A stretch of 64,000 nt of DNA from Marivivens donghaensis (lineage in GTDB: Bacteria > Pseudomonadota > Alphaproteobacteria > Rhodobacterales > Rhodobacteraceae), in assembly GCF_023541015.1 (NCBI RefSeq), contig NZ_JALNPR010000004.1, forward strand, positions 1 through 64,000. The letters are read 5' to 3'. The position numbers were made by a program, and so were the translations under genes. Of the stretch, positions 1 to 64,000 are shown one piece after another. A model generated the notes under the pieces. It worked only from the letters and a program-made list of their open reading frames with translations. It searched no databases and was not told the origin of the DNA. Every line of letters begins with the position of its first letter. The first letter of the stretch is position 1.

Positions 1-105
1 CCAAGATGTGCCGTATTGTGATGAACTACGGATTAGCCTATGTAATGAAATCAGAGTGTTAGCAGAGTTGTTGTGCCTGTAACGGGAATAGAACCCAACG
101 TCTAA
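1..105. other. Left flank, nothing assignable
   Basis: No open frame, RNA gene or terminator that I can support lies here. The stretch is the DNA just outside the left arm of the inverted repeat. A T-arm-like string (GGG, 7-nt loop, CCC at 84-96, minus strand) is too weak to call a tRNA remnant. The rest of whatever element is present would lie to the left of the window. Confidence 0.4.
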
Positions 106-221
106 CCCTTCAGCGGCACCAATAAAGCAGAACATGCCCAGCGCATTTTATGCTTAACTATCTGGAAACACTCAAAGATTTACTTCAGCCCTAGCATTGG
201 GCTTGCCATGAGTGTTGACCA
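106..221 (+). repeat. Left arm of 116 bp perfect inverted repeat
   Basis: These 116 bases are the exact reverse complement of 1419-1534; I compared the two arms ten bases at a time and found no mismatch. The arm starts with CCCTTCAGCGGCACCA (106-121), the 3' end of the tRNA-Thr gene including its CCA. It then carries the same leader that precedes the integrase start codon in the right arm. Beyond 221 and before 106 the similarity stops. It does not rebuild a complete tRNA, so it is a second, inverted copy of the attachment end. Confidence 0.95.
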
Positions 222-240
222 TTCGAAAGTCAGACACCAC

Positions 241-1416
241 TCAAGTCAAAACAACTGCCTTCATGTACTGCTGAAGCTGTTCGAGTTCATACCCACGTCC
301 ATAGCCCTGCCCCACGCTATCGTGCGACCATCCCCCAAGCTGATCCACCATCTCAGTCGGACAGCTAACGGCTCTCAGCCTGTCACGCATGGAGTGACGG
401 AAGCTATGCATAGAACATCCTTCACCAACAAATGGCTTCAACCACTTATTCAGAGCGCTACTGGCTGAGTTCGCATTGGTTTGACCCTTCTTATTGTACC
501 TCGGGAAAGCAGGTCCCTTTGCATCACCACAAGTCTCAACAATGCGCTGGGCAGCCCAGAGAGATGCACCAACGAGAGGCACAATACGCTTACTGCCCGA
601 TGTCTTCAGGCCACGGTAACTATTGGGTTCAATGATGATATGCGGAACAGGATGATCCAGCTTCAGATCAGACACCATTGCCCCTGCTGCTTCAGCTAAG
701 CGTAGCCCAGTGTCACTCACCAAAGCCACCAACCAACGGGCTTCATCATCAAGCTCTTTGCACTTTGCTTGCACAACACGGATGTCCTGCACCGCAACAG
801 GCTGACGTTCTGACACGCCAGCAGACCTATCATGGTACACACGAGTGAAAGGGTTCTTCAGGTCTAGTGCATGTTCAGAGTTCACAAAGTTGAACACAGC
901 CACAACACTATTGAAGATACGAGTGATACTGGAGCCAGCTAAACCACGAGCAATCAGACTGTCACGGAAAGCCAGAGCATCACTACGAGTGTACTCATGC
1001 AGGTGCTTCAAGCCACAAGCATCAACAAGGTAGCCACAGGTACGATGTGCAGCAGTATGGAAGGTCTTGGGCTTACCAGCACCCTTAAGGGACAAGTACG
1101 TCTCAACGGCTTCCGTTAAGCACATGCTATGCATCACCTGAGATGCAGTACCACTCGGCACAAACGAAACGCTCTTCTGCTTTAGCAAATGCTTTCCGGG
1201 TAGCTCAGCATGGGCAAGCCTCATGTGAGACCAGTGTTCATCCAGTTTAGCTGCCAGCATCACAGCCCGTGTTCGAGCTATGGAGTACTGCTTTGTGTGA
1301 AGCGACTGAACGACTCGTGGATAGCTGTAATGATCAACTAAGTCGTTCGGTACACGTCTAGAGAAGTAGTAATACCCCTCACGGTTAAACGTATATGGGA
1401 CACTTTTGGTCTGCAT
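241..1416 (-). CDS. Tyrosine recombinase/integrase
   Basis: Site-specific DNA recombinase of the phage-integrase type, about 391 aa. The N-terminal part (YTFNREGYYYFSRRVP) resembles the DUF6538 arm-binding region of alphaproteobacterial integrases, followed by a SAM-like core-binding domain (about 100-200). The catalytic set looks complete: R239 in TGLRLAEA, K276, H337-SF-R340, W363/H365 and nucleophile Y372. I chose the ATG at 1416; a GTG at 1428 is also in frame but lies inside the inverted repeat, and neither has a convincing ribosome site. The gene reads away from the 3' end of tRNA-Thr, the usual position of an integrase next to its attachment site. Its composition is visibly more AT-rich than the core genes, which suggests acquisition. 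No other gene of an element is visible, so it may be an element end or a remnant. Confidence 0.9.
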   Translation of the reverse strand: MQTKSVPYTFNREGYYYFSRRVPNDLVDHYSYPRVVQSLHTKQYSIARTRAVMLAAKLDEHWSHMRLAHAELPGKHLLKQKSVSFVPSGTASQVMHSMCLTEAVETYLSLKGAGKPKTFHTAAHRTCGYLVDACGLKHLHEYTRSDALAFRDSLIARGLAGSSITRIFNSVVAVFNFVNSEHALDLKNPFTRVYHDRSAGVSERQPVAVQDIRVVQAKCKELDDEARWLVALVSDTGLRLAEAAGAMVSDLKLDHPVPHIIIEPNSYRGLKTSGSKRIVPLVGASLWAAQRIVETCGDAKGPAFPRYNKKGQTNANSASSALNKWLKPFVGEGCSMHSFRHSMRDRLRAVSCPTEMVDQLGGWSHDSVGQGYGRGYELEQLQQYMKAVVLT

Positions 1417-1418
1417 TC

Positions 1419-1534
1419 TGGTCAACACTCATGGCAAGCCCAATGCTAGGGCTGAAGTAAATCTTTGAGTGTTTCCAGATAGTTAAGCATAAAATGCGCT
1501 GGGCATGTTCTGCTTTATTGGTGCCGCTGAAGGG
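1419..1534 (-). repeat. Right arm of 116 bp perfect inverted repeat
   Basis: Exact inverted copy of 106-221. This arm spans the last 16 nt of the intact tRNA-Thr gene (1519-1534), the tRNA trailer and the whole presumed promoter/leader of the integrase up to three bases before its ATG. The arms enclose 1197 bp that hold only the recombinase body. Confidence 0.95.
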
Positions 1535-1594
1535 ACTCGAACCCCCGACCCCATCATTACGAATGACGTGCTCTACCAGCTGAGCTACAGCGGC
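1519..1594 (-). tRNA. tRNA-Thr (CGT anticodon)
   Basis: A 76 nt cloverleaf can be drawn. Acceptor GCCGCTG pairs with CAGCGGC, followed by discriminator A and an encoded CCA. The D-arm begins GCTCAGCTGGTAGAGC. The anticodon stem CGTCA/TGATG carries loop TTCGTAA, so the anticodon is CGT and reads ACG threonine codons. The T-arm is GGGGG-TTCGAGT-CCCTT. Its 3' 16 nt form the end of the 116 bp inverted repeat, so the gene serves as the attachment target of the neighbouring recombinase and remains intact. Confidence 0.95.
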
Positions 1595-1597
1595 GCT

Positions 1598-1628
1598 GGG
1601 GCGGCTATTAGCACTGCTGTGCCGCCCC
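1598..1628 (-). terminator. Hairpin behind the hemY-like gene
   Basis: GGGGCGGC (1598-1605) pairs with GCCGCCCC (1621-1628) around a 15 nt loop that is itself partly palindromic. It lies 8 bp beyond the stop of the hemY-like gene and 4 bp before the tRNA-Thr 5' end. There is no U-tract, so it may be a processing or 3'-protection hairpin rather than a true intrinsic terminator. Confidence 0.5.
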
Positions 1629-1636
1629 GAAAAGTG

Positions 1637-3082
1637 TTATTTTTGAACCTCGGCTGAGGAAATATCCTCAGCTTCGATTTCATCTTCCCCCACAGGCGAC
1701 GGAGCGGCCCCCACGATGAGCGGTAGCATCTCAGTGCCAGCGGGCATTGCAAATTCGGCCTTGGCGGGTGCTTTCCACGAAAGGGTGTCGAACGATCCGC
1801 AGCTTTGGCAGACGGGTTCCCACTCGGCATGAATGCTCTGACATTTGTCGCAGATCCATTGCGGACCGCGTGGTGCCACGAGTGCTTTGGTCAGCCAACC
1901 GCGAACCACTTGATCCTCAGACCCAGACCCGCGTTCAATCGCCGCCATGAGCGTCAGGACGCGTGCGGTTGGTGCATCTTCGGGCAAGGAGCCCAACGCG
2001 CGACGGGCCGCTGGAAAATCCTCGGCTGCGATCTGCAACTCGGCCAAGAGCATTTGGGTTTCGGGATCGGTTGGGTTCACTTTTGTCAGCGCGTTAAAGC
2101 GTTTCAGGCGCTGGGCGGGTGTTTCGTTTGGCTCAATCTCGGCAAAAGCAGCGGCGAGATCAGGATGCGGTTTCGCGGTCCAAGCCTTTGTCAAAACACG
2201 CGCGGCGAGCTTTGGTTTGCCTTTGGCGATGTGCGCACGCGCGGCCATGACCGCTGCGGGGATTAGGTCGGGCGACTGTTTGTTGGCGGCAATTGCAGCC
2301 TCTTGAACATCGATCGACGAGTCTTCGCTGATCAGGTCTTTGGCCTCGGACAGGGCCAAGACCGCATCGCGACGACGGAGCACATCTTTGGGCAAGCCAC
2401 CCGACTTCGCCTTAGCAGCCAAAGTCGCACGTGCGCCCGTCCAATCACCGCTATCGGCCTGAAGTTTCAGGAGAGTGTCCTGAGTGGCTTCGTGCTTGGG
2501 CTTCAGTTCAAAGGCTTTCTGCGCGAGCTTCAGCGCTGTTTCAGTATCGCCAGCGGCGAGTTTCTGCTGCATCAGCCCACGGATGCCGACAAATCGTGTA
2601 CGGTCTTCTGTCAGGAGGAGCTTATATGCAGCTTCCGCCTTCTTCTGATCACCCGCGACCTCTGCGGCTTGGGCAATCAAGAGGGTCGTCAGTTCGGGCT
2701 TATCGAGTAGCTTTTCAGCCTTGGCGGCTTTGGCCAACGCAAGGTGTCCCTCGCCAGAGGCAACAGCCATCATCCCTTCGGTGAGAGCCTGATACCCTCG
2801 CTCTACGCGATTGCGGGTGAAGTAGCGCGATACAGCCGTTTCATCGCCGTTCAGGAACTTGAGAAACGCCACCAACATGCCAAACAGCTTGAACATGACC
2901 CAAGTGAGAACGACCATGCCGACGAGAGCGAAAGCGAGTTCAAGGGGGCCGAGCCGCATTTCCAAACCAGCAAAGGTGATCAGCACCTCACCCTGAATTT
3001 GGGACAATTCCATCGCACCGTAGGTCAGTGCAGTTACGCCCAACACGAAGGCAAGGATCTTAATTAGGGACCAAAGCATCAT
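1637..3082 (-). CDS. HemY-family TPR membrane protein with zinc ribbon
   Basis: This is the HemY_N/TPR family, not the protoporphyrinogen oxidase also called HemY. Two membrane helices (about 4-23 and 46-72) are followed by a long helical TPR-like region (about 90-400). The C-terminal metal-binding knuckle has C411-x2-C414 and C425-x2-C428, followed by an acidic tail. That end resembles the rubredoxin-like domain of LapB/YciM. The gene follows the mitofilin-like gene after 7 bp and hemD further upstream, so the three likely form one minus-strand unit. The family has long been linked to heme synthesis by gene neighbourhood only, and its biochemical role is unknown. Length (481 aa) fits the Rhodobacterales form. 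Confidence 0.85.
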   Translation of the reverse strand: MMLWSLIKILAFVLGVTALTYGAMELSQIQGEVLITFAGLEMRLGPLELAFALVGMVVLTWVMFKLFGMLVAFLKFLNGDETAVSRYFTRNRVERGYQALTEGMMAVASGEGHLALAKAAKAEKLLDKPELTTLLIAQAAEVAGDQKKAEAAYKLLLTEDRTRFVGIRGLMQQKLAAGDTETALKLAQKAFELKPKHEATQDTLLKLQADSGDWTGARATLAAKAKSGGLPKDVLRRRDAVLALSEAKDLISEDSSIDVQEAAIAANKQSPDLIPAAVMAARAHIAKGKPKLAARVLTKAWTAKPHPDLAAAFAEIEPNETPAQRLKRFNALTKVNPTDPETQMLLAELQIAAEDFPAARRALGSLPEDAPTARVLTLMAAIERGSGSEDQVVRGWLTKALVAPRGPQWICDKCQSIHAEWEPVCQSCGSFDTLSWKAPAKAEFAMPAGTEMLPLIVGAAPSPVGEDEIEAEDISSAEVQK

Positions 3083-3089
3083 CGGGGCC

Positions 3090-4331
3090 TCACTGGTTCA
3101 TCGTTACAACTAGGTCATCAAGCGCGGCAAAAGCGGCGAGCCGCGTCTCTGCCAGTTCGCGCCATGCAGCAGTTTGCACCGCTGCCTGTTCGGGTAGACC
3201 ATCAAGTTCTGCAATTGCGTCCGCAACACGACCATCGCGGACGGCAGCTTCGGCACGGGAGAGGATAGCGTCCACGTCAGTGCCCTCACGCGGGGCCACG
3301 GAGCGCACGTTGAACAGGTTGCTCATGAACCCACCAACCGTGCCGCCCGTTTCACCTGCCACACCAGCACGACGAGCCGCGTCGAGTGCAGCACGGGCGG
3401 CGGCAGGGAAATCATCCTGCAATGTGACCAAGGTCGCGACGCCCTCTGCTGCAGGGGCAGCAAGCCCAGCTGGGATCGAGACACCATGCACCGATTCCAG
3501 ATCAGGAAGCGCATCGGCAAAGGGTGTCCCTGCCTCTAACGCTGTTTGAACACGCGCAATTGCAACACGTTGCATCGCTGCTTTTTCGGCCTCCGCAGCT
3601 GCGGCCTCATCGGCGGCGGCGGCATCGCGGGCTTGTTGCAACTGATCCGCCGTAGCGGAGGCAATAGATTGGATCCGCGCCTCTTGCTCCGCCAATTCTG
3701 CACGCAGTGCGTCAGATTGGGCCTGCACAGATTGCGTAATCGACGCGACAGTGGCTTCACCGCCGAGCGGGAGCGACTCTACGGCAGCGATCCGCTTATC
3801 GATTGCATCCAATTTGGTTGCGATCTCAGCAATCGAGGCCGTCAAGTCACGCTGCACAGCATCCGTGCGAGCGCCAACCGTGCTGTCAATCAGCGCTTCT
3901 GGGTCAAACGCCTGCAGAGTCTCAATCGACTTCCGCAACTCAGCGATCTCTGCCGATTGGGCGTCGATTGCAGCGGGATCAACCTTGGGCAACGTATACC
4001 ACGCCGCACCATAGCCGATGCCACCAGCGATCAAACCGCCAAGCACAACGCCAAAAAATCCACCCTTGCGGGGCTTTTCGGGCTGCGCGGCAACGGCTGG
4101 CGTTTCAGGTTTTTCTTCTTTGACGATGGCTTGATCGTCGCCTGACGGCTCTTCGGTTAGAGCTTCATTTTCTTCTGGCGCGTCGTCCTCGACGACTTCG
4201 GCATCTTCGATGTCATCGGTTTGTTCAGTCGCCTGCTCGTCGTCATCAAGTTTTTCACCACTCGTGGCTTCAACTTCTGGTTCGACTTTCGGCTTTTCTT
4301 CCTCTGACACTGACGAATCCTCGCAACCCAT
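3090..4331 (-). CDS. Mitofilin (Mic60-like) inner membrane protein
   Basis: A 413 aa protein. A long acidic, Pro/Glu-rich cytoplasmic N-terminus (1-88) is followed by one membrane helix (about 91-112, with GxxxG-type glycines), a periplasmic coiled coil (about 120-250, rich in Ala/Glu/Gln) and a C-terminal mitofilin-signature region of short helices ending in VVTMNQ. Alphaproteobacterial mitofilin is the relative of mitochondrial Mic60 and commonly sits between hemD and the hemY-like gene, as here. From the family, it shapes or scaffolds the inner membrane. The ATG at 4331 lies 39 bp beyond the hemD stop. The exact start is not fixed by a strong ribosome site. Confidence 0.85.
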   Translation of the reverse strand: MGCEDSSVSEEEKPKVEPEVEATSGEKLDDDEQATEQTDDIEDAEVVEDDAPEENEALTEEPSGDDQAIVKEEKPETPAVAAQPEKPRKGGFFGVVLGGLIAGGIGYGAAWYTLPKVDPAAIDAQSAEIAELRKSIETLQAFDPEALIDSTVGARTDAVQRDLTASIAEIATKLDAIDKRIAAVESLPLGGEATVASITQSVQAQSDALRAELAEQEARIQSIASATADQLQQARDAAAADEAAAAEAEKAAMQRVAIARVQTALEAGTPFADALPDLESVHGVSIPAGLAAPAAEGVATLVTLQDDFPAAARAALDAARRAGVAGETGGTVGGFMSNLFNVRSVAPREGTDVDAILSRAEAAVRDGRVADAIAELDGLPEQAAVQTAAWRELAETRLAAFAALDDLVVTMNQ

Positions 4332-4370
4332 TAAAATTCAAGTCCAACCTATGCCCTGCCGCGTCGCGCC

Positions 4371-5069
4371 TCAAGCACGACCACGCCGCAAAAGGCTGTC
4401 CAGACGGCGACAGGTCGCCGCAAGCATGGCTTCGAAATTGGGGTTTTCAGCGATTGTAACAGTATCCGCGCCAAGATCGGCCACCTCAGCCGCAACGGCA
4501 CTGCTCATGGCAATAACATGCACAAGGGCCTGTTGAACCGCTGGAATCAGCAATGCGCTACGCGGTGAAAATAACGGCAGAACGATTGGATCAGTCCCAG
4601 CGAGAGCCTGAAGCGCAGCCTCTGTGGGCGGAATATCGCGCTGATCGTAGGCTATCGCCTCTTTACACACGCGCCCCTGCGCAATGAGCCGTGCAGCGAC
4701 CTGACCCCGCGAGTGGACCCCACGAATATGGCAGAGCGTTGCTGTGGGCTGGGACAGGATCAGTTCAACCAAGTCGTCCGCGTTGCCATCGGCCGAAATA
4801 GGCTCTAATCCGGCCTCAGACGCGAGTTTTGCTGTTCTTTGACCAACGCACCATGCCCGCGTTCCAGCTTTGACACCCAGCCGTTTCGCCTCTGCCACCC
4901 CATTCGCCGAAGTTAGGATAACCTCATCATAGGACGGCAGATCAACGGGTAGCGAAACCACCTCTATCACGGGGGAAATGACCGACTTCACAGGGCCAAA
5001 CTCCGCCTCGACCGCAGCTAAAAACCGCTCAGAGTCGGCTTGGGGGCGAGTGAGAACAAGAGTGGTCAT
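4371..5069 (-). CDS. hemD: Uroporphyrinogen-III synthase
   Basis: Catalyses ring closure of hydroxymethylbilane with inversion of ring D to give uroporphyrinogen III, the branch point of heme, siroheme and cobalamin synthesis. The 232 aa protein has the two-lobed family pattern. It begins LVLTRPQADSERF and has an ILTSANGVAEA segment in lobe one and a LFSPRSALL segment in lobe two. Sequence conservation in this family is low, so the call also rests on position: it is first in the hemD-mitofilin-hemY-like run and is divergent from tsaD (69 bp apart). hemC, often adjacent to hemD in other alphaproteobacteria, is not in this window. Confidence 0.85.
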   Translation of the reverse strand: MTTLVLTRPQADSERFLAAVEAEFGPVKSVISPVIEVVSLPVDLPSYDEVILTSANGVAEAKRLGVKAGTRAWCVGQRTAKLASEAGLEPISADGNADDLVELILSQPTATLCHIRGVHSRGQVAARLIAQGRVCKEAIAYDQRDIPPTEAALQALAGTDPIVLPLFSPRSALLIPAVQQALVHVIAMSSAVAAEVADLGADTVTIAENPNFEAMLAATCRRLDSLLRRGRA

Positions 5070-5138
5070 AGCGGCTCCGGCATTGTTCAGGCGCGTGCAG
5101 AGTGATACCTGCCATTAACACCTAACCAACAGGACCAC

Positions 5139-6230
5139 ATGACAAAAGCCCTGACTATACTTGGCATCGAAAGCAGCTGTGACGACACAGCCGCTGCCGT
5201 CGTGCGTCTGGACGATACCGCGACCGTCCTCGCGTCGGTCGTGAAGGGTCAAAACGACCTGCATGCGGACTTTGGCGGCGTGGTGCCTGAAATTGCGGCC
5301 CGCGCCCATGCGGAGCGCGTTGATATTTGCATCGAAGAGGCCTTGGCCGAAGCAGGTATGACCTTAGGCGACATCGACGGGATCGCTGTTACCTCTGGGC
5401 CTGGGCTGATCGGGGGCGTTCTCTCTGGCGTCATGTGCGCAAAAGGCATCGCAACTGCGACTGGTCTGCCGATTGTCAGTGTAAACCACCTTGCGGGCCA
5501 CGCACTAACCCCGCGCCTGACGGATGCGGTGACATTTCCCTATTTGATGCTGCTGGTCTCGGGTGGGCATTGCCAGTTCCTGATTGCAGAAGGGCCTGAA
5601 ACCTTCCGTCGGATCGGTGGAACAATCGACGATGCACCGGGGGAAGCGTTCGACAAAACGGCTCGTCTGTTGGGACTGCCACAACCGGGCGGTCCTCATG
5701 TGGAACGCGCGGCGCAGACTGGCGATGCAAAGGCGTTTACCCTTCCGCGCCCGCTATTAGATCGTGCTGGCTGCGATATGTCGTTCTCGGGGCTCAAGAC
5801 CGCACTTCTGCGCGCACGAGATGCGGTAGTTACGGAAAAAGGTGGGTTAACGGAAAAAGACCGTTCCGATCTTGCTGCAGCGTTCCAACTGGCGGTTTCC
5901 GATATTTTGTTCGAGAAAACCCGTCGCGCGTTGACCGAGTATTTCGAGCTTCAGCCCAAAAAACGCGTTTTTGCGATTGCTGGCGGCGTCGCTGCGAATG
6001 GTCCGATCAGAGCGGCACTTATGGCGCTTTGCGCTGAATTAGAGACTGATTTTGTCGCGCCTCCATTGAACCTCTGCACCGATAACGCAGCCATGATCGC
6101 CTATGCAGGCGGTGTTCGACTGCTCGCAGGTCAGAGCGACGATATGACGTTTAAGGCCCGCCCAAGATGGCCACTAGACGACCGTGCCCCCGCCCTCTTA
6201 GGCTCTGGGAAAAAGGGAGCGAAAGCATGA
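5139..6230 (+). CDS. tsaD: tRNA t6A37 threonylcarbamoyltransferase TsaD
   Basis: Transfers the threonylcarbamoyl group to A37 of tRNAs that read ANN codons, together with TsaB/TsaE. The 363 aa protein starts [16 protein letters not shown], the ASKHA-fold phosphate loop. The metal-binding HxxxH is in [10 protein letters not shown], with further family blocks [11 protein letters not shown] and [15 protein letters not shown]. The stop overlaps the gpsA start as ATGA, so translation is probably coupled. The partner tsaE lies about 9 kb downstream. Confidence 0.96.
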
Positions 6231-7186
6231 CCATCGCAGTGGCAGGCGCAGGCGCATTCGGCACAGCACTGGCGGTTTCCTTGGGCAAAAAAGCACCCGT
6301 CCACCTGTGGGCGCGCGACGCTGAGATGGTAGAAGCCATGCGGTCGACCCGCGCGACCCCCCGCCTGCCCAATGTGATCTTGCCAGAAAGTATCGACGTT
6401 TCCTCCGATTTAGAGACTGTTTTTGAGGCCGACACGATCTTGCTCGCTGTTCCTGCCCAGCAGATCGGGACGTTCCTGTCGGCCCACGCGGATCGCCTCG
6501 CTGGAAAAACCATCGTGTCCTGCGCCAAAGGGATCGATCTGACCACGCTCAAAGGCACTGCATCGTCGATCTCTGAACTGATCCCAACTGCGACCGCAGC
6601 AATCCTGACTGGACCGAGCTTTGCCGCGGACATTGCAAAAGGGTTGCCAACAGCGCTGACCTTGGCCTGCGCCGATGACGGCATCGGCACACAGCTTCAG
6701 GCCGACCTTTCGACCAAAACGTTGCGGCTCTATCGCACCACAGATGTGATCGGCGCCGAACTCGGCGGATCGCTGAAAAACGTGATGGCGATTGCCTGTG
6801 GCGCCTGCATCGGTGAAGGCATGGGGGACAGCGCCCGCGCGGCCCTCATGACGCGCGGCATGGCGGAAATGATGCGTCTTTCCATCGCGATGGGTGGCCA
6901 ATCCGACACCCTGATGGGGCTGTCAGGCTTTGGGGATCTGGTTTTGACCTGCACATCGGAACAGTCCCGCAACTATCGCTACGGCCTCGCACTTGGCCGT
7001 ATGGAAGGGTTCGATCCGACGGTCACCGTCGAAGGCGTCGCAACCACGCACGCTGTGGCAAAACTCGCTCGTGAAAAGGGCATAGAAATGCCAATCGTCA
7101 CCATGTTGTCTGGATTGCTTGATGGGAAATCGAGCATCGCGGATGCTATTCAAGGGCTGTTGTCGCGCCCACTCAAGGAGGAATAA
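6227..7186 (+). CDS. gpsA: Glycerol-3-phosphate dehydrogenase [NAD(P)+]
   Basis: Reduces dihydroxyacetone phosphate to sn-glycerol 3-phosphate for phospholipid synthesis, in the cytosol. The 319 aa protein opens with the Rossmann loop [10 protein letters not shown] (6-15), then has [13 protein letters not shown] and the catalytic-lysine segment [14 protein letters not shown]. Later come the substrate-site [14 protein letters not shown] and SRNYRYG blocks. The start was set at the ATG overlapping the tsaD stop, because the upstream in-frame extension is just the tsaD tail in another frame. tsaD-gpsA-YciI-EVE reads as one operon. Confidence 0.96.
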
Positions 7187-7187
7187 A

Positions 7188-7460
7188 ATGCGTTTTGCAA
7201 TCATCACCAAAGACAAAGACGGCGCGCTCCAAGTTCGTCTTAACAACCGCGAGGCACACCTTGCCTACATCAAGGAAACTGGCGTGGTCGAAATGGCTGG
7301 CCCGTTCTTGAACCAAGCGGGCGAGATGCACGGGTCGATGATCATCCTCGACGTGGCTGACTTTGCCGCGGCGCAGGCTTGGGCAGACAATGATCCGTAC
7401 GCCAAAGCAGGACTGTTCGAAAAAGTCCGCATCGAAGAGTGGAAAAAGGTGATCGGCTAA
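7188..7460 (+). CDS. YciI-like dimeric ferredoxin-fold protein
   Basis: A 90 aa protein starting MRFAIITKDKDGAL, with the family pattern of an N-terminal strand, a central HGSMIILDVADFAAAQAWA and a DPYAKAGLFEKVRIEEWK ending. YciI-like proteins adopt the ferredoxin-like dimer fold. Their function is unsettled; some relatives act in dechlorination or as metabolic hydrolases. A strong ribosome site (AAGGAGGA) inside the gpsA stop region points to the ATG at 7188. The gene is locked between gpsA and the EVE gene, with a 1 bp overlap to the latter. Confidence 0.85.
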   Translation: MRFAIITKDKDGALQVRLNNREAHLAYIKETGVVEMAGPFLNQAGEMHGSMIILDVADFAAAQAWADNDPYAKAGLFEKVRIEEWKKVIG

Positions 7461-7873
7461 TGGCCTATTGGCTGTTCAAGTCTGAACCGGATGTTTTCGG
7501 CTGGGACCACCTCGTTGCCAAAGGGGACGCAGGTGAAGAATGGAACGGCGTTCGAAACTACCAAGCCCGCAATAACATGCGGGCCATGGCGGTTGGCGAC
7601 AAAGGGTTCTTTTACCATTCGCGCCAAGGGTTAGAGATTGTCGGTATCCTAGAGGTCTGCGCCACATCACACCCTGACAGCACCACCGACGATCCCAAAT
7701 GGGACTGCGTCGACGTGAAAGCGGTCACTCCATTTCCGCATCCAGTTACGCTCGACCAGATCAAGGCTACGGCGGAACTGGCGGACATGGTGCTGGTTAA
7801 GAACTCTCGTCTCTCTGTCCAACCCGTGACAGAGGAAGAATGGCAATTGATCTGCACGATGGGCGGCATTTAA
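7460..7873 (+). CDS. EVE-domain protein
   Basis: A 137 aa single-domain protein starting MAYWLFKSEPDVFGWDHL. The family blocks WNGVRNYQARNNMRAM and GFFYHS correspond to the nucleotide-binding pocket of EVE (PUA-like) proteins. Relatives bind modified bases in DNA or RNA; thymocyte nuclear protein 1 is the eukaryotic homologue. Its start codon shares one base with the preceding stop (TAATG). Location next to tsaD, a tRNA-modification gene, is compatible with an RNA-modification role, but that is inference. Confidence 0.9.
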   Translation: MAYWLFKSEPDVFGWDHLVAKGDAGEEWNGVRNYQARNNMRAMAVGDKGFFYHSRQGLEIVGILEVCATSHPDSTTDDPKWDCVDVKAVTPFPHPVTLDQIKATAELADMVLVKNSRLSVQPVTEEEWQLICTMGGI

Positions 7874-7981
7874 ACGGGATTGGGGTCCAGCCACACAAAG
7901 ATGGCTAGACCCCTCTCTCACCCGCGCTCCCACACGCTGGAAAAGGTCTGCCGTTCTGGCTGGTTGTCTAACCCTACATGC

Positions 7982-8013
7982 AAAAAGGGCCTCTCCTCAA
8001 AGGAAAAGCCCTT
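7982..8013 (-). terminator. Intrinsic terminator of the DUF2853 gene
   Basis: Read on the minus strand, AAGGGC pairs with GCCCTT, with an inner TCCT/AGGA stem, followed by TTTTTG. It lies 25 bp beyond the stop of the DUF2853 gene. The EVE gene converges from the other side, but the + strand lacks a run of T directly after the stem. Confidence 0.75.
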
Positions 8014-8037
8014 CGCATTTTCGTCAATCCGTAAGGA

Positions 8038-8379
8038 TTAACCGTAGACAGCTTCTTTGCCGAAGTGTTTTACCAGCATGTAGTAAACAACGGCGCGGTA
8101 TTTGTTGCGCTCTGACTTGCCGTAGGTTTCGATCACAGCATTCAGACCTTCGCCCAGCTCAGGGCCGTCTTTCAGGCCGAGCTTTTTGATTAGGAAGTTC
8201 TTTTTTACGGTGTCCAGCTCGGACTCTTGCGAGGCCGCAACGGTGCTTGCGTCAGCGTCGTAAATCGACGGACCGCAGCCGATGGTAACCTTTTTCAGCA
8301 GGTCCATATCCGGTGTCATGCCACATTTGTTCTTAAGATCGTCGGCATATTTGGCGATCAATTCGTCCCGTTTACCCAT
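8038..8379 (-). CDS. DUF2853 family protein
   Basis: A small cytosolic protein of 113 aa with no assigned reaction. It starts MGKRDELIAKYADD and contains CGMTPDMDLLKKVTIGCGP and a C-terminal helical block KYRAVVYYMLVKHFGKE. It matches what I know as DUF2853, a family common in Rhodobacterales and other marine bacteria. The ATG at 8379 was chosen over an upstream ATG because a GAGGGGG ribosome site lies a few bases before it. It is monocistronic with its own terminator; ahcY follows upstream on the same strand behind its own terminator. Confidence 0.8.
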   Translation of the reverse strand: MGKRDELIAKYADDLKNKCGMTPDMDLLKKVTIGCGPSIYDADASTVAASQESELDTVKKNFLIKKLGLKDGPELGEGLNAVIETYGKSERNKYRAVVYYMLVKHFGKEAVYG

Positions 8380-8560
8380 TCTGGTGCCCCCTCGTTTGTT
8401 TTGCACGCGGGCCAAATTAATAAATACAGCCCTAGGATGAGCAAAGCCTATGCCCGCTGCCGTGTAACGGTAAAGCAAAATCCGCCCTTAAATCGCGATG
8501 CCTGCGAAAAATCGCATGTTTTGTGTTGCACTCTGACACCACCATAGCCGCAAACGAAAA

Positions 8561-8583
8561 CCGCCGCCCCATTGGGACGGCGG
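8561..8583 (-). terminator. Intrinsic terminator of ahcY
   Basis: CCGCCG...CGGCGG stem with a second CCC/GGG block and an ATT loop. On the minus strand it is followed by TTTTCG. It lies 25 bp downstream of the ahcY stop. Confidence 0.85.
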
Positions 8584-8607
8584 TCGAATTCGCAAATCTA
8601 CCGATGA

Positions 8608-9990
8608 TTAGTAGCGGTAGTGCTCTGGCTTGAACGGGCCTTCGACGGTGACGCCGATGTAATCTGCCTGCTCTTTCGAGAGAGTCGTCAGCTTCACGCC
8701 AATACGGTCGAGGTGCAGACGTGCAACTTTCTCGTCGAGGTGTTTCGGCAGGATGTAGACGCCCGGCTGGTATTCGTCACCTTTGGTCCACAGCTCGATC
8801 TGAGCCAGAACTTGGTTGGTGAAGGATGCGGACATCACGAACGACGGGTGACCCGTTGCGTTGCCAAGGTTCAGCAGACGGCCTTCGGAAAGAAGGATGA
8901 TCTTGTTGCCAGACGGCATCTCGATCATGTCGACCTGATCTTTAATGTTGGTCCACTTGTGGTTCCGTAGGCTAGCGACCTGAATTTCATTGTCGAAGTG
9001 GCCGATGTTGCCAACGATCGCCATGTTCTTCATCTCGCGCATGTGCTCGATGCGGATCACGTCTTTGTTGCCAGTGGTGGTGATGAAGATGTCAGCCGAG
9101 GACACCACATCTTCGAGCAGCACAACCTCAAAGCCATCCATCGCAGCTTGCAATGCGCAGATCGGGTCAGCTTCGGTCACTTTCACACGAGCGCCAGCGC
9201 CCGCGAGAGATGCAGCCGAACCTTTACCAACGTCGCCGTAGCCACAAACAACAGCCACTTTACCGGCCATCATCACGTCAGTTGCGCGGCGGATGCCGTC
9301 AACGAGCGATTCTTTACAGCCGTATTTGTTGTCGAACTTCGACTTGGTCACAGAATCGTTCACGTTGATCGCAGGGAACGGAAGCTGGCCTTTTTTGTGC
9401 AGGTCGTAGAGGCGGTGAACACCGGTGGTGGTCTCTTCCGATACGCCTTGGATCGCCTCTTTGGTCTTGGTGAACCAGCCTGGACTTGCCTTCATGCGCT
9501 TCTGGATCTGCGCTTTGATGACGGCTTCTTCTTCGGATTGCGGGACCGGAATGATGTCTTCGCCAGCTTCGGCGCGAGCGCCCAGAAGAACGTAGAGGGT
9601 CGCGTCGCCACCATCGTCGAGGATCATGTTCGCGCCTTCGGGGAACATGAAGGACTTGTCGAGATAATCCCAATGTTCTTCAAGGGTTTGACCCTTAACC
9701 GCAAAGACCGGAATGCCAGCCTCAGCGATCGCCGCAGCGGCGTGGTCTTGGGTCGAGAAGATGTTGCACGATGCCCAACGAACGTCTGCGCCCAACGCGA
9801 CCAGCGTCTCGATCAGCACAGCGGTTTGGATAGTCATGTGGAGCGAGCCAACGATGCGCGCGCCCTTGAGCGGCTTCGATTCACCGAACTCAGCGCGGCA
9901 AGCCATCAGACCCGGCATTTCGGTTTCTGCAATGTTCAATTCTTTGCGGCCAAATGCTGCAAGCGAGATATCTTTAACGACGTAATCCAT
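8608..9990 (-). CDS. ahcY: Adenosylhomocysteinase (SAH hydrolase)
   Basis: Hydrolyses S-adenosylhomocysteine to adenosine and homocysteine, which relieves product inhibition of methyltransferases. The 460 aa length is the full bacterial form. The start [18 protein letters not shown] is typical of alphaproteobacteria. Family blocks include the NAD-binding [15 protein letters not shown] and TTTGNKDVI, and the C-terminus KPEHYRY completes the partner NAD site. In-frame codons upstream of 9990 were rejected as not family-like. There is no room for, and no sign of, an SAH riboswitch in the short 5' region. It is monocistronic. Confidence 0.98.
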
Positions 9991-10075
9991 GGCTCTAGGC
10001 CCTTTCCAATCCAATTGTTGATGGGCAAATAGCACTGTAGACCTTTCGCGACAACTTCGACGGACTGGAAAATTC

Positions 10076-10672
10076 ATGGCAGCGAAACAATCCCGCGCAT
10101 GGCAGCGCATGTTGTCAGGTCGACGGCTCGATCTTTTGGACCCAACCCCAATGGATATTGAGGTCGAAGACATCGCCCACGGATTAGCTTTTGTTGCGCG
10201 CTGGAACGGCCAAACAATCGGCGACTACGCTTATTCCGTCGCTGAACATTCGCTTCTCGTCGAAGAGATTTTCAGCCGCGACAATCCAGGTATTGCGACC
10301 AAATGGAAGCTCGCAGCGTTGCTGCACGATGCGCCTGAATACGTGATCGGCGACATGATCAGCCCTGTTAAAGCGGCAGTTGGTCCGAACTACGGCGAAC
10401 TCGACGAACGGCTGACTGCCGCCATTCACATTCGTTTTGGGCTACCTGCAAAATTGCCCACTGAGATTAAGAAGCGGATTAAGGAAGCAGACAAAGTCAG
10501 TGCGTGGTTGGAAGCGACCCAGATCGCGGGGTTTTCAACGAGCGAAGCCGACAAGCACTTTGGGAAACTCGACAAACAATTGGTCGCCAAATTAGGCATC
10601 CGTTTGCGGCCTCCCGTCGAAGTTCGCAAGGATTTCACCGCGCGTCACGCGGCCTTGCTTGCTGAAATGTAA
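10076..10672 (+). CDS. HD-domain phosphohydrolase (YfbR-like)
   Basis: A 198 aa protein with the HD metal site: an upstream histidine in [12 protein letters not shown], the HD pair in [13 protein letters not shown], and a later Asp in [12 protein letters not shown]. The pattern matches YfbR-type 5'-nucleotidases (deoxynucleoside monophosphates), but the substrate cannot be read from sequence. It is divergent from ahcY (85 bp) and convergent with regA (4 bp gap, no terminator visible). Confidence 0.82.
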
Positions 10673-10676
10673 ATCC

Positions 10677-11228
10677 CTACTTCGGGCTGCGCTTTGCCAG
10701 AATACGTTGAAGCGTCCGACGGTGCATATTCAGACGACGCGCCGTTTCCGACACGTTGCGATCACACAGTTCGTAGACACGCTGGATATGCTCCCAGCGC
10801 ACGCGGTCCGCACTCATCGGGTTTTCGGGCGGCGGCGGCAGTTCGTCGCCTTTTTGCAGCAAAGCGTTAACGATGTCGTTGGCGTCAGCTGGCTTGGACA
10901 GATAGTCCGTTGCGCCGATTTTCACTGCAGCCACGGCCGTCGCAATTGCACCGTATCCTGTCAGAACAACGATACGGCTATCAGGGCGGCGCTCGCGGAG
11001 CGTTTCAACAACGTCCAGACCGTTCCCATCTTCGAGCCGTAGATCGACGACCGCATAAGCGCTCGGTCGGGCGGTGGCGATTGCCTTACCAGCAACGACA
11101 GACCCCGCGGTTTCTACAGAAAACCCACGCTTCTCCATAGCCTTTGCGAGCCGTTTCAAAAACGGTTCGTCATCATCCACCAAGAGCAGCGTTCTGTCTT
11201 CGCCCAGATCAATGGGTTCATTATCCAT
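10677..11228 (-). CDS. regA: Redox response regulator RegA/ActR/PrrA
   Basis: DNA-binding regulator of the RegB/RegA (PrrBA, ActSR) redox system that controls respiration, nitrogen and carbon fixation and, where present, photosynthesis genes. The 183 aa protein has a receiver domain (acidic pocket LLVDDDE, phosphoacceptor D62 in VVDLRL, K112 in LSKPAD). A proline linker (PPPPEN) follows, then a Fis-type HTH at the C-terminus (NVSETARRLNMHRRTLQRIL). It follows senC after 54 bp, and regB is divergent from senC, the classical Rhodobacter arrangement. Confidence 0.96.
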   Translation of the reverse strand: MDNEPIDLGEDRTLLLVDDDEPFLKRLAKAMEKRGFSVETAGSVVAGKAIATARPSAYAVVDLRLEDGNGLDVVETLRERRPDSRIVVLTGYGAIATAVAAVKIGATDYLSKPADANDIVNALLQKGDELPPPPENPMSADRVRWEHIQRVYELCDRNVSETARRLNMHRRTLQRILAKRSPK

Positions 11229-11282
11229 TAGGTCCGCCTCATATGTCGCGCTCTCAACAGGTAGCGGGCAGAGCCCCCAAGG

Positions 11283-11909
11283 TCAATTCGCACCGACCAT
11301 TTCGATCAAGCACTCCATCCTTTGCGCCACATTTTCAGGAGTGTCGTTGTGACCGAAAACGTCGATCACGCCATAGCCCGGGATGTTGAAATAGGACTGA
11401 ACAGAGTGATCCACGAGGTAATACTCAGGATCACCATTCGCCTCTTTCTGGTAATAGGTCCGATAGGCTTTGGAGGCTGCATCGGTCTGTTCTGGCGTCC
11501 CGGTGAGGCCGATCATACGGTCGTGGAAGTTATAGGCAAATTCGCCCACGCGTTCTGGGGTGTCACGCTCTGGGTCGATGGAGATAAAGACTGGCGTGAC
11601 AGAAATCCCTTTTTCATCAAGGATCTGAACCGCCCGAGAATTGCGCATGTTGTCGAGAGGGCAAACATCTGGACAGAAGGTGTAGCCGAAATACAAAACT
11701 GTCGGGCCTGTGATTACGTCAGCATCGGTGACTGTCACACCGTCTTTGTTCACCAGCTCAAACGGACCGCCGACAGAACTGCCAGCGACTGCAGTCGCAC
11801 CACATTGGGCGAAATCCTGATCGGGCGCGTTCAATTTCACCACAGCAAGGGTGCCACCAATGAACAACGCCGCGACTGATACAGCAGCTAGAGCAATTTT
11901 CTTTTCCAT
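11283..11909 (-). CDS. senC: SCO1/SenC/PrrC copper chaperone
   Basis: Membrane-anchored thioredoxin-fold protein that delivers copper to the CuA or CuB site of cytochrome oxidase; in Rhodobacter it also affects Reg signalling. The 208 aa protein has an N-terminal signal anchor (about 5-25). The copper ligands are C79 and C83 in TFCPDVCPL and H168 in YLVDHS. The ATG at 11909 has an AGGAGA ribosome site; longer in-frame starts would run into the regB leader. It is first gene of a likely senC-regA operon. Confidence 0.95.
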   Translation of the reverse strand: MEKKIALAAVSVAALFIGGTLAVVKLNAPDQDFAQCGATAVAGSSVGGPFELVNKDGVTVTDADVITGPTVLYFGYTFCPDVCPLDNMRNSRAVQILDEKGISVTPVFISIDPERDTPERVGEFAYNFHDRMIGLTGTPEQTDAASKAYRTYYQKEANGDPEYYLVDHSVQSYFNIPGYGVIDVFGHNDTPENVAQRMECLIEMVGAN

Positions 11910-11989
11910 CGAACTCTCCTTTGGTCGCGCATTGATTGCCGCTGCGGGTCCAAATAACAATAGTTCAGCATGACGCAGATTGGACGAAA

Positions 11990-13345
11990 ATGATCCCTGA
12001 CCGGCAAATCAAACATCACGATCGCGAGAGAAGCAGCTGGGTCCGCCTTCGGACCTTGGTCATTTTGCGGTGGATCGCCATTCTAGGTCAGATCATCGCG
12101 CTCGTTGTTTCGGTGCGCATTTTGGGCCTCGACCTCGAAGTTGGCCTTGCTGCGATGGCAATCGGTGCATCGATCATCGCCAACCTGTTTTCGACGTTCC
12201 TCTATCCAGAGACCAAGCGTCTGTCCGAACTCGAAGCGATGCTGATGCTTCTCTTCGATTTGCTGCAGTTGTGTCTGCTGTTGTATCTCACGGGCGGCTT
12301 AAACAACCCGTTTGCCCTGTTGGTTTTGGCGCCTGTTACCATCGCAGCAACTTTCTTGCGGCTCCGCGATACGGCGATCCTCGGGATCATCACGATCCTC
12401 ATTCTGACCGCCCTCGCCGCGTGGCATATACCGCTGCGCTCAATGGCAGGTGACGTATTGCAAATGCCCGACCTCTTTCGGTTTGGATTCTGGGTCGCGC
12501 TTGTGATTGGCGTAGTTTTCCTTGGCGCTTATGCGCGTCTGATCACGTCTGAGATCCACGAAATGTCCGACGCGCTGCTGGCTACGCAAATGGCTCTCGC
12601 CCGTGAACAAAAGCTCACCGATTTGGGTGGTGTTGTCGCTGCTGCCGCGCATGAATTGGGAACGCCTCTCGCGACGATTAAGTTGGTCAGCGGTGAGTTA
12701 TTGGATGAACTAGGCGATGATCCAGACCTCGCCGACGATGTGCGCCTGATCGGGGAACAAGCCAATCGCTGCACTGCGATCCTTCGGTCGATGGGCCGCG
12801 CAGGTAAAGACGACCTGCACATGCGCCGCGTTCCGTTGGGGGGTCTTTTGCGAGAGGCCGCTGAACCCCACCTGATGCGCGGCAAACGGTTGGTGTTCGT
12901 GATCTCTGACGAAACAGAAATGCCTGCACGCCAACCGATCATCGAACGTCGGCCAGAGATCGTGCATGGACTTCGCAACCTTGTTCAAAATGCAGTCGAT
13001 TTTTCGTCGGATAAAGTCCTAATCGAGAGCACATGGACCGACAAATCCGTCAGTGTGCGCATTTCCGACGATGGACCAGGCTATCCGTCCGCCATTCTCG
13101 CTCGCATCGGTGATCCATTCATGCGGCGGCGAGAGGACACCAGTCGCCCAGGGTATGAAGGCATGGGTTTGGGCCTGTTTATCGCGAAAACGCTGCTGGA
13201 ACGGTCAGGCGCGCGGCTCGATTTTGCGAACGGTGGGTCGCTCGGTGGAGCCTTGGTCGCCGTCACATGGAACCGCGACCAGATCGACCCGTCCAAGGGC
13301 GACCGCGCTGGCGGTTTGGGAGAAAACCTGCCCTTTGGCGATTAA
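11990..13345 (+). CDS. regB: Redox sensor histidine kinase RegB/PrrB/ActS
   Basis: Six-helix membrane sensor kinase that phosphorylates RegA according to the redox state of the quinone pool. The 451 aa protein has helices within about 20-185. The quinone-binding loop motif GGLNNPF lies at 102-108. The H-box HELGTPLATIKL has H221, and the redox-active cysteine position is C261 in NRCTAILRSMG. The ATP-binding blocks NLVQNAVDF and GMGLGLFIAKTLL complete the kinase. The start is the ATG giving MIPDRQIKHH; an upstream in-frame ATG would overlap the senC promoter. All known redox-sensing residues look present, so the system should be functional. Confidence 0.96.
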   Translation: MIPDRQIKHHDRERSSWVRLRTLVILRWIAILGQIIALVVSVRILGLDLEVGLAAMAIGASIIANLFSTFLYPETKRLSELEAMLMLLFDLLQLCLLLYLTGGLNNPFALLVLAPVTIAATFLRLRDTAILGIITILILTALAAWHIPLRSMAGDVLQMPDLFRFGFWVALVIGVVFLGAYARLITSEIHEMSDALLATQMALAREQKLTDLGGVVAAAAHELGTPLATIKLVSGELLDELGDDPDLADDVRLIGEQANRCTAILRSMGRAGKDDLHMRRVPLGGLLREAAEPHLMRGKRLVFVISDETEMPARQPIIERRPEIVHGLRNLVQNAVDFSSDKVLIESTWTDKSVSVRISDDGPGYPSAILARIGDPFMRRREDTSRPGYEGMGLGLFIAKTLLERSGARLDFANGGSLGGALVAVTWNRDQIDPSKGDRAGGLGENLPFGD

Positions 13346-13356
13346 CGCGCAATTAA
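13342..13356. promoter_or_regulatory. Exact CtrA box TTAA-N7-TTAA
   Basis: TTAACGCGCAATTAA overlaps the regB stop codon and lies 46 bp upstream of the PAS-domain gene start. It matches the full palindromic CtrA consensus. From simple composition I would expect about 0.2-0.3 exact sites in 64 kb, and the other one sits in oriC. Confidence 0.6.
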
Positions 13357-13402
13357 CCCTGATCCGCAAAAGTTCCTTTGTTGCTAACAAGGGATTCGAC
13401 CG

Positions 13403-14971
13403 ATGTCGGGCATGTATCTTTTTGGGCTCTGCCTCATCTCTGTCGCGGCGGCCGGATTGATCGTTGCCGTTCTGGCGCAGTTCTTGGATCAAAAAAACCA
13501 AAGCGCACGCGCCATGATCCGCGAAGCCGAAGATGAGATCGTGTTTCTCTTTGACGAAACGCAGTTAATTGACGCAACACCGTCGGCTCGTGCCCTCTTG
13601 CGCCGAAGGGCAACAGAAAAAACGGATTGGGATCGCTTCCTCGGTTTCTTTGCGTCGAATTTTCCGCAACTCCGGACCACGATGTCGTCGATCCAATCAG
13701 GTGGGTCAAAGGTGCTGACATCCCCATCAGACCCAGATTTACGACTGGAGGTCGAACTATGTGACGCGATCATCCGCGTTACATTTCAAGAAGGGTTCCG
13801 ACGCCGAACCGCCGTCGATATCGCGACACTCACTTCGATTGAGGACGAGCTTCATACCCTGCGGGGAATAGCAGAAAGCGCACCTCAGTTGATCTGGAAA
13901 CAGGATGACACAGGGACAATCACTTGGGCCAACCGCAGCTACCTCGACATCGCCGCGCAGGTGGCCGGCTGTGCAGAGACAGATATCCCACCATGGCCAC
14001 CTGCGGAATTGTTTTCTAACCTCGATGCCCAAGACGACCTTATTCCGACACGCCACAGCATTGATCTGGGCACTGGTCGGCCGCCAAAATGGTTTGAAGT
14101 CACCAAGGCACATCGCAACGCCGAAACAATCCACTTTGCCGTCGATGTTACAAAGGTGACGAAAGCCGAAGAAACCCAGCGAAGCTACGTGCAAACCTTG
14201 GTCAAAACCTTTGCCCAATTGTCCGTGGGTTTGGCCATTTTCAACAGCGACCGCGAATTGATCGTCTTCAACCCTGCCCTTCATGATCTGACAGAACTCC
14301 CTGCCGATTTCCTAGCTGCTCGGCCCAAACTGCACGCCTTTTTCGATAAGCTTCGGGACCAAAAGAACACCCATGTTGCAGCAGATAAGCGATCATGGCG
14401 CGATCAGATTGTCTCGCTCGAGAAGGAAGCCAAAGCAGGCCTGTATTCGGTGAATTGGGAACTGCCCAACGGCCAAGTGTACAGAATTGTCGGACGACCC
14501 CATCCTGACGGTGCATTGGCATTTCTCGTTGAAGACGTAACCTCTGAAATCTCGCTCACTCGACGATTTGAGGCGCAGATCGAAACGGGCCAGGCCGTAA
14601 TAGATAGCCTCGACGACGCAATCGCTGTCTTTTCGGCGGCTGGAACTTTGGTCATGTCGAACCAAAGCTATCATCAGCTTTGGCACTACACAAAAACTGC
14701 GCCCTTTGTTGGGTCTACGCTACTTGATGAATCGCGAATTTGGCAGGATGCCACCGCCCCAACACCAATCTGGACGAGGTTGCGCGAAGATGGTGGCCCT
14801 AGCCGATCTTCTCAGGTCTGGAGCGATACCATTCGCCACAATGATGGTCGATTGCTTGAATGCAGCACCCGCCCTATGCCCAACGGTGCGACGCTCGTTC
14901 GGTTCCGTCATACGGGAGATAGCAAGTCTGGGCGCGAAGCCGTCATCGCACTTTGGGCGGCACAGGGTTGA
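13403..14971 (+). CDS. Membrane PAS-repeat protein without kinase domain, DivL candidate
   Basis: A 522 aa protein with one N-terminal helix (about 4-26). About four PAS-like units follow (roughly 40-130, 152-255, 270-380 and 390-500), for example ESAPQLIWKQDDTGTITWAN and LDDAIAVFSAAGTLVMSNQS. It stops right after the last PAS unit: no H-box, no N/G ATP-binding blocks, and only 41 bp to tsaE, so no frameshifted kinase part is hidden. In Caulobacter and relatives the gene before tsaE-amgK-murU-addB is, to my recollection, divL, a PAS-repeat regulator of CckA in the CtrA phosphorelay. The exact CtrA box upstream supports this reading. Naming it DivL remains inference. Confidence 0.7.
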   Translation: MSGMYLFGLCLISVAAAGLIVAVLAQFLDQKNQSARAMIREAEDEIVFLFDETQLIDATPSARALLRRRATEKTDWDRFLGFFASNFPQLRTTMSSIQSGGSKVLTSPSDPDLRLEVELCDAIIRVTFQEGFRRRTAVDIATLTSIEDELHTLRGIAESAPQLIWKQDDTGTITWANRSYLDIAAQVAGCAETDIPPWPPAELFSNLDAQDDLIPTRHSIDLGTGRPPKWFEVTKAHRNAETIHFAVDVTKVTKAEETQRSYVQTLVKTFAQLSVGLAIFNSDRELIVFNPALHDLTELPADFLAARPKLHAFFDKLRDQKNTHVAADKRSWRDQIVSLEKEAKAGLYSVNWELPNGQVYRIVGRPHPDGALAFLVEDVTSEISLTRRFEAQIETGQAVIDSLDDAIAVFSAAGTLVMSNQSYHQLWHYTKTAPFVGSTLLDESRIWQDATAPTPIWTRLREDGGPSRSSQVWSDTIRHNDGRLLECSTRPMPNGATLVRFRHTGDSKSGREAVIALWAAQG

Positions 14972-15012
14972 TTGCCTCTTGCGAGTGCACCACCAACCCT
15001 TAGTTTGGGGGT

Positions 15013-15471
15013 ATGACATTTACCAAAGGCCCAGTTTTGCTACCGTCCGAAGAGGACACCGATGCGCTCGCACAGCGGATCGCACCGATTTTGCGAGCTG
15101 GCGATGTTTTACTCCTCGAAGGGGACATCGGCGCTGGCAAAACCGCTTTTTCACGTGCCCTTATCCGCGCCCGCCTTGGCTACGAAGAGGACGTACCGTC
15201 GCCAACCTTCACCTTGGTTCAAACCTACGAGGATGACGTCGATATCTGGCACTGTGACCTCTATCGACTTAGCCACCCCGATGAGGCGATCGAGCTTGGT
15301 CTGGACGAAGCATTCGAAACCGCGATTTGTCTGATCGAATGGCCGGATCGGTTGGCCGATCTTGCGCCAAAATCGGCTCTAACGTTGCGGTTTGTGGCCT
15401 CCGATCCGCACCATGTCACGTTTGTTGGCCCTGCTGATTGGCAAACACGTTTGGGCGCAATCGATGTCTGA
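15013..15471 (+). CDS. tsaE: tRNA t6A biosynthesis ATPase TsaE
   Basis: P-loop ATPase that works with TsaB and TsaD in t6A37 synthesis. The 152 aa protein has the Walker A motif GDIGAGKT (37-44) and family blocks PSPTFTLVQTY and HCDLYRL, and ends with LIEWPDRL. The stop overlaps the amgK start by 8 bp. It is first in the tightly coupled run tsaE-amgK-murU-addB-addA, with trxA behind. Confidence 0.96.
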   Translation: MTFTKGPVLLPSEEDTDALAQRIAPILRAGDVLLLEGDIGAGKTAFSRALIRARLGYEEDVPSPTFTLVQTYEDDVDIWHCDLYRLSHPDEAIELGLDEAFETAICLIEWPDRLADLAPKSALTLRFVASDPHHVTFVGPADWQTRLGAIDV

Positions 15472-16369
15472 GGTTTCTGCATTTCTCGACGGAACGATTT
15501 GGCAGGACTGGCACCAAACACCTGTCGCGGGCGATGCCTCTGCCCGTAGCTATCGACGTCTTACCAGTCCCGATGATGAAACCGTGATCCTGATGATCGC
15601 GCCGCCGGGAACTGGTGAAGACCTCGCGCCGTTTCTGCGCATCGCGACCCACCTCGCAGGCATTGGGCTATGTCCGCCAGAGATCCTGAAATGCGATGAA
15701 ATGGCAGGCCTCGCGATCATTGACGATCTCGGCCCTCGTCACTATGCCGATTGGATTGCGGCGGGTGATGCCGATGAGCTGACCCTGTATCAAGCCGCTG
15801 CGGACTGTATCCAAAAAATCGGCGCGTCCCCTGCCCCAGCTGGGTTAAAAACCATGACCCCCGAGGTCGGCGCAGACATGGTTGGGCTTTATTCCGAATG
15901 GTTCGCGCCCAGCGCTGATGGATTGAAAATCGCCTTTGCAATGAAGGCCGCGTTAGAGCGTTTGGTCCCGCACCCTTACACCCTGTCGCTGCGGGACTTT
16001 CACGCTGAGAACCTGATTTGGCGTCCTGAAAAACAGGGAACCGATCGCGTCGGCCTCCTTGATTTTCAGGACGCATTTTTGGCGCACCCTTTATATGATC
16101 TCGTGTCGCTACTGCGCGATGCGCGGCGGGACGTGTCTGATCGCACGGTTGAAGCACTGACCAAAGACATCGATATGGCAGCATTTTCGACGATCGCTGT
16201 GCAGCGAAACCTCCGCATCCTCGGTATTTTCGCACGACTGGTGCAGCGTGATAAGAAGTTAAAATATCAGCCACTCATCCCGCGCGTGATCGGCCACCTG
16301 AGACGCGATTTAGCTCATCCAGACTTGCGCGACCTTTCCGAATTGATCCTTCCGGACCTGACCATATGA
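15464..16369 (+). CDS. amgK: Anomeric MurNAc/GlcNAc kinase (AmgK-type)
   Basis: Aminoglycoside-phosphotransferase-fold sugar kinase of 301 aa. It shows GDASARSYRRL near the N-terminus, the catalytic-loop pattern RDFHAENLIW and the metal motif LLDFQDAFLAHPLYDL. Paired with the next nucleotidyltransferase, it fits AmgK, which phosphorylates MurNAc at the anomeric carbon in the MurU peptidoglycan-recycling route that bypasses de novo UDP-MurNAc synthesis. The start ATG lies inside the tsaE end (8 bp overlap), and the stop overlaps murU as ATGA. The substrate assignment rests on the pairing. Confidence 0.85.
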   Translation: MSEVSAFLDGTIWQDWHQTPVAGDASARSYRRLTSPDDETVILMIAPPGTGEDLAPFLRIATHLAGIGLCPPEILKCDEMAGLAIIDDLGPRHYADWIAAGDADELTLYQAAADCIQKIGASPAPAGLKTMTPEVGADMVGLYSEWFAPSADGLKIAFAMKAALERLVPHPYTLSLRDFHAENLIWRPEKQGTDRVGLLDFQDAFLAHPLYDLVSLLRDARRDVSDRTVEALTKDIDMAAFSTIAVQRNLRILGIFARLVQRDKKLKYQPLIPRVIGHLRRDLAHPDLRDLSELILPDLTI

Positions 16370-17034
16370 CACCCAAATCCGCTTTGTTCTTTGCTGCTGG
16401 CCTTGGCACCCGAATGGCGCCGCTGACCAACGACAGGCCCAAGCCGATGGTGAATGTTGCGGGCAAGCCGCTCTTGTTTCATGCGCTCGATCTGGCGGAG
16501 GGGCTCACCTGCGTGGTGAACGTGCATTACAAGGCAGAACAAATCCGCGATTCAGTCCCAGCCGACGTTCACATCTCGGACGAAACCGATCTCTTGCGCG
16601 AAACGGGCGGCGGTTTGAAACATGCCTTGCCGTTGCTAGGCGATGGGCCTGTTTTCACGATGAACACCGATGCGGTTTGGCGCGGTGACAACCCCTTTGA
16701 CACGCTGCGCCAACATTGGCGCGATGACATGGACGGTTTGCTTTTGCTCGTCAACAAAGACAACGCGCTCGGTCACACAGGTCAGGGTGATTTCCTGACT
16801 GATGAGGCAGGGCGGATTCGCCGTGGCGCTGGCGCGATCTATACGGGCTGCCAGATCATTCGGACTGCTGATCTGGATGAGGTCATGGAACAGTCGTTCT
16901 CTATGTGGAAACTCTGGAACCGAATGCTTGCTAGAGGAACGCTCTACGGCGTCGAATATAATGGTAAATGGTGTGACGTTGGTCGCCCCGAAAGCATCGC
17001 GGTGGCCGAAGGGATGTTGAGTGATGATGTTTGA
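16366..17034 (+). CDS. murU: MurNAc-1-phosphate uridylyltransferase (MurU-type)
   Basis: Nucleotidyltransferase of 222 aa with the signature FFAAGLGTRMAPLTNDRPKP (9-28) followed by KPLLFHALDLA, and the metal Asp in FTMNTDAVW. With AmgK it would make UDP-MurNAc from recycled cell-wall sugar, a pathway that affects fosfomycin tolerance in bacteria that have it. The size is that of MurU rather than the longer GlmU or RfbA. It overlaps amgK by 4 bp and addB by 8 bp. Confidence 0.88.
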   Translation: MTPKSALFFAAGLGTRMAPLTNDRPKPMVNVAGKPLLFHALDLAEGLTCVVNVHYKAEQIRDSVPADVHISDETDLLRETGGGLKHALPLLGDGPVFTMNTDAVWRGDNPFDTLRQHWRDDMDGLLLLVNKDNALGHTGQGDFLTDEAGRIRRGAGAIYTGCQIIRTADLDEVMEQSFSMWKLWNRMLARGTLYGVEYNGKWCDVGRPESIAVAEGMLSDDV

Positions 17035-20008
17035 ACCAACCGATAAGCCTCGCATTTTTGGCCTGCCCCCCGGGGTGGATTTCGCGAACTCCCTGACCAA
17101 AGGCGTGATGGAGCGTCTGCGGGGGATGCCGCCCGAAGAGGTTGCCAAGGTTGAGATTTTCCTGAACACACGTCGCATGCAGCGTCGTATGCGCGAGGTG
17201 TTCGACAATGGTCCTGCGGGACTGTTGCCACGACTGCGGCTGGTCACTGATCTCGCCCGCGATCCTGTGGCAATAGACGTGCCGCCACCCGTTGCTAGCC
17301 TGCGTCGTCGGTTGGAGTTGGCACCGTTGGTCGGCGCTTTGTTGGACAGTCAGCCTGATTTGGCGCCTCGCTCGGTGCTCTATGCGCTCTCGGACAGCCT
17401 CGCCAAACTGATGGACGAAATGCACGGCGAAGGCGTTGATCCGCAGACAGTGCTAGACCTCGACGTGACTGATAGGTCGGGCCATTGGGCGCGTACCCAA
17501 GAGTTCATCGGCATCGTTCTAAGGTACTTCGATTTTGCCCAAGAACCACCCGACGTAGAAGCCCGCCAACGCATGGTGATCGAACGCCTCATTGCACGCT
17601 GGTCTGACAAGCCCCCGACGCACCCGATCATTATCGCGGGTTCGACAGGCTCGCGTGGCGCAACTGCGATGTTGATGGAGGCCGTATCACGCCTGCCCCA
17701 AGGCGCGGTGATCCTCCCCGGTGTGGATTACGATATGCCCCCCGCAATCTGGGACGCCATGACCGACCGGCGACGGTTTGAGGACCATCCCCAGTACCGC
17801 TTTAAACTGCTGATGGAGCGGCTAGACCTTTCGATTTCGGACATCCCCTGTTGGGACTCGACCGAAGTGTTTAGCGCAGCGCGTAATCGGGTGATTTCGC
17901 TATCGCTGCGCCCTGCCCCTGTGACCGATCAATGGCTGACTGACGGCAAAGAGTTGGGCGATCTGCCCAGCGCGATGGAAAACGTGACCTTGGTCGAGGC
18001 ACCCTCCCCCAGATCAGAGGCCGAAACGATTGCCCTAAGGCTCCGCGCTGCGATGGACGAAGGGATCACAGCCGCACTGATCACACCCGACCGAATGCTC
18101 ACCCGTCAGGTGGCTGCGGCATTGGATCGCTGGAACGTCGTTCCAGATGACTCTGCGGGTCAACCACTACACCTCTCTGCACCGGGGCGTTTGCTGCGTC
18201 AGGTCGCTGGTTTGCGGGTCGATCAGATCACGGGCGAAAGCCTCCTCGCGCTGTTGAAACATCCGCTGGTGTCATCGGGTGGGAACCGTGGTGATCACGT
18301 CCGTCTAACGAACGAACTAGAGCTCTCAATTCGGAAGAAAGGTCCAGCCTATCCAACCGGTGCCGACCTGCGCGGGTGGGCAGAAAAGGACGCTCAGAAA
18401 GACTGGGCCGAATGGATCGCAGGGTTGCTCGATCAAATCCATAGCGGGCCAAAGCCTGACGATGATCTGCCGCTACCCGACCACGTAGCGCAGCATCTCG
18501 CACTGACCGAAGCCTTTGCCACTGGCCCGATGGCTGGCGAAAGTGGTCTCTGGGACGAGGCTGCTGGTCGTTTGGCTAAGGCGGTGATGGCTGATCTTAC
18601 ACTGCACGCCGAACACGGTGGTGCGCTGTCGGCGCGTGACTATAGCGGGATCGTTGGGTCAATTTTGTCTGGCGCCGAAGTCCGCAATCCCGACATCAGC
18701 CACCCAAACATTCTGTTTTGGGGGACACTAGAAGCCCGTGTTCAAAGCGCCGACTTGGTGATTTTGGGCGGAATGAACGATGGTACATGGCCTGAAACGC
18801 CAACGCCTGATCCGTGGTTGAACAGGGATATGCGGCTGAAATCGGGTCTATTACTGCCTGAACGCCGCATTGGTCTGTCCGCGCACGACTATCAGCAAGC
18901 CATCGCAGCCAAGGAAGTCTGGATCACCCGTGCAGCGCGATCCGAGGAAGCCCAGACTGTGCCATCCCGCTGGGTGAACCGATTGACCAACCTGCTCGAC
19001 GGTCTTACGGATCAGTCTGGACCCGAGGCGCTAAAGGCGATGCGAGAGCGCGGGTCGAAGTGGATCAAAACCGCCGAAGCCATCAGCGCGGCCGAGAAAC
19101 CGCGCGGCACTCCTGCGCCCCGCCCATCGCCCTGCCCGCCTATCGAGGCTCGGCCCAAAGAACTGTCCGTCACGCAAATCCAAACGCTGATCCGCGATCC
19201 ATATGCAATCTACGCGAAAAAGGTGCTTGGGCTTTATGCGCTGAACCCTCTGGTCCCGACGGCGGATGCCCCGTTGCGCGGTAACATCATCCACGACGTC
19301 CTGCAGAAGTTCATAAGCGAGGATCATGATCCCGCCACTCCTGCGGCGCGTGATCGTTTGATGCAACTCACCAAAGACGAACTAGAGGCGCAATGTCCTT
19401 GGCCCGCAACGCGGCGGCTCTGGTATGCGCGGATGGACAGCGCCGCGGATTGGTTCCTCTCGACCGAAGTTGACCGTCGGAAACGTGGTGCGCCAGCCAA
19501 GCTCGAAGCGTGGGGGGAAATCACCCTCCCTGACCTCGACTTCAAACTCAAAGGCAAGGCGGACCGTATTGATAAGACTGACGACGGTCGGGTCATCCTT
19601 TACGATTACAAGACGGGCACCCCGCCGAGCGAGAAACAGCAGCTCTACTTTGACAAGCAGCTTATCCTTGAGGCGGCCATGGTTGCGCTGGGCGCGTTCA
19701 ATGACATTGGCCGCAAAGAGGCCTTGGATGCGGAATTCATCCCAATCAAAGCGGGCGCAAAATCGGTGCGTGCGCCCATTCTGACGGATGCCTCCCCGAA
19801 GAAGCGCAAAGATGCGATAGAGGATCTGTCCGTCGATGATGAATGGATGAAGTTCCAACTCCTGATCAAAGCCTGGACCGATCCGGCGCGGGGCTACACG
19901 GCGATGATGGCCGCCGAAACCTCGGCCTATGGCAGCGATTACGATCACCTCGCGCGATATGGTGAATGGAACCTGAGCCAAGCCCCCAAAGCGGAGGTTC
20001 TGAAATGA
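17027..20008 (+). CDS. addB: Double-strand break repair protein AddB
   Basis: Second subunit of the AddAB helicase-nuclease that resects DNA ends for RecA-dependent repair. The protein is 993 aa, starts MFEPTDKPRIFGLPPGVDF and has the RecB-family nuclease core near the C-terminus: VILYDYKTGTPPS followed by QQLYFDKQLILEA. The N-terminal region lacks a classical Walker A motif, as I know for alphaproteobacterial AddB. GTG (17021) and ATG (17024) just upstream are also possible starts; all lie inside the end of murU. The stop overlaps addA as ATGA. Confidence 0.95.
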   Translation: MFEPTDKPRIFGLPPGVDFANSLTKGVMERLRGMPPEEVAKVEIFLNTRRMQRRMREVFDNGPAGLLPRLRLVTDLARDPVAIDVPPPVASLRRRLELAPLVGALLDSQPDLAPRSVLYALSDSLAKLMDEMHGEGVDPQTVLDLDVTDRSGHWARTQEFIGIVLRYFDFAQEPPDVEARQRMVIERLIARWSDKPPTHPIIIAGSTGSRGATAMLMEAVSRLPQGAVILPGVDYDMPPAIWDAMTDRRRFEDHPQYRFKLLMERLDLSISDIPCWDSTEVFSAARNRVISLSLRPAPVTDQWLTDGKELGDLPSAMENVTLVEAPSPRSEAETIALRLRAAMDEGITAALITPDRMLTRQVAAALDRWNVVPDDSAGQPLHLSAPGRLLRQVAGLRVDQITGESLLALLKHPLVSSGGNRGDHVRLTNELELSIRKKGPAYPTGADLRGWAEKDAQKDWAEWIAGLLDQIHSGPKPDDDLPLPDHVAQHLALTEAFATGPMAGESGLWDEAAGRLAKAVMADLTLHAEHGGALSARDYSGIVGSILSGAEVRNPDISHPNILFWGTLEARVQSADLVILGGMNDGTWPETPTPDPWLNRDMRLKSGLLLPERRIGLSAHDYQQAIAAKEVWITRAARSEEAQTVPSRWVNRLTNLLDGLTDQSGPEALKAMRERGSKWIKTAEAISAAEKPRGTPAPRPSPCPPIEARPKELSVTQIQTLIRDPYAIYAKKVLGLYALNPLVPTADAPLRGNIIHDVLQKFISEDHDPATPAARDRLMQLTKDELEAQCPWPATRRLWYARMDSAADWFLSTEVDRRKRGAPAKLEAWGEITLPDLDFKLKGKADRIDKTDDGRVILYDYKTGTPPSEKQQLYFDKQLILEAAMVALGAFNDIGRKEALDAEFIPIKAGAKSVRAPILTDASPKKRKDAIEDLSVDDEWMKFQLLIKAWTDPARGYTAMMAAETSAYGSDYDHLARYGEWNLSQAPKAEVLK

Positions 20009-23000
20009 AGGATGACGCAACACTCCGCCAAATTGCCGCCGCCAATCCACGGGCATCGACTTGGGTTTCGGCAAACGCTGGGTCGGGCAAAACACGGGTT
20101 CTGACGGACCGCGTGGCGCGGCTGCTCCTCGACAAGGTCGATCCCTCGCATATTCTGTGTCTGACCTACACCAAGGCCGCTGCGGCTGAGATGCAGAACC
20201 GTCTGTTCAAGCGCCTCGGCGAATGGGCAATGATGCCCGACGACAAGCTGCGGCAGGACTTACTCGATATGGGTGTCGAAGGCGGCCTAACGACCGAAGA
20301 GCTCGCCGATGCTCGTCGTCTGTTTGCGACCGCGATCGAAGTTCCGGGTGGGCTCCGTATCCAGACAATTCACTCGTTTTGTTCGTCGATCCTGCGCCGC
20401 TTCCCGCTAGAGGCTTCCGTCTCTCCGCAGTTTGCTGAGATGGAAGATCGCGCGGCAGAGCTATTGCGCGCCGAGGTCCTCGATCAAATCGCAGAAGGCC
20501 CAGACGCCCATGTTATCGACGCCGTGGCCAAGCACGTATCCGACGATCAGCTGATGGCACTGGCCAAGGATGTGCTGCGGTTCAAGGACGACTTTCAACG
20601 TGATGTGACCCGTGATGATCTGGCGGTTGGGTTTGGCTTGCCTGCAGGCGCACAGCCATCTGACGCGATCTCAATCGCACTGATCGGAGGCGAAGATGCG
20701 CTTGCGGAAGAGATCGTTCAATGCGCGGCTTCAACGACCGATACCTACAAGAAATTCGCAGCGACGCTGAAGTCGCTCGATTACAAAAATCCTGATTTTG
20801 CCCTGCTTTCGACCCTGTTTTCTGAATTCCTATACACGGGAAAGAATACCTCAAAGTCGGTCAACTACCCACAATCAAATCACACAAAAGCGGTCGACGC
20901 TTTCGCCCCCGTGATCGACGATCTTCATGCGTGGATGGATCGAACGGCCGCTGCCTTCCAACACCTCAAGGCCTGTGCTGCGCTCGACCGCACCATGCTC
21001 CTCTACGATTTTGCGAAGGTATTCATTCCTGCCTATGAGAACCGCAAGGTTCAGCGTGGCTTGCTCGATTTCGACGATCTCATCCTGAAAACGCGTGACC
21101 TTTTGAAACGCTCGGAAGTGGCGGAATGGGTGTTGTTCAAACTGGACGGCGGGATTGACCACATTCTGGTGGACGAGGCCCAAGACACCAGCCCAGCGCA
21201 ATGGGATGTGGTTAAGGCACTAGCGGGTGAATTTGCCGCTGGCGAAGGCGCGCGCGCCGATCAACAACGCACCATTTTCGTGGTTGGTGATAAAAAGCAG
21301 TCGATCTATTCGTTCCAAGGCGCGGACCCCGAGAAATTCGACGATATGCGCCTGTATTTTGATGCGGCACTCGAAAATACAGAAACGCCGCTGATCACGA
21401 CAGAGCTTCAGTTTTCGTTCCGTTCCTCTCACGCGATCCTATCGTTCGTGGACCATGCATTCACTGGCGATTTGGCCGAAGGTCTTAGCGATGAGGTGAT
21501 CCACAGCGCCTTTAAGTCCGAGATGCCGGGGCGCGTCGATCTCTGGCCGTTTATCGAGAAAACCGAGAAGCCTGAAAAGAACGATTGGCACGATCCGCAT
21601 GACCTCGTCAGTGATGAAGAGGCCGATGTTCAGCTGTCTCAACGCATCGCACAGAATATTAAGGTGATGCTGGATACAGAGACTATTCCGGCGGAAAATG
21701 GAAAAACGGGCACCTATCATCGGCGCCCAGTGCGGCCTGGCGACATCCTGATCCTTGTCCAGCGGCGCAAGACTTTGTTCAACGAAATCATCCGTGCGTG
21801 TAAGGATCTGAACCTGCCAATTGCCGGCGCTGACCGATTGATCCTGAACGATCAGTTGGCGGTTAAGGATATCCTCGCGCTCCTGCGCTTTATCGCCTTG
21901 GCAGAGGACGATCTGTCCCTCGCCGCTGCCCTTAAATCGCCGCTGTTTGGGTGGTCTGAACAGGACCTCTTTACCCTCGCCTATGGTCGTAGCCGCGACC
22001 TATGGGCAGCGTTGCGCGACCAAACCGAACAGCACGGAAAAACGCTCGCCGTCCTGCATGATTTACGGAACCGCGCTGACTTTTTGCGGCCCTATGATCT
22101 GATCGAACGCATTCTAACCCGCCACGGCGGGCGCAAAGCGCTCGTTCGGCAATTAGGGGCCGAGGCTGAGGACGCCATCGACGCGCTCTTGTCTCAGGCG
22201 CTATCTTACGAACAAGGCACGGTGCCGAGCCTCACAGGGTTCCTGCATTGGATGGAAGCCGAAGACGTCACCTTGAAACGGCAAATGGACGGCGACAGCG
22301 ACGAAATCCGCGTGATGACCGTTCACGGGTCCAAAGGCCTCGAAGCCCCGATTGTGATCCTGCCTGAAACGCAGACGCGAGACGTCAAAGCGCGTGGCAG
22401 TATTCTGAAATCTGAGGTTGGACCCATTTGGAGGCCGCTGAGCGAGGAAACGCCAGAGGCGATCGCTCCCCTGATCGACGACGCAAAAGCTGCCGAAATC
22501 CGTGAACGTCGACGGCTTCTCTATGTGGCGCTAACGCGGGCAGAAAAGTGGCTCATTCTTTGTGGCGCTGGTGATGTCAAAGACAACACAGAGGCATGGT
22601 ATGACATCGTTGGTTCAGCGATGGAGCATATGGGCGCTGAGACGGTGCCATTCGGTGGAATGGATATTCTCCGCTATTCTGTTCACGATTGGAGCGGTTT
22701 GGAACTTAATTCTAAACCCGAGGAACCTAAAGCAACCATCACTATTCCTAATTTACCAGTCGTCGACGCACCCCCACAACGCGCCTCAACGATTTCTCCG
22801 TCTGATTTGGGCGGGGCGAAAGCGCTCGCAGGGGAAATCATAGACGGGGATAAAGAAGTGGCGCTTGCCCGCGGTCGCATGGTTCACATGCTGCTCGAAC
22901 ATCTGCCGAGCCACCCCGAATCTGAACGCCCTCGGATCGGTCAGGCGCTTATGTCAGGCGATGAGGACATTGGTTTAGTCGAGGATCGCGATAAACTTCT

Positions 23001-23373
23001 CAATGATGTGATTGCAATGTTGGGCAATCCCGATTTGGCCACCGTTTTTGCGTCCGATACGTTGGCTGAGGTTGAAATCACTGCTGACCTAGCTGAACTT
23101 GGCGGGCGGATTCATGGCGCAATCGACAGGCTGATCATTTCCAAAGAACGCGTAACCTGCGTGGATTTCAAAACAAATCGCATCGTGCCCGAACAGCCCG
23201 AGCAAACCCCCGAAGGTGTCCTGCGCCAAATGGGGGCCTATCACGCGGCTCTATCGCAGATTTATCCTGATCGTCAGATAGACTGCTCGATCCTATGGAC
23301 GGCGACAGGAAAACTGATGAATTTGCCATCTGAAATTGTCATGGCGGCGTTGCGTCGCGCCGCTACGCCTTGA
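20005..23373 (+). CDS. addA: Double-strand break repair helicase AddA
   Basis: UvrD/Rep-type helicase-nuclease of 1122 aa. Motif I is SANAGSGKTRVL, motif Ia LTYTKAAAAEM, motif II ILVDEAQDTSPAQW, motif III VVGDKKQSIYSFQGA, motif V VMTVHGSKGLEAP and motif VI LLYVALTRAEKW. The C-terminal nuclease has RVTCVDFKTNRIVP. The start is the ATG overlapping the addB stop. Translational coupling would give an equal ratio of the two subunits. Confidence 0.97.
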   Translation: MKDDATLRQIAAANPRASTWVSANAGSGKTRVLTDRVARLLLDKVDPSHILCLTYTKAAAAEMQNRLFKRLGEWAMMPDDKLRQDLLDMGVEGGLTTEELADARRLFATAIEVPGGLRIQTIHSFCSSILRRFPLEASVSPQFAEMEDRAAELLRAEVLDQIAEGPDAHVIDAVAKHVSDDQLMALAKDVLRFKDDFQRDVTRDDLAVGFGLPAGAQPSDAISIALIGGEDALAEEIVQCAASTTDTYKKFAATLKSLDYKNPDFALLSTLFSEFLYTGKNTSKSVNYPQSNHTKAVDAFAPVIDDLHAWMDRTAAAFQHLKACAALDRTMLLYDFAKVFIPAYENRKVQRGLLDFDDLILKTRDLLKRSEVAEWVLFKLDGGIDHILVDEAQDTSPAQWDVVKALAGEFAAGEGARADQQRTIFVVGDKKQSIYSFQGADPEKFDDMRLYFDAALENTETPLITTELQFSFRSSHAILSFVDHAFTGDLAEGLSDEVIHSAFKSEMPGRVDLWPFIEKTEKPEKNDWHDPHDLVSDEEADVQLSQRIAQNIKVMLDTETIPAENGKTGTYHRRPVRPGDILILVQRRKTLFNEIIRACKDLNLPIAGADRLILNDQLAVKDILALLRFIALAEDDLSLAAALKSPLFGWSEQDLFTLAYGRSRDLWAALRDQTEQHGKTLAVLHDLRNRADFLRPYDLIERILTRHGGRKALVRQLGAEAEDAIDALLSQALSYEQGTVPSLTGFLHWMEAEDVTLKRQMDGDSDEIRVMTVHGSKGLEAPIVILPETQTRDVKARGSILKSEVGPIWRPLSEETPEAIAPLIDDAKAAEIRERRRLLYVALTRAEKWLILCGAGDVKDNTEAWYDIVGSAMEHMGAETVPFGGMDILRYSVHDWSGLELNSKPEEPKATITIPNLPVVDAPPQRASTISPSDLGGAKALAGEIIDGDKEVALARGRMVHMLLEHLPSHPESERPRIGQALMSGDEDIGLVEDRDKLLNDVIAMLGNPDLATVFASDTLAEVEITADLAELGGRIHGAIDRLIISKERVTCVDFKTNRIVPEQPEQTPEGVLRQMGAYHAALSQIYPDRQIDCSILWTATGKLMNLPSEIVMAALRRAATP

Positions 23374-23426
23374 CCATCTGTTGGGGTCTGCATACCTTCT
23401 GCCCCGACATCCTGTAGGAGAGACAA

Positions 23427-23747
23427 ATGGCCACCGTAGCTGTCACCGATGCAACTTTTGACGCCGAAGTGCGTCAGTCCGATATTCCCGTCGTCGTAGA
23501 CTTCTGGGCTGAATGGTGTGGCCCGTGCCGCATGATCGGCCCCGCTCTCGAAGAGCTGTCTGCTGAAATGGACGGTAAAGTTAAGATCGTCAAAGTGAAC
23601 GTAGACGAAAACCCGAATTCCCCTGCTCAGCTGGGTGTGCGCGGTATTCCGGCTCTGTTCGTTTTCAAAGGCGGCGAAGTTGTCGCCAACAAAGCAGGCG
23701 CTGCACCGAAAGCAGCATTGCAGGCTTGGATCGAAGACTCGATCTAA
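23427..23747 (+). CDS. trxA: Thioredoxin 1
   Basis: A 106 aa cytosolic disulfide reductant with the active site WCGPC (C31, C34) in [14 protein letters not shown] and the cis-proline loop RGIPALFVF. It has its own ribosome site (TAGGAGAGA) 53 bp beyond addA and its own strong terminator. Use of frequent codons suggests high expression. Confidence 0.98.
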
Positions 23748-23769
23748 TCGGGCCACCCTATCCTTTCGA

Positions 23770-23796
23770 AAGGGCGCCCTAACCGGCGCCCTTTTG
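23770..23796 (+). terminator. Intrinsic terminator of trxA
   Basis: AAGGGCGCC pairs with GGCGCCCTT around a CTAACC loop, followed by TT. It lies 22 bp after the trxA stop and before hslV. Confidence 0.85.
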
Positions 23797-23857
23797 CGTT
23801 GCTCTTGTTCCGATGCGCCCTGCCCGCCATATAGGAACAAACGACAGGAGGCCCGAT

Positions 23858-24415
23858 ATGGCAGAGAGCGAATTCCCCGGATGGCACGGCACGACGATTA
23901 TCGGTGTGCGCAAAGGCGGCGAGGTTGTCGTTGCGGGCGATGGTCAGGTCAGCCTCGGTCAAACCGTGATCAAAGGCACCGCGCGTAAAGTGCGCCGTTT
24001 GTCCCCCGGGGGTCAGGACGTTGTCTGTGGCTTTGCTGGATCAACAGCGGACGCGTTTACCCTGCTGGAACGGCTTGAGAAAAAACTAGAGGCGGCACCC
24101 GGTCAATTGATGCGCGCCAGCGTGGACCTCGCCAAAGATTGGCGGACGGACAAATACCTCCAGAAACTCGAAGCGATGCTGATTGTCACGGACGGTAAGG
24201 ATTTGTTCGTGATCACGGGAGCAGGTGACGTTCTGGAACCAGAGCACAACGTTGCTGCGATTGGCTCTGGCGGGAACTTTGCCCTCGCTGCAGCACGCGC
24301 GATGATGGACACTGATAAGGATGCAGAGACTGTTGCACGAGATGCGATGGCGATTGCAGCAGACATTTGTGTTTATACCAACGGCAAACTGACCGTCGAA
24401 AAAATCAAAGCCTAA
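23858..24415 (+). CDS. hslV: ATP-dependent protease subunit HslV
   Basis: N-terminal-nucleophile threonine peptidase of the HslVU (ClpQY) protease. The 185 aa protein has a short propeptide ([11 protein letters not shown]) before the catalytic Thr in [10 protein letters not shown], as in other alphaproteobacteria, and [13 protein letters not shown]. The ATG at 23858 follows an AGGAGG ribosome site. A CTTG (23804-23807) with CCATAT (23827-23832) could be a poor RpoH-type promoter; the 19 nt spacing is off. Between it and hslU lies an oppositely oriented small gene. Confidence 0.95.
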
Positions 24416-24670
24416 TCAGCGTTTATGAGATTTCATATAGGCCCGCAGGACAGCGTTCATGCGGGTCTGATACCCTTTTCCCCCTGATTTAAAAAACTCC
24501 AACACGTCCCGATCGACACGCAGGGAAATGGCCTGTTTGGGTTCGGGAAGGTCGAGGGGGCTATCTTCCCAACTGGATACCTGCGGTGCGTTCTCTTCGG
24601 TTGCACGCGGACGCACTGGCGAGGTGACGCGCCGAACCATGATCTTTTTCTTCGGTAGGTTCTCGGTCAT
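24416..24670 (-). CDS. BrnA/DUF4415-like antitoxin-type protein, no toxin partner
   Basis: An 84 aa protein starting MTENLPKKKIMVRR. Its C-terminal half has the ribbon-helix-helix pattern ISLRVDRDVLEFFKSGG and YQTRMNAVLRAYMKSHK, typical of BrnA antitoxins (DUF4415). The start is set by GGAGGA upstream. It is encoded antisense between hslV and hslU, with its stop directly abutting the hslV stop, and no BrnT-like toxin reading frame is nearby. It may be a solitary DNA-binding regulator of its own promoter and of the divergent hslU. It could also be a relic of a toxin-antitoxin pair. Confidence 0.75.
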   Translation of the reverse strand: MTENLPKKKIMVRRVTSPVRPRATEENAPQVSSWEDSPLDLPEPKQAISLRVDRDVLEFFKSGGKGYQTRMNAVLRAYMKSHKR

Positions 24671-24782
24671 CTTTCGTCCTCCGATCACAGGTTATCACGT
24701 ATATATACAAATCCAACACGACAGTGCGGGTTGGTTTTTGCCGCTCAGATGCCTAGATCGGAAGTGTTGAAAAGAGGACAGC

Positions 24783-26084
24783 ATGACAGACCTTACCCCG
24801 CGCGAGATCGTATCCGAGCTTGATCGTTTTATTATCGGCCAGAATGAGGCCAAACGCGCCGTTGCCGTTGCGCTTCGCAACCGTTGGCGCCGCAAACAAT
24901 TGGGCGATGATCTGCGCGATGAGGTCTACCCAAAGAACATCCTGATGATTGGACCGACTGGTGTTGGCAAAACGGAGATTAGCCGCCGTCTGGCAAAACT
25001 CGCCCGCGCCCCGTTCATTAAGGTCGAAGCCACAAAATTCACCGAAGTCGGTTATGTAGGCCGCGATGTGGAACAGATCATCCGCGATCTGGTTGATGTT
25101 GCGATCCTGCAAACCCGTGAATTCATGCGCGAGGACGTTCGGGCAAACGCGCAGCGCGCCGCCGAAGAGCGCGTGATCGACGCGATTGCAGGGACCGAGG
25201 CTCGCGATGGCACTCGCGAGGCGTTCCGCCGCAAGCTCCGCTCGGGCGAGTTGGATCAAACCGTTATTGAGTTGGAAATTCAGGACACATCAAACCCGAT
25301 GGGTGGTTTTGAAATCCCTGGTCAGCCGCAGATGGGCGGAATGATGAACCTCGGTGATCTGTTCGGTAAGGCATTCCAACGATCGGTGAAGAAAAAGCTC
25401 ACCGTGGCTGAGAGCTATGATGTTCTGGTTTCGGAAGAAGCGGACAAACTTCTCGACGACGAACTGGTTAAGAAGACCGCGATTGAAGCCGTTGAGCAAA
25501 GCGGCATCGTGTTCTTGGACGAAATCGATAAGGTGTGCGCCCGTGCAGACGCGCGTGGTGCTGATGTGAGCCGCGAAGGCGTGCAGCGCGACCTGCTTCC
25601 ATTGATCGAAGGCACGACAGTGTCGACCAAGAACGGTCCCGTTAAGACCGACCACATCCTGTTCATCGCGTCGGGTGCGTTCCACGTCGCGAAACCGTCG
25701 GACCTACTGCCGGAATTGCAAGGCCGTTTGCCGATCCGCGTCGAATTGAATGACCTGACCGAAGGCGACTTCGTTCGTATTTTAACCGAAACGGACAATG
25801 CGCTGACGCTGCAGTACTCTGCTCTGATGGGCACCGAGGACGTCACTGTCGAATTCACCGAGGATGGGATCGCAGCGATCGCAAATATCGCAGCGACGGT
25901 CAACAAATCGGTTGAAAACATCGGTGCGCGGCGCCTCTACACCATCATTGAACGGGTATTCGAAGAACTGTCCTTCAACGCCCCAGATCGGTCGGGTGAA
26001 TCCGTGAAAATCGATGCGGCCTATGTCGAAGCGAACGTCGGTGAGTTGTCACGCTCCACCGATATGAGCCGGTACGTGCTGTAA
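24783..26084 (+). CDS. hslU: ATP-dependent protease ATPase subunit HslU
   Basis: AAA+ unfoldase that feeds HslV. The 433 aa protein starts [20 protein letters not shown]. It has Walker [16 protein letters not shown], the pore loop EVGYVGRDV, Walker [12 protein letters not shown] and sensor II region [13 protein letters not shown], and ends with the canonical LSRYVL-type tail (MSRYVL) that inserts into HslV. It is separated from hslV by the antisense BrnA-like gene, so hslU probably has its own promoter in the 112 bp upstream of its start. Confidence 0.97.
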
Positions 26085-26086
26085 CC

Positions 26087-26680
26087 TTAGCGCGTACGTC
26101 GCAGGTAAACGTAATACGCGCCATGCCCGCCGTGTTTGAGGTGGGCGGGCGTAGTCTGCAGAACCAACCGCCCCAACGGCGGCAGACGGAGCCACTGTGG
26201 TACTTGATGCCGCAGAACGCCCATGCGCGTCGGGATCGGACCGCCTTCGTCACGATCCTTGCCTTTCCCCGTGATGACCAAGACCAGTCGATGCCCTTTT
26301 TCATGCGATGACAGGATGAAATGGGTCAGCTCGCCATGCGCCTCATGCAAGGTCATGCCGTGCAAGTCGATCCGCGAATCTGGGGAAAGTTTGCCCTTGG
26401 TCATCTTGCGGTGGGTTTTGTGGTCCATCGAAACAGGCGCAGCGGCTAGCGCCTCGTGGATCGGGGCAGCGATGTTGTGTTTGGGTTTTATATCCACCTT
26501 TGCCCCAACTCGAAACCGAGGGATCGGCGCGGGTGCTGGAACAGGATGATGGGACGGAGCCCGAACAGGTTCATCGGGCGCAACTGTCGGGGCCTCAGAT
26601 GCTAAACGCGTTGCAGTGCTAGCCACCTGATCCCAAAGAGCTTTTTCCTCAGCGGTTAGCTGACGGCGACGGCGGGCCAT
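26087..26680 (-). CDS. Smr/MutS2-domain protein
   Basis: A 197 aa protein with a charged, proline-rich N-terminal region (1-100) and a C-terminal Smr domain. The domain shows SRIDLHGMTLHEAHGELTHF, the LVITGKGKD loop and HLKHGGHGAYYVYLRR. Smr domains have nicking or RNA endonuclease activity in some relatives. The start shares one base with the mltA stop (TGATG), so it belongs to the Tim44-mltA-smr unit. It converges on hslU with a 2 bp gap. Confidence 0.88.
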   Translation of the reverse strand: MARRRRQLTAEEKALWDQVASTATRLASEAPTVAPDEPVRAPSHHPVPAPAPIPRFRVGAKVDIKPKHNIAAPIHEALAAAPVSMDHKTHRKMTKGKLSPDSRIDLHGMTLHEAHGELTHFILSSHEKGHRLVLVITGKGKDRDEGGPIPTRMGVLRHQVPQWLRLPPLGRLVLQTTPAHLKHGGHGAYYVYLRRTR

Positions 26681-27714
26681 CAGATGACCTCAGGGACCAA
26701 TGCATAGGCCATCTGGATCGGCAAAAGCATGATCATGCGACCCGTATCCTTTATTTCGCCCGCTTCCAGACCAGCCTCAACGCCCGTGCCGATAAAGATA
26801 TCAGCCCGCTGTGCACCCTTGATCGCAGAGCCAGTGTCTTGGGCAATCATCAGACGGTTCATCGAGTTTGCGCCGTGACGTTCGATCCAAACAGGTGCGC
26901 CAAGCGTCGTGTAGGCTGGATCAACAGCGATAGAGCGCATGGCCGAAATGGACCTGTTCATCGCGCCAAGAGGTCCTTTTTCAGCGGGAACCTCGGTCAC
27001 GTTGCGGAAGAACACGTAGCTTTCGTTGGTCCAAAGGAGAGCGCGGCCTTCGTCTGGGTTATTGCGGACCCAATTCCGAATGACCGTCGCGCTGACCTGA
27101 TGTTCGCTATAGATGCCACGTCGGATCAGTTCCTGACCGATCGACGAATAGGGACGGCGATTGTTCCCTGCATATCCCACACGGATAACAGAACCGTCTT
27201 GGAGGCGAATACGACCTGACCCCTGAACCTGCAGAAAGAACCGATCAACGGGATCAGCGAGCCACGCAATCTCAAGCCCTTGGGACGCTAGAGCGCCGTT
27301 CTCTTCGATCTCTTGGCGGGTTAACCACGGACCAGTTGGGGGCAGGGCGCGGGGTAGGCGGTAAATCGGGTAACGAAAGGTCGCCGTTCGCTGAAGGCTG
27401 CCACGCAGTTCAGGCTCAAAATACCCCGTGAACAGCATAGGTTCGCCATCGGTGACCATAACGGGCTTAAAGAACAGCTCGAAAAATCCTCGGGCATCGG
27501 ACACGTCGTTGGACAGATTACAGAGCGTCGTCCATTCGGGATCACTCATCAGGTCGCAGGTTTCTTTGAATGCAGTAAAGGCAGCGGAATGATCATCCTC
27601 TGCCCAACCGTTCAAGTCTGAGAAATTAAGAAGCGTGTAGGTCGTTTCGGCCATAGCCGCCCCCGAAAATAGGGTCAGACAGAACGCTATCGCGCGCCCG
27701 ACCCGCCGCATCAT
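26680..27714 (-). CDS. mltA: Membrane-bound lytic murein transglycosylase A
   Basis: Cleaves the glycan backbone of peptidoglycan, forming 1,6-anhydromuropeptides. The 344 aa protein has a cleaved N-terminal signal (about 1-22, ending AAMAE) without a lipobox, so it is probably periplasmic. MltA-domain blocks are MLFTGYFEPELRGS, IAWLADPVDRFFLQVQGSGR and the 3D region AQDTGSAIKGAQRADIFIG with the catalytic Asp. Its products would feed the AmgK/MurU recycling route encoded 10 kb away. The start overlaps the upstream Tim44-like stop. Confidence 0.93.
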   Translation of the reverse strand: MMRRVGRAIAFCLTLFSGAAMAETTYTLLNFSDLNGWAEDDHSAAFTAFKETCDLMSDPEWTTLCNLSNDVSDARGFFELFFKPVMVTDGEPMLFTGYFEPELRGSLQRTATFRYPIYRLPRALPPTGPWLTRQEIEENGALASQGLEIAWLADPVDRFFLQVQGSGRIRLQDGSVIRVGYAGNNRRPYSSIGQELIRRGIYSEHQVSATVIRNWVRNNPDEGRALLWTNESYVFFRNVTEVPAEKGPLGAMNRSISAMRSIAVDPAYTTLGAPVWIERHGANSMNRLMIAQDTGSAIKGAQRADIFIGTGVEAGLEAGEIKDTGRMIMLLPIQMAYALVPEVI

Positions 27715-28367
27715 TCACCTGTAGACACAAGGACCCAGTTCGGATCGTTGCTGCCCATAGCGCGTGCAAATGTCCAGACATCGCGCTGACGTTTGGTGCT
27801 GTTTGGCCCCCCTTCAACGATATCACCCGCTTTGTCGCGAACCGTATAGGTGTATTCGCCCGTAAAGCGGATTCCGACTTCGGCCTCTTTGGTGTCGTCG
27901 TTGAACTCAACGTCTTGCACTGCAATTTCGGAAATTCCGATAAATGTCGCTTCGACGGTCAGACCTTCTGCTTCACGCGATGCGATCACGTCAGAGAAGG
28001 CGTCGTAGATATCTTCAGAGATGAACGGGCGGATCGATGCCACATCGCCTTTTTCAAAGGCCATAAGGATCATTTCATACGCGCCACGTGCACCCTGCAG
28101 GAACTCGGAAACGGTGAAGTCTGGGTCAACACGCTTCATCGCAGCCAAAGCATCGGCAGCGGGGCTGGCTTCGGGAACGTTATCCACGATGTCACGGTCT
28201 GGGCCGCCCTCAATCACCTCGAAACTGGGACGACGATCAGGCGCCTCGTTTCGTGTGACGGCAGGTTTTTCAAATCCCTCACGGGTCCCAAGAACGCTGC
28301 GCAAGCGTAGGATCAGGAAAACAGCAACGCCAGCTAGGACCAGCAGCTGAATTAGGACTCCGTTCAT
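27711..28367 (-). CDS. Tim44-domain inner membrane protein
   Basis: A 218 aa protein with one N-terminal helix (about 5-21), a disordered charged linker and a C-terminal Tim44-like domain. That domain runs from about 95 (SEFLQGARGAYEMILMAF) to DVWTFARAMGSNDPNWVL. It is the bacterial relative of the mitochondrial import motor subunit Tim44 (called TimA in alphaproteobacteria); the bacterial role is unclear. The neighbouring secB and FxsA genes across the divergent promoter hint at protein export or membrane quality control, which is only context. Confidence 0.88.
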   Translation of the reverse strand: MNGVLIQLLVLAGVAVFLILRLRSVLGTREGFEKPAVTRNEAPDRRPSFEVIEGGPDRDIVDNVPEASPAADALAAMKRVDPDFTVSEFLQGARGAYEMILMAFEKGDVASIRPFISEDIYDAFSDVIASREAEGLTVEATFIGISEIAVQDVEFNDDTKEAEVGIRFTGEYTYTVRDKAGDIVEGGPNSTKRQRDVWTFARAMGSNDPNWVLVSTGE

Positions 28368-28469
28368 AAGAAAAACCTCTTGTTCATTGGGTGGGCATTC
28401 AAAACGCTACCCACCCGACTTATGTATGGCAGAGGCCCGGTCAAGTCCACCACGGGTCAGAAAGGACTT

Positions 28470-28946
28470 ATGATGTGGCTTTTGATACCTTTTGTTGCTG
28501 TTCCGATGATCGAGATCGCGCTTTTCATCTCTGTTGGCGGGGCAATCGGGCTTGCTTGGACGCTTCTCATCGTGCTGACGACCGCCGTCATCGGTGCGAA
28601 TTTGGTGCGGAGCGAGGGCGCAAAGGAACTAGGTAAACTACGACAGAGCTTTAGCAGCCTGAGCGACCCGTCAGAGTCCTTAGCCAGTGGTGCAATGATC
28701 CTGTTCGCGGGGGCGCTGCTGCTGACACCTGGATTTTTCACAGACACCGTTGGGTTCTTACTGCTCATTCCGCAGGTGCGGAGCCGCGTTTTTCAGTATC
28801 TGCGAACCAAGGTGAACGTTCAGAAGTTCCAATTCGGTGAGCCGCCGCGCCAACAGCAACGGTATGACGATGTGATCGACGGCGACTTTGAACCTGTTGA
28901 TCCAGACAAACATCCGACCCATCCATCGGGATGGACACGTCATTAA
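28470..28946 (+). CDS. fxsA: FxsA family membrane protein
   Basis: A 158 aa inner membrane protein whose family name comes from suppression of phage T7 exclusion in E. coli. It starts MMWLLIPFVAVPMIEIALFI, followed by the family glycines VGGAIGLAWTLLIVLTTAVIG and ALLLTPGFFTDTVGFLLLIP. The hydrophobic two-to-three-helix core is followed by a polar tail rich in Asp and Pro. I chose the ATG at 28470 because a longer in-frame start would have no ribosome site and is not family-like. It is divergent from the Tim44-like gene. Confidence 0.88.
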   Translation: MMWLLIPFVAVPMIEIALFISVGGAIGLAWTLLIVLTTAVIGANLVRSEGAKELGKLRQSFSSLSDPSESLASGAMILFAGALLLTPGFFTDTVGFLLLIPQVRSRVFQYLRTKVNVQKFQFGEPPRQQQRYDDVIDGDFEPVDPDKHPTHPSGWTRH

Positions 28947-29020
28947 CCAGCCCATGAGCATTGAGGGTCTTGGAAAGGCCTGATAGACAATCCCCGACCT
29001 TTTAAATGTGGAGTTGCCCG

Positions 29021-29518
29021 ATGGCCGAGACCCAGACCCCCGAAGCGGCGCAGCAGCCGCAAATCAAGAACCGCATCATCGCACAATTCGTGCGTGACAT
29101 GTCGTTCGAAAACATCCTCGCTCAGAAGGGCGTAAAGGGTGATCCACAGCCAGAAATGGGTGTGAAGGTTAGCCTTGATGCTCGTAAACGTGCAGACAAC
29201 CAGTACGAAGTCATCACGAAACTCACCGTTTCGTCGAACACCAAAGCCGACAAAGAGCCGCTGTTCCTTCTCGAGCTGGAATATTCTGGTGTGTTCCACA
29301 TCGAAGGCGTGCCAGAAGACCAAATGCACCCCTACCTGATGATCGAATGCCCGCGTCTGACCTTCCCATTTATTCGCCGCATCGTATCTGACGTCACCCG
29401 TGACGGTGGTTTCCCGCCAGTGAACCTCGACACGATCGATTTCGTTGCGATCTACCGTGGTGAAATTGCACGCCGCGTTCAGGCTCAGCAGGCCGAAGCG
29501 TCTGCACAGCCTAACTAA
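29021..29518 (+). CDS. secB: Protein-export chaperone SecB
   Basis: Cytosolic tetrameric chaperone that keeps preproteins unfolded and passes them to SecA. The 165 aa protein carries the SecB blocks KNRIIAQFVRDMSFENI, LFLLELEYSGVFHIEGV, LMIECPRLTFPFIRRI and DGGFPPVNLDTIDFVAIY. The start MAETQTPEAAQ follows a weak GTGGAG site. Its end overlaps the end of dnaQ on the other strand by 8 bp. Confidence 0.97.
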   Translation: MAETQTPEAAQQPQIKNRIIAQFVRDMSFENILAQKGVKGDPQPEMGVKVSLDARKRADNQYEVITKLTVSSNTKADKEPLFLLELEYSGVFHIEGVPEDQMHPYLMIECPRLTFPFIRRIVSDVTRDGGFPPVNLDTIDFVAIYRGEIARRVQAQQAEASAQPN

Positions 29519-30248
29519 GCTTTTTCCAAAGCGCGCCGTCGCCCATCTTACCGATAAATTCGGCGTGGGCGGCGGCTTCCTCTTCGGTGATCCGCGAGGG
29601 CAGGGGCGTAGACCGCGGTTTTGGCCGCCAGTCGTCCACTTCCGCAACATTTGTTCTGCTCGACGATTGCGATGACGTTGCCAAAGCAAAGTCAGGCTGA
29701 CGGCCCCCGATCAGTTCGAGATACACATCCGCCAAAATTTCAGAGTCGAGCAACGCGCCGTGGAGCGTGCGGTTCGAGTTGTCGATGCCAAACCGACGGC
29801 ACAGCGCATCAAGCGAGGCGGGTGAGCCTGGGAATTTCTTGCGAGCAATCGCTAGCGTATCCAAAGCCTGATCGTTCGGGATCAACGGCAAGCCCATCCA
29901 GCCCAGCTCTGCGTTCAAGAATTTCATGTCAAAGCCGGCGTTATGAATGACCAGTTTTGAGTCCTGAATGAAGTCGAGGAACTTCTGGCCGATCTCGGCA
30001 AACAAGGGTTTGTCACGCAGCTTAACCTGCCCCGGCTGCGCCTCTTGCGGCGGTTCAAGAAGGTCAGGACCGATGCCGTGGATCTTGAACGCGTCCATAG
30101 GCATGGACCGTTCGGGATTGATGTAAACATGAAACGTTTTGCCTGTTGGCATGTGGTTCAACAGTTCGAGACACCCGATTTCAACAATGCGATCCCCACT
30201 GTGGGGTTCAAATCCTGTGGTCTCTGTATCGAGAACGATCTCACGCAT
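29511..30248 (-). CDS. dnaQ: DNA polymerase III epsilon subunit (proofreading exonuclease)
   Basis: 3'-5' exonuclease of the replicative polymerase. The 245 aa protein has Exo [11 protein letters not shown], Exo [18 protein letters not shown] and the Exo IIIe histidine in [20 protein letters not shown]. The C-terminal tail (about 190-245) is the alpha-binding region. It overlaps coaE by 8 bp in the maf-aroE-coaE-dnaQ operon, which runs away from the origin on the leading strand. Confidence 0.97.
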
Positions 30249-30834
30249 GGGACTGCCTTGTTTTCAACTCTGCAATCAGGTTTCGCACGGCGGCACGGGT
30301 CGCGTCCAGCGTCAGCGTCTCAATGACGTGATCTGCGCGTGCGCGTTTTTCGGCGTCGGGCATTTGCCGCGATAGGATCATCTGGAACTGTTCAGGCGAC
30401 ATCGTTCCACGATCCAAAACGCGTTTGGCCTGAACCTCTGACGGGCAGGTCACGACCAACACGGAGTCGAGCCACGTATCAGCACCTGTTTCGAACAAAA
30501 GCGGGATGTCAAAAACGACGAGTTCAGCCTTATTAGTATCTAAAAACTCTGCTCTGTCCGCCGCAACGAGCGGATGAACAATGGCTTCAAGTTTCGGCAA
30601 TACCCCCACATCATTCGCGATGATCTGCTTGAGTTGATCGCGATCAACAGCCCCATCCACGATGGCATCTGGGAACTCTTGTTCAATCGGCAGAACAGCT
30701 GCACTACCTTTCGCGTAGAGCTTATGAACCGTGGCGTCTGCGTCCCAAACGGGCACGCCTTCGTCGCGGAACATGGCGGCCGTCGTGGATTTGCCCATCC
30801 CGATTGATCCGGTCAGGCCAAGCTTCCACGTCAT
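30241..30834 (-). CDS. coaE: Dephospho-CoA kinase
   Basis: Final step of coenzyme A synthesis, ATP-dependent 3'-phosphorylation of dephospho-CoA. The 197 aa protein has the P-loop [14 protein letters not shown], the [10 protein letters not shown] block and the [11 protein letters not shown] segment. It overlaps aroE by 4 bp and dnaQ by 8 bp. This coaE-dnaQ pairing is common beside alphaproteobacterial origins. Confidence 0.97.
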
Positions 30835-31661
30835 GCCAAAATCACACGTCGCGTTTCGTCGTCCACGTCAGGACGATGACCGAACCAGCGTTCAAATCCT
30901 GGAACCGCCTGATGAAGCAACATTCCGAGGCCATCGACGGTATGACAGCCAGCCTTTTCGGCCTCATTGAGGAGCGTGGTCCGCAGGGGAGTGTAAACAA
31001 TGTCCGCGACAATTGTTTTTGGCTTCAGCCCATCAAGGTTCACTTTGAACTCTGGGCCGCCCGTCATGCCCAGCGACGTCGTATTCACCACGGTCGACGC
31101 CGAACCAAGGGTCGCAGCAACCTGCACCCACTCGATGACTTTAATCTTTGCCCCGAAATCGTTTTTCAACGCTTCGGCATTCGTCCGCGTGCGGTTCGCG
31201 AGTAGGATTTCAGGAACGCCACTGTCCAAAAGCGCAGTGATCACAGCGCGAGCAGCTCCACCGGCACCTAAAACAAGCGCAGGACCTGCATCAGGTTGCC
31301 AATCTGGGGCACCTTGCCAGATGGAAGCCGTGAAACCGTATCCATCTGTATTGTCGGCGTAGATCTTACCATCACGGAAGGTCAGCGTGTTTGCGGCGCC
31401 GATCATTGACGCACGATCAGTCACAACATCAGCAATCTCGATCGCGCGGATCTTATGCGGGATCGTTACGTTGCAGCCAACAAATCCGAGCTTGTGCATA
31501 TTGCGAACAGCAACTTCGAAATCGGCAGCTTCGACGTGCATCGGAACATAATGACCCGCGATACCGTATTTTTTTAGCCAATACCCATGCAGGATTGGAG
31601 ACCGCGAGTGCGAAATAGGGCAGCCGATAACACCAGCTAGGGGGATCTTAACGTCGCTCAT
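30831..31661 (-). CDS. aroE: Shikimate dehydrogenase
   Basis: NADPH-dependent reduction of 3-dehydroshikimate in aromatic amino acid synthesis. The 276 aa protein shows the substrate motif [14 protein letters not shown], the catalytic Lys/Asn block [20 protein letters not shown] and the NADP loop [15 protein letters not shown] followed by [12 protein letters not shown]. It is coupled by 4 bp overlaps to maf upstream and coaE downstream. Confidence 0.97.
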
Positions 31662-32257
31662 GCGGGTAGTGCTCCTCGGACGGTCAAATAGTTTAGGAGC
31701 TCGATCATCGGGAGACCGAGCACGTTGAAATAATCACCTTCAATGCGCGACATCAATCGCACGCCTTCTTCTTCTAACTTATATCCACCGACTGACCAGC
31801 GGACGGACTCCCAATTGCGATCAACGTAATCGCGCAGAAAGTCGTCAGAAAACTCACGCATCGTTAAACGCACCACACCGACGTGCCGCCAAAGGGGTTC
31901 ACCATCTTTATAGATGACCGCAGCGGAAAGCAGACGGTGCGTTTTGCCGCGTAGGGTGGTTAGTTGGTCAAGGCACTCGGACGGATCTGCAGGTTTTGAC
32001 ATCACCGAGCCATCTAAATCCAAGACCTGATCACAGCCAATCACCAATGCCCCGTTGGCCTTTAGGCTCACCTTTCGGGCTTTAGCTTCGGCAAGGAAAT
32101 CTGCAATATCGCGAGGCGATGCTTCTTCTGCTTCTAACGAGGCGCGGATCATCTCTTCGTCGACACGGGGCTTTTCCGTTGTGAAAGGAACCCCTGCGTT
32201 GCGCAGCAGGGTTGCCCGAATTTCAGAGCTGGATGCGAGGATGATAGGGTCAGCCAT
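31658..32257 (-). CDS. maf: Maf-type nucleotide pyrophosphatase
   Basis: House-cleaning pyrophosphatase that hydrolyses non-canonical nucleoside triphosphates. The 199 aa protein has the Maf signature ILASSSEIRATLLRNAG, the general-base region GCDQVLDLDG, and KPADPSECLDQLTTLRGKTH followed by EGDYFNVLGLP. It is the first gene left of oriC. There is no purine-rich ribosome site: the bases before the ATG are an exact DnaA box (32257-32265) that runs into the start codon. Translation may be leaderless or unusually initiated. Confidence 0.93.
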   Translation of the reverse strand: MADPIILASSSEIRATLLRNAGVPFTTEKPRVDEEMIRASLEAEEASPRDIADFLAEAKARKVSLKANGALVIGCDQVLDLDGSVMSKPADPSECLDQLTTLRGKTHRLLSAAVIYKDGEPLWRHVGVVRLTMREFSDDFLRDYVDRNWESVRWSVGGYKLEEEGVRLMSRIEGDYFNVLGLPMIELLNYLTVRGALPA

Positions 32258-32265
32258 GTGGATAA
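32257..32265 (-). promoter_or_regulatory. Exact DnaA box at the maf start codon
   Basis: TTATCCACA on the minus strand; its last A is the first base of the maf ATG. A degenerate TTATCCGCG lies a few bases upstream in the same orientation, so two boxes stand in tandem at the left edge of the origin. Confidence 0.75.
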
Positions 32266-32471
32266 AACCGCGGATAAACCGATGAGAGTTTGGGTGTTCT
32301 TTGGGGAGTTCTTAGGGCTTGACGGCGCTGGGGGCAAATAGCCTGTCATTCATTCCCGATTCCAGCACAGTTCACCAAGATGGGGATAGGATAACTTTGC
32401 CATGTGAAACGCAGAGCAAGAATCGACAAAGGACTCCGTCAGCTCCAAGAGTCAATTTGGCGCATGATGCG

Positions 32472-32486
32472 TTAAACTCTTATTAA
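32472..32486. promoter_or_regulatory. Exact CtrA box inside oriC
   Basis: TTAAACTCTTATTAA matches TTAA-N7-TTAA. A further TTAA lies 6 bp on. It overlaps the AT-rich part of the origin and sits 16 bp from a degenerate DnaA box, the same layout logic as the CtrA sites that silence the Caulobacter origin. Confidence 0.6.
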
Positions 32487-32578
32487 ACATGGTTAATTTT
32501 TATATCCACAGATGAATTCAACCTTGTGGATGCCTGTGAGTATCTGGATAAACTTGGGGAAAATTGCGAATAGCTGTG

Positions 32579-32587
32579 TTATCCACA
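32579..32587 (+). promoter_or_regulatory. Exact DnaA box, hemJ side of oriC
   Basis: TTATCCACA, 69 bp before the hemJ start, followed by the most AT-rich stretch of the origin. Confidence 0.75.
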
Positions 32588-32655
32588 GTACAACAATCAA
32601 AATCCTTTCTTCTTTCTTTATTTATTTAAGTAAGAAGACCTAAGAGAGGCAAAGA

Positions 32656-33132
32656 ATGATCGATTGGATTCAAGACGCTCTAAGCGCGTCCTATTTTTGG
32701 ACAAAGAGCCTGCACATCGTTTCGGTCATGTCGTGGATGGCTGGGTTGTTCTATCTTCCACGTTTGTATGTCTATCACGTTGAGGGCCTGAAAAAGCAGG
32801 GCGTCGAAGCAGATAGCGATATGGACAAGCTATTCCAGCATCAGGAGCGGCTTTTGCTGAGAGCGATTATGAACCCTGCAATGATCGCCACATGGATTTT
32901 TGGTCTAATGTTAGTTTTCACGCCCGGAGTTGTGGGGTGGAACATGGTTTGGCCTTACACCAAAGGTGCATCGATCATTGCTATGACATGGTTCCATCAC
33001 TGGCTTGGCTATCGTCGCAAGGACTTCATGAATGGAAAAAACACACTGACAGGGCGCCAGTATCGTTTGATGAACGAGGTTCCGACCGTTTTGATGTTGA
33101 TCATCGTCTTTTCGGTCATCTTTAAATTCTAA
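32656..33132 (+). CDS. hemJ: Protoporphyrinogen oxidase HemJ
   Basis: Heme-binding inner membrane enzyme that oxidises protoporphyrinogen IX to protoporphyrin IX and replaces HemG/HemY in most alphaproteobacteria. The 158 aa protein has four helices. It carries the conserved H20 in TKSLHIVSVMSWMAG, the ERLLLRAIMNPAMIATW block and the TPGVVGW and HHWLGYRRKDF segments. It is the first gene to the right of oriC, so its dosage peaks early after initiation. Ferrochelatase (hemH) lies near the right end of the window. Confidence 0.94.
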   Translation: MIDWIQDALSASYFWTKSLHIVSVMSWMAGLFYLPRLYVYHVEGLKKQGVEADSDMDKLFQHQERLLLRAIMNPAMIATWIFGLMLVFTPGVVGWNMVWPYTKGASIIAMTWFHHWLGYRRKDFMNGKNTLTGRQYRLMNEVPTVLMLIIVFSVIFKF

Positions 33133-33169
33133 ATTTGACTCCAACGCGGTCCTGCGCGTAATAGAAGGG

Positions 33170-33187
33170 CCCTTTCGTCCGAAGGGG
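33170..33187 (+). terminator. Possible hemJ terminator hairpin
   Basis: CCCTTTCG pairs with CGAAGGGG around TC, 37 bp after the hemJ stop. There is no T-run, so it is weak; rho may be cotranscribed. Confidence 0.35.
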
Positions 33188-33243
33188 ACTCTGTCTGTAA
33201 AATTTACCAATATGCCGGCCGGATGGCCGCGAAAGGGTTTGTC

Positions 33244-34515
33244 ATGTCGCAAGACCGCCTGAACCTTGCCGATCTCAAGGCGAAAAGCCCCAAAGACCTG
33301 CTTTCTGTTGCTGAAGAGCTGGAAATCGAAAATGCATCGACCATGCGCAAGGGCGATATGATGTTCTCGATCCTGCGTGAACGCGCAGATGAGGGCTGGA
33401 TCATCGGTGGCGATGGCGTGTTGGAAGTTTTGCAGGACGGTTTCGGGTTCTTGCGTTCGCCAGAGGCAAACTATCTGCCCGGTCCTGACGATATTTACGT
33501 CTCTCCTGACATGATCCGCCAGTTTTCGCTACGTACAGGCGATACCGTTGAGGGCGTGATCAAGGAGCCGAACGACAACGAACGCTATTTTGCGCTAACC
33601 AGCGTTGAAAAGATCAACTTTGAAGACCCTGAAAAGGCGCGTCACAAAGTTGCATTCGACAACCTGACCCCGCTTTATCCCGATGAACGCCTGAAAATGG
33701 AGATCGAAGATCCGACCGTTAAGGATCGTTCGGCCCGTATCATCGACCTCGTTGCGCCGATTGGTAAAGGTCAGCGTTCGCTAATCGTGGCTCCACCGCG
33801 TACTGGTAAGACGGTATTGCTGCAAAATATCGCCCACAGCATCGAAAAGAACCACCCTGAGTGCTATCTTATCGTACTGCTGATCGATGAACGCCCCGAA
33901 GAAGTTACCGATATGCAGCGCTCTGTGCGCGGCGAGGTGGTGTCGTCAACTTTCGACGAACCCGCATCCCGTCACGTTGCTGTGTCCGAGATGGTCATTG
34001 AGAAGGCGAAACGCCTCGTGGAACACAAACGTGACGTTGTGATCCTGCTAGACTCGATCACGCGTCTTGGCCGTGCGTTCAACACGACCGTTCCGTCGTC
34101 GGGTAAGGTTCTGACGGGTGGTGTGGACGCAAACGCACTGCAACGCCCGAAACGCTTCTTCGGTGCGGCTCGTAACATCGAAGAGGGTGGTTCGTTGACC
34201 ATCATCGCGACCGCGCTGATCGATACAGGCTCGCGTATGGACGAGGTTATCTTTGAAGAATTCAAAGGTACGGGTAACTCTGAGATCGTTCTGGATCGTA
34301 AGGTTGCTGATAAGCGCGTCTTCCCAGCGATGGATATCCTCAAGTCTGGTACCCGTAAGGAAGATCTGCTCGTGGATAAGGTCGATCTGCAGAAAACTTA
34401 TGTTCTGCGTCGTATCCTCAACCCGATGGGCACGACCGATGCGATTGAATTCCTGATCGGTAAGCTGAAACAAACCAAATCGAACGCTGACTTCTTCGAT
34501 TCAATGAATAGCTAA
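33244..34515 (+). CDS. rho: Transcription termination factor Rho
   Basis: Hexameric RNA-dependent ATPase that releases nascent RNA. The 423 aa protein starts [19 protein letters not shown]. It has the RNA-binding cold-shock-like block [20 protein letters not shown], Walker [11 protein letters not shown], Walker [17 protein letters not shown] and the Q/R-loop region [18 protein letters not shown]. The ATG at 33244 was preferred over an upstream in-frame ATG because an AAAGGG site precedes it and the start matches the family. Confidence 0.98.
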
Positions 34516-34537
34516 TCCCCACAAGGAGGATTTGGTT

Positions 34538-35818
34538 ATGGACACGATCTATGCCCTGGCCACGGCGTCGGGCAAAGCAGGTGTTGCTGTCATCCGGATT
34601 TCGGGCGGTCTCGCGTTCGAAGCTGGACGGCGGTTGTGTCGTGATCTGCCTCGGGGTCGCGGCTTGCGTCGGATCGTGGACGGGCAGGGCGATCTGATCG
34701 ACGAAGCCTTGGTTCTGACTTTCGATAAGGGCCGGAGTTTTACAGGCGAAGAGGTTGTTGAGCTCCAACTACACGGTTCACCTGCAATTATCGCTGCGGT
34801 TTTGTCCGAGTTGTCTGGTTTCGATGGTCTTCGGCTCGCTGAAGCGGGTGAATTCACACGGCGTGCACTTGAAAACGGGCGTCTTGACCTCGCGCAGGTT
34901 GAAGGCCTCGCTGATTTGATCGACGCAGAAACAGAAGCACAACGAAAACAAGCACTTCGTGTGTTTCAGGGAGCTTTGGGTGATAAGGTCATCGCTTGGC
35001 GAGAGCGTCTAGTTCGCGCGGCAGCGTTGGTTGAGGCAACGATTGATTTCGTCGATGAAGACGTACCCGTCGATGTGATGCCTGAAGTGACCGAGTTGTT
35101 GCGCGGCGTTCAAACAGAAATGCAAACCGAGGCTGAAGGTGTTCGGATCGCGGAACGTATTCGCGATGGATTTGAAGTCGCGATTGTTGGATCACCGAAC
35201 GTTGGAAAGTCGACACTCCTGAACCGTCTGGCTGGGCGCGAGGCGGCGATTACTTCGGAAATCGCTGGAACGACACGCGATGTGATCGAGGTCCGTATGG
35301 ATTTGGGCGGTCTTCCAGTCACCGTTCTGGATACGGCTGGCCTGCGTGAGACCGACGATGTCGTCGAAGGTCTGGGGATCGAGTTGGCGCGGAAACGTGC
35401 TGAAGCTGCTGATCTTGTTATCTACATGTTGGATATCGGTGAAGATATCTCACAGCATTTTGATAACGATACGCTGATTGTCCGGGCTAAGCAGGATCAG
35501 TTTAATGGCTCTGAAATCGGTGTCTCAGGCAAGACGGGCGCGGGTATTGATCGTCTCGTTGCTCTGATTGAAGAGCGACTGGTTGCCAAGACTGCTCGTG
35601 TTGGCGTTGCAATGCGGGAACGTCATCGAATTGCGCTCCTGCGTGGGTGTGAGGCGTTGGATACTGCGATTGCGCTCGTGGACAGCGAAACGGGAATGAC
35701 CGATCTTATCGCAGAAGAGATTCGAACAGCAGCCCGGGCGACAGAATCGCTCACAGGCCGTGTGGATGTTGAAGATTTGCTGGACGTCATCTTTTCCAGC
35801 TTTTGCATCGGAAAATAG
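34538..35818 (+). CDS. mnmE: tRNA uridine-5-carboxymethylaminomethyl GTPase MnmE
   Basis: K+-dependent GTPase that with MnmG modifies U34 of tRNAs. The 426 aa protein has an N-terminal folate-binding domain with [16 protein letters not shown]-type sequence ([14 protein letters not shown]). G1 is [15 protein letters not shown]3 is [10 protein letters not shown], and the C-terminal one-carbon Cys is in FCIGK. A consensus AAGGAGGA ribosome site 7 nt before fixes the ATG at 34538. It is followed at once by mnmG, its partner. Confidence 0.97.
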
Positions 35819-35820
35819 GA

Positions 35821-37698
35821 GTGTTTCACGTGAAACATTTGGACTTTGATGTTGTTGTGATCGGTGGTGGTCATGCTGGAACCGATGCAGCACATGCCTC
35901 GGCCCGCATGGGTGCGAAAACTGCACTAGTCACGTTGAGCTTTGATTCCATTGGTGTGATGTCGTGCAACCCCGCGATTGGTGGCCTTGGTAAAGGGCAC
36001 CTCGTCCGCGAAGTTGACGCGCTCGATGGCGTCATGGGCGTTGCGGCGGACATTGCCGGCATTCAGTTTCGTCTGCTGAACCGCAAAAAGGGGCCGGCTG
36101 TTCAAGGACCTCGGGCGCAGGCGGACAGAGCTCGTTATAAGGCCGCAATGCAGCATTTGGTCCAGATTCAGCCAAATCTCTCGGTTGTTGAGGGTGAAGC
36201 GACCGATCTAATTATGGACGGAGCTCGCGTTGCTGGCGTGATCTTGGACGATGGATCAGAAATTAAAGCACGCGCTGTGGTTCTGACGACTGGGACATTC
36301 CTGCGCGGCGTTATTCATATTGGAGATGTCCGAAAATCGGGTGGTCGAATGGGTGATAAGCCTTCGATCAAGTTGGCGGAACGCCTTGATGGTTTTGGAT
36401 TGCCGCTCGGTCGATTGAAAACTGGCACGCCTCCGCGACTAGATGGTCGAACGATTGACTGGACAGACCTTGAAAGCCAGCCAGGTGATGATGAGCCATC
36501 GCTCTTTTCGTTCCTATCCAAGTCCGTCACTGCGCCTCAAATTTCTTGCGGAATCACCCATACAAACGAAAAAACACACGAAATTATCCGCGATAACCTC
36601 TCTCGTTCCGCGATGTATGGTGGACACATTGAGGGGATTGGGCCTCGGTATTGCCCGTCGATTGAAGATAAAGTCGTGCGTTTTGCTGACAAATCCTCGC
36701 ATCAGGTTTTCCTTGAACCAGAAGGTGTCGATGATCCGACGATTTACCCGAATGGCATTTCGACATCGCTCCCCGTCGATGTGCAGGAAGCTTATGTTCG
36801 ATCAATGAAGGGTTTGGAGAATGTTACGATCCTCCAGCCTGGGTACGCGATTGAGTATGACTACGTTGACCCTCGAGCGCTGAAGCCGACGTTGGAGCTT
36901 CGAGATGTCGCAGGGCTATTCTTGGCAGGCCAAATCAATGGTACGACTGGATATGAGGAGGCGGCGGCGCAGGGGCTCGTCGCTGGTCTGAATGCTGCGC
37001 GGACTGCCCAAAGCGGCGATGCAATCACGTTCAGCCGTACGAGCAGCTACATTGGTGTGATGATCGATGATTTGATCACCCGCGGTGTGTCCGAACCTTA
37101 TCGCATGTTTACGTCGCGAGCGGAGTTCCGCCTTTCGTTACGTGCAGACAACGCGGATCAGCGTTTGACCGAATTTGGTCGGGACGTAGGTTGTGTCGGT
37201 GATGATCGTTGGGAGACATTCAGCGAAAAAATGTCAGCGATTTCAAATGCACGAGACGTTCTCTCGGGTGTCGCTTTGAGTGCGCGTCAGATCTCGGATA
37301 CTGGTGTTAAATTGAACCCAGATGGTCCTGGAAGAACTGCTCTAGATGCGCTGTCGCTCGCCGAATTTGAAGATGCCGAATTGCTCGCTCTGGTACCGGA
37401 AGCGTCTGAGATCACTACTGAGGTTCGTCAGCAAATCAAACGCGACGCGCTTTATGCTCACTACATTTCCCGTCAGGCAAAGGATATCGAAAGCCTGCGC
37501 CGAGACGAAGAAGTACAGATTCCAGAAGGGTTTGAATATACGGGTGTGTCGGGGCTATCGAATGAACTGGCATTGAAGTTAAACCGTGTTCGGCCAACGA
37601 CCATTGGACAGGCCTCGCGTATTGAGGGGATGACGCCCGCAGCACTTGTTTTGCTGCTCGCGCGGATCAGGAAACACGAAAAGGCGAAGTCGGCATGA
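35821..37698 (+). CDS. mnmG: tRNA uridine-5-carboxymethylaminomethyl enzyme MnmG
   Basis: FAD enzyme (GidA) forming the xm5U34 modification with MnmE. The protein is about 625 aa with the dinucleotide motif [34 protein letters not shown] and [18 protein letters not shown]. The start is ambiguous. GTG at 35821 gives MFHVKHLDF, but the AGGAG ribosome site (35817-35821) overlaps it. GTG at 35830 gives MKHLDF with an ideal 8 nt spacing. Either way the parS site (35822-35837) covers the initiation region. The gene follows mnmE by 2 bp. Confidence 0.96.
35822..35837. other. parS: parS centromere site 1
   Basis: TGTTTCACGTGAAACA, a perfect 16 bp palindrome identical to the canonical bacterial chromosomal parS. 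It lies in the mnmG start region, about 3.2 kb from oriC and 3.3 kb upstream of parB. ParB loads here and spreads to segregate the origin. Confidence 0.95.
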
Positions 37699-38300
37699 TC
37701 GCAGGTGTAGATGTTTCACGTGAAACATTGGAGAGGTTAGGGGCGTTTGAAGATCTCGTTCGCAAATGGACGAAAAAGATCAACTTGATCGCTCGTAATG
37801 ACGCCGAGCATATCTGGGATCGCCATATCGTAGATTCCGCGCAGGTTTGGGCGTCCGCGCCAGTCGAATGGAGCCACTGGGTTGATATCGGAAGTGGCGG
37901 TGGTTTTCCGGCCATTATCCTTGCGTCTATCGCCGTCGAGAAGAAGCCGGAGGCACGCTTTACTCTGATTGAGAGCGATCAACGCAAGGCGACGTTCCTG
38001 CGCACAGCGATCCGTGAACTTGGTTTGAATGCTACTGTCCTAGATGACCGCATCGAATTAGCGCCTTCCCAGAATGCTGATGTGATTTCAGCGCGCGCCT
38101 TGGCGTCGTTAACCATTCTACTCGGCTTTGCGGAGCGACATCTGGCTCCAACCGGTGTTGCTGTATTCCAAAAGGGGAAAACTGCAGACGACGAAATAAT
38201 TGAGGCAAAGCAAACTTGGGCCTTTGATTACAATAAGGTGCCAAGTATCACCAATGGCGATGCTTGCGTGATTTCAATCAAAGGATTTTGCCGTGTCTGA
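37695..38300 (+). CDS. rsmG: 16S rRNA m7G527 methyltransferase RsmG
   Basis: GidB family enzyme that methylates G527 of 16S rRNA; loss gives low-level streptomycin resistance in many bacteria. The 201 aa protein has VSRETLERL at the N-terminus (encoded by the second parS), [22 protein letters not shown], the SAM loop [15 protein letters not shown] and [10 protein letters not shown]. The start overlaps the mnmG stop as ATGA, and its end overlaps parA by 8 bp. Confidence 0.96.
37712..37727. other. parS: parS centromere site 2
   Basis: A second perfect TGTTTCACGTGAAACA, 1890 bp from the first, inside codons 6-12 of rsmG where it encodes part of VSRET. No third site was seen in this window. Confidence 0.95.
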
Positions 38301-39093
38301 TTTGAGCCGGACAACTCAGCCAAAAATTATTGCGGTGGCGAACCAAAAAGGCGGAGTTGGTAAGACAACCACCTCGATCAATCTGGCAGCAGCCCTTGCC
38401 GAATTGGGCCGAAATGTTCTGCTTGTTGACCTCGACCCGCAGGGGAACGCCTCGACTGGCTTGGGTATCGAGCCAGATGAGCGGAATGTGACGACCTACG
38501 ATTTGCTCGTCGGTGAGGAATCACTTTTTGATGCGATTCATAAGACGACTGTCGAGAATCTATTGGTCATTCCCGCGACGACGGACCTTAGCTCGGCTGA
38601 TATTGAGCTTATTTCCAATGAAAAGCGGAGCTTCCTGCTCCATGACGCGCTGCGCCAGCCTGCAATTGATGCCTTTGCCCTCGATTATATCATCATCGAC
38701 TGCCCTCCGTCTCTGAACCTTCTGACGATCAATGCGATGGTTGCTGCGGATTCGGTTATCGTGCCGCTGCAGAGCGAGTTTTATGCGCTCGAAGGTCTGT
38801 CACAGCTGATGTTGACCATCCGCGAGGTGCGTCTAACGGCGAATCCCGATCTCGCCATCGAAGGTGTTGTTTTGACGATGTATGATCGTCGGAATAACTT
38901 ATCTCAACAGGTTGAAGATGACGCGCGCGAAAACCTACGTGATTTGGTCTTTAAAACGGTCATTCCGCGTAACGTTCGATTGAGCGAAGCGCCGTCTTTC
39001 GCGATGACCATTTTGGAATATGATCCGCAGTCACGTGGCAGTCAGGCTTATCGCGAATTGGCCGAAGAACTAATTGAACGAGAAAAGACATAG
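38293..39093 (+). CDS. parA: Chromosome partitioning ATPase ParA
   Basis: Deviant-Walker ATPase that forms the nucleoid gradient moving ParB-parS complexes. The 266 aa protein has ANQKGGVGKTTTSINLA, VDLDPQGNASTGLG and IIDCPPSLNLLTINA. It starts at a GTG (giving MSDLSRTT) within the end of rsmG, with an AAAGGA site before it. It forms one unit with parB, 10 bp apart. Confidence 0.97.
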   Translation: MSDLSRTTQPKIIAVANQKGGVGKTTTSINLAAALAELGRNVLLVDLDPQGNASTGLGIEPDERNVTTYDLLVGEESLFDAIHKTTVENLLVIPATTDLSSADIELISNEKRSFLLHDALRQPAIDAFALDYIIIDCPPSLNLLTINAMVAADSVIVPLQSEFYALEGLSQLMLTIREVRLTANPDLAIEGVVLTMYDRRNNLSQQVEDDARENLRDLVFKTVIPRNVRLSEAPSFAMTILEYDPQSRGSQAYRELAEELIEREKT

Positions 39094-39103
39094 GGAGAGG
39101 CAG

Positions 39104-40006
39104 ATGGCTGATAAACCGAACCGAAATCGTGGGCTTGGCCGTGGTCTTTCCGCGCTCATGTCGGACGTAACCGCACCTGTTGATCGCAGCACTGGAGCTC
39201 CAGCACCGCGCGCCCCTGATCTTATGGTCGCTATTGAACGCATTGAACCGAACCCCGATCAGCCGCGCCGCTATTTCAATGAAGACGCGCTCAATGAACT
39301 TGCCTCGTCGATCAAAGAAAAGGGCGTTATTCAGCCGCTGATCGTGCGCAAATCACCGCGAGATGAGGTTAAATACGAAATTGTTGCTGGGGAACGCCGT
39401 TGGCGTGCCTCGCAAATCGCTAAACTTCATGAACTGCCTGTCATTGTGCGGGATTTCACCGATACTGAAGTCCTCGAAGTTGCGATCATCGAAAACATCC
39501 AGCGCGCTGACCTGAACGCAATTGATGAGGCGGCAGGTTACAAACAGTTGATGGATCGTTTCGGGCATACGCAAGAACAACTGAGCCAAGCGCTGGGTAA
39601 GAGCCGTAGCCATATTGCTAACCTGATGCGTCTTCTGAACCTGCCGCAGGATGTTCAGACGCAGGTTATTGAGGGTAAGTTGAGTGCGGGTCACGCACGA
39701 GCTTTGGTCGGTAACGATCAAGCCTCTTCTATTGCGCAAAAGATCATTCAGCAGGGGCTGTCCGTCCGCGATACTGAGAAATTGGTTAAAGTGGATCCTG
39801 CGAAAGAAAAGGTGGCCCAGAACAATCGCGTTCGTGCTGCTGCAAAAGACCCTGATACAGCCCAACTCGAACAAGAATTGAGCGCGAACCTGAAAATGAA
39901 GGTATCGATCGATCATCCAGTTGGTAGCGAAGCTGGCAAGGTGACGATCAGCTATTCGAACCTTGATCAACTCGACGATCTGCTACGGATTTTGTCGGTC
40001 GGTTAA
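39104..40006 (+). CDS. parB: Chromosome partitioning CTPase ParB
   Basis: parS-binding CTPase clamp. The 300 aa protein has an N-terminal ParA-stimulating segment RGLGRGLSALMSD and CTP-binding boxes in NPDQPRRYFNEDAL and GERRWRASQIAKL. The helix-turn-helix is at about 145-200 (THTQEQLSQALGKSRSHIAN-like region), with a C-terminal dimer domain. The ATG at 39104 follows GGGAGAGG. It converges on hemW with a 4 bp overlap. Confidence 0.97.
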   Translation: MADKPNRNRGLGRGLSALMSDVTAPVDRSTGAPAPRAPDLMVAIERIEPNPDQPRRYFNEDALNELASSIKEKGVIQPLIVRKSPRDEVKYEIVAGERRWRASQIAKLHELPVIVRDFTDTEVLEVAIIENIQRADLNAIDEAAGYKQLMDRFGHTQEQLSQALGKSRSHIANLMRLLNLPQDVQTQVIEGKLSAGHARALVGNDQASSIAQKIIQQGLSVRDTEKLVKVDPAKEKVAQNNRVRAAAKDPDTAQLEQELSANLKMKVSIDHPVGSEAGKVTISYSNLDQLDDLLRILSVG

Positions 40007-41160
40007 TCGGCCAGAAGCTCTCGCAGAACACCATTTAGAACGGGCCGCCCAGTTGCAGAGACGCACAGGCGGCCCGCTTTCGTTTCGACAAAGCCCATTT
40101 CGGTCATACGGTTAATGTTGTTTGAGAACCGATCTCCGCCTAAAGCCTGTAGGCGATTTAGGTCAACGCCCTCAGTAAGGCGCATACCCATCAAGAGAAA
40201 CTCCGTAACTGCATCTTCGGCGGTGAGCGCTTCAGATAGAGTTTCACCGCTACCCTTAGTTTCAACTGCATTGAGCCACATCTGGGGAGCAGTATGGGTT
40301 TCGGTCGCATGCCTGATGCCGTTGAGCGTTAGTCGCCCATGCGCGCCTGGGCCGATCCCGGCGTAATCGCCGTAGCGCCAATAGATCAGATTATGTTGGC
40401 TCTCTGCGCCTTCGGGGGCGTGGTTTGAGACCTCGTATACAGGGAACCCCATTTGATCGCAGATCTCTTGGGTTGCGTCATACATGTCTGCAGCCGCGTC
40501 GTCGTCGGGTAGACCACGTAGTTTGCCGACGGCGTAGCGATCACCAAATGCTGTGCCGTCTTCGATTGTGAGTTGATACAACGACAGGTGATCAATGGCC
40601 AAAGATAGAGCCTGTTTCAGCTCAATTCGCCAATTTTCAAGCGTTTGGTTTTGCCGCGCGTAGATAAGGTCGAAACTGACGCGATCAAACACATTCCGTG
40701 CGACATCGAAGGCTTTCATGGCGTCTTCGACGCTGTGCAATCGACCCAAAGCACGCAAATCGTCGTTATTTAGAGACTGAAATCCCATTGAAACACGGTT
40801 GACGCCTGCATCATGGTATCCGTGGAAACGGCTTGCTTCCACGGACGTTGGATTGGCCTCTAGAGTGATCTCGCAGGAGTTGGTCATCCGCCATGTCTTG
40901 CGGACTTTGTCGAGGATGGCGTGGACCAATTCTGGATCCATAAGGCTCGGTGTTCCGCCGCCAAAGAAAACTGATTTGAGGATGCGGCCTTGGGTCAATT
41001 GTCCGACGCGATCGATCTCGGACAAATAGGCTCGCGCCCAGCGATCTTGGTCGATGGACGCGACGACGTGACTGTTGAAGTCACAATATGGGCATTTCGA
41101 CTGGCAAAACGGCCAGTGGATGTAGAGCCCAAAGCCCCCGTTTTCCCAATCCTCAGGCAA
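40003..41160 (-). CDS. hemW: Radical SAM heme chaperone HemW
   Basis: HemN-like protein of 385 aa. The radical-SAM cluster is in HWPFCQSKCPYCDFNSH (three Cys in Cx3Cx2C). FFGGGTPSLM and EANPTSVE follow, then a C-terminal HemN-like domain. HemW has no coproporphyrinogen dehydrogenase activity and instead inserts heme into enzymes. The short N-terminus and the absence of the extra HemN N-terminal region favour HemW. It overlaps rdgB by 8 bp; rph-rdgB-hemW form one unit. Confidence 0.92.
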   Translation of the reverse strand: MPEDWENGGFGLYIHWPFCQSKCPYCDFNSHVVASIDQDRWARAYLSEIDRVGQLTQGRILKSVFFGGGTPSLMDPELVHAILDKVRKTWRMTNSCEITLEANPTSVEASRFHGYHDAGVNRVSMGFQSLNNDDLRALGRLHSVEDAMKAFDVARNVFDRVSFDLIYARQNQTLENWRIELKQALSLAIDHLSLYQLTIEDGTAFGDRYAVGKLRGLPDDDAAADMYDATQEICDQMGFPVYEVSNHAPEGAESQHNLIYWRYGDYAGIGPGAHGRLTLNGIRHATETHTAPQMWLNAVETKGSGETLSEALTAEDAVTEFLLMGMRLTEGVDLNRLQALGGDRFSNNINRMTEMGFVETKAGRLCVSATGRPVLNGVLRELLAD

Positions 41161-41764
41161 AGCAACCCTTTACCAGTTTGGCGAACGCGTCCGCACGGTG
41201 GCTGATCTTGTTCTTCTCCCAACGGTCCATTTCACCAAACGTGATGTCGTAGCCGTCGGGTTGGAAAATGGGGTCGTAGCCGTGGCCTTGGTCGCCGCGC
41301 ATCGGCCAAACGATCTGTCCAGACATGATCCCGGGGAACACTTCATCGTGACCATCCGGCCAAGCGAGGACGAGGGTGCAGCAAAAACGAGCGGTCCGTG
41401 GGAAGGGGGCGTTAACCTCTTCCAGTTTGGCCCACGTTTTTTCCATCGCCATGACGAAGTCACGGCCGTTCGGCGTTTCGGCCCAGTCTGCGGTGTAGAC
41501 ACCCGGTGCGCCATCTAGTCCGTCGATCTCGATCCCTGAATCGTCAGAGAGAGCAGGCAAACCAGTCTCTTTTGCAGCGTAATGTGCCTTGATCCGAGCG
41601 TTTCCGACAAAGGTGGACTCGGTTTCTTCAGGCTCAGATAGGCCATGATCTGCAGCAGAGGTCAGCGTGATCCCGAACGGGCCGAGGAGATCGGCGATCT
41701 CCTCAAGCTTGCCTTTGTTGTGAGTGGCAACGACCAGTTCTTTCCCGTCAAACCGCCGTGTCAT
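41153..41764 (-). CDS. rdgB: dITP/XTP pyrophosphatase (RdgB/HAM1)
   Basis: Removes deaminated purine nucleotides (dITP, XTP) from the pool. The 203 aa protein has [51 protein letters not shown] and the C-terminal [12 protein letters not shown]. It lies between rph and hemW with 4 and 8 bp overlaps. Confidence 0.97.
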
Positions 41765-42471
41765 TTTACGGCCTGAAGCTGGGCTGCAACGAGTTCTGCA
41801 ATCCCTTTGTCCGCGAGATCCATCAGCTTTGCCATTTGATCACGGGTAAAGGTTGCGCCTTCAGCGCTCATCTGGACTTCGACCAGACGGTCGCCCGCCA
41901 TGACAAAGTTGCCGTCAACGCCTGCTTCGGAGTCTTCTGGGTAGTCGAGGTCCAGAACGGGCTGGCCCGCGTAGATGCCACAGGACACTGCCGCAACAGG
42001 GTTCACCAGCGGATCAGAGATCACGTCGCCAGTCTTCATCAGCTTGTTCACGGCGAGTTTCAATGCGACCCAACCGCCCGTGATCGATGCGCACCGGGTT
42101 CCGCCGTCGGCTTGGATTACGTCACAGTCGATTGTGATCTGGCGTTCACCCAGCGCAACACGGTCCACACCAGCGCGAAGCGAGCGACCGATCAGACGCT
42201 GGATTTCAACGGTGCGGCCACCTTGTTTGCCTTGCGTGGACTCGCGGCGCATCCGCGAACCCGTCGAACGCGGTAGCATGCCGTATTCAGCAGTCACCCA
42301 GCCAAGGCCCGAGCCTTTGATAAACGGAGGCACGCGGTCTTCGATCGTGGCAGTGCAAAGGACATGAGTGTCGCCCACTTTGATCAGGCAAGACCCTTCG
42401 GCATGTTTCGTGACACCGACTTCGATTGAAATCGGACGCATTTCATCTATCTGACGACCTGAGGGGCGCAT
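41761..42471 (-). CDS. rph: Ribonuclease PH
   Basis: Phosphorolytic 3'-5' exoribonuclease that trims tRNA 3' ends. The 236 aa protein starts [14 protein letters not shown]. It has [50 protein letters not shown] and [19 protein letters not shown]. It is divergent from hrcA (114 bp) and is first gene of rph-rdgB-hemW. Confidence 0.98.
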
Positions 42472-42585
42472 TAAACTCTCCTTTATCTGTTGAGGGTGGG
42501 ATACGCTGGACGGGTCCGAAAACCAAGCCCGATTGACGCGCCGATCCCCAGCGTTTTAATTGTCTCGCCCTAGGGAAACGCTGAA

Positions 42586-43644
42586 ATGAACAATACGCCA
42601 CTGTTAAGTGAAATGAATGACCGCTCACGCGAAGTCTTTCGCCGTGTTGTTGAGGGGTATCTGGACACTGGTGCGCCCGTCGGGTCGCGCACTTTGTCCC
42701 GCGAAATGTCTGAAAAGGTCAGCGCGGCGACGATCCGCAACGTGATGCAGGACCTCGAATACCTCGGCCTCGTCGGTAGTCCTCATGTGTCGGCTGGTCG
42801 TATTCCGACCCAAACGGGTCTTCGGATGTTTGTAGATGGTCTGCTTGAGGTTTCTCTCAGCGGGGATGACCGTGAAAAGATCGACCAAACGCTGGACGCG
42901 GCCAATGGCGATGTGAATGTGCTTTTGGATCGGGTTGGGTCTGCGCTCTCTGGTGTGACCCGTGGGGCATCTTTGGTTCTGACGCCGAAACACGAGGCCC
43001 CGATCAAGCATATTGAGTTCGTATCGCTCGGCCCCGATCGCGCACTGGTCGTTCTTGTGTTTGCGGATGGCCATGTGGAAAACCGCTTGTTCACGCCGCC
43101 GGCTGGTCAAACGCCGAGTTCACTTCGTGAGGCCGCGAACTTCGTCAATTCTTTTGCCGAGGGCCGTACGCTATCCGAGCTGTCTACGGTCATGACCCGC
43201 GAGATCAACGCAAGGCGTCAAGAAATTGACAGTCTTGCCGCGCAGCTGGTCGAAAGCGGTATCGCTGTCTGGGAAAACAAGGGCGAATCGACCGAGCGTT
43301 TGATCGTGCGTGGACGAGGCAATCTGCTTGCTGATCAAGAGAGCGGCATCGACCTCGAACGTATTCGGAGCCTGTTTGATGACCTTGAACGCAAGCAAGA
43401 TATCTCTGAATTCCTAGAACTTGCCGAAGAAGGCGAGGGCGTTCGCATTTTTATTGGCTCAGAGAACAAGCTTTTTTCACTTTCGGGTTCCTCTTTGGTG
43501 GTTTCTCCATATATGAACGCCGACCGTAAGATCATTGGCGCTGTTGGCGTCATTGGGCCGACTCGTCTCAATTACGGACGGATCGTGCCAATCGTAGATT
43601 ATACAGCGCAACTGGTCGGGCGTGTCCTGTCCGGACAAAGTTGA
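42586..43644 (+). CDS. hrcA: Heat-inducible transcription repressor HrcA
   Basis: Repressor of groESL and dnaK operons that binds the CIRCE inverted repeat. The 352 aa protein has an N-terminal winged helix (VGSRTLSREMSEKVSAATIRNVMQD-like region, about 32-55), the SPHVSAGRIPTQTGLRMFVD block and a GAF-like core. It ends GVIGPTRLNYGRIVPIVDYTA. No CIRCE element (TTAGCACTC-N9-GAGTGCTAA) is present in the rph-hrcA intergenic region, so this operon is probably not under its own control. grpE follows after 9 bp. Confidence 0.96.
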   Translation: MNNTPLLSEMNDRSREVFRRVVEGYLDTGAPVGSRTLSREMSEKVSAATIRNVMQDLEYLGLVGSPHVSAGRIPTQTGLRMFVDGLLEVSLSGDDREKIDQTLDAANGDVNVLLDRVGSALSGVTRGASLVLTPKHEAPIKHIEFVSLGPDRALVVLVFADGHVENRLFTPPAGQTPSSLREAANFVNSFAEGRTLSELSTVMTREINARRQEIDSLAAQLVESGIAVWENKGESTERLIVRGRGNLLADQESGIDLERIRSLFDDLERKQDISEFLELAEEGEGVRIFIGSENKLFSLSGSSLVVSPYMNADRKIIGAVGVIGPTRLNYGRIVPIVDYTAQLVGRVLSGQS

Positions 43645-43653
43645 GGAATAGAA

Positions 43654-44217
43654 ATGAGCGAAGAACCGAAAAGCCTTGATGAACTTGCCGCCGAGGCTGA
43701 CGAGATTGAACTGGGTGCAGAAGATCAGGCCGAAGGCGAGGGCGAAGTTGATGTGGTTGCCCAACTGACCGCAGAGCGCGATGAGTTCAAAGACCGCTTC
43801 TTGCGTGCTGTGGCTGATGCCGAAAACTCGCGCCGCCGTGCAGAGCGTGATCGTCGCGAAGCCGAAAACTATGGTGGTTCGAAACTGGCGCGCGATTTGC
43901 TGCCTGTTTACGACAACATGCACCGTGCGATTGATGCGATCTCTGAAGATCAGCGCGAAGCTCAAGCCGCTCTGATCGAGGGCATCGAACTGACCATGCG
44001 CGAACTGCTGAACGTGTTCGCAAAGCATGGCATCACCAAGATTGAACCGGCTGTTGGCGACAAATTCGATCCGCAGCAGCATGAGGCGATGTTTGAGGCA
44101 CCGCTCCCAGGCACGAAAGCGGGTGACATCATTCAGATTTCCGCGCTTGGCTTTATGCTCCACGACCGTCTGCTGCGCCCTGCGCAGGTCGGTGTGTCGT
44201 CGATGCCTGCGTCCTAA
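43654..44217 (+). CDS. grpE: Nucleotide exchange factor GrpE
   Basis: Co-chaperone that releases ADP from DnaK. The 187 aa protein has an acidic N-terminus, a long dimeric helix (about 30-90, with DRFLRAVADAENSRRRAERD) and the beta domain with VGDKFDPQQHEAMFEAPLPG and GFMLHDRLLRPAQVGVS. The AGGAATAG site lies 9 bp behind hrcA. It shares a terminator hairpin with mutS. Confidence 0.97.
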   Translation: MSEEPKSLDELAAEADEIELGAEDQAEGEGEVDVVAQLTAERDEFKDRFLRAVADAENSRRRAERDRREAENYGGSKLARDLLPVYDNMHRAIDAISEDQREAQAALIEGIELTMRELLNVFAKHGITKIEPAVGDKFDPQQHEAMFEAPLPGTKAGDIIQISALGFMLHDRLLRPAQVGVSSMPAS

Positions 44218-44246
44218 TCGGACCACACACGATCAGTCAAAATTCG

Positions 44247-44277
44247 GAGCTGGCGTTATTTTTGCGCCAGCTCTTTT
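44247..44277. terminator. Shared terminator between grpE and mutS
   Basis: GAGCTGGCG pairs with CGCCAGCTC around a T-rich loop, followed by TTTT on the + strand, ending grpE. On the minus strand one arm lies within the last codons of mutS and includes its stop, so the same stem can end both convergent transcripts. Confidence 0.85.
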
Positions 44278-46874
44278 AGTTCGTAGAGCAGTGATAGCGC
44301 CTCTTTGGGCGATAGGTCGTCTGGGAAAATATCCTTGAGACGGTCTTCGACTTCGGACTGCGCCGGTTTTGCGGGCGTGGGTGCTGGGGCAACGGCGGCA
44401 AAGAGCGGCAGGTCGTCGATCAGCGCTTTCTGGGCCGTCCCGCCTTCGCGTTCGCCTTTTTCCAACGCCTCCAGAACAACCTTGGCTCGGTTCACAACCG
44501 CAGCAGGCAAACCAGCGAGGCGCGCGACCTGAACGCCGTAGCTGCGGTCCGCCGTGCCACGTTTGACCTCGTGGAGGAAGATCACATCGCCATCCCATTC
44601 CTTCACGGTGACAGTCGCGTTGTCGACACCGTCCAATTTGTCCGCAAGCTGGCACATTTCATGGTAATGCGTCGCGAACAGTGCGCGGCAACGGTTCACG
44701 TCATGCAGATGCTCTAGCGTTGCCCAAGCGATAGACAGGCCGTCGTATGTCGCCGTCCCGCGTCCAATTTCGTCCAAGATGACCAAGGCACGGTCGTCTG
44801 CTTGGTTCAGGATCGCTGCGGTTTCCACCATCTCGACCATGAATGTCGAACGACCACGGGCAAGGTCATCGGATGCACCCACGCGGCTAAAGATCTGGCT
44901 GACCAAACCAATATGTGCCGACTGCGCAGGCACCCAAGCACCCATCTGCGCCAGCACCGCGATCAGCGCGTTCTGACGAAGGTAGGTCGATTTACCAGCC
45001 ATGTTCGGGCCAGTGAGGAGCCAGATGTTCGATTTGGACAGGTCGGTATCGTTCGCCACAAACGGGTCGCCCGATTTCTTCAACGATTGTTCCACGACAG
45101 GGTGGCGCCCTTTGGAAATGTTAAAGGCGCGGCTGGAATCGACGACCGGGCGGGTCCAATCCTCGGCCTTCGCGAGATCGGCGAGGGCTGCAGAAACGTC
45201 CAATTCGGAAAGCGCCCTAGCAAGCGCCGAAAGAGGGGCAGCCTTTGCAATAATCGCCTCTCTTAGGCTGGAATAGAGACGTTTTTCGATCTCCAGCGCA
45301 CGACCACCTGCGTTCAGAATTTTCGTTTCAATCTCGCTCAATGGAACGGTGGTGAAACGCACCTGATTGGCGGTGGTTTGGCGGTGGATAAAGGTTTCGT
45401 TCAGCGGTGGCGTCATCATCTTTTCCGCGTGGGTCGCGGTGGTTTCGATGAAGTAGCCCAGAACGTTGTTGTGCTTGATCTTAAGGCTCGGAACCCCAGA
45501 GAGCTCTGAATACTCCGCCTGCATTGCTGCAATCACGCTGCGGCCTTCGTCCCGAAGGGTGCGCGCTTCGTCGAGTTCCTCGTCATAACCCGGCGCGATG
45601 AAGCCACCATCGCGGGTCAGTAGCGGCGGTTCTGCGATCAGTGCTTGATCCAAGAGGTCCAAGAGGTCGTCATGCCCGATCAGGTCGCCCGTCACTGACT
45701 GTAGATGGTCGGGCAAGCTGTCTGGCAAACTGGCCGCGATCTGCTCTGCCTGACCCAGAGTATTGCGGATTGCAGTCATGTCCCGCGGGCCCGCTCGATC
45801 GAGTGCAAGACGGGAAAGGGCGCGGTCAATGTCATGCACACCGCGGAGCCCATCGCGGATTGATTGGCGCAGTTTGGTCTGTTCGACAAAATAGCTCACC
45901 GCATCTTGTCGGGCCTGAATAGTGTCGATTGTGCGTGATGGAGAGGACAAGCGACGCTCTAGCAAGCGGGCGCCAGCGGCCGTAACCGTGCGGTCAATCG
46001 TAGCGAGGAGCGATCCAGCACGACCGCCCGCCATAGAGTGGGTCAATTCAAGCGACCGACGCGTCGCAGCGTCGATCTGCATATTGGCCGTTTCGCCTTC
46101 GGCAACGGGCGGACGCAGGAGGGGCAGATTCCCTTTTTGCGTAATCTCAAGATACTCAACGACCGCAGCCATGGCCGAAACTTGGGCGCGGGTGAACGCC
46201 CCGAACGCGTCGAGGGAGGCCACATCATAGAGACTGCAAAGGCGCTTTTCGCCCAAAGTGCTATCAAATGCTGCTTTACCGAGTTCCGACACGGCAGCGC
46301 CTGACTCTTCGACCGTTGCGCGGTGTGCGCTATCGTCGGACAGCAGTACTTCGCGCGGGGTGAGACGCGCCAGTTCAGGCCCAAGTCGAACCGCCGCGCA
46401 AGGAACCACGTGAAACGCGCCCGTTGAAATATCGACCCACGCCAACGCGCCCTCATCCCGCACTTCGGCAAAAGCGGCGAGGTAGTTGTGGCGGCGTGCA
46501 TCCAAAAGGCTGTCTTCGGTCAGGGTGCCGGGCGTGACCAGTCGCACGACATCGCGTTTGACGACCGCTTTGTAGCCGCGCTTTTTTGCCTCGGCGGGGT
46601 TTTCCAACTGTTCGCAAACGGCAACGCGGAACCCTTTGCGGATTAGCGTCAGCAAATAGCCTTCGGCGGCATGAACGGGAACGCCGCACATGGGAATATC
46701 TTCGTCGTCATGCTTCCCGCGTTTGGTCAGCGCAATATCCAACGCCTCTGAGGCCGCGACGGCATCCTCAAAGAACATCTCGTAGAAATCGCCCATGCGA
46801 TAGAACAACAATGCACCGGGGTGAGCGGCCTTGATTTCGAGATATTGCGCCATCATCGGCGTAACGTTGGACAT
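44256..46874 (-). CDS. mutS: DNA mismatch repair protein MutS
   Basis: Recognises mismatches and starts repair. The 872 aa protein has the mismatch-binding Phe-x-Glu in YRMGDFYEMFFEDA, Walker A TGPNMAGKSTYLRQ and Walker B/dimer region VILDEIGRGTATYDGLS, and ends with a C-terminal tetramer helix. The start MSNVTPMMAQYLE was chosen because the longer frame extends into non-family sequence toward maeB. It is divergent from maeB (125 bp). Confidence 0.98.
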   Translation of the reverse strand: MSNVTPMMAQYLEIKAAHPGALLFYRMGDFYEMFFEDAVAASEALDIALTKRGKHDDEDIPMCGVPVHAAEGYLLTLIRKGFRVAVCEQLENPAEAKKRGYKAVVKRDVVRLVTPGTLTEDSLLDARRHNYLAAFAEVRDEGALAWVDISTGAFHVVPCAAVRLGPELARLTPREVLLSDDSAHRATVEESGAAVSELGKAAFDSTLGEKRLCSLYDVASLDAFGAFTRAQVSAMAAVVEYLEITQKGNLPLLRPPVAEGETANMQIDAATRRSLELTHSMAGGRAGSLLATIDRTVTAAGARLLERRLSSPSRTIDTIQARQDAVSYFVEQTKLRQSIRDGLRGVHDIDRALSRLALDRAGPRDMTAIRNTLGQAEQIAASLPDSLPDHLQSVTGDLIGHDDLLDLLDQALIAEPPLLTRDGGFIAPGYDEELDEARTLRDEGRSVIAAMQAEYSELSGVPSLKIKHNNVLGYFIETTATHAEKMMTPPLNETFIHRQTTANQVRFTTVPLSEIETKILNAGGRALEIEKRLYSSLREAIIAKAAPLSALARALSELDVSAALADLAKAEDWTRPVVDSSRAFNISKGRHPVVEQSLKKSGDPFVANDTDLSKSNIWLLTGPNMAGKSTYLRQNALIAVLAQMGAWVPAQSAHIGLVSQIFSRVGASDDLARGRSTFMVEMVETAAILNQADDRALVILDEIGRGTATYDGLSIAWATLEHLHDVNRCRALFATHYHEMCQLADKLDGVDNATVTVKEWDGDVIFLHEVKRGTADRSYGVQVARLAGLPAAVVNRAKVVLEALEKGEREGGTAQKALIDDLPLFAAVAPAPTPAKPAQSEVEDRLKDIFPDDLSPKEALSLLYELKELAQK

Positions 46875-46999
46875 AATTTTCCTCTTTTCGGTCGGGAATA
46901 TACCTAACCAGCCAATGTTAGCGACGAAAGTGCAAAGATATCCCGTTGCGGCAATAGTGTAAGGAAAGGTAATGGGTTGTGGTGCTAACGGAGGAAGCA

Positions 47000-49255
47000 A
47001 TGTCCAAATCTAAGGTCACACGCGAGGATGCACTGACGTTCCACATGGAACCAACCCCCGGTAAATGGGAGGTCTCAGCGACCGTACCCATGATGACCCA
47101 GCGGGATTTGTCGCTTGCTTATTCGCCTGGTGTTGCAGTCCCGTGTGAAGAAATCGCCGCCAGCCCTGAGACGGCATATGACTACACCAACAAGGGCAAC
47201 CTTGTGGCTGTGATCTCGAACGGCACGGCTGTTCTGGGCCTTGGGAACCTCGGTGCGCTGGCGTCTAAGCCCGTGATGGAAGGCAAGTCCGTCCTGTTTA
47301 AACGGTTCGCAGATGTAAACTCTATCGACCTCGAAGTTGATACCGAAGACCCAGATGAATTCTGTCGCGCTGTTCGCCTGCTTGGACCGTCGTTCGGCGG
47401 CATCAACCTCGAAGATATCAAAGCGCCTGAGTGCTTCATCATTGAGCAACGCCTCAAAGAAGAGATGGATATTCCCGTCTTTCACGACGACCAGCACGGG
47501 ACCGCTGTTATTTGTGCCGCTGGCCTGATCAACGCGCTGCACATCTCTGGCAAAAAGATCGAAGATTGTAAGATCGTTCTGAACGGCGCAGGGGCAGCAG
47601 GGATTGCATGCCTCGAACTGGTCAAAGCGATGGGCGCAAAGCATGACAACTGCATCATGTGCGACACCAAGGGCGTGATCTACAAAGGCCGCACCGAAGG
47701 TATGAACCAGTGGAAATCGGCTCATGCTGCAGCCACGGATGCCCGCACCCTCGCGGATGCGATGAATGGCGCTGACGTGTTTTTGGGCGTTTCGGCCAAA
47801 GGTGCCGTGACCACCGAGATGGTTGCCAGCATGGCGCCGAACCCCGTTATTTTCGCAATGGCGAACCCTGATCCAGAGATTACGCCCGAAGAGGCGCACT
47901 CTGTCCGTGAAGACGCCATCGTTGCGACGGGCCGTTCTGACTATCCGAACCAAGTGAATAACGTTCTGGGCTTCCCTTATCTGTTCCGTGGTGCACTGGA
48001 CGTGAACGCTCGTGCGATCAACGACGAGATGAAGATCGCCTGTGCGAATGCGCTTGCTGAGCTGGCTCGTGAAGATGTGCCTGACGAAGTTGCTGTGGCC
48101 TACGGCAAAAAATTGACCTTTGGCCGCGATTACATCATCCCGACGCCGTTTGACCCGCGTTTGATCCACCGTATCCCGACCGCCGTTGCCAAAGCTGGCA
48201 TGGACACAGGCGTTGCGCGTCGTCCGATCGTCGACATGGAAGCATACGAGCTGTCGCTCAAGTCACGCATGGATCCGACCGCCAGCATCCTGCAGAGCCT
48301 CAGCGCTCGTGCGCGTGCTGCTCAAGCGACTATCATCTTTGCAGAGGGCGACGATCCGCGTGTTCTGCGTGCAGCGGTTCAATACCAGCGCAGCGGCATG
48401 GGCCAAGCACTCGTTATCGGTCGCGAACAGGAAGTAGCTGATCTGCTGACCCAAGAAGGTCTGTCTGATGCGATTGACGAGGTTAAAGTCGTCAATGCGC
48501 GTAACACGCAGCACCTCGAGCAGTACAAAGAGTTCCTGTATCAGCGCCTTCAGCGCAAAGGCTTTGACCGCAGCGATATCAACCGTCTCGCATCCCGTGA
48601 CCGCCACGTGTTCGGCGCGCTGATGTTGGCTCACGGTCACGGTGATGGCCTCGTCACTGGTGCGACCCGTAAATCTGCACACGTCCTCGAAGCGATCAAC
48701 CATGTGTTCGACGCAAGCCCGAAATCGGGTGCGGCTGGCGTTTCTGCCATCCTGAACAAAGGCCGCATCGTTCTGATCGCTGATACTCTGGTTCACGAAT
48801 GGCCGGATCAAGAAGACCTTGCCGACATTGCCGAGCGCGGCGCTGCTGTTGCCAAAGACCTCGGGCTTGATCCGCGCGTTGCGTTCGTTTCGTTCTCGAC
48901 CTTCGGTTATCCGGTGTCTGAACGCGCTGAAAAGATGCACATCGCGCCGAAAGTTCTGGATAAACGCGGCGTCGACTTCGAATACGAAGGCGAAATGACC
49001 GTGGACGTGGCTCTGAACCCGAAATCGGCGGAACATTACCCGTTCAGCCGTCTCACAGGTCCAGCAAACGTTCTCGTTGTTCCTGCACGTCACTCGGCCT
49101 CGATCTCGGTCAAGTTGATGCAGGAAATGGGTGGCGCGACCGTAATTGGTCCGATCCTCGCTGGCGTGGACAAGCCAATCCAGATTTGTTCTACGGTGTC
49201 GACAGTGAACGATATTATGAACATGGCGGTTCTGGCTGCCTGCAACGTAGGATGA
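47000..49255 (+). CDS. maeB: NADP-dependent malic enzyme (malate dehydrogenase, decarboxylating)
   Basis: Converts malate to pyruvate, CO2 and NADPH. The 751 aa length is the two-domain bacterial form: malic-enzyme domain (about 1-430) with DLSLAYSPGVAVPCEEI, FHDDQHGTAVICAAGLIN and the NADP loop LNGAGAAGIACLEL. A phosphotransacetylase-like C-terminal domain (about 435-750) is usually regulatory and binds acetyl-CoA. GGAGGAA precedes the ATG at 47000. It is followed 4 bp on by a PfkB kinase. Confidence 0.96.
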   Translation: MSKSKVTREDALTFHMEPTPGKWEVSATVPMMTQRDLSLAYSPGVAVPCEEIAASPETAYDYTNKGNLVAVISNGTAVLGLGNLGALASKPVMEGKSVLFKRFADVNSIDLEVDTEDPDEFCRAVRLLGPSFGGINLEDIKAPECFIIEQRLKEEMDIPVFHDDQHGTAVICAAGLINALHISGKKIEDCKIVLNGAGAAGIACLELVKAMGAKHDNCIMCDTKGVIYKGRTEGMNQWKSAHAAATDARTLADAMNGADVFLGVSAKGAVTTEMVASMAPNPVIFAMANPDPEITPEEAHSVREDAIVATGRSDYPNQVNNVLGFPYLFRGALDVNARAINDEMKIACANALAELAREDVPDEVAVAYGKKLTFGRDYIIPTPFDPRLIHRIPTAVAKAGMDTGVARRPIVDMEAYELSLKSRMDPTASILQSLSARARAAQATIIFAEGDDPRVLRAAVQYQRSGMGQALVIGREQEVADLLTQEGLSDAIDEVKVVNARNTQHLEQYKEFLYQRLQRKGFDRSDINRLASRDRHVFGALMLAHGHGDGLVTGATRKSAHVLEAINHVFDASPKSGAAGVSAILNKGRIVLIADTLVHEWPDQEDLADIAERGAAVAKDLGLDPRVAFVSFSTFGYPVSERAEKMHIAPKVLDKRGVDFEYEGEMTVDVALNPKSAEHYPFSRLTGPANVLVVPARHSASISVKLMQEMGGATVIGPILAGVDKPIQICSTVSTVNDIMNMAVLAACNVG

Positions 49256-49259
49256 TGAC

Positions 49260-50126
49260 ATGGCGGTATGGAATTTAGGGTCGATCAACACCGACATCGT
49301 TTATTCCATGCCGCATATTCCCGCCCCGGGGGAAACTCTCGCGTCACTCAGCCGACAGGTTTTTCTGGGTGGGAAGGGCGCGAATATGTCCGTCGCGGCA
49401 GCGCGGGCGGGATCGCACGTTCGGCATATTGGCGCGGTGACCGCCGACAGCCTTTGGACCCGTGATCGCTTGATGGAATACGGCGTTGATACGCGTTTCA
49501 TCCAAGAGGTCGATGCCGATCCAGCCCAAGCCATCATCATGGTTGATGCCGAGGGCGAAAATGCGATCATCCTGCATCAAGGCGCGAACATCGCCATACC
49601 CGACGATCTGATCCGTGGCGCATTGTCCGAAGCTCAGGTTGGCGATTGGATCGTGACGCAGAACGAAACCAACGGTCAGGCGGATGCTCTGGCCCTTGGT
49701 CGCGAAATGGGGCTTCGGGTGGCATATGCTTCCGCACCGTTTTCTGCGGAAGCGGTTGAGGCCGTTTTGCCATACCTCGATTTCTTGATCCTGAACGAGA
49801 TTGAAATGGCGCAGCTCCGCGATGCGCTGGGCAAGGATGCCGAAGACCTCGGTGTTGCGTCGGTCATCATCACGATGGGATCGAAAGGCGCGGTTTTGAT
49901 CGAAGGTGGAGCCCGAACTGAATTCCCCGCGATCAAAGTTGAACCCGTCGATACCACGGGGGCAGGGGACACGTTCACGGGATATGTCCTCGCTGGGTTG
50001 GATCGTGGGATGCCGATGGCGCAGGCGATCCAGCAGGCGACGAAGGCGGGCGCACTAATGGTGACGCGCAAAGGCACCGCCGATGTGATCCCTGATCTGG
50101 CCGAAGTGCAGGCATTTCGCCCTTAA
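49260..50126 (+). CDS. PfkB-family sugar kinase (ribokinase-like)
   Basis: A 288 aa kinase starting VWNLGSINTDIVYSMPHIP. It has the substrate-side GGKGANMSVAAARAG signature, VIITMGSKGAVL and the catalytic DTTGAGDTFTGYVLAG. The pattern is nearest ribokinase, but the substrate cannot be decided. No sugar transporter is nearby. It lies 4 bp after maeB, so it is probably cotranscribed, and ends in its own hairpin. Confidence 0.85.
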   Translation: MAVWNLGSINTDIVYSMPHIPAPGETLASLSRQVFLGGKGANMSVAAARAGSHVRHIGAVTADSLWTRDRLMEYGVDTRFIQEVDADPAQAIIMVDAEGENAIILHQGANIAIPDDLIRGALSEAQVGDWIVTQNETNGQADALALGREMGLRVAYASAPFSAEAVEAVLPYLDFLILNEIEMAQLRDALGKDAEDLGVASVIITMGSKGAVLIEGGARTEFPAIKVEPVDTTGAGDTFTGYVLAGLDRGMPMAQAIQQATKAGALMVTRKGTADVIPDLAEVQAFRP

Positions 50127-50165
50127 AATAGACCCTAATAAGGGGCTTTAGAGTCTATTTTTGTA
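50125..50165 (+). terminator. Intrinsic terminator after the PfkB gene
   Basis: AAAATAGAC pairs with GTCTATTTT, continued by CTAA/TTAG after one mismatch, and followed by TTG. The stem begins inside the stop codon of the kinase. It is nearly symmetrical but only the + strand gene needs it. Confidence 0.8.
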
Positions 50166-50297
50166 TTATGTTTACATTTGGATTCTCTCGTCCCGCTCGG
50201 CAACTTTGGTCGATGAATTCCACGCTGAGCTAAAGCCGATTTTTCGCTTTTCTACGCCCAATCTCGCGTCTAGCCTTTTGATCAAAAGGAGGATGCG

Positions 50298-51203
50298 ATG
50301 ACTCATGTGACCACGCACCAAGCGGAAGAAGACAGCCGAAACGAAACCATCCTCATTTACCTAAACGGTCGTATCGTCCCCAAAGCCGAAGCTTTGGTGT
50401 CGGTCTACGATTCTGGCTTCATGTTGGGTGATGGTGTGTGGGAGGGGCTTCGCCTTTATGACGGGCGCTGGGCGTTTCTAGACGATCACATGGATCGACT
50501 GTTCGAGGCGGCCAAGGCGATCGACCTCAATATTGGGATGACCCGTGCCGAGGTGATTGATGCGCTCGAACAAACGCGGGCGGCGAATGAGATGACAACA
50601 GATGCGCATGCGCGGTTGATGGTGACGCGCGGTGTCAAAAGTCGTCCGTTCCAACATCCGTCGCTGTCGCGTCAGGGACCGACGGTGACGATCATCATGG
50701 AACATTCGAAACCCTCCATTCCGCGTCCGATCCGTCTGGCCACAGTTCCGCATATCCGTGGGTTGCCGATGACCCAAGATCCGAAACTGAACAGCCACTC
50801 TAAACTGAATTGCATCCTCGCATGCATTGCCGCGGAAAAGGCTGGAGCGGACGAAGCCCTGATGCTCGACGTGCATGGGTTTGTGAACACGACCAACGCG
50901 TGCAACTTCTTTATCGTTCGAAAGGGCGAGGTTTGGACGAGCACGGGCGACTACTGCATGAACGGGATTACGCGGGCCAAAGTGATCGAAGTCTGTCGTC
51001 AGAACGGCATTCCAGTGTTCGAGAAAAACTATTCTCTTGTCGATACTTACGGCGCGGATGAGGCATTCCTTACGGGCACTTTCGGTGCGCAAACACCTGT
51101 GTCAGAAATCGATGGTCGGCAGGTCGGAACGGGCACAATGGGGCCTGTGACGCAGTGCATTCGGGACCTCTACAAAGCACTGATCGAAAGCGAGGCAAAC
51201 TGA
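50298..51203 (+). CDS. Class IV aminotransferase (branched-chain/D-amino-acid type)
   Basis: PLP-dependent fold-type IV transaminase of 301 aa. It shows YLNGRIVPKAEALVSVYDSG, GDGVWEGLRLYDGR, the likely PLP lysine in NSHSKLNCILACI and GADEALMLDVHGFVNTTNAC. It resembles IlvE relatives, but I cannot tell branched-chain, 4-amino-4-deoxychorismate lyase or (R)-amine specificity from sequence. An AAAGGAGG site lies before the ATG at 50298. The stop shares a base with the start of a sulfotransferase-like gene, so the two act together or at least are coexpressed. Confidence 0.85.
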   Translation: MTHVTTHQAEEDSRNETILIYLNGRIVPKAEALVSVYDSGFMLGDGVWEGLRLYDGRWAFLDDHMDRLFEAAKAIDLNIGMTRAEVIDALEQTRAANEMTTDAHARLMVTRGVKSRPFQHPSLSRQGPTVTIIMEHSKPSIPRPIRLATVPHIRGLPMTQDPKLNSHSKLNCILACIAAEKAGADEALMLDVHGFVNTTNACNFFIVRKGEVWTSTGDYCMNGITRAKVIEVCRQNGIPVFEKNYSLVDTYGADEAFLTGTFGAQTPVSEIDGRQVGTGTMGPVTQCIRDLYKALIESEAN

Positions 51204-51922
51204 TGCGGATCGCGATGTGGTCTGGGCCAAGGAACCTTTCGACAGCGATGATGTATTCTTTCGGGGCGCGAGAGGATTTCGCCGTTGTCGATGAGCCGTT
51301 TTACGCAGCCTATCTGGTGAAAACGGGATTGGATCACCCGATGCGAGATGAGGTGATCGCCTCGCAGAAAACGAACGCCGCGGCGGTCGTTGACGACCTT
51401 TTGGGGCCAATTCCAGAGGGGAAACCTCATTATTATCAAAAACACATGTGCCAACACATGCTGCCCCACATTCCGCGCGATTGGATTGCTGCGGTAGAGA
51501 ATGTGTTTCTCTTGCGTCATCCGGCCCGGGTGATTGCGAGTTTTTCGAAGAAATATGCCGACCTGACTTTGGCCGATATTGGGTTCACCCAACAGAGCGA
51601 GTTGTTCGATCAACTTGTCGCGGATGGAAAACAGCCCATCGTGATTGATAGCTTTGACATACGCCAAAATCCTGAAGGTATGCTGCGCGCACTGTGTAAT
51701 GCGTTGGGTCTGGATTGGGACCCAGCGATGTTGTCATGGCCAACTGGCGGGCATCCTGCTGACGGCGTCTGGGCCAAGGTTTGGTATGAGGCCGTTCATA
51801 ATTCGACAGGATTTGCTGGCGCAGAGGGTCCATTGCCCGCTGTTCAGGCAGAGCATGAAGCTCTGCTCGAGCAGGCGATCCCGCATCATGAACGTCTCGA
51901 AAAACTGAAAATACGATGCTAG
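51203..51922 (+). CDS. Sulfotransferase-fold protein
   Basis: A 239 aa protein beginning MRIAMWSGPRNLSTAMMYSF, a P-loop-like PAPS-binding start typical of the sulfotransferase superfamily. It then has VDEPFYAAYL and a second nucleotide contact region VFLLRHPARVIASFSKKY (the R and S of the 3'-phosphate motif). It is translationally coupled to the class IV aminotransferase (TGATG). The acceptor is unknown; an amine, amino acid or hydroxy acid linked to the transaminase product would be a guess. It converges on the SCP2 gene with a 4 bp overlap. Confidence 0.8.
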   Translation: MRIAMWSGPRNLSTAMMYSFGAREDFAVVDEPFYAAYLVKTGLDHPMRDEVIASQKTNAAAVVDDLLGPIPEGKPHYYQKHMCQHMLPHIPRDWIAAVENVFLLRHPARVIASFSKKYADLTLADIGFTQQSELFDQLVADGKQPIVIDSFDIRQNPEGMLRALCNALGLDWDPAMLSWPTGGHPADGVWAKVWYEAVHNSTGFAGAEGPLPAVQAEHEALLEQAIPHHERLEKLKIRC

Positions 51923-52203
51923 CCCAGTAACTTACCGAGTTTCATGGCGACAGCAGGATTACCAGAAATCTTTAGTTTGCCAGTCACCACACCCGTCATC
52001 GGGTTCAGCTTTCCAGCGAGCAGCTTGGCAAGGTTTTCGGTCGTTATTGCGATGGTGCAATCGGCATCTTGATCGACGGTGCCAACACCATTGGGGCCGA
52101 GCGTGACGACGCCATCTTGCCCGCAGTCGAACTTTAGAACGTCGCTCAAACGGCTCGGGTCTAGCCCTTTAGTTAGCCGTTCTACGATCTCTGAAAATAA
52201 CAT
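51919..52203 (-). CDS. SCP2 sterol-binding domain protein
   Basis: A 94 aa single SCP2 domain: LKFDCGQDGVVTLGPNG, DADCTIAITTENLAKLLAGK, then LNPMTGVVTGKLKISGNPAVAMKL, which forms the hydrophobic tunnel end. Such proteins bind lipids or acyl groups; the ligand here is unknown. Its ribosome site and start codon are buried in a long hairpin (52202-52249), which suggests translational control or dependence on argG read-through. Confidence 0.88.
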   Translation of the reverse strand: MLFSEIVERLTKGLDPSRLSDVLKFDCGQDGVVTLGPNGVGTVDQDADCTIAITTENLAKLLAGKLNPMTGVVTGKLKISGNPAVAMKLGKLLG

Positions 52204-52249
52204 GGCCGCCCCCTGTATCTGCCGTTAGATACGGCTAGGGAGCGGCCAT
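52202..52249 (-). promoter_or_regulatory. Hairpin covering the SCP2 ribosome site and start
   Basis: ATGGCCGC pairs with GCGGCCAT, then CCCT with AGGG after one mismatch. An inner GTATCT/AGATAC stem has a 6 nt loop and a 4 nt bulge. In the minus-strand RNA the AGGGGG ribosome site and the AUG of the SCP2 gene lie in the 3' arm. It is also the only hairpin after argG, 25 bp behind its stop, so it may double as an argG 3' structure. Confidence 0.7.
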
Positions 52250-52273
52250 CAATTGCGCAATTGAAACGCTGCG

Positions 52274-53500
52274 TCAGCCTTTGACGCGGTTGTTGCGTGC
52301 AGCCAAAAGCTTCAGGCGCAGAGCGTTCAGCTGGATAAAGCCTGCAGCGTCTTTCTGATCGTATGCACCAGCATCGTCCTCGAACGTGACGTGTGCTTCG
52401 GAATAGAGGCTGTGATCCGACCAGCGGCCCACGGTGTTAACCGAACCCTTGTAGAGTTTCAGGCGAACGGTGCCAGTGACGTGCTCTTGGGATTTATCGA
52501 TGGCAGCTTGCAGCATTTCGCGCTCAGGCGAGAACCAGAAGCCGTTGTAGATCAGCTCTGCATAACGCGGCATTAGGCTGTCTTTGAGGTGGCCAGCGCC
52601 GGAATCGAGGGTGATCTGTTCGATACCACGGTGTGCTTCGAGCAGGATGGTGCCGCCCGGAGTTTCGTAGATGCCGCGCGATTTCATACCAACAAAGCGG
52701 TTCTCAACAAAGTCGAGACGCCCAACGCCATGCTTGCGGCCGTATTCGTTCAGAGCGGTAAGGATCGTCGCGGGCGACATTGCCTCGCCATTGATCGCGA
52801 CTGCGTCACCTTTTTCAAAGGTTACTTCGATGAACTCAGGCGTATCGGGTGCTTCTTCCGGCGAAACGGTGCGCTGGTAGACGTATTCCGGCGCTGCATC
52901 GGCTGGATTTTCCAGCGCTTTACCTTCGGACGAAGTGTGCAGAAGGTTCGCGTCGACAGAGAACGGTGCCTCACCGCGTTTGTCTTTTGCGATCGGAATC
53001 TGGTTCTTTTCAGCAAACTCGATCAGTTTGGTGCGCGAGGTTAGATCCCATTCGCGCCAAGGTGCGATCACTTTGATCGACGGGTCCAGAGCATATGCGG
53101 ACAGTTCGAAACGAACCTGATCGTTGCCTTTGCCTGTTGCGCCGTGGGCCACAGCATCAGCACCGGTGGCGTGCGCGATCTCAACAAGACGTTTGGAGAT
53201 CAGCGGACGCGCGATCGAGGTGCCGAGCAGGTAGAGACCTTCGTAAACGGCGTTGGCGCGGAACATCGGGAATACGAAGTCGCGAACGAATTCTTCACGA
53301 ACGTCTTCGATGTAGATGTTTTCGGATTTAATGCCGAGCATTTCAGCCTTGGCACGTGCAGGTTCCAGTTCTTCGCCCTGACCAAGGTCAGCAGTGAAGG
53401 TAACAACTTCGCAGCCGTATTCGGTCTGCAACCATTTCAGAATGATCGACGTGTCGAGGCCGCCGGAATAGGCGAGGACCACTTTCTTGGGTGCAGACAT
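52274..53500 (-). CDS. argG: Argininosuccinate synthase
   Basis: ATP-dependent condensation of citrulline and aspartate in arginine synthesis. The 408 aa protein has the PP-loop [41 protein letters not shown] and [25 protein letters not shown] precedes the ATG at 53500. argH is not in the window, so the arginine genes are dispersed. Confidence 0.98.
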
Positions 53501-53626
53501 CGGGCTCTCCTTTAATAAGATCGACAGGGCGATACCTTCTTTTCATGGCGCAAGCAAGGGAAGCCCATTGACGGAAGGGGGGTGATCGTGGCTCTTTCTG
53601 CGAAATATTTAAATAGGAGCTACGTT

Positions 53627-54391
53627 ATGGCGTGGAAATTGATTTTACACTCTTTCAACATGATCTTCGGCAACCTCGCTGAAGCGCTTAAAGTGTCGGT
53701 CGGACCGATCCTGATCGGTCTATTGCTGATCGGTATCAGCTTTTTCGGGTTAGGCCTGAATTTCGATTTTATTTCTCAGATGGAACAAGGTCGCAGTTCT
53801 AATGCTGGCGCTGCTTTGATGTTCGTCCTACTTGCGATCGTCATCTTCACGGTCGTCTTCGCGTGGATCGCAGTTGCATGGCACCGCTTTGTCTTACTGG
53901 AACAATATCCGGGGATGTTGCCTGCGTTTAAAGGTCAGCCAATTGGCGCCTACATCGGAAAGACATTGGTTCTGTCGTTACTCGTTGCGTTGGCCGCGTT
54001 TGCTTTTGCCTTTGTTATCGGCTTTCTAACAGCGGTGACGGCTTCAATGGGGGTGGCGATCTTCCTCGGCGTCGCATTGGGTTTTGCGGTCTCATACCTT
54101 TGGCTGCGTATCGGTCTGGTTCTCCCTGCAACCGCACTGCGCGAACCGCTCAAAGTGTCCGAATCCATGGCTGCGACCAAGCCGATGTCTGGCACCATTT
54201 TCGGCGTATCTGTGATTTTGGCTGTCCTGAACTTCTTGATCAGCTTGATCATCGGTCAGGTCTATAACTTTGCGGGCATCATCGCGTTTGTTTTGGATGT
54301 GGCCGTGAACTGGGTATTCATCATGGTCGGAATCAGCATTCTGACCACGCTTTACGGTCACCTGATCGAAAAACGTCCGTTGATCGATTAA
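53627..54391 (+). CDS. Six-helix membrane protein of unknown function
   Basis: A 254 aa integral membrane protein; I do not recognise a characterised family. About six hydrophobic segments can be drawn (near 22-42, 62-85, 110-136, 137-162, 185-208 and 213-240), separated by short basic loops such as AWHRFVLLEQYPG. A further in-frame start 15 codons upstream was rejected because GGAGCTACGTT precedes the ATG at 53627. The general look is of membrane proteins with an N-terminal cytoplasmic amphipathic helix. It converges on a Nudix gene with a 4 bp overlap. Confidence 0.75.
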   Translation: MAWKLILHSFNMIFGNLAEALKVSVGPILIGLLLIGISFFGLGLNFDFISQMEQGRSSNAGAALMFVLLAIVIFTVVFAWIAVAWHRFVLLEQYPGMLPAFKGQPIGAYIGKTLVLSLLVALAAFAFAFVIGFLTAVTASMGVAIFLGVALGFAVSYLWLRIGLVLPATALREPLKVSESMAATKPMSGTIFGVSVILAVLNFLISLIIGQVYNFAGIIAFVLDVAVNWVFIMVGISILTTLYGHLIEKRPLID

Positions 54392-54819
54392 AGTGACGCG
54401 ATAAAGGCGCGGTCGCCCTCGTTTGATAAGAGAACCTCGGCCGCGTCTTTGTCCATCCAAAGCGCCGTGTGACCTGCTTCGGTCGGGGCGCTGATGCGTG
54501 CGACAGGGCGCGCGAGATAGATGTGGCAGATTTTTTCGGCCCACATATCGTAATCAGGCATATAGCAGAATCGGCGATAAAACCCAATTTTACGGGGGGT
54601 TGCGATGTGCCAGCCTGTTTCCTCGAACACTTCGCGGTGAAGCGCGGCAATCGGGCTTTCGCCTGCGTCGATGCCACCACCGGGCAGTTGGTATTCGTCC
54701 TCTGGTTCTGCCTGATGGGTCAGCAAAAGCCGTCCACCGAGGGGCAAAATGGCATAAGCGCCGGGGCGCAATTTGTATTTCACGTCGCGCCGGATCGGCT
54801 CACCAAATCGAATACTCAT
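54388..54819 (-). CDS. Nudix hydrolase
   Basis: A 143 aa single-domain protein with a complete Nudix box, GGGIDAGESPIAALHREV and then FEETGW. The N-terminus MSIRFGEPIRRDVKYKLRPG is typical of small RppH/8-oxo-dGTP-type members, but the substrate is unknown. I used the ATG at 54819; an upstream in-frame ATG exists but extends into the hslO leader. It is divergent from hslO (77 bp). Confidence 0.85.
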   Translation of the reverse strand: MSIRFGEPIRRDVKYKLRPGAYAILPLGGRLLLTHQAEPEDEYQLPGGGIDAGESPIAALHREVFEETGWHIATPRKIGFYRRFCYMPDYDMWAEKICHIYLARPVARISAPTEAGHTALWMDKDAAEVLLSNEGDRAFIASL

Positions 54820-54896
54820 GATAATACCCCTTGGACCTGCGCTTGATGCGCTTATATGGACGCGGTATGCCAAACCTCGCCTAACAAGGAAAGCCT

Positions 54897-55901
54897 ATGA
54901 CACTCGGCAGCCAGATCGCTTGGGACGACACTGTACTCCCGTTTCAACTCGATGCGTCGGACGTGCGTGGTCGTGTGGCCCGTTTGGACGGGGTGCTGAA
55001 CCGCGTCTTGGAGCAGCATGATTACCCAGACCAGATCGAAGCCTTGGTCGCAGAGATGGCTCTGCTGACGGCTCTGATCGGTCAAACGCTGAAACTGCGT
55101 TGGAAACTGTCCCTTCAGGTTCGGGGTAGCGGGCCAGCGCGTCTGATCGCGACGGATTATTACGCGCCGCAATCCGAGGGCGAGATTGGTCGTATTCGTG
55201 GTTACGCGTCGTTCGACGAAACCCGCCTCGATCCGTCGAAGCCCCCGTTCGAGATGATCGGACAGGGTTATTTCGCGATCCTCATCGACCAAGGTCAGGG
55301 CACCACCCCATACCAAGGCATCACACCGATTGCGGGCGGATCGCTCTCGGCCTGCGCTGAAACTTATTTCGCACAGTCCGAACAGCTCCCGACACGGTTT
55401 GAGCTGTCGTTCGGCAAATCCACTCTTCCGGGCAAGGATGAAGCATGGCGCGCTGGTGGTGTGATGCTGCAGCACATGCCAAAGGCCTCTCCCTTTGCCA
55501 AAGGCGAGGAAGCGACTGGCGAAGAAGGCGTTCTGACGGCTGCTGATCTGTTGGATGATGACGAAGGTGAAAACTGGAACCGCGCGAACATCCTGCTAGA
55601 CACGGTCGATTCTCTGGAATTGATCGGGCCTGTGGTCCCGCCGACCGACCTCTTGGTCCGTTTGTTCCACGAGGAACGCCCCCGTGTCTATGACGCCCAA
55701 GCCGTGAAATTCGGGTGCTCGTGTTCGTCGGACCGTGTTCGTCAAAGTCTGTCGATCTATTCGGCAAAAGATATCGCACACATGACCACTCCAGAGGGTA
55801 TCGTAACCGCAGATTGCCAATTCTGTGGCGCGCATTACCAGTTTGACCCGAAAACGCTCGGGTTCGAAGCAACGGAAAAACCGGATGATTCAGAGGAATA
55901 A
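54897..55901 (+). CDS. hslO: Redox-activated chaperone Hsp33
   Basis: Holdase activated by oxidation and unfolding. The 334 aa protein has a chaperone core with KLRWKLSLQVRGSGPARLI and the C-terminal zinc centre CSC in KFGCSCSSDRV plus CQFC in TADCQFCGAHYQF, so all four Cys are present. The tail beyond the zinc centre is acidic. The last codons overlap the next Nudix gene by 17 bp. Confidence 0.95.
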   Translation: MTLGSQIAWDDTVLPFQLDASDVRGRVARLDGVLNRVLEQHDYPDQIEALVAEMALLTALIGQTLKLRWKLSLQVRGSGPARLIATDYYAPQSEGEIGRIRGYASFDETRLDPSKPPFEMIGQGYFAILIDQGQGTTPYQGITPIAGGSLSACAETYFAQSEQLPTRFELSFGKSTLPGKDEAWRAGGVMLQHMPKASPFAKGEEATGEEGVLTAADLLDDDEGENWNRANILLDTVDSLELIGPVVPPTDLLVRLFHEERPRVYDAQAVKFGCSCSSDRVRQSLSIYSAKDIAHMTTPEGIVTADCQFCGAHYQFDPKTLGFEATEKPDDSEE

Positions 55902-56478
55902 GGCAGAAGACCGCCTGATCGCCGCCTTGCATGCTCAGGGCGGCGAAACCTCTGATTTCGACCTGAACCCTGATACAAAGCTCCCTGAAAACCGCGTGCT
56001 CAAGCCAGCCGCAGTTTTGGTTGCGTTCCACGAGGACGGTCGGCTTTTGCTGACCAAGCGATCTGCGCGACTGAAACATCACCCAGGTCAGATCGCCTTT
56101 CCTGGTGGTAAGGTAGAGCAGGGCGAGACCTTGATCGACGCAGCTTTGCGTGAGGCGCAGGAGGAGGTCGGTTTGGACCCTGCTCAGGTCAGTGTCTTGG
56201 GAGCCTTGCCGTCACACGAAACCGTCACCAGCTACATCGCGACACCAGTTGTCGCGATGATCCGTGGCGACTGGACCCCCGTTCCTGAACTTGGCGAGGT
56301 TGAGGAGGTCTTTACCGTCCCCTTTGACCATATCGCTGATCGCACGAATTATCGGATTGAGGGGCGTCGTTGGCAGGGACGCCGACGGTATTATTTCACC
56401 GCGCCCTATGGGCCGTATTACATCTGGGGGGCCACTGCGCGGATGTTGCGCGGATTGGCGGAACGACTATGCGACTGA
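55885..56478 (+). CDS. CoA pyrophosphatase-type Nudix hydrolase
   Basis: A 197 aa Nudix protein of the NudL/CoAse group. The CoA-associated segment LLLTKRSARLKHHPGQIAFP lies directly before the Nudix box GGKVEQGETLIDAALREAQ followed by EEVGLD. This order is diagnostic for CoA and acyl-CoA diphosphatases. The start ATG at 55885 lies inside the hslO end; a slightly later start cannot be excluded. It overlaps the CCA transferase start by 10 bp. Confidence 0.88.
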   Translation: MIQRNKAEDRLIAALHAQGGETSDFDLNPDTKLPENRVLKPAAVLVAFHEDGRLLLTKRSARLKHHPGQIAFPGGKVEQGETLIDAALREAQEEVGLDPAQVSVLGALPSHETVTSYIATPVVAMIRGDWTPVPELGEVEEVFTVPFDHIADRTNYRIEGRRWQGRRRYYFTAPYGPYYIWGATARMLRGLAERLCD

Positions 56479-57611
56479 CGGCAGAGTGGTTGACGCACCC
56501 CGCGTCGCAAGCTGTCTGCAAGGCGCTGACGGACGGCGGTTTTCAGGCCTATTTTGTCGGTGGGTGCGTGCGAAATGCCCTGCTCGGGAAACCCGTGTCG
56601 GATTTGGATATTTCGACCGATGCGCGGCCAGAACAGACTCTAAAGCGGGCAAAACAGGCCGGTTTGAAGGCGATCCCGACAGGCATTGATCACGGCACAA
56701 TCACCGTGGTCGCTGATGGCATCCCGTTTGAGATCACAACCTTTCGCAGGGATGTGGACACCGATGGTCGTCACGCGGTCGTCGATTTTGCCGACACGAT
56801 GGATGAGGACGCCCGCCGCCGAGATTTCACGATGAACGCGCTGTATGCCGCGCCGAATGGTGAGGTGTTTGACCCCGTGAATGGTTTGCCCGACCTCCGC
56901 GCTGGGCACCTTCGTTTTATCGGTGATGCGGATCAGCGTATTCGCGAAGACTACTTGCGCATCCTGCGGTTCTTCCGTTTTTCGGCATGGTATGGCGATC
57001 CTTCGTTGGGCATTGATGCCGATGGGTTGGCTGCCTGTGCTGAGAACCTCGACGGGTTGGCGCAATTGTCGGCGGAGCGTGTTGGTTCTGAAATGCGTAA
57101 ACTACTGTCTGCTGCTGACCCTGCGCCCGCGATGGCTGCAATGGCGGCGAGCGGGGTTCTTTATTCGGTCCTCCCCGGTGCGCAGGCCCAAAGCCTAGCG
57201 ATCCTTGTGCATTTAGAGGGCGACCGTAGCCCTGATCCGATCCGTCGTTTGGCAGTGATTGGGGGCGAGGATGTTCCTGAACGGTTGCGGTTGTCGAACG
57301 CGGACAAACGGCGGCTCGAGGCTATTCAGGCTGGCATCAGTATGGATTTGGGCGAACTAGGGTATCGGTGCAAAGATACTGCCGAAGACAGCTACCTCGT
57401 GCGGCAGGCATCAATGGGACAACCAATTGATCCCGACGAACTGGCGATCTTGCATCATGCCATGCAGCAATCGTTTCCCGTCAAGGCGGCTGATCTTATG
57501 CCAGCATTTACGGGGGCTGCATTGGGCGAACGGCTTCGTAAACTCGAAGCGGATTGGATTGCCTCTAGATTTACGTTGTCGCGAGATGCTCTGATCTCTA
57601 GCGCTGGATGA
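56469..57611 (+). CDS. cca: CCA tRNA nucleotidyltransferase
   Basis: Class II nucleotidyltransferase/poly(A) polymerase head domain, 380 aa. It has YFVGGCVRNALLGKPVSDLD (metal Asp pair), a RRDFTMNALY block and the RIREDYLRILRFFRFSAWYG recognition segment. It would add or repair the tRNA 3' CCA. The tRNA-Thr in this window already encodes CCA, so here it would act mainly in repair. The start lies inside the preceding Nudix gene (10 bp overlap). Confidence 0.93.
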   Translation: MRLTAEWLTHPASQAVCKALTDGGFQAYFVGGCVRNALLGKPVSDLDISTDARPEQTLKRAKQAGLKAIPTGIDHGTITVVADGIPFEITTFRRDVDTDGRHAVVDFADTMDEDARRRDFTMNALYAAPNGEVFDPVNGLPDLRAGHLRFIGDADQRIREDYLRILRFFRFSAWYGDPSLGIDADGLAACAENLDGLAQLSAERVGSEMRKLLSAADPAPAMAAMAASGVLYSVLPGAQAQSLAILVHLEGDRSPDPIRRLAVIGGEDVPERLRLSNADKRRLEAIQAGISMDLGELGYRCKDTAEDSYLVRQASMGQPIDPDELAILHHAMQQSFPVKAADLMPAFTGAALGERLRKLEADWIASRFTLSRDALISSAG

Positions 57612-57633
57612 ATTGCCCCGCTAAGGAAGCGCC

Positions 57634-58827
57634 ATGAAAATTCAAAGCCTCACACACACTGGTTTAGGTCGCGCCGAGGATGGCACGATGGTTCCGCGCA
57701 CGCTTCCCTTGGAAGAAGTTGAAGTGACAGATGACGGCGTTCGCATCGTCTCACCTTCGGCTGACCGCGTTAGCCCACCGTGCCGCCATTATAAATCCTG
57801 CGGCGGCTGCGCGATGCAGCATGCGTCTGACGCCTTTGTTGCGGCTTGGAAGGCATCGACTGTTGAACGCGCTCTGTCGGCGCAGGGGATTGAAGCGACC
57901 ATCGCAGGAACGATCACAAGCCCGATCAAATCCCGTCGCCGTGCAAAACTGGCTGGTCGTCGCACGAAAAAGGGAACTCTGGTCGGGTTCCACGCGCGCG
58001 CCTCTGACACGCTGGTTGAGGTGCCCGATTGCCAGCTTTTGGCGCCAGAACTGATCGCAACACTTCCCGCGCTCAATGCACTAACCGCCCTCGCGGCGAG
58101 CCGTAAGGCTGAAGTCGCGATGACTGTTAGCCTGAGTGTCGATGGTCCCGATGTCCATATTCAGACGGAAAAAGAACTCACGACCGATCTGCGGGTCGAT
58201 CTGGCGCAGTGGGCGAACCAATTCGGGATCGCCCGTTTGGTTTGGGTTGATGAACCCGTTGTGACCATCCACCCGCCGCGTCAGGATTTCGGTGGATCAC
58301 TCGTCGTGCCACCCCCTGGGGCATTCCTACAAGCGACAAAGCATGGTGAGAAAGCCCTGCAAGATGCGGTGAGCGCGATTGTCGGCGACGCGGATAAGGT
58401 CGTGGACCTCTTTGCGGGGTCGGGCACGTTTACCCTGCCTTTGGCGCGGAAGGCCTCGGTTTATGCGGTTGAGGGCGTCCGAGAGATGATGGACGCATTG
58501 GACCGTGGTTGGCGCAGCACTGGCGGGTTGCACCGCGTTTCCGTTGAGACGCGTGACCTGTTCCGCCGTCCACTTTTGCCCGACGAACTTAATGAATTCG
58601 ACGCTATCGTGATTGACCCGCCGCGTGCGGGTGCAGAGGCGCAAGTTGCTGAAATTGCTGAGTCCAAAGTTGCTACTGTGGCGATGGTGTCGTGCAATCC
58701 AGTGACGTTTGCTCGTGATGCGAGAACGTTGATTGATGCGGGCTTTACCCTTGGCCCCGTGACGGTTGTCGATCAGTTCCGCTGGTCACACCACACCGAA
58801 GTCGTTGCTGCATTTACGCGCAATTGA
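57634..58827 (+). CDS. 23S rRNA (uracil-C5)-methyltransferase, RlmD/TrmA family
   Basis: A 397 aa class I SAM RNA methyltransferase. The Fe-S ligand cluster is in PPCRHYKSCGGCAMQH near residue 50. The SAM loop is VDLFAGSGTFTLPLA, catalytic motif IDPPRAGAE, and nucleophile region VAMVSCNPVTFARD. The N-terminal TRAM-like region is short. It could be RlmD- or RlmC-like (m5U1939 or m5U747); the exact uridine is not decided by sequence. It stands alone, 22 bp after cca. Confidence 0.88.
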   Translation: MKIQSLTHTGLGRAEDGTMVPRTLPLEEVEVTDDGVRIVSPSADRVSPPCRHYKSCGGCAMQHASDAFVAAWKASTVERALSAQGIEATIAGTITSPIKSRRRAKLAGRRTKKGTLVGFHARASDTLVEVPDCQLLAPELIATLPALNALTALAASRKAEVAMTVSLSVDGPDVHIQTEKELTTDLRVDLAQWANQFGIARLVWVDEPVVTIHPPRQDFGGSLVVPPPGAFLQATKHGEKALQDAVSAIVGDADKVVDLFAGSGTFTLPLARKASVYAVEGVREMMDALDRGWRSTGGLHRVSVETRDLFRRPLLPDELNEFDAIVIDPPRAGAEAQVAEIAESKVATVAMVSCNPVTFARDARTLIDAGFTLGPVTVVDQFRWSHHTEVVAAFTRN

Positions 58828-58912
58828 TGTCAATTTGGGTAGCTAGGCGGCGGATTTAAATTCGTGTAAACGGTGCGCAACAAAAGCGAAAATCGCATCG
58901 AGGCAGTACCCA

Positions 58913-59407
58913 ATGTTCACACGGATTTTATTGATCCTAACCATCGCGCTTGGCCTATCGTCATGCGGGCGCACGTCGAAATTTGTGTCCTATGACGGAC
59001 CAGAGGTGACGTCGATTGTGGTGAACAAAGGTGCGCGTCGCATGTATCTTATGCACGATACCGATGTGATGCGGAGCTATGACATCCGTATGGGCTTTGC
59101 CCCCGAAGGTCATAAACAGTTCGAAGGTGACGGTAAGACGCCCGAAGGAACCTATGTGATCAACCGTCGGAATCCGAATTCGGCTTATCACCTGTCGCTC
59201 GGCATTTCATATCCGAACGCTCAGGACAGAGCCTATGCCGCCTCGCAAGGCCGCGCCCCCGGTGGTGAAATTTTCATCCACGGGACGCCATCTATCGCGG
59301 ATAGCAGCATTGATTGGACGGCGGGCTGTATTGCTGTCTCGAACGCTGAAATCGAAGAGATCTACGCGATGGTCCCGAACGGAACGCCGATCTTTATCTA
59401 CCCTTAA
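58913..59407 (+). CDS. L,D-transpeptidase (YkuD) lipoprotein
   Basis: A 164 aa protein with a lipoprotein signal (LSSC, Cys at about 18), then a YkuD domain. The histidine is in EIFIHGTPS and the catalytic Cys in DWTAGCIAVSN. It would make 3-3 crosslinks or attach or remove proteins on peptidoglycan. The usual Arg/Asn after the Cys is replaced by Ala-Val-Ser-Asn, as in DpaA/YafK-like amidase-type members, so the direction of its reaction is open. It converges on the CAP gene with a 4 bp overlap. Confidence 0.88.
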   Translation: MFTRILLILTIALGLSSCGRTSKFVSYDGPEVTSIVVNKGARRMYLMHDTDVMRSYDIRMGFAPEGHKQFEGDGKTPEGTYVINRRNPNSAYHLSLGISYPNAQDRAYAASQGRAPGGEIFIHGTPSIADSSIDWTAGCIAVSNAEIEEIYAMVPNGTPIFIYP

Positions 59408-59922
59408 AGGGGCTTGCCCGTCACAAAGGTCCACCAGATTTTGCCGTTGGATTCTTGGAACCATGCAAAGCCCATTTCGCGGGCGTTGGGGTCAAGGATC
59501 ACATCGCGCGTGTCTGCCTGTTCAAGCCAGGCAGCCAAGGTTTGCATCTCTGTCTCGAAGGTTTCAGAGATGTTTTCACCCAAGATCTGGCCCGAATAGC
59601 CAACGCGACGACCACGGTCGAGCGGCGAGGAGCCGTCCGATCCAAAGTGCCACGGACGGTTCTGGAGGGACATGTCACGCGAATGAGTCGCGGCAGCCGC
59701 GTTCAATTGGGCGTTCAGCGTAAGCGGTGTCAGGCCTCGTGCCTGACGCAGAACGTTCACACCGTCGAGCATCCGATACTCGATCGCGGCCTCGTCGCTT
59801 GGTTCGATGACATAGATAGACGGCAGAGGGAGCCCATCTGGACCAAGACGCGGCCCGTTACCCAACGTGCAGCCCGCAAGACCCAAAGCCGCGAACCCGA
59901 ACATAACGTGACGACGATTCAT
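59404..59922 (-). CDS. CAP/SCP-domain lipoprotein
   Basis: A 172 aa protein with a lipobox (LAGC, Cys at about 18) behind a twin-arginine-like MNRRHVMFGF start. A CAP domain follows: LNAAAATHSRDMSLQN, GENISE and REMGFAWFQ. Bacterial CAP proteins are secreted, often in cell-envelope or spore-coat contexts, and their activity is unknown. The two flanking genes are L,D-transpeptidases, which suggests a cell-wall role. Confidence 0.85.
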   Translation of the reverse strand: MNRRHVMFGFAALGLAGCTLGNGPRLGPDGLPLPSIYVIEPSDEAAIEYRMLDGVNVLRQARGLTPLTLNAQLNAAAATHSRDMSLQNRPWHFGSDGSSPLDRGRRVGYSGQILGENISETFETEMQTLAAWLEQADTRDVILDPNAREMGFAWFQESNGKIWWTFVTGKPL

Positions 59923-60090
59923 GATGAACTCCTGTTAGACGCGAAACTCATATCCGTTGATTCGTGGCAATTCAAACCCAGTTGCGCAAGGTTTGGCCGA
60001 TCTCCGCTATGTGTGAATTGAATGAAACAGCACAAAAGCGTATTTCATCATCAAACAACCGTGGCCCTTACCACGCCGGAGCGTACAGAC

Positions 60091-60675
60091 ATGACCGACC
60101 CGAAATTTAGCCGCCGTGCATTTGTGGCCGCTGCCGCCGCAACCATCGGCACCCGTAGCGTCGCGCAGACCGAAGGTTCGACAGAAATCGAAAGCGATAT
60201 CTCGCATTCGGTTCAACGGAACATCTCGAGCTTCCGATCCTTGGATTGGCGCCCGTATTTCGACACCCTTCGCAACGGCGCGATATTGGTCGATACGCAG
60301 AGCCGTGCACTTCATTTCTGGTCCGAGGATCAGTCTGTTTACAAGCTCTTCCCGACCTCTGTGCCGTTGACGGCCGACCTTACCCGCTTGGGTAAAACAG
60401 AGATTGTGCGTCGCGTTATTGGGCCTGAATGGCGTCCTACACCGTCGATGCTAGAGCGGAACCCCGAATGGCCAGACTACATTGGGCCGGGGCCAGATAA
60501 CCCACTTGGGACCCACGCCCTCTATCTGTCGTGGCAGTATTACCGAATTCACGGCACTCACGACACACGCAAAATCGGTCGTCGATCGTCGAACGGGTGT
60601 ATCGGCCTGTACAATGAACACATCGCCGAGCTTTATGGATTGACCAAAGTAGGCACTCAGGTGTTGCTGATTTAA
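60091..60675 (+). CDS. Tat-exported L,D-transpeptidase (YkuD)
   Basis: A 194 aa protein with a Tat signal (SRRAFVAAAAATIG) and a YkuD catalytic domain. The key parts are HALYLSWQYYRIHGTHD and the catalytic Cys in GRRSSNGCIGLYNEHIAEL, which is the complete ErfK/YbiS type motif with SxGC. The ATG at 60091 was chosen because the Tat signal begins there; the upstream in-frame ATG at 60022 would put 23 extra residues before it. A sister enzyme lies 700 bp upstream. Confidence 0.9.
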   Translation: MTDPKFSRRAFVAAAAATIGTRSVAQTEGSTEIESDISHSVQRNISSFRSLDWRPYFDTLRNGAILVDTQSRALHFWSEDQSVYKLFPTSVPLTADLTRLGKTEIVRRVIGPEWRPTPSMLERNPEWPDYIGPGPDNPLGTHALYLSWQYYRIHGTHDTRKIGRRSSNGCIGLYNEHIAELYGLTKVGTQVLLI

Positions 60676-60771
60676 CCACAATCACAAAATCTTTTGTGGC
60701 GAAAATAAGAAAACCTCTTGGCAGAACGCCTGATTATCTAGTTTACACTCGTACACGAGGTAAGTCTTGAC

Positions 60772-60809
60772 TGTCGCGGACCGTCCTCAACACTTAGGTT
60801 CCTGCGACA
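60772..60809 (+). promoter_or_regulatory. Leader hairpin of the 61-aa protein gene
   Basis: TGTCGC-GGA pairs with TCC-T-GCGACA with one bulged base, 20 nt before the start codon of the small protein gene. The location in the 5' leader suggests mRNA stabilisation or control. A TTGACT at 60766-60771 could be a -35 element but no good -10 follows. Confidence 0.5.
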
Positions 60810-60828
60810 AGAAAATTGGAGAATTGTT

Positions 60829-61014
60829 ATGAAAAAAATCGCTCTCGCCGCTGCTTTCACCGGTTTCGCTTCTGCTGCTTTCGCAGGTGGCATGGCTCCG
60901 GTTGTAACTGTTGAGCCAGTAGTTGTTGAAGAAGCAGCGACTTCGTCGTCCGCTTCGGGCCTGATCATTCCGCTGATCCTGGTTGCTCTGATCGCTGCTG
61001 CAGCTTCGAACTAA
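60829..61014 (+). CDS. Small secreted/membrane protein of unknown function
   Basis: A 61 aa protein: a clear signal peptide (MKKIALAAAFTGFASAAFAG), a short Val/Pro/Glu stretch, a Ser-rich linker and one C-terminal hydrophobic segment (about 44-59). I do not recognise a named family; similar tiny proteins appear in other Rhodobacterales to my recollection. A good AGGTTC-less but GGAGA ribosome site, strong codon bias and a perfect terminator suggest a highly expressed gene. It may be an outer or inner membrane peptide. Confidence 0.75.
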   Translation: MKKIALAAAFTGFASAAFAGGMAPVVTVEPVVVEEAATSSSASGLIIPLILVALIAAAASN

Positions 61015-61037
61015 TTCGAAGTCTCAGTGACAAGATT

Positions 61038-61070
61038 GGGCCGGTTGCGATGCAACCGGCCCTTTTCTTT
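61038..61070. terminator. Strong terminator between the small protein gene and hemH
   Basis: GGGCCGGTTGC pairs with GCAACCGGCCC around GAT, followed by TTTTCTTTT. It ends the + strand gene at 61014. hemH converges from the other side, and its stop lies within the T-tract region. Confidence 0.95.
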
Positions 61071-62143
61071 TACCCAATCCAGCCTTTGAGGTTCTGGATG
61101 ATGACGCCAGTCAGCGCTTCGATATGCGCTGGGTCATCGTTGAGGCATGGAATGTAGCTGAAATGCTCGCCCCCCGCCTCTTCAAAGCTCTCTTTGATCT
61201 CTTCGTTGATTTCTTCCAGCGTTTCGATGCAATCGGCGCTGAAGGCAGGTGCGATCACTGCAATGTGTTTGTGCCCTTGTTCGGCAAGGCGCGCGACCTC
61301 TTCGACGGTGTAGGGCTGAAGCCATTCTTCTGGGCCAAATTTCGACTGGAAGGTCGTTTTGATCTGCGTGTCATCCCAACCAAGCCGTTCTTTCAAGAGG
61401 CGCGTGGTTTTGGCGCAATGGCAGTGATAGGGGTCGCCCGCTTTGGTCAGGTATCGTTTCGGCAAACCGTGGTATGAGCAAACCAACATCGATGGCTTTT
61501 CGTCCATCGCGTCGTAGGCGCGCTGAACTGATGCCGCTAGTGCGTCGATATAGGAGGGATCTTCGAAATAGGGTGGTACGATACGGGCGACGGGCTGGAA
61601 TTTTTCTTTCATCAGCGCACGGAAGAACTGATCGTTCGCCGTGGCGGATGTCGCGCCCGCGTATTGCGGATAGAGAGGGAAAAACAGGATGCGGTCACAG
61701 CCCGCATCAACCATCTCGCGGACCTTCGATTCCGTTGATGGATTGCCGTAGCGCATGCAGAAATCGACAATCACTTGTTCACCGAACAACCCCTGCAAGC
61801 TTGCGCGGATCGCAGTGGTTTGGTCCCGCGTGATGGTCATCAACGGGCTTTCGTCTTTCTCGGTGTTCCAGATTGAGCGATAGGCAGCACCAGATTTTTG
61901 CGGACGGATCGACAGAATGATGCCCTGCAGGATTGGCTGCCATTTCCATGCGGGATAATCGATGACACGCTTGTCAGATAGAAATTCGCTCAGGTAGCGG
62001 CGCATCGACCAGTAATCGGTCGCATCAGGCGTACCTAGGTTTGCCAGCAAAATGCCGATACGGCGCGGTTTGATGGCGGGGTGGTCGGCTGGTGCGTGGA
62101 CGGGGCATTTCGCCAATCCGCCAGTGTTCTTTACGTCTTTCAT
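61070..62143 (-). CDS. hemH: Ferrochelatase
   Basis: Inserts iron into protoporphyrin IX, the last step of heme synthesis. The 357 aa protein has GILLANLGTPDATDYWSMRR, the active-site His in LVCSYHGLPKRYL and the Glu-rich site in FSADCIETLEEINEEIKESF. The start MKDVKNTGGLAKCPVH was chosen because the longer frame adds no family sequence. hemJ, one step earlier in the pathway, lies by the origin. Confidence 0.97.
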   Translation of the reverse strand: MKDVKNTGGLAKCPVHAPADHPAIKPRRIGILLANLGTPDATDYWSMRRYLSEFLSDKRVIDYPAWKWQPILQGIILSIRPQKSGAAYRSIWNTEKDESPLMTITRDQTTAIRASLQGLFGEQVIVDFCMRYGNPSTESKVREMVDAGCDRILFFPLYPQYAGATSATANDQFFRALMKEKFQPVARIVPPYFEDPSYIDALAASVQRAYDAMDEKPSMLVCSYHGLPKRYLTKAGDPYHCHCAKTTRLLKERLGWDDTQIKTTFQSKFGPEEWLQPYTVEEVARLAEQGHKHIAVIAPAFSADCIETLEEINEEIKESFEEAGGEHFSYIPCLNDDPAHIEALTGVIIQNLKGWIG

Positions 62144-62194
62144 GTCAGTCCCGTTCCGTAGTTTGGGCCAGAGATATGTCAAAACCCCGATGGG

Positions 62195-63016
62195 TCAATC
62201 ATCCGTCTGGGGCAGGTTGAGTTCTTTTGCACCAAGTGCGTCCGCCAGTCGCGCCGTGGCTGATCCTGGGCGGAGGGGCTTTTGTTGGCTCTCATCAGGA
62301 GCCCAGCCCGTTAAAAAGATCACTTCGAATGTTGCACGAATACGCCCGTCCGCATCGCTAAAGTGTTCTGCATATAGCTTTGCCGCCTCCGCAAAGACTG
62401 CGCGGCGGGTCGGCTTTCGTAGTCGTTGCGACAGCGCGTTGGCCTCACCCATCGCACGAAGGTCACGCATCAGCGCCCAAGCATCCTCGTAGGTCACATT
62501 CAGTGGCATCGCGTCCGCAACGGGCAACGCCATGCCTGACCGTTGCAACAACGCACCTAGGTCGCGGATCTCTGCCATTGGGGCGACGCGTGGCGATAGG
62601 CCGCCCGTCACGCGGCTTTCGGCTTCGGCTAAAACGCTCCGTAGTTCGTGGAGCGTTTGTCCCCCGAACATGGCGCCCAAAAACAGGCCATCGGGTTTGA
62701 GAGCGTGACGAGACTGGACGATTTGGCCGATGGGGTCGTTGGCCCAATGCATCGACATCGCATGGATCACGAGATCATGCCGACCTGCATCAAGGGCTAG
62801 TAAATCGGTGTCCGTCACTTGGACCGCATCAGGGAAGTGCGTCGCCCAATATTCAGGCTGACCAGAGACAATCGCGGGCGCGTTAAACGGCCTGTTAACC
62901 TCGATCAGTCTTTCCTGAATCTCGTCTGCCACAGCATCGAGCATGAATGTTGCAGTCATACGAGACCGGTTGCGGTCTAGCGATGCGCGGTCGGCGATAT
63001 TTGGCGGGGTTCTCAT
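62195..63016 (-). CDS. SAM-dependent methyltransferase, NDUFAF5/BioC-like
   Basis: A 273 aa class I methyltransferase. The N-terminus has the family segment DRASLDRNRSRMTATFMLDA and DEIQERLIEVNRPF. The SAM site is only partly conserved (TDTDLLALDAGRHDLVIHAMS), and GLFLGAMFGGQTLHELR and SPRVAPMAEIRDLGALL follow. It resembles alphaproteobacterial relatives of human NDUFAF5, which hydroxylates a complex I subunit. The glycine-rich SAM loop is weak, as I would expect in this subfamily. It is divergent from comF with a 25 bp gap. Confidence 0.85.
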   Translation of the reverse strand: MRTPPNIADRASLDRNRSRMTATFMLDAVADEIQERLIEVNRPFNAPAIVSGQPEYWATHFPDAVQVTDTDLLALDAGRHDLVIHAMSMHWANDPIGQIVQSRHALKPDGLFLGAMFGGQTLHELRSVLAEAESRVTGGLSPRVAPMAEIRDLGALLQRSGMALPVADAMPLNVTYEDAWALMRDLRAMGEANALSQRLRKPTRRAVFAEAAKLYAEHFSDADGRIRATFEVIFLTGWAPDESQQKPLRPGSATARLADALGAKELNLPQTDD

Positions 63017-63041
63017 GCCCTTTGTTTAGGGAATACCAACG

Positions 63042-63755
63042 ATGTTGCATAGTGTTGTCCGCATGGTTCTGCCGCGTCAGTGTGGCCTATGTGATCAACT
63101 CACCGACGCTGACTTTGGCCTTTGTCCTGACTGTTGGGCCACCACGGATTTCGTGAATGGTTTGGTCTGCGATCATTGTGGTGTGCCGCTGATGGGCGAG
63201 GATGAAGCCGCGTTCTGCGACGAATGTCTGGCCGAGCCGCGACCTTGGGCAACTGGGCGGACCGTGTTTGGGTATTCGGGGGGAGGGCGAAAGCTGGTTC
63301 TTTCGCTCAAGCACGGGGACCGACAAGACCTTGTGCCAATGCTGTCGGCGATGCTGTCCCGCGCGGCACGTCCGTTGTTGAGCGGTGATACGGTGATTGT
63401 TCCGGTTCCGCTGCATTGGACGCGGTTGTTTCGGCGCAGGTTCAACCAATCGGCCCTTTTAGCCGTTGAAACAGGTCGTATTTTGGGTCGTCCCGTTGTC
63501 GTAGATGGTTTGGCAAAAGTGCACCGCACGCGGCCGACTGAAGGTATGTCGCGCGAGGCCCGGCTTGCTGTCCAGCAAGGTTCAATCCGACCACATCCTA
63601 AAAATGGCTGCCGTATGCGGGGGCGTTCCGTTCTGATCATCGACGATGTGATGACCACTGGCGCTACTCTTGCTGCGGCGACAGAAGGGGCGCGGTTGGC
63701 TGGCGCAAAGCAGGTTTGCGTTCTGACACTGGCGCGAGCGTATAAAGAAACCTAA
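63042..63755 (+). CDS. comF: ComF-family amidophosphoribosyltransferase-like protein
   Basis: A 237 aa protein. An N-terminal zinc finger (CGLCDQ, CPDC, CDHCG, CDEC) is followed by a type I phosphoribosyltransferase fold with the PRPP loop VLIIDDVMTTGATLAAAT. ComF/GntX proteins are linked to DNA uptake and transformation in some bacteria. The start may also be the ATG at 63063 (MVLPRQCGL). Divergent from the methyltransferase gene; grxC follows 28 bp on. Confidence 0.9.
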   Translation: MLHSVVRMVLPRQCGLCDQLTDADFGLCPDCWATTDFVNGLVCDHCGVPLMGEDEAAFCDECLAEPRPWATGRTVFGYSGGGRKLVLSLKHGDRQDLVPMLSAMLSRAARPLLSGDTVIVPVPLHWTRLFRRRFNQSALLAVETGRILGRPVVVDGLAKVHRTRPTEGMSREARLAVQQGSIRPHPKNGCRMRGRSVLIIDDVMTTGATLAAATEGARLAGAKQVCVLTLARAYKET

Positions 63756-63783
63756 ATATACGGGTGAACACGAAAGGTCCGTT

Positions 63784-64000
63784 ATGAAACCCGTAGAAAT
63801 CTACTCCTCCCCGTTTTGTGGCTTTTGCCACCGCGCAAAGCACATGCTGACCTCCAAAGGTGTCGCCTTTACTGAGATCGACGTGATCGAACACCCAGAT
63901 CGCCGCGCTGAAATGGTGGAGCGTGCGAATGGTGGCCGCACCGTGCCGCAGATTTTCATTGATGGCGCCCATGTTGGGGGCTGCGATGATCTGTTTGCCC
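63784..64000 (+). CDS. grxC: Glutaredoxin 3, cut by the window end
   Basis: The first 72 codons are visible. The dithiol active site CGFC lies in SSPFCGFCHRAKHML, and the glutathione-binding GGRTVPQIFIDG and GGCDDLF are present. It is complete up to the window edge, and a normal full length would be near 85 residues. GAACACGAAAGG precedes the ATG. Likely cotranscribed with comF. Confidence 0.95.
   Translation, partial: MKPVEIYSSPFCGFCHRAKHMLTSKGVAFTEIDVIEHPDRRAEMVERANGGRTVPQIFIDGAHVGGCDDLFA

Follow-up and report, generated by a model that had tools for sequence, protein, structure and literature searches.

Integrases enclosed by inverted attachment sites mark a family of tRNA-targeting integrative elements

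The inverted repeat that surrounds an integrase gene at the start of the window (the whole 64,000-nucleotide stretch of Marivivens donghaensis DNA analysed here) is the mark of a conserved element family and not an artefact. The family is best read as tRNA-targeting integrative elements built as a replicon with two attP sites in an inverted repeat, working by the mechanism proposed below; we put the probability of this reading at roughly 0.6.

The caged integrase of Marivivens donghaensis

By direct sequence comparison, window positions 106-221 and 1419-1534 are exact reverse complements (116/116) and the adjoining bases mismatch on both sides, just as the original prediction had it; a perfect repeat of 116 bp cannot be due to chance. 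ARAGORN places a tRNA-Thr(CGT) gene, the integration target, on the reverse strand at 1519..1594, with its 3' end inside the attL arm. Its last 16 nt (1519..1534, reverse strand) are the attL core and, as foreseen, lie within both arms. The gap between the arms is filled by int (241..1428, reverse strand), an open reading frame for a tyrosine recombinase of 395 aa, so that nothing but the recombinase is enclosed: the attL arm runs 9-10 nt into int, whose stop codon lies 20 nt before the inner arm. At attL the core is followed by a P'-type arm (1419..1518, reverse strand) consisting of the int leader and the first ~10 nt of int. The internal P'-type arm (122..221, forward strand) is its perfect inverted copy and adjoins an internal core (106..121, forward strand) that is identical to the attL core and belongs to a second, inverted attachment site, attP2. 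The P side of attP2 (1..105, forward strand) opens a long inverted repeat, which the contig end truncates, and carries at 72..88 (forward strand) a conserved box, consensus GGTGCCTGTAACGGGAA, with one mismatch in the window. Window 1-221 has the order P side, core, P' arm, and points opposite to attL. The unusual arrangement that had been claimed, a recombinase between inverted attachment sites with its leader and start repeated in each arm, is borne out.

The window Int matches PF00589 (Phage_integrase; E 1.9e-11) and DUF6538 (E 6e-18) alone in Pfam at E <= 0.01, and no Flp-family recombinase match was found there. Residues R243, K275, H341, R344, W367 and Y376, which we take to be the catalytic positions of a tyrosine recombinase, are invariant across 18 Ints.

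The window is the start (base 1) of a 338,738-bp contig, C6, in an assembly of 11 contigs and 2.84 Mb. Its first 121 bases reappear at the end of contig C4 (673769-673889), where the P side and core enter different DNA. This copy is read as the presumptive attR of the window element (element A), in which case window 1-221 would be a complete attP-like site. With its recombinase domain and a core at both the C6 start and the C4 end, the window conforms to a tRNA-targeting tyrosine-integrase element. Directly past the presumed attR at the C4 end (L011) there is, by eye, a different integrase gene, so the tRNA-Thr(CGT) site may have served more than once.

Three elements of the caged-integrase type (A, B and C) are present in this genome. 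Element B lies at tRNA-Thr(TGT) at the C4 start, its presumed far end being the C5 end; element C lies inside an outer-membrane protein gene at the C3 end, with its far end at the C8 start. The arms agree within each element (A 116/116, B 116/116, C 117/118), whereas those of A and B match each other at just 97/118 positions. Several contig ends of the assembly overlap by exactly 121 bp, presumably as expected of de Bruijn assembly, and the long repeats appear in two copies only over roughly their first 105-121 bp, the full repeat being unassembled there. The ends of C9 (125,737 bp) also overlap by 121 bp, so this contig is probably a circular plasmid. The small contigs C1, C2 and C10 have stretches in common and jointly carry replication-type and outer-membrane-type genes; we take them to be candidate element interiors. 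The end of C10 resembles the C3 end by eye, a likeness unreported by BLAST.

Element C interrupts a FadL/OmpP1-like gene whose flanks, when joined, give a single open frame of 355 aa. The crossover sequence CCGAGTAGC is common to host and element. Both att sites of C have a longer tRNA-like sequence, CCGAGTAGCGGCACCA, which has no other exact match in the genome; the inverted pair therefore moves along with the element and is no copy of the local target. At E <= 1e-5 a single further FadL-like homologue was found in the genome, on C2 (L032, 214-1416; 32% identity by BLASTP). Should C2 be the interior of element C, the element would supply a substitute for the surface protein that its insertion breaks.

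Arms, long repeats and orientation across the family

Relatives of the integrase were sought in 394 family, 390 order and 385 class genomes, together with GTDB contigs and extra copies; the best 80 of 319 GTDB relatives were used, and the intact set therefore leans to close relatives. The 161 rows reduced to 142 unique int sequences, classed as intact (n = 99; at least 400 bits, profile positions 25-370 covered, no stop), disrupted (n = 28; at least 300 bits, not intact) or remote (n = 15; below 300 bits). ARAGORN was used to look for tRNA genes up to 400 nt upstream or 2500 nt downstream of int. The marine laboratory strain Ruegeria sp. TM1040, which appears as L043 and as L173/L113 (G497), is one count in the arm and attR tallies.

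The original prediction had suggested looking in related genomes for int genes with inverted tRNA-end copies, and these proved common: inverted arms surround int in 86 of the 99 unique intact Ints, at 95% identity or more in 79 and at 100% in 55. Where arms occur with a nearby tRNA (85 loci), arm length is 39-265 nt (median 86), and the tRNA 3' end lies inside or abuts the arm in 78/84; target genes include those for tRNA-Thr, Phe, Leu, Arg, Ser, Gly and SeC. The intact Ints are nearly all alphaproteobacterial; among the best 80 of 319 GTDB relatives there is one Desulfuromonadales MAG, the rest being alphaproteobacterial by title. No arms are seen in the available sequence of 13 of the 99 intact Ints, seven of them within 0.7 kb of a sequence edge; none was found at L252 and L259 despite 10 kb of downstream sequence, nor at L141 (longer as L166) with 17 kb. 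Remote Ints, mostly examined with 1.5 kb of flank, are without arms in 14 of 15 cases (the exception is L070), and an Int of Roseicitreum at tRNA-Ser has none. Relatives in viral contigs have arms in one case of four (L183). The window Int as query found no match in viral contigs, nor did an alignment of three Ints in genome contigs. Five plasmid regions (one with a helicase homologue, two with PolA-like proteins, two with distant Ints) show no inverted repeat around a family int. One of the five, the Paracoccus region L189, has a 1.2-kb inverted repeat distant from any strong Int match.

The complete order is tRNA, core, P' arm, int, inverted P' arm, inverted core, long repeat, interior, inverted long repeat, core and chromosome. 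For 37 loci the sequence extends 2.5 kb or more downstream of int; 13 of them have an exact direct repeat of the core (attR), in each case with a P-side copy there that is inverted relative to that of the internal attP2. A further two show the P-side copy but no exact core, and 22 have neither. In 15 complete loci, spanning 4-13 kb, long inverted repeats bound the interior on both sides; they start in or next to the core and range from 197 bp (G1022b) to 2265 bp (G598), at 95.3-100% identity. The complete megaplasmid of TM1040 (NC_008043.1) carries such an element at tRNA-Phe, with arms of 85/85 and long repeats of 1148/1148. Sequences end within 2.5 kb downstream of int in 56/80 loci and within that distance upstream in 4/80 (Fisher 8.6e-19); a long repeat would break draft contigs and so produce this pile-up. 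The 17-nt GGTGCCTGTAACGGGAA box was located in 32 of 94 elements (up to two mismatches, up to 90 nt from the core), where it lies 23-56 nt outside the core, and in none of 64 adjacent 90-nt control stretches; as its consensus was read from the same elements, the count shows position and is not an independent discovery. At one tRNA-Thr, L165 1626-11715 holds two elements in tandem, with common cores at 1626, 5931 and 11700.

The integrase begins on the tRNA side in 84 of the 85 unique loci with arms and a nearby tRNA. In the exception, L194, int faces the tRNA and the MAG contig begins exactly at the arm; its source study has mixed Illumina (short) and PacBio (long) data, so the reversed int may be an assembly choice. 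Free inversion of int in place, as its normal state, is rejected on this count.

The interior behaves differently from int. The single-contig genome G045 carries three complete elements, E1, E2 and E3. The int cassettes of E1 and E2 are 90% identical and in the same orientation, whereas 5.1 kb comprising the interior and one repeat are 89.6% identical and in opposite orientation. An element of IMCC1909 (L209) has its interior orientated as in E2, and E3 as in E1, so that E1 and E3 share about 5 kb (86-90%) with E2 and the IMCC1909 element in opposite orientation when read from the tRNA. The E2 primase-helicase occurs, at E <= 1e-60, in G045 and the window's genome alone among 384 family genomes, and isomer pairs are correspondingly few. 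Each of four replication-gene families occurs in both orientations relative to int. The helicase points towards int at seven loci (L171, L081, L079, L085, L201, L225 and L246, the last partial), and away from it at L043, L175 (partial) and L234; L169 has complete copies pointing each way. Primase-helicases point towards int in two cases and away in two, P4-type primases in one (partial) and one, and PolA-like proteins in one and three. The pairs L079/L195, L085/L244 and L175/L199 each represent one contig, judged by length, and count once. From these comparisons we infer that the interior flips: between close relatives it is inverted relative to the int cassette.

The arms of sister elements with different tRNA targets (A and B, E1 and E2) differ together: in E1 and E2 they match at 121/121 positions within each element and at 113/121 between them. 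The int leader RNA gives folding z values of -2.1 to -2.7 in A, B and C, -1.6 in TM1040 and +0.6 in E1. The int cassette of E3 includes a hemerythrin-like gene (L107 5198-5779), and in the cassettes L086, L089 and L266 an additional 1-3 kb separates int from the inner arm.

Replication-type genes and cargo

A replication-type gene is found in 11 of the 15 complete elements: an AEP-helicase in E1, E2, E3 and L209, a helicase of ~640 aa in TM1040, G598, G624 and L234, a PolA-like protein in L235, a P4-type primase in L251 and a PrimPol in G856b. The ORFs scanned in the other four (G512, G1022a, G1022b and G856a) include no recognised replication gene. The L234 element is 4.0 kb long, with room for little besides int and the helicase. 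A P4-type primase is also present on contig C10. The proteins of these 11 elements fit a replicating stage.

PolA-like proteins of ~400-510 aa are encoded at L031 3-1460, L033 5549-6970, L219, L235, L222 and L178; those of C1 and C10 belong to PHROG 4756, a family of unknown function. The structural model of the PolA-like protein is good in its C-terminal half alone (mean pLDDT 59.6), and all 50 fold matches listed are titled Pol I- or theta-type DNA polymerases, with low TM-scores of 0.22-0.31. The predicted fold is like that of family A DNA polymerases. The best matches of the helicase model (pLDDT 64.9) are XPD and DinG, at TM-scores of about 0.2-0.3. Sequence searches of solved structures returned six haemoglobin chains for the helicase (E 0.35-0.65), one chain at E 0.68 for the PolA-like protein and no match for Int. 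The PolA-like protein had no match in viral contigs, and no PolB domain was detected among 29 proteins scanned with Pfam.

The cargo includes type I restriction-modification in TM1040, G598 and G624 and an Mza-like defence set in G856a. Outer-membrane-type proteins, a transporter, TPR proteins and a fatty-acid hydroxylase are also carried.

A proposed life cycle and its rivals

In the proposed mechanism, excision by attL x attR would give a circle with two facing attPs in a perfect or near-perfect inverted repeat of ~0.27-2.3 kb. The repeat would divide the circle into a small unique region, with int alone or nearly so, and a large one with cargo and replication genes. Recombination of attP with attP by Int, perhaps helped by RecA in the long repeat, would invert one half of the circle against the other. 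Inversion during replication would turn the forks into double rolling circles and amplify the element, much as FLP does for the 2-micron plasmid. Re-integration via the int-proximal attP would leave int adjoining the tRNA, and the arms would stay identical through homologous exchange within the inverted repeat as it replicates. The inversion by Int in the excised circle and the 2-micron-like amplification, which is proposed from the geometry, are both hypotheses. The full picture, a bacterial counterpart of the 2-micron plasmid and a provirus-like island, in which Int would recombine the two inverted attPs of the excised circle to give double rolling circles and amplification and int-proximal integration would park the element at a tRNA, is offered tentatively, and its being right is the lesser chance.

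The attPs are identical over the repeat, so that unrestrained Int action would be expected to leave int facing the tRNA half of the time; as int faces away in 84 of 85 loci, the fixed orientation has to be due to selection or regulation. One idea is that integration via the int-proximal site separates int from a P-side promoter and silences it; a consensus scan gave it no support, with no promoter-like site in window 1-1650. The same scan of L043 14800-16700 found one site, not leading into int.

The original prediction was that of a self-inverting integrase cassette, in which attL and the internal site recombine to flip int in the chromosome as a switch. The perfect inverted att sites around int suit such a switch and L194 has int facing the tRNA, but the single orientation elsewhere, with L194 equivocal as a possible choice of the assembler, makes this very unlikely. 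Less credible still are a contig-end fold-back, a chimera or a tail-to-tail junction of two elements. The window does lie at a contig end, in an assembly where ends overlap by exactly 121 bp; however, the same plan is found in the complete TM1040 megaplasmid and in the single-contig genome G045, arms surround most intact relatives, and sister copies have arms of their own sequence. The assembly hairpin that had been suggested is therefore rejected. A junction of two elements, also suggested, is not needed, since there is one int and, in 13 loci, a direct core at the far end of one element.

A stronger competitor is that the repeats are kept and flipped by homologous recombination alone. Int would then just integrate and excise, the second attP would be a passive product of repeat expansion and there would be no amplification. 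The repeats are long enough for RecA, which could invert the interior without Int. Their ends wander, and whole genes have been duplicated within both long repeats (the 640-aa helicase in G598, a BRO gene in TM1040). Among 21 elements examined, three have arms extending 103-185 bp into int, and TM1040 has an apparent remnant of a longer inverted repeat (L043 17413-17559 and 24692-24838) that once included the helicase start. However, 14 of the 21 have an attL arm whose end is no more than 27 nt from the int start codon and an inner arm whose beginning is no more than 58 nt from the stop, and the repeat of complete elements spans the att core, a pattern that argues for selection of two complete att sites. 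The arms also seem less well matched around disrupted int genes (14 disrupted against 86 intact, P = 5e-4), though the classes are crude, shorter-ended copies being counted as disrupted, and age could explain the difference. Homologous recombination alone is on balance unlikely, if the most serious rival to the two-attP replicon.

The two-attP replicon has features of several known systems. In tRNA-targeted islands and satellites, int lies beside attL, the core restores the tRNA 3' end and direct cores stand at attL and attR. The present elements share all of these, and C10 adds a P4-type primase; unlike those islands, they have a second complete inverted attP beyond int and long inverted repeats at both interior ends. 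Invertible recombinase switches of phase variation likewise have a recombinase gene beside inverted target sites, but here the recombinase segment is not found flipped (84/85). Casposons and pipolins combine inverted repeats, their own polymerase and an integrating enzyme, as these elements do; the differences are a PolA-like palm and not PolB, tyrosine integration at a tRNA core, and an att site within the repeats.

The closest likeness is to Flp/FRT of the 2-micron plasmid, Flp also being a tyrosine recombinase. In both, recombinase sites lie head-to-head in inverted repeats beside the recombinase gene, the circle being deduced here from the integrated form. Both isomers occur, here between elements and not within one culture, and both are small (4-13 kb here, about 6.3 kb in the plasmid). 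These elements differ from the plasmid in being bacterial, inserting at tRNA genes, having defence or surface cargo and using a phage-type integrase (PF00589/DUF6538). The 2-micron plasmid is described as a circle of about 6.3 kb with its own recombinase, head-to-head target sites in inverted repeats, and amplification (PMC6594588). In another study, double rolling circle replication is reported to promote recombination, inverted-repeat inversion included (PMC3147054), which could keep the repeats of the elements alike.

In the titles and abstract openings of the open-licence literature, a body that leaves out most subscription journals and all preprints, no description was found of integrases caged between inverted attPs with long inverted repeats. 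The long repeats would explain many contig breaks in Rhodobacteraceae drafts, and the elements are consequently cut in assemblies. A recombinase caged by its own inverted att sites, in a repeat that divides two unique halves, is the layout used for 2-micron amplification. If Int inverts circles, recombination-driven amplification would have arisen more than once, and small islands with restriction-modification and other defence genes would gain a copy-number engine. The multiplication of such islands is directly testable in Ruegeria sp. TM1040.
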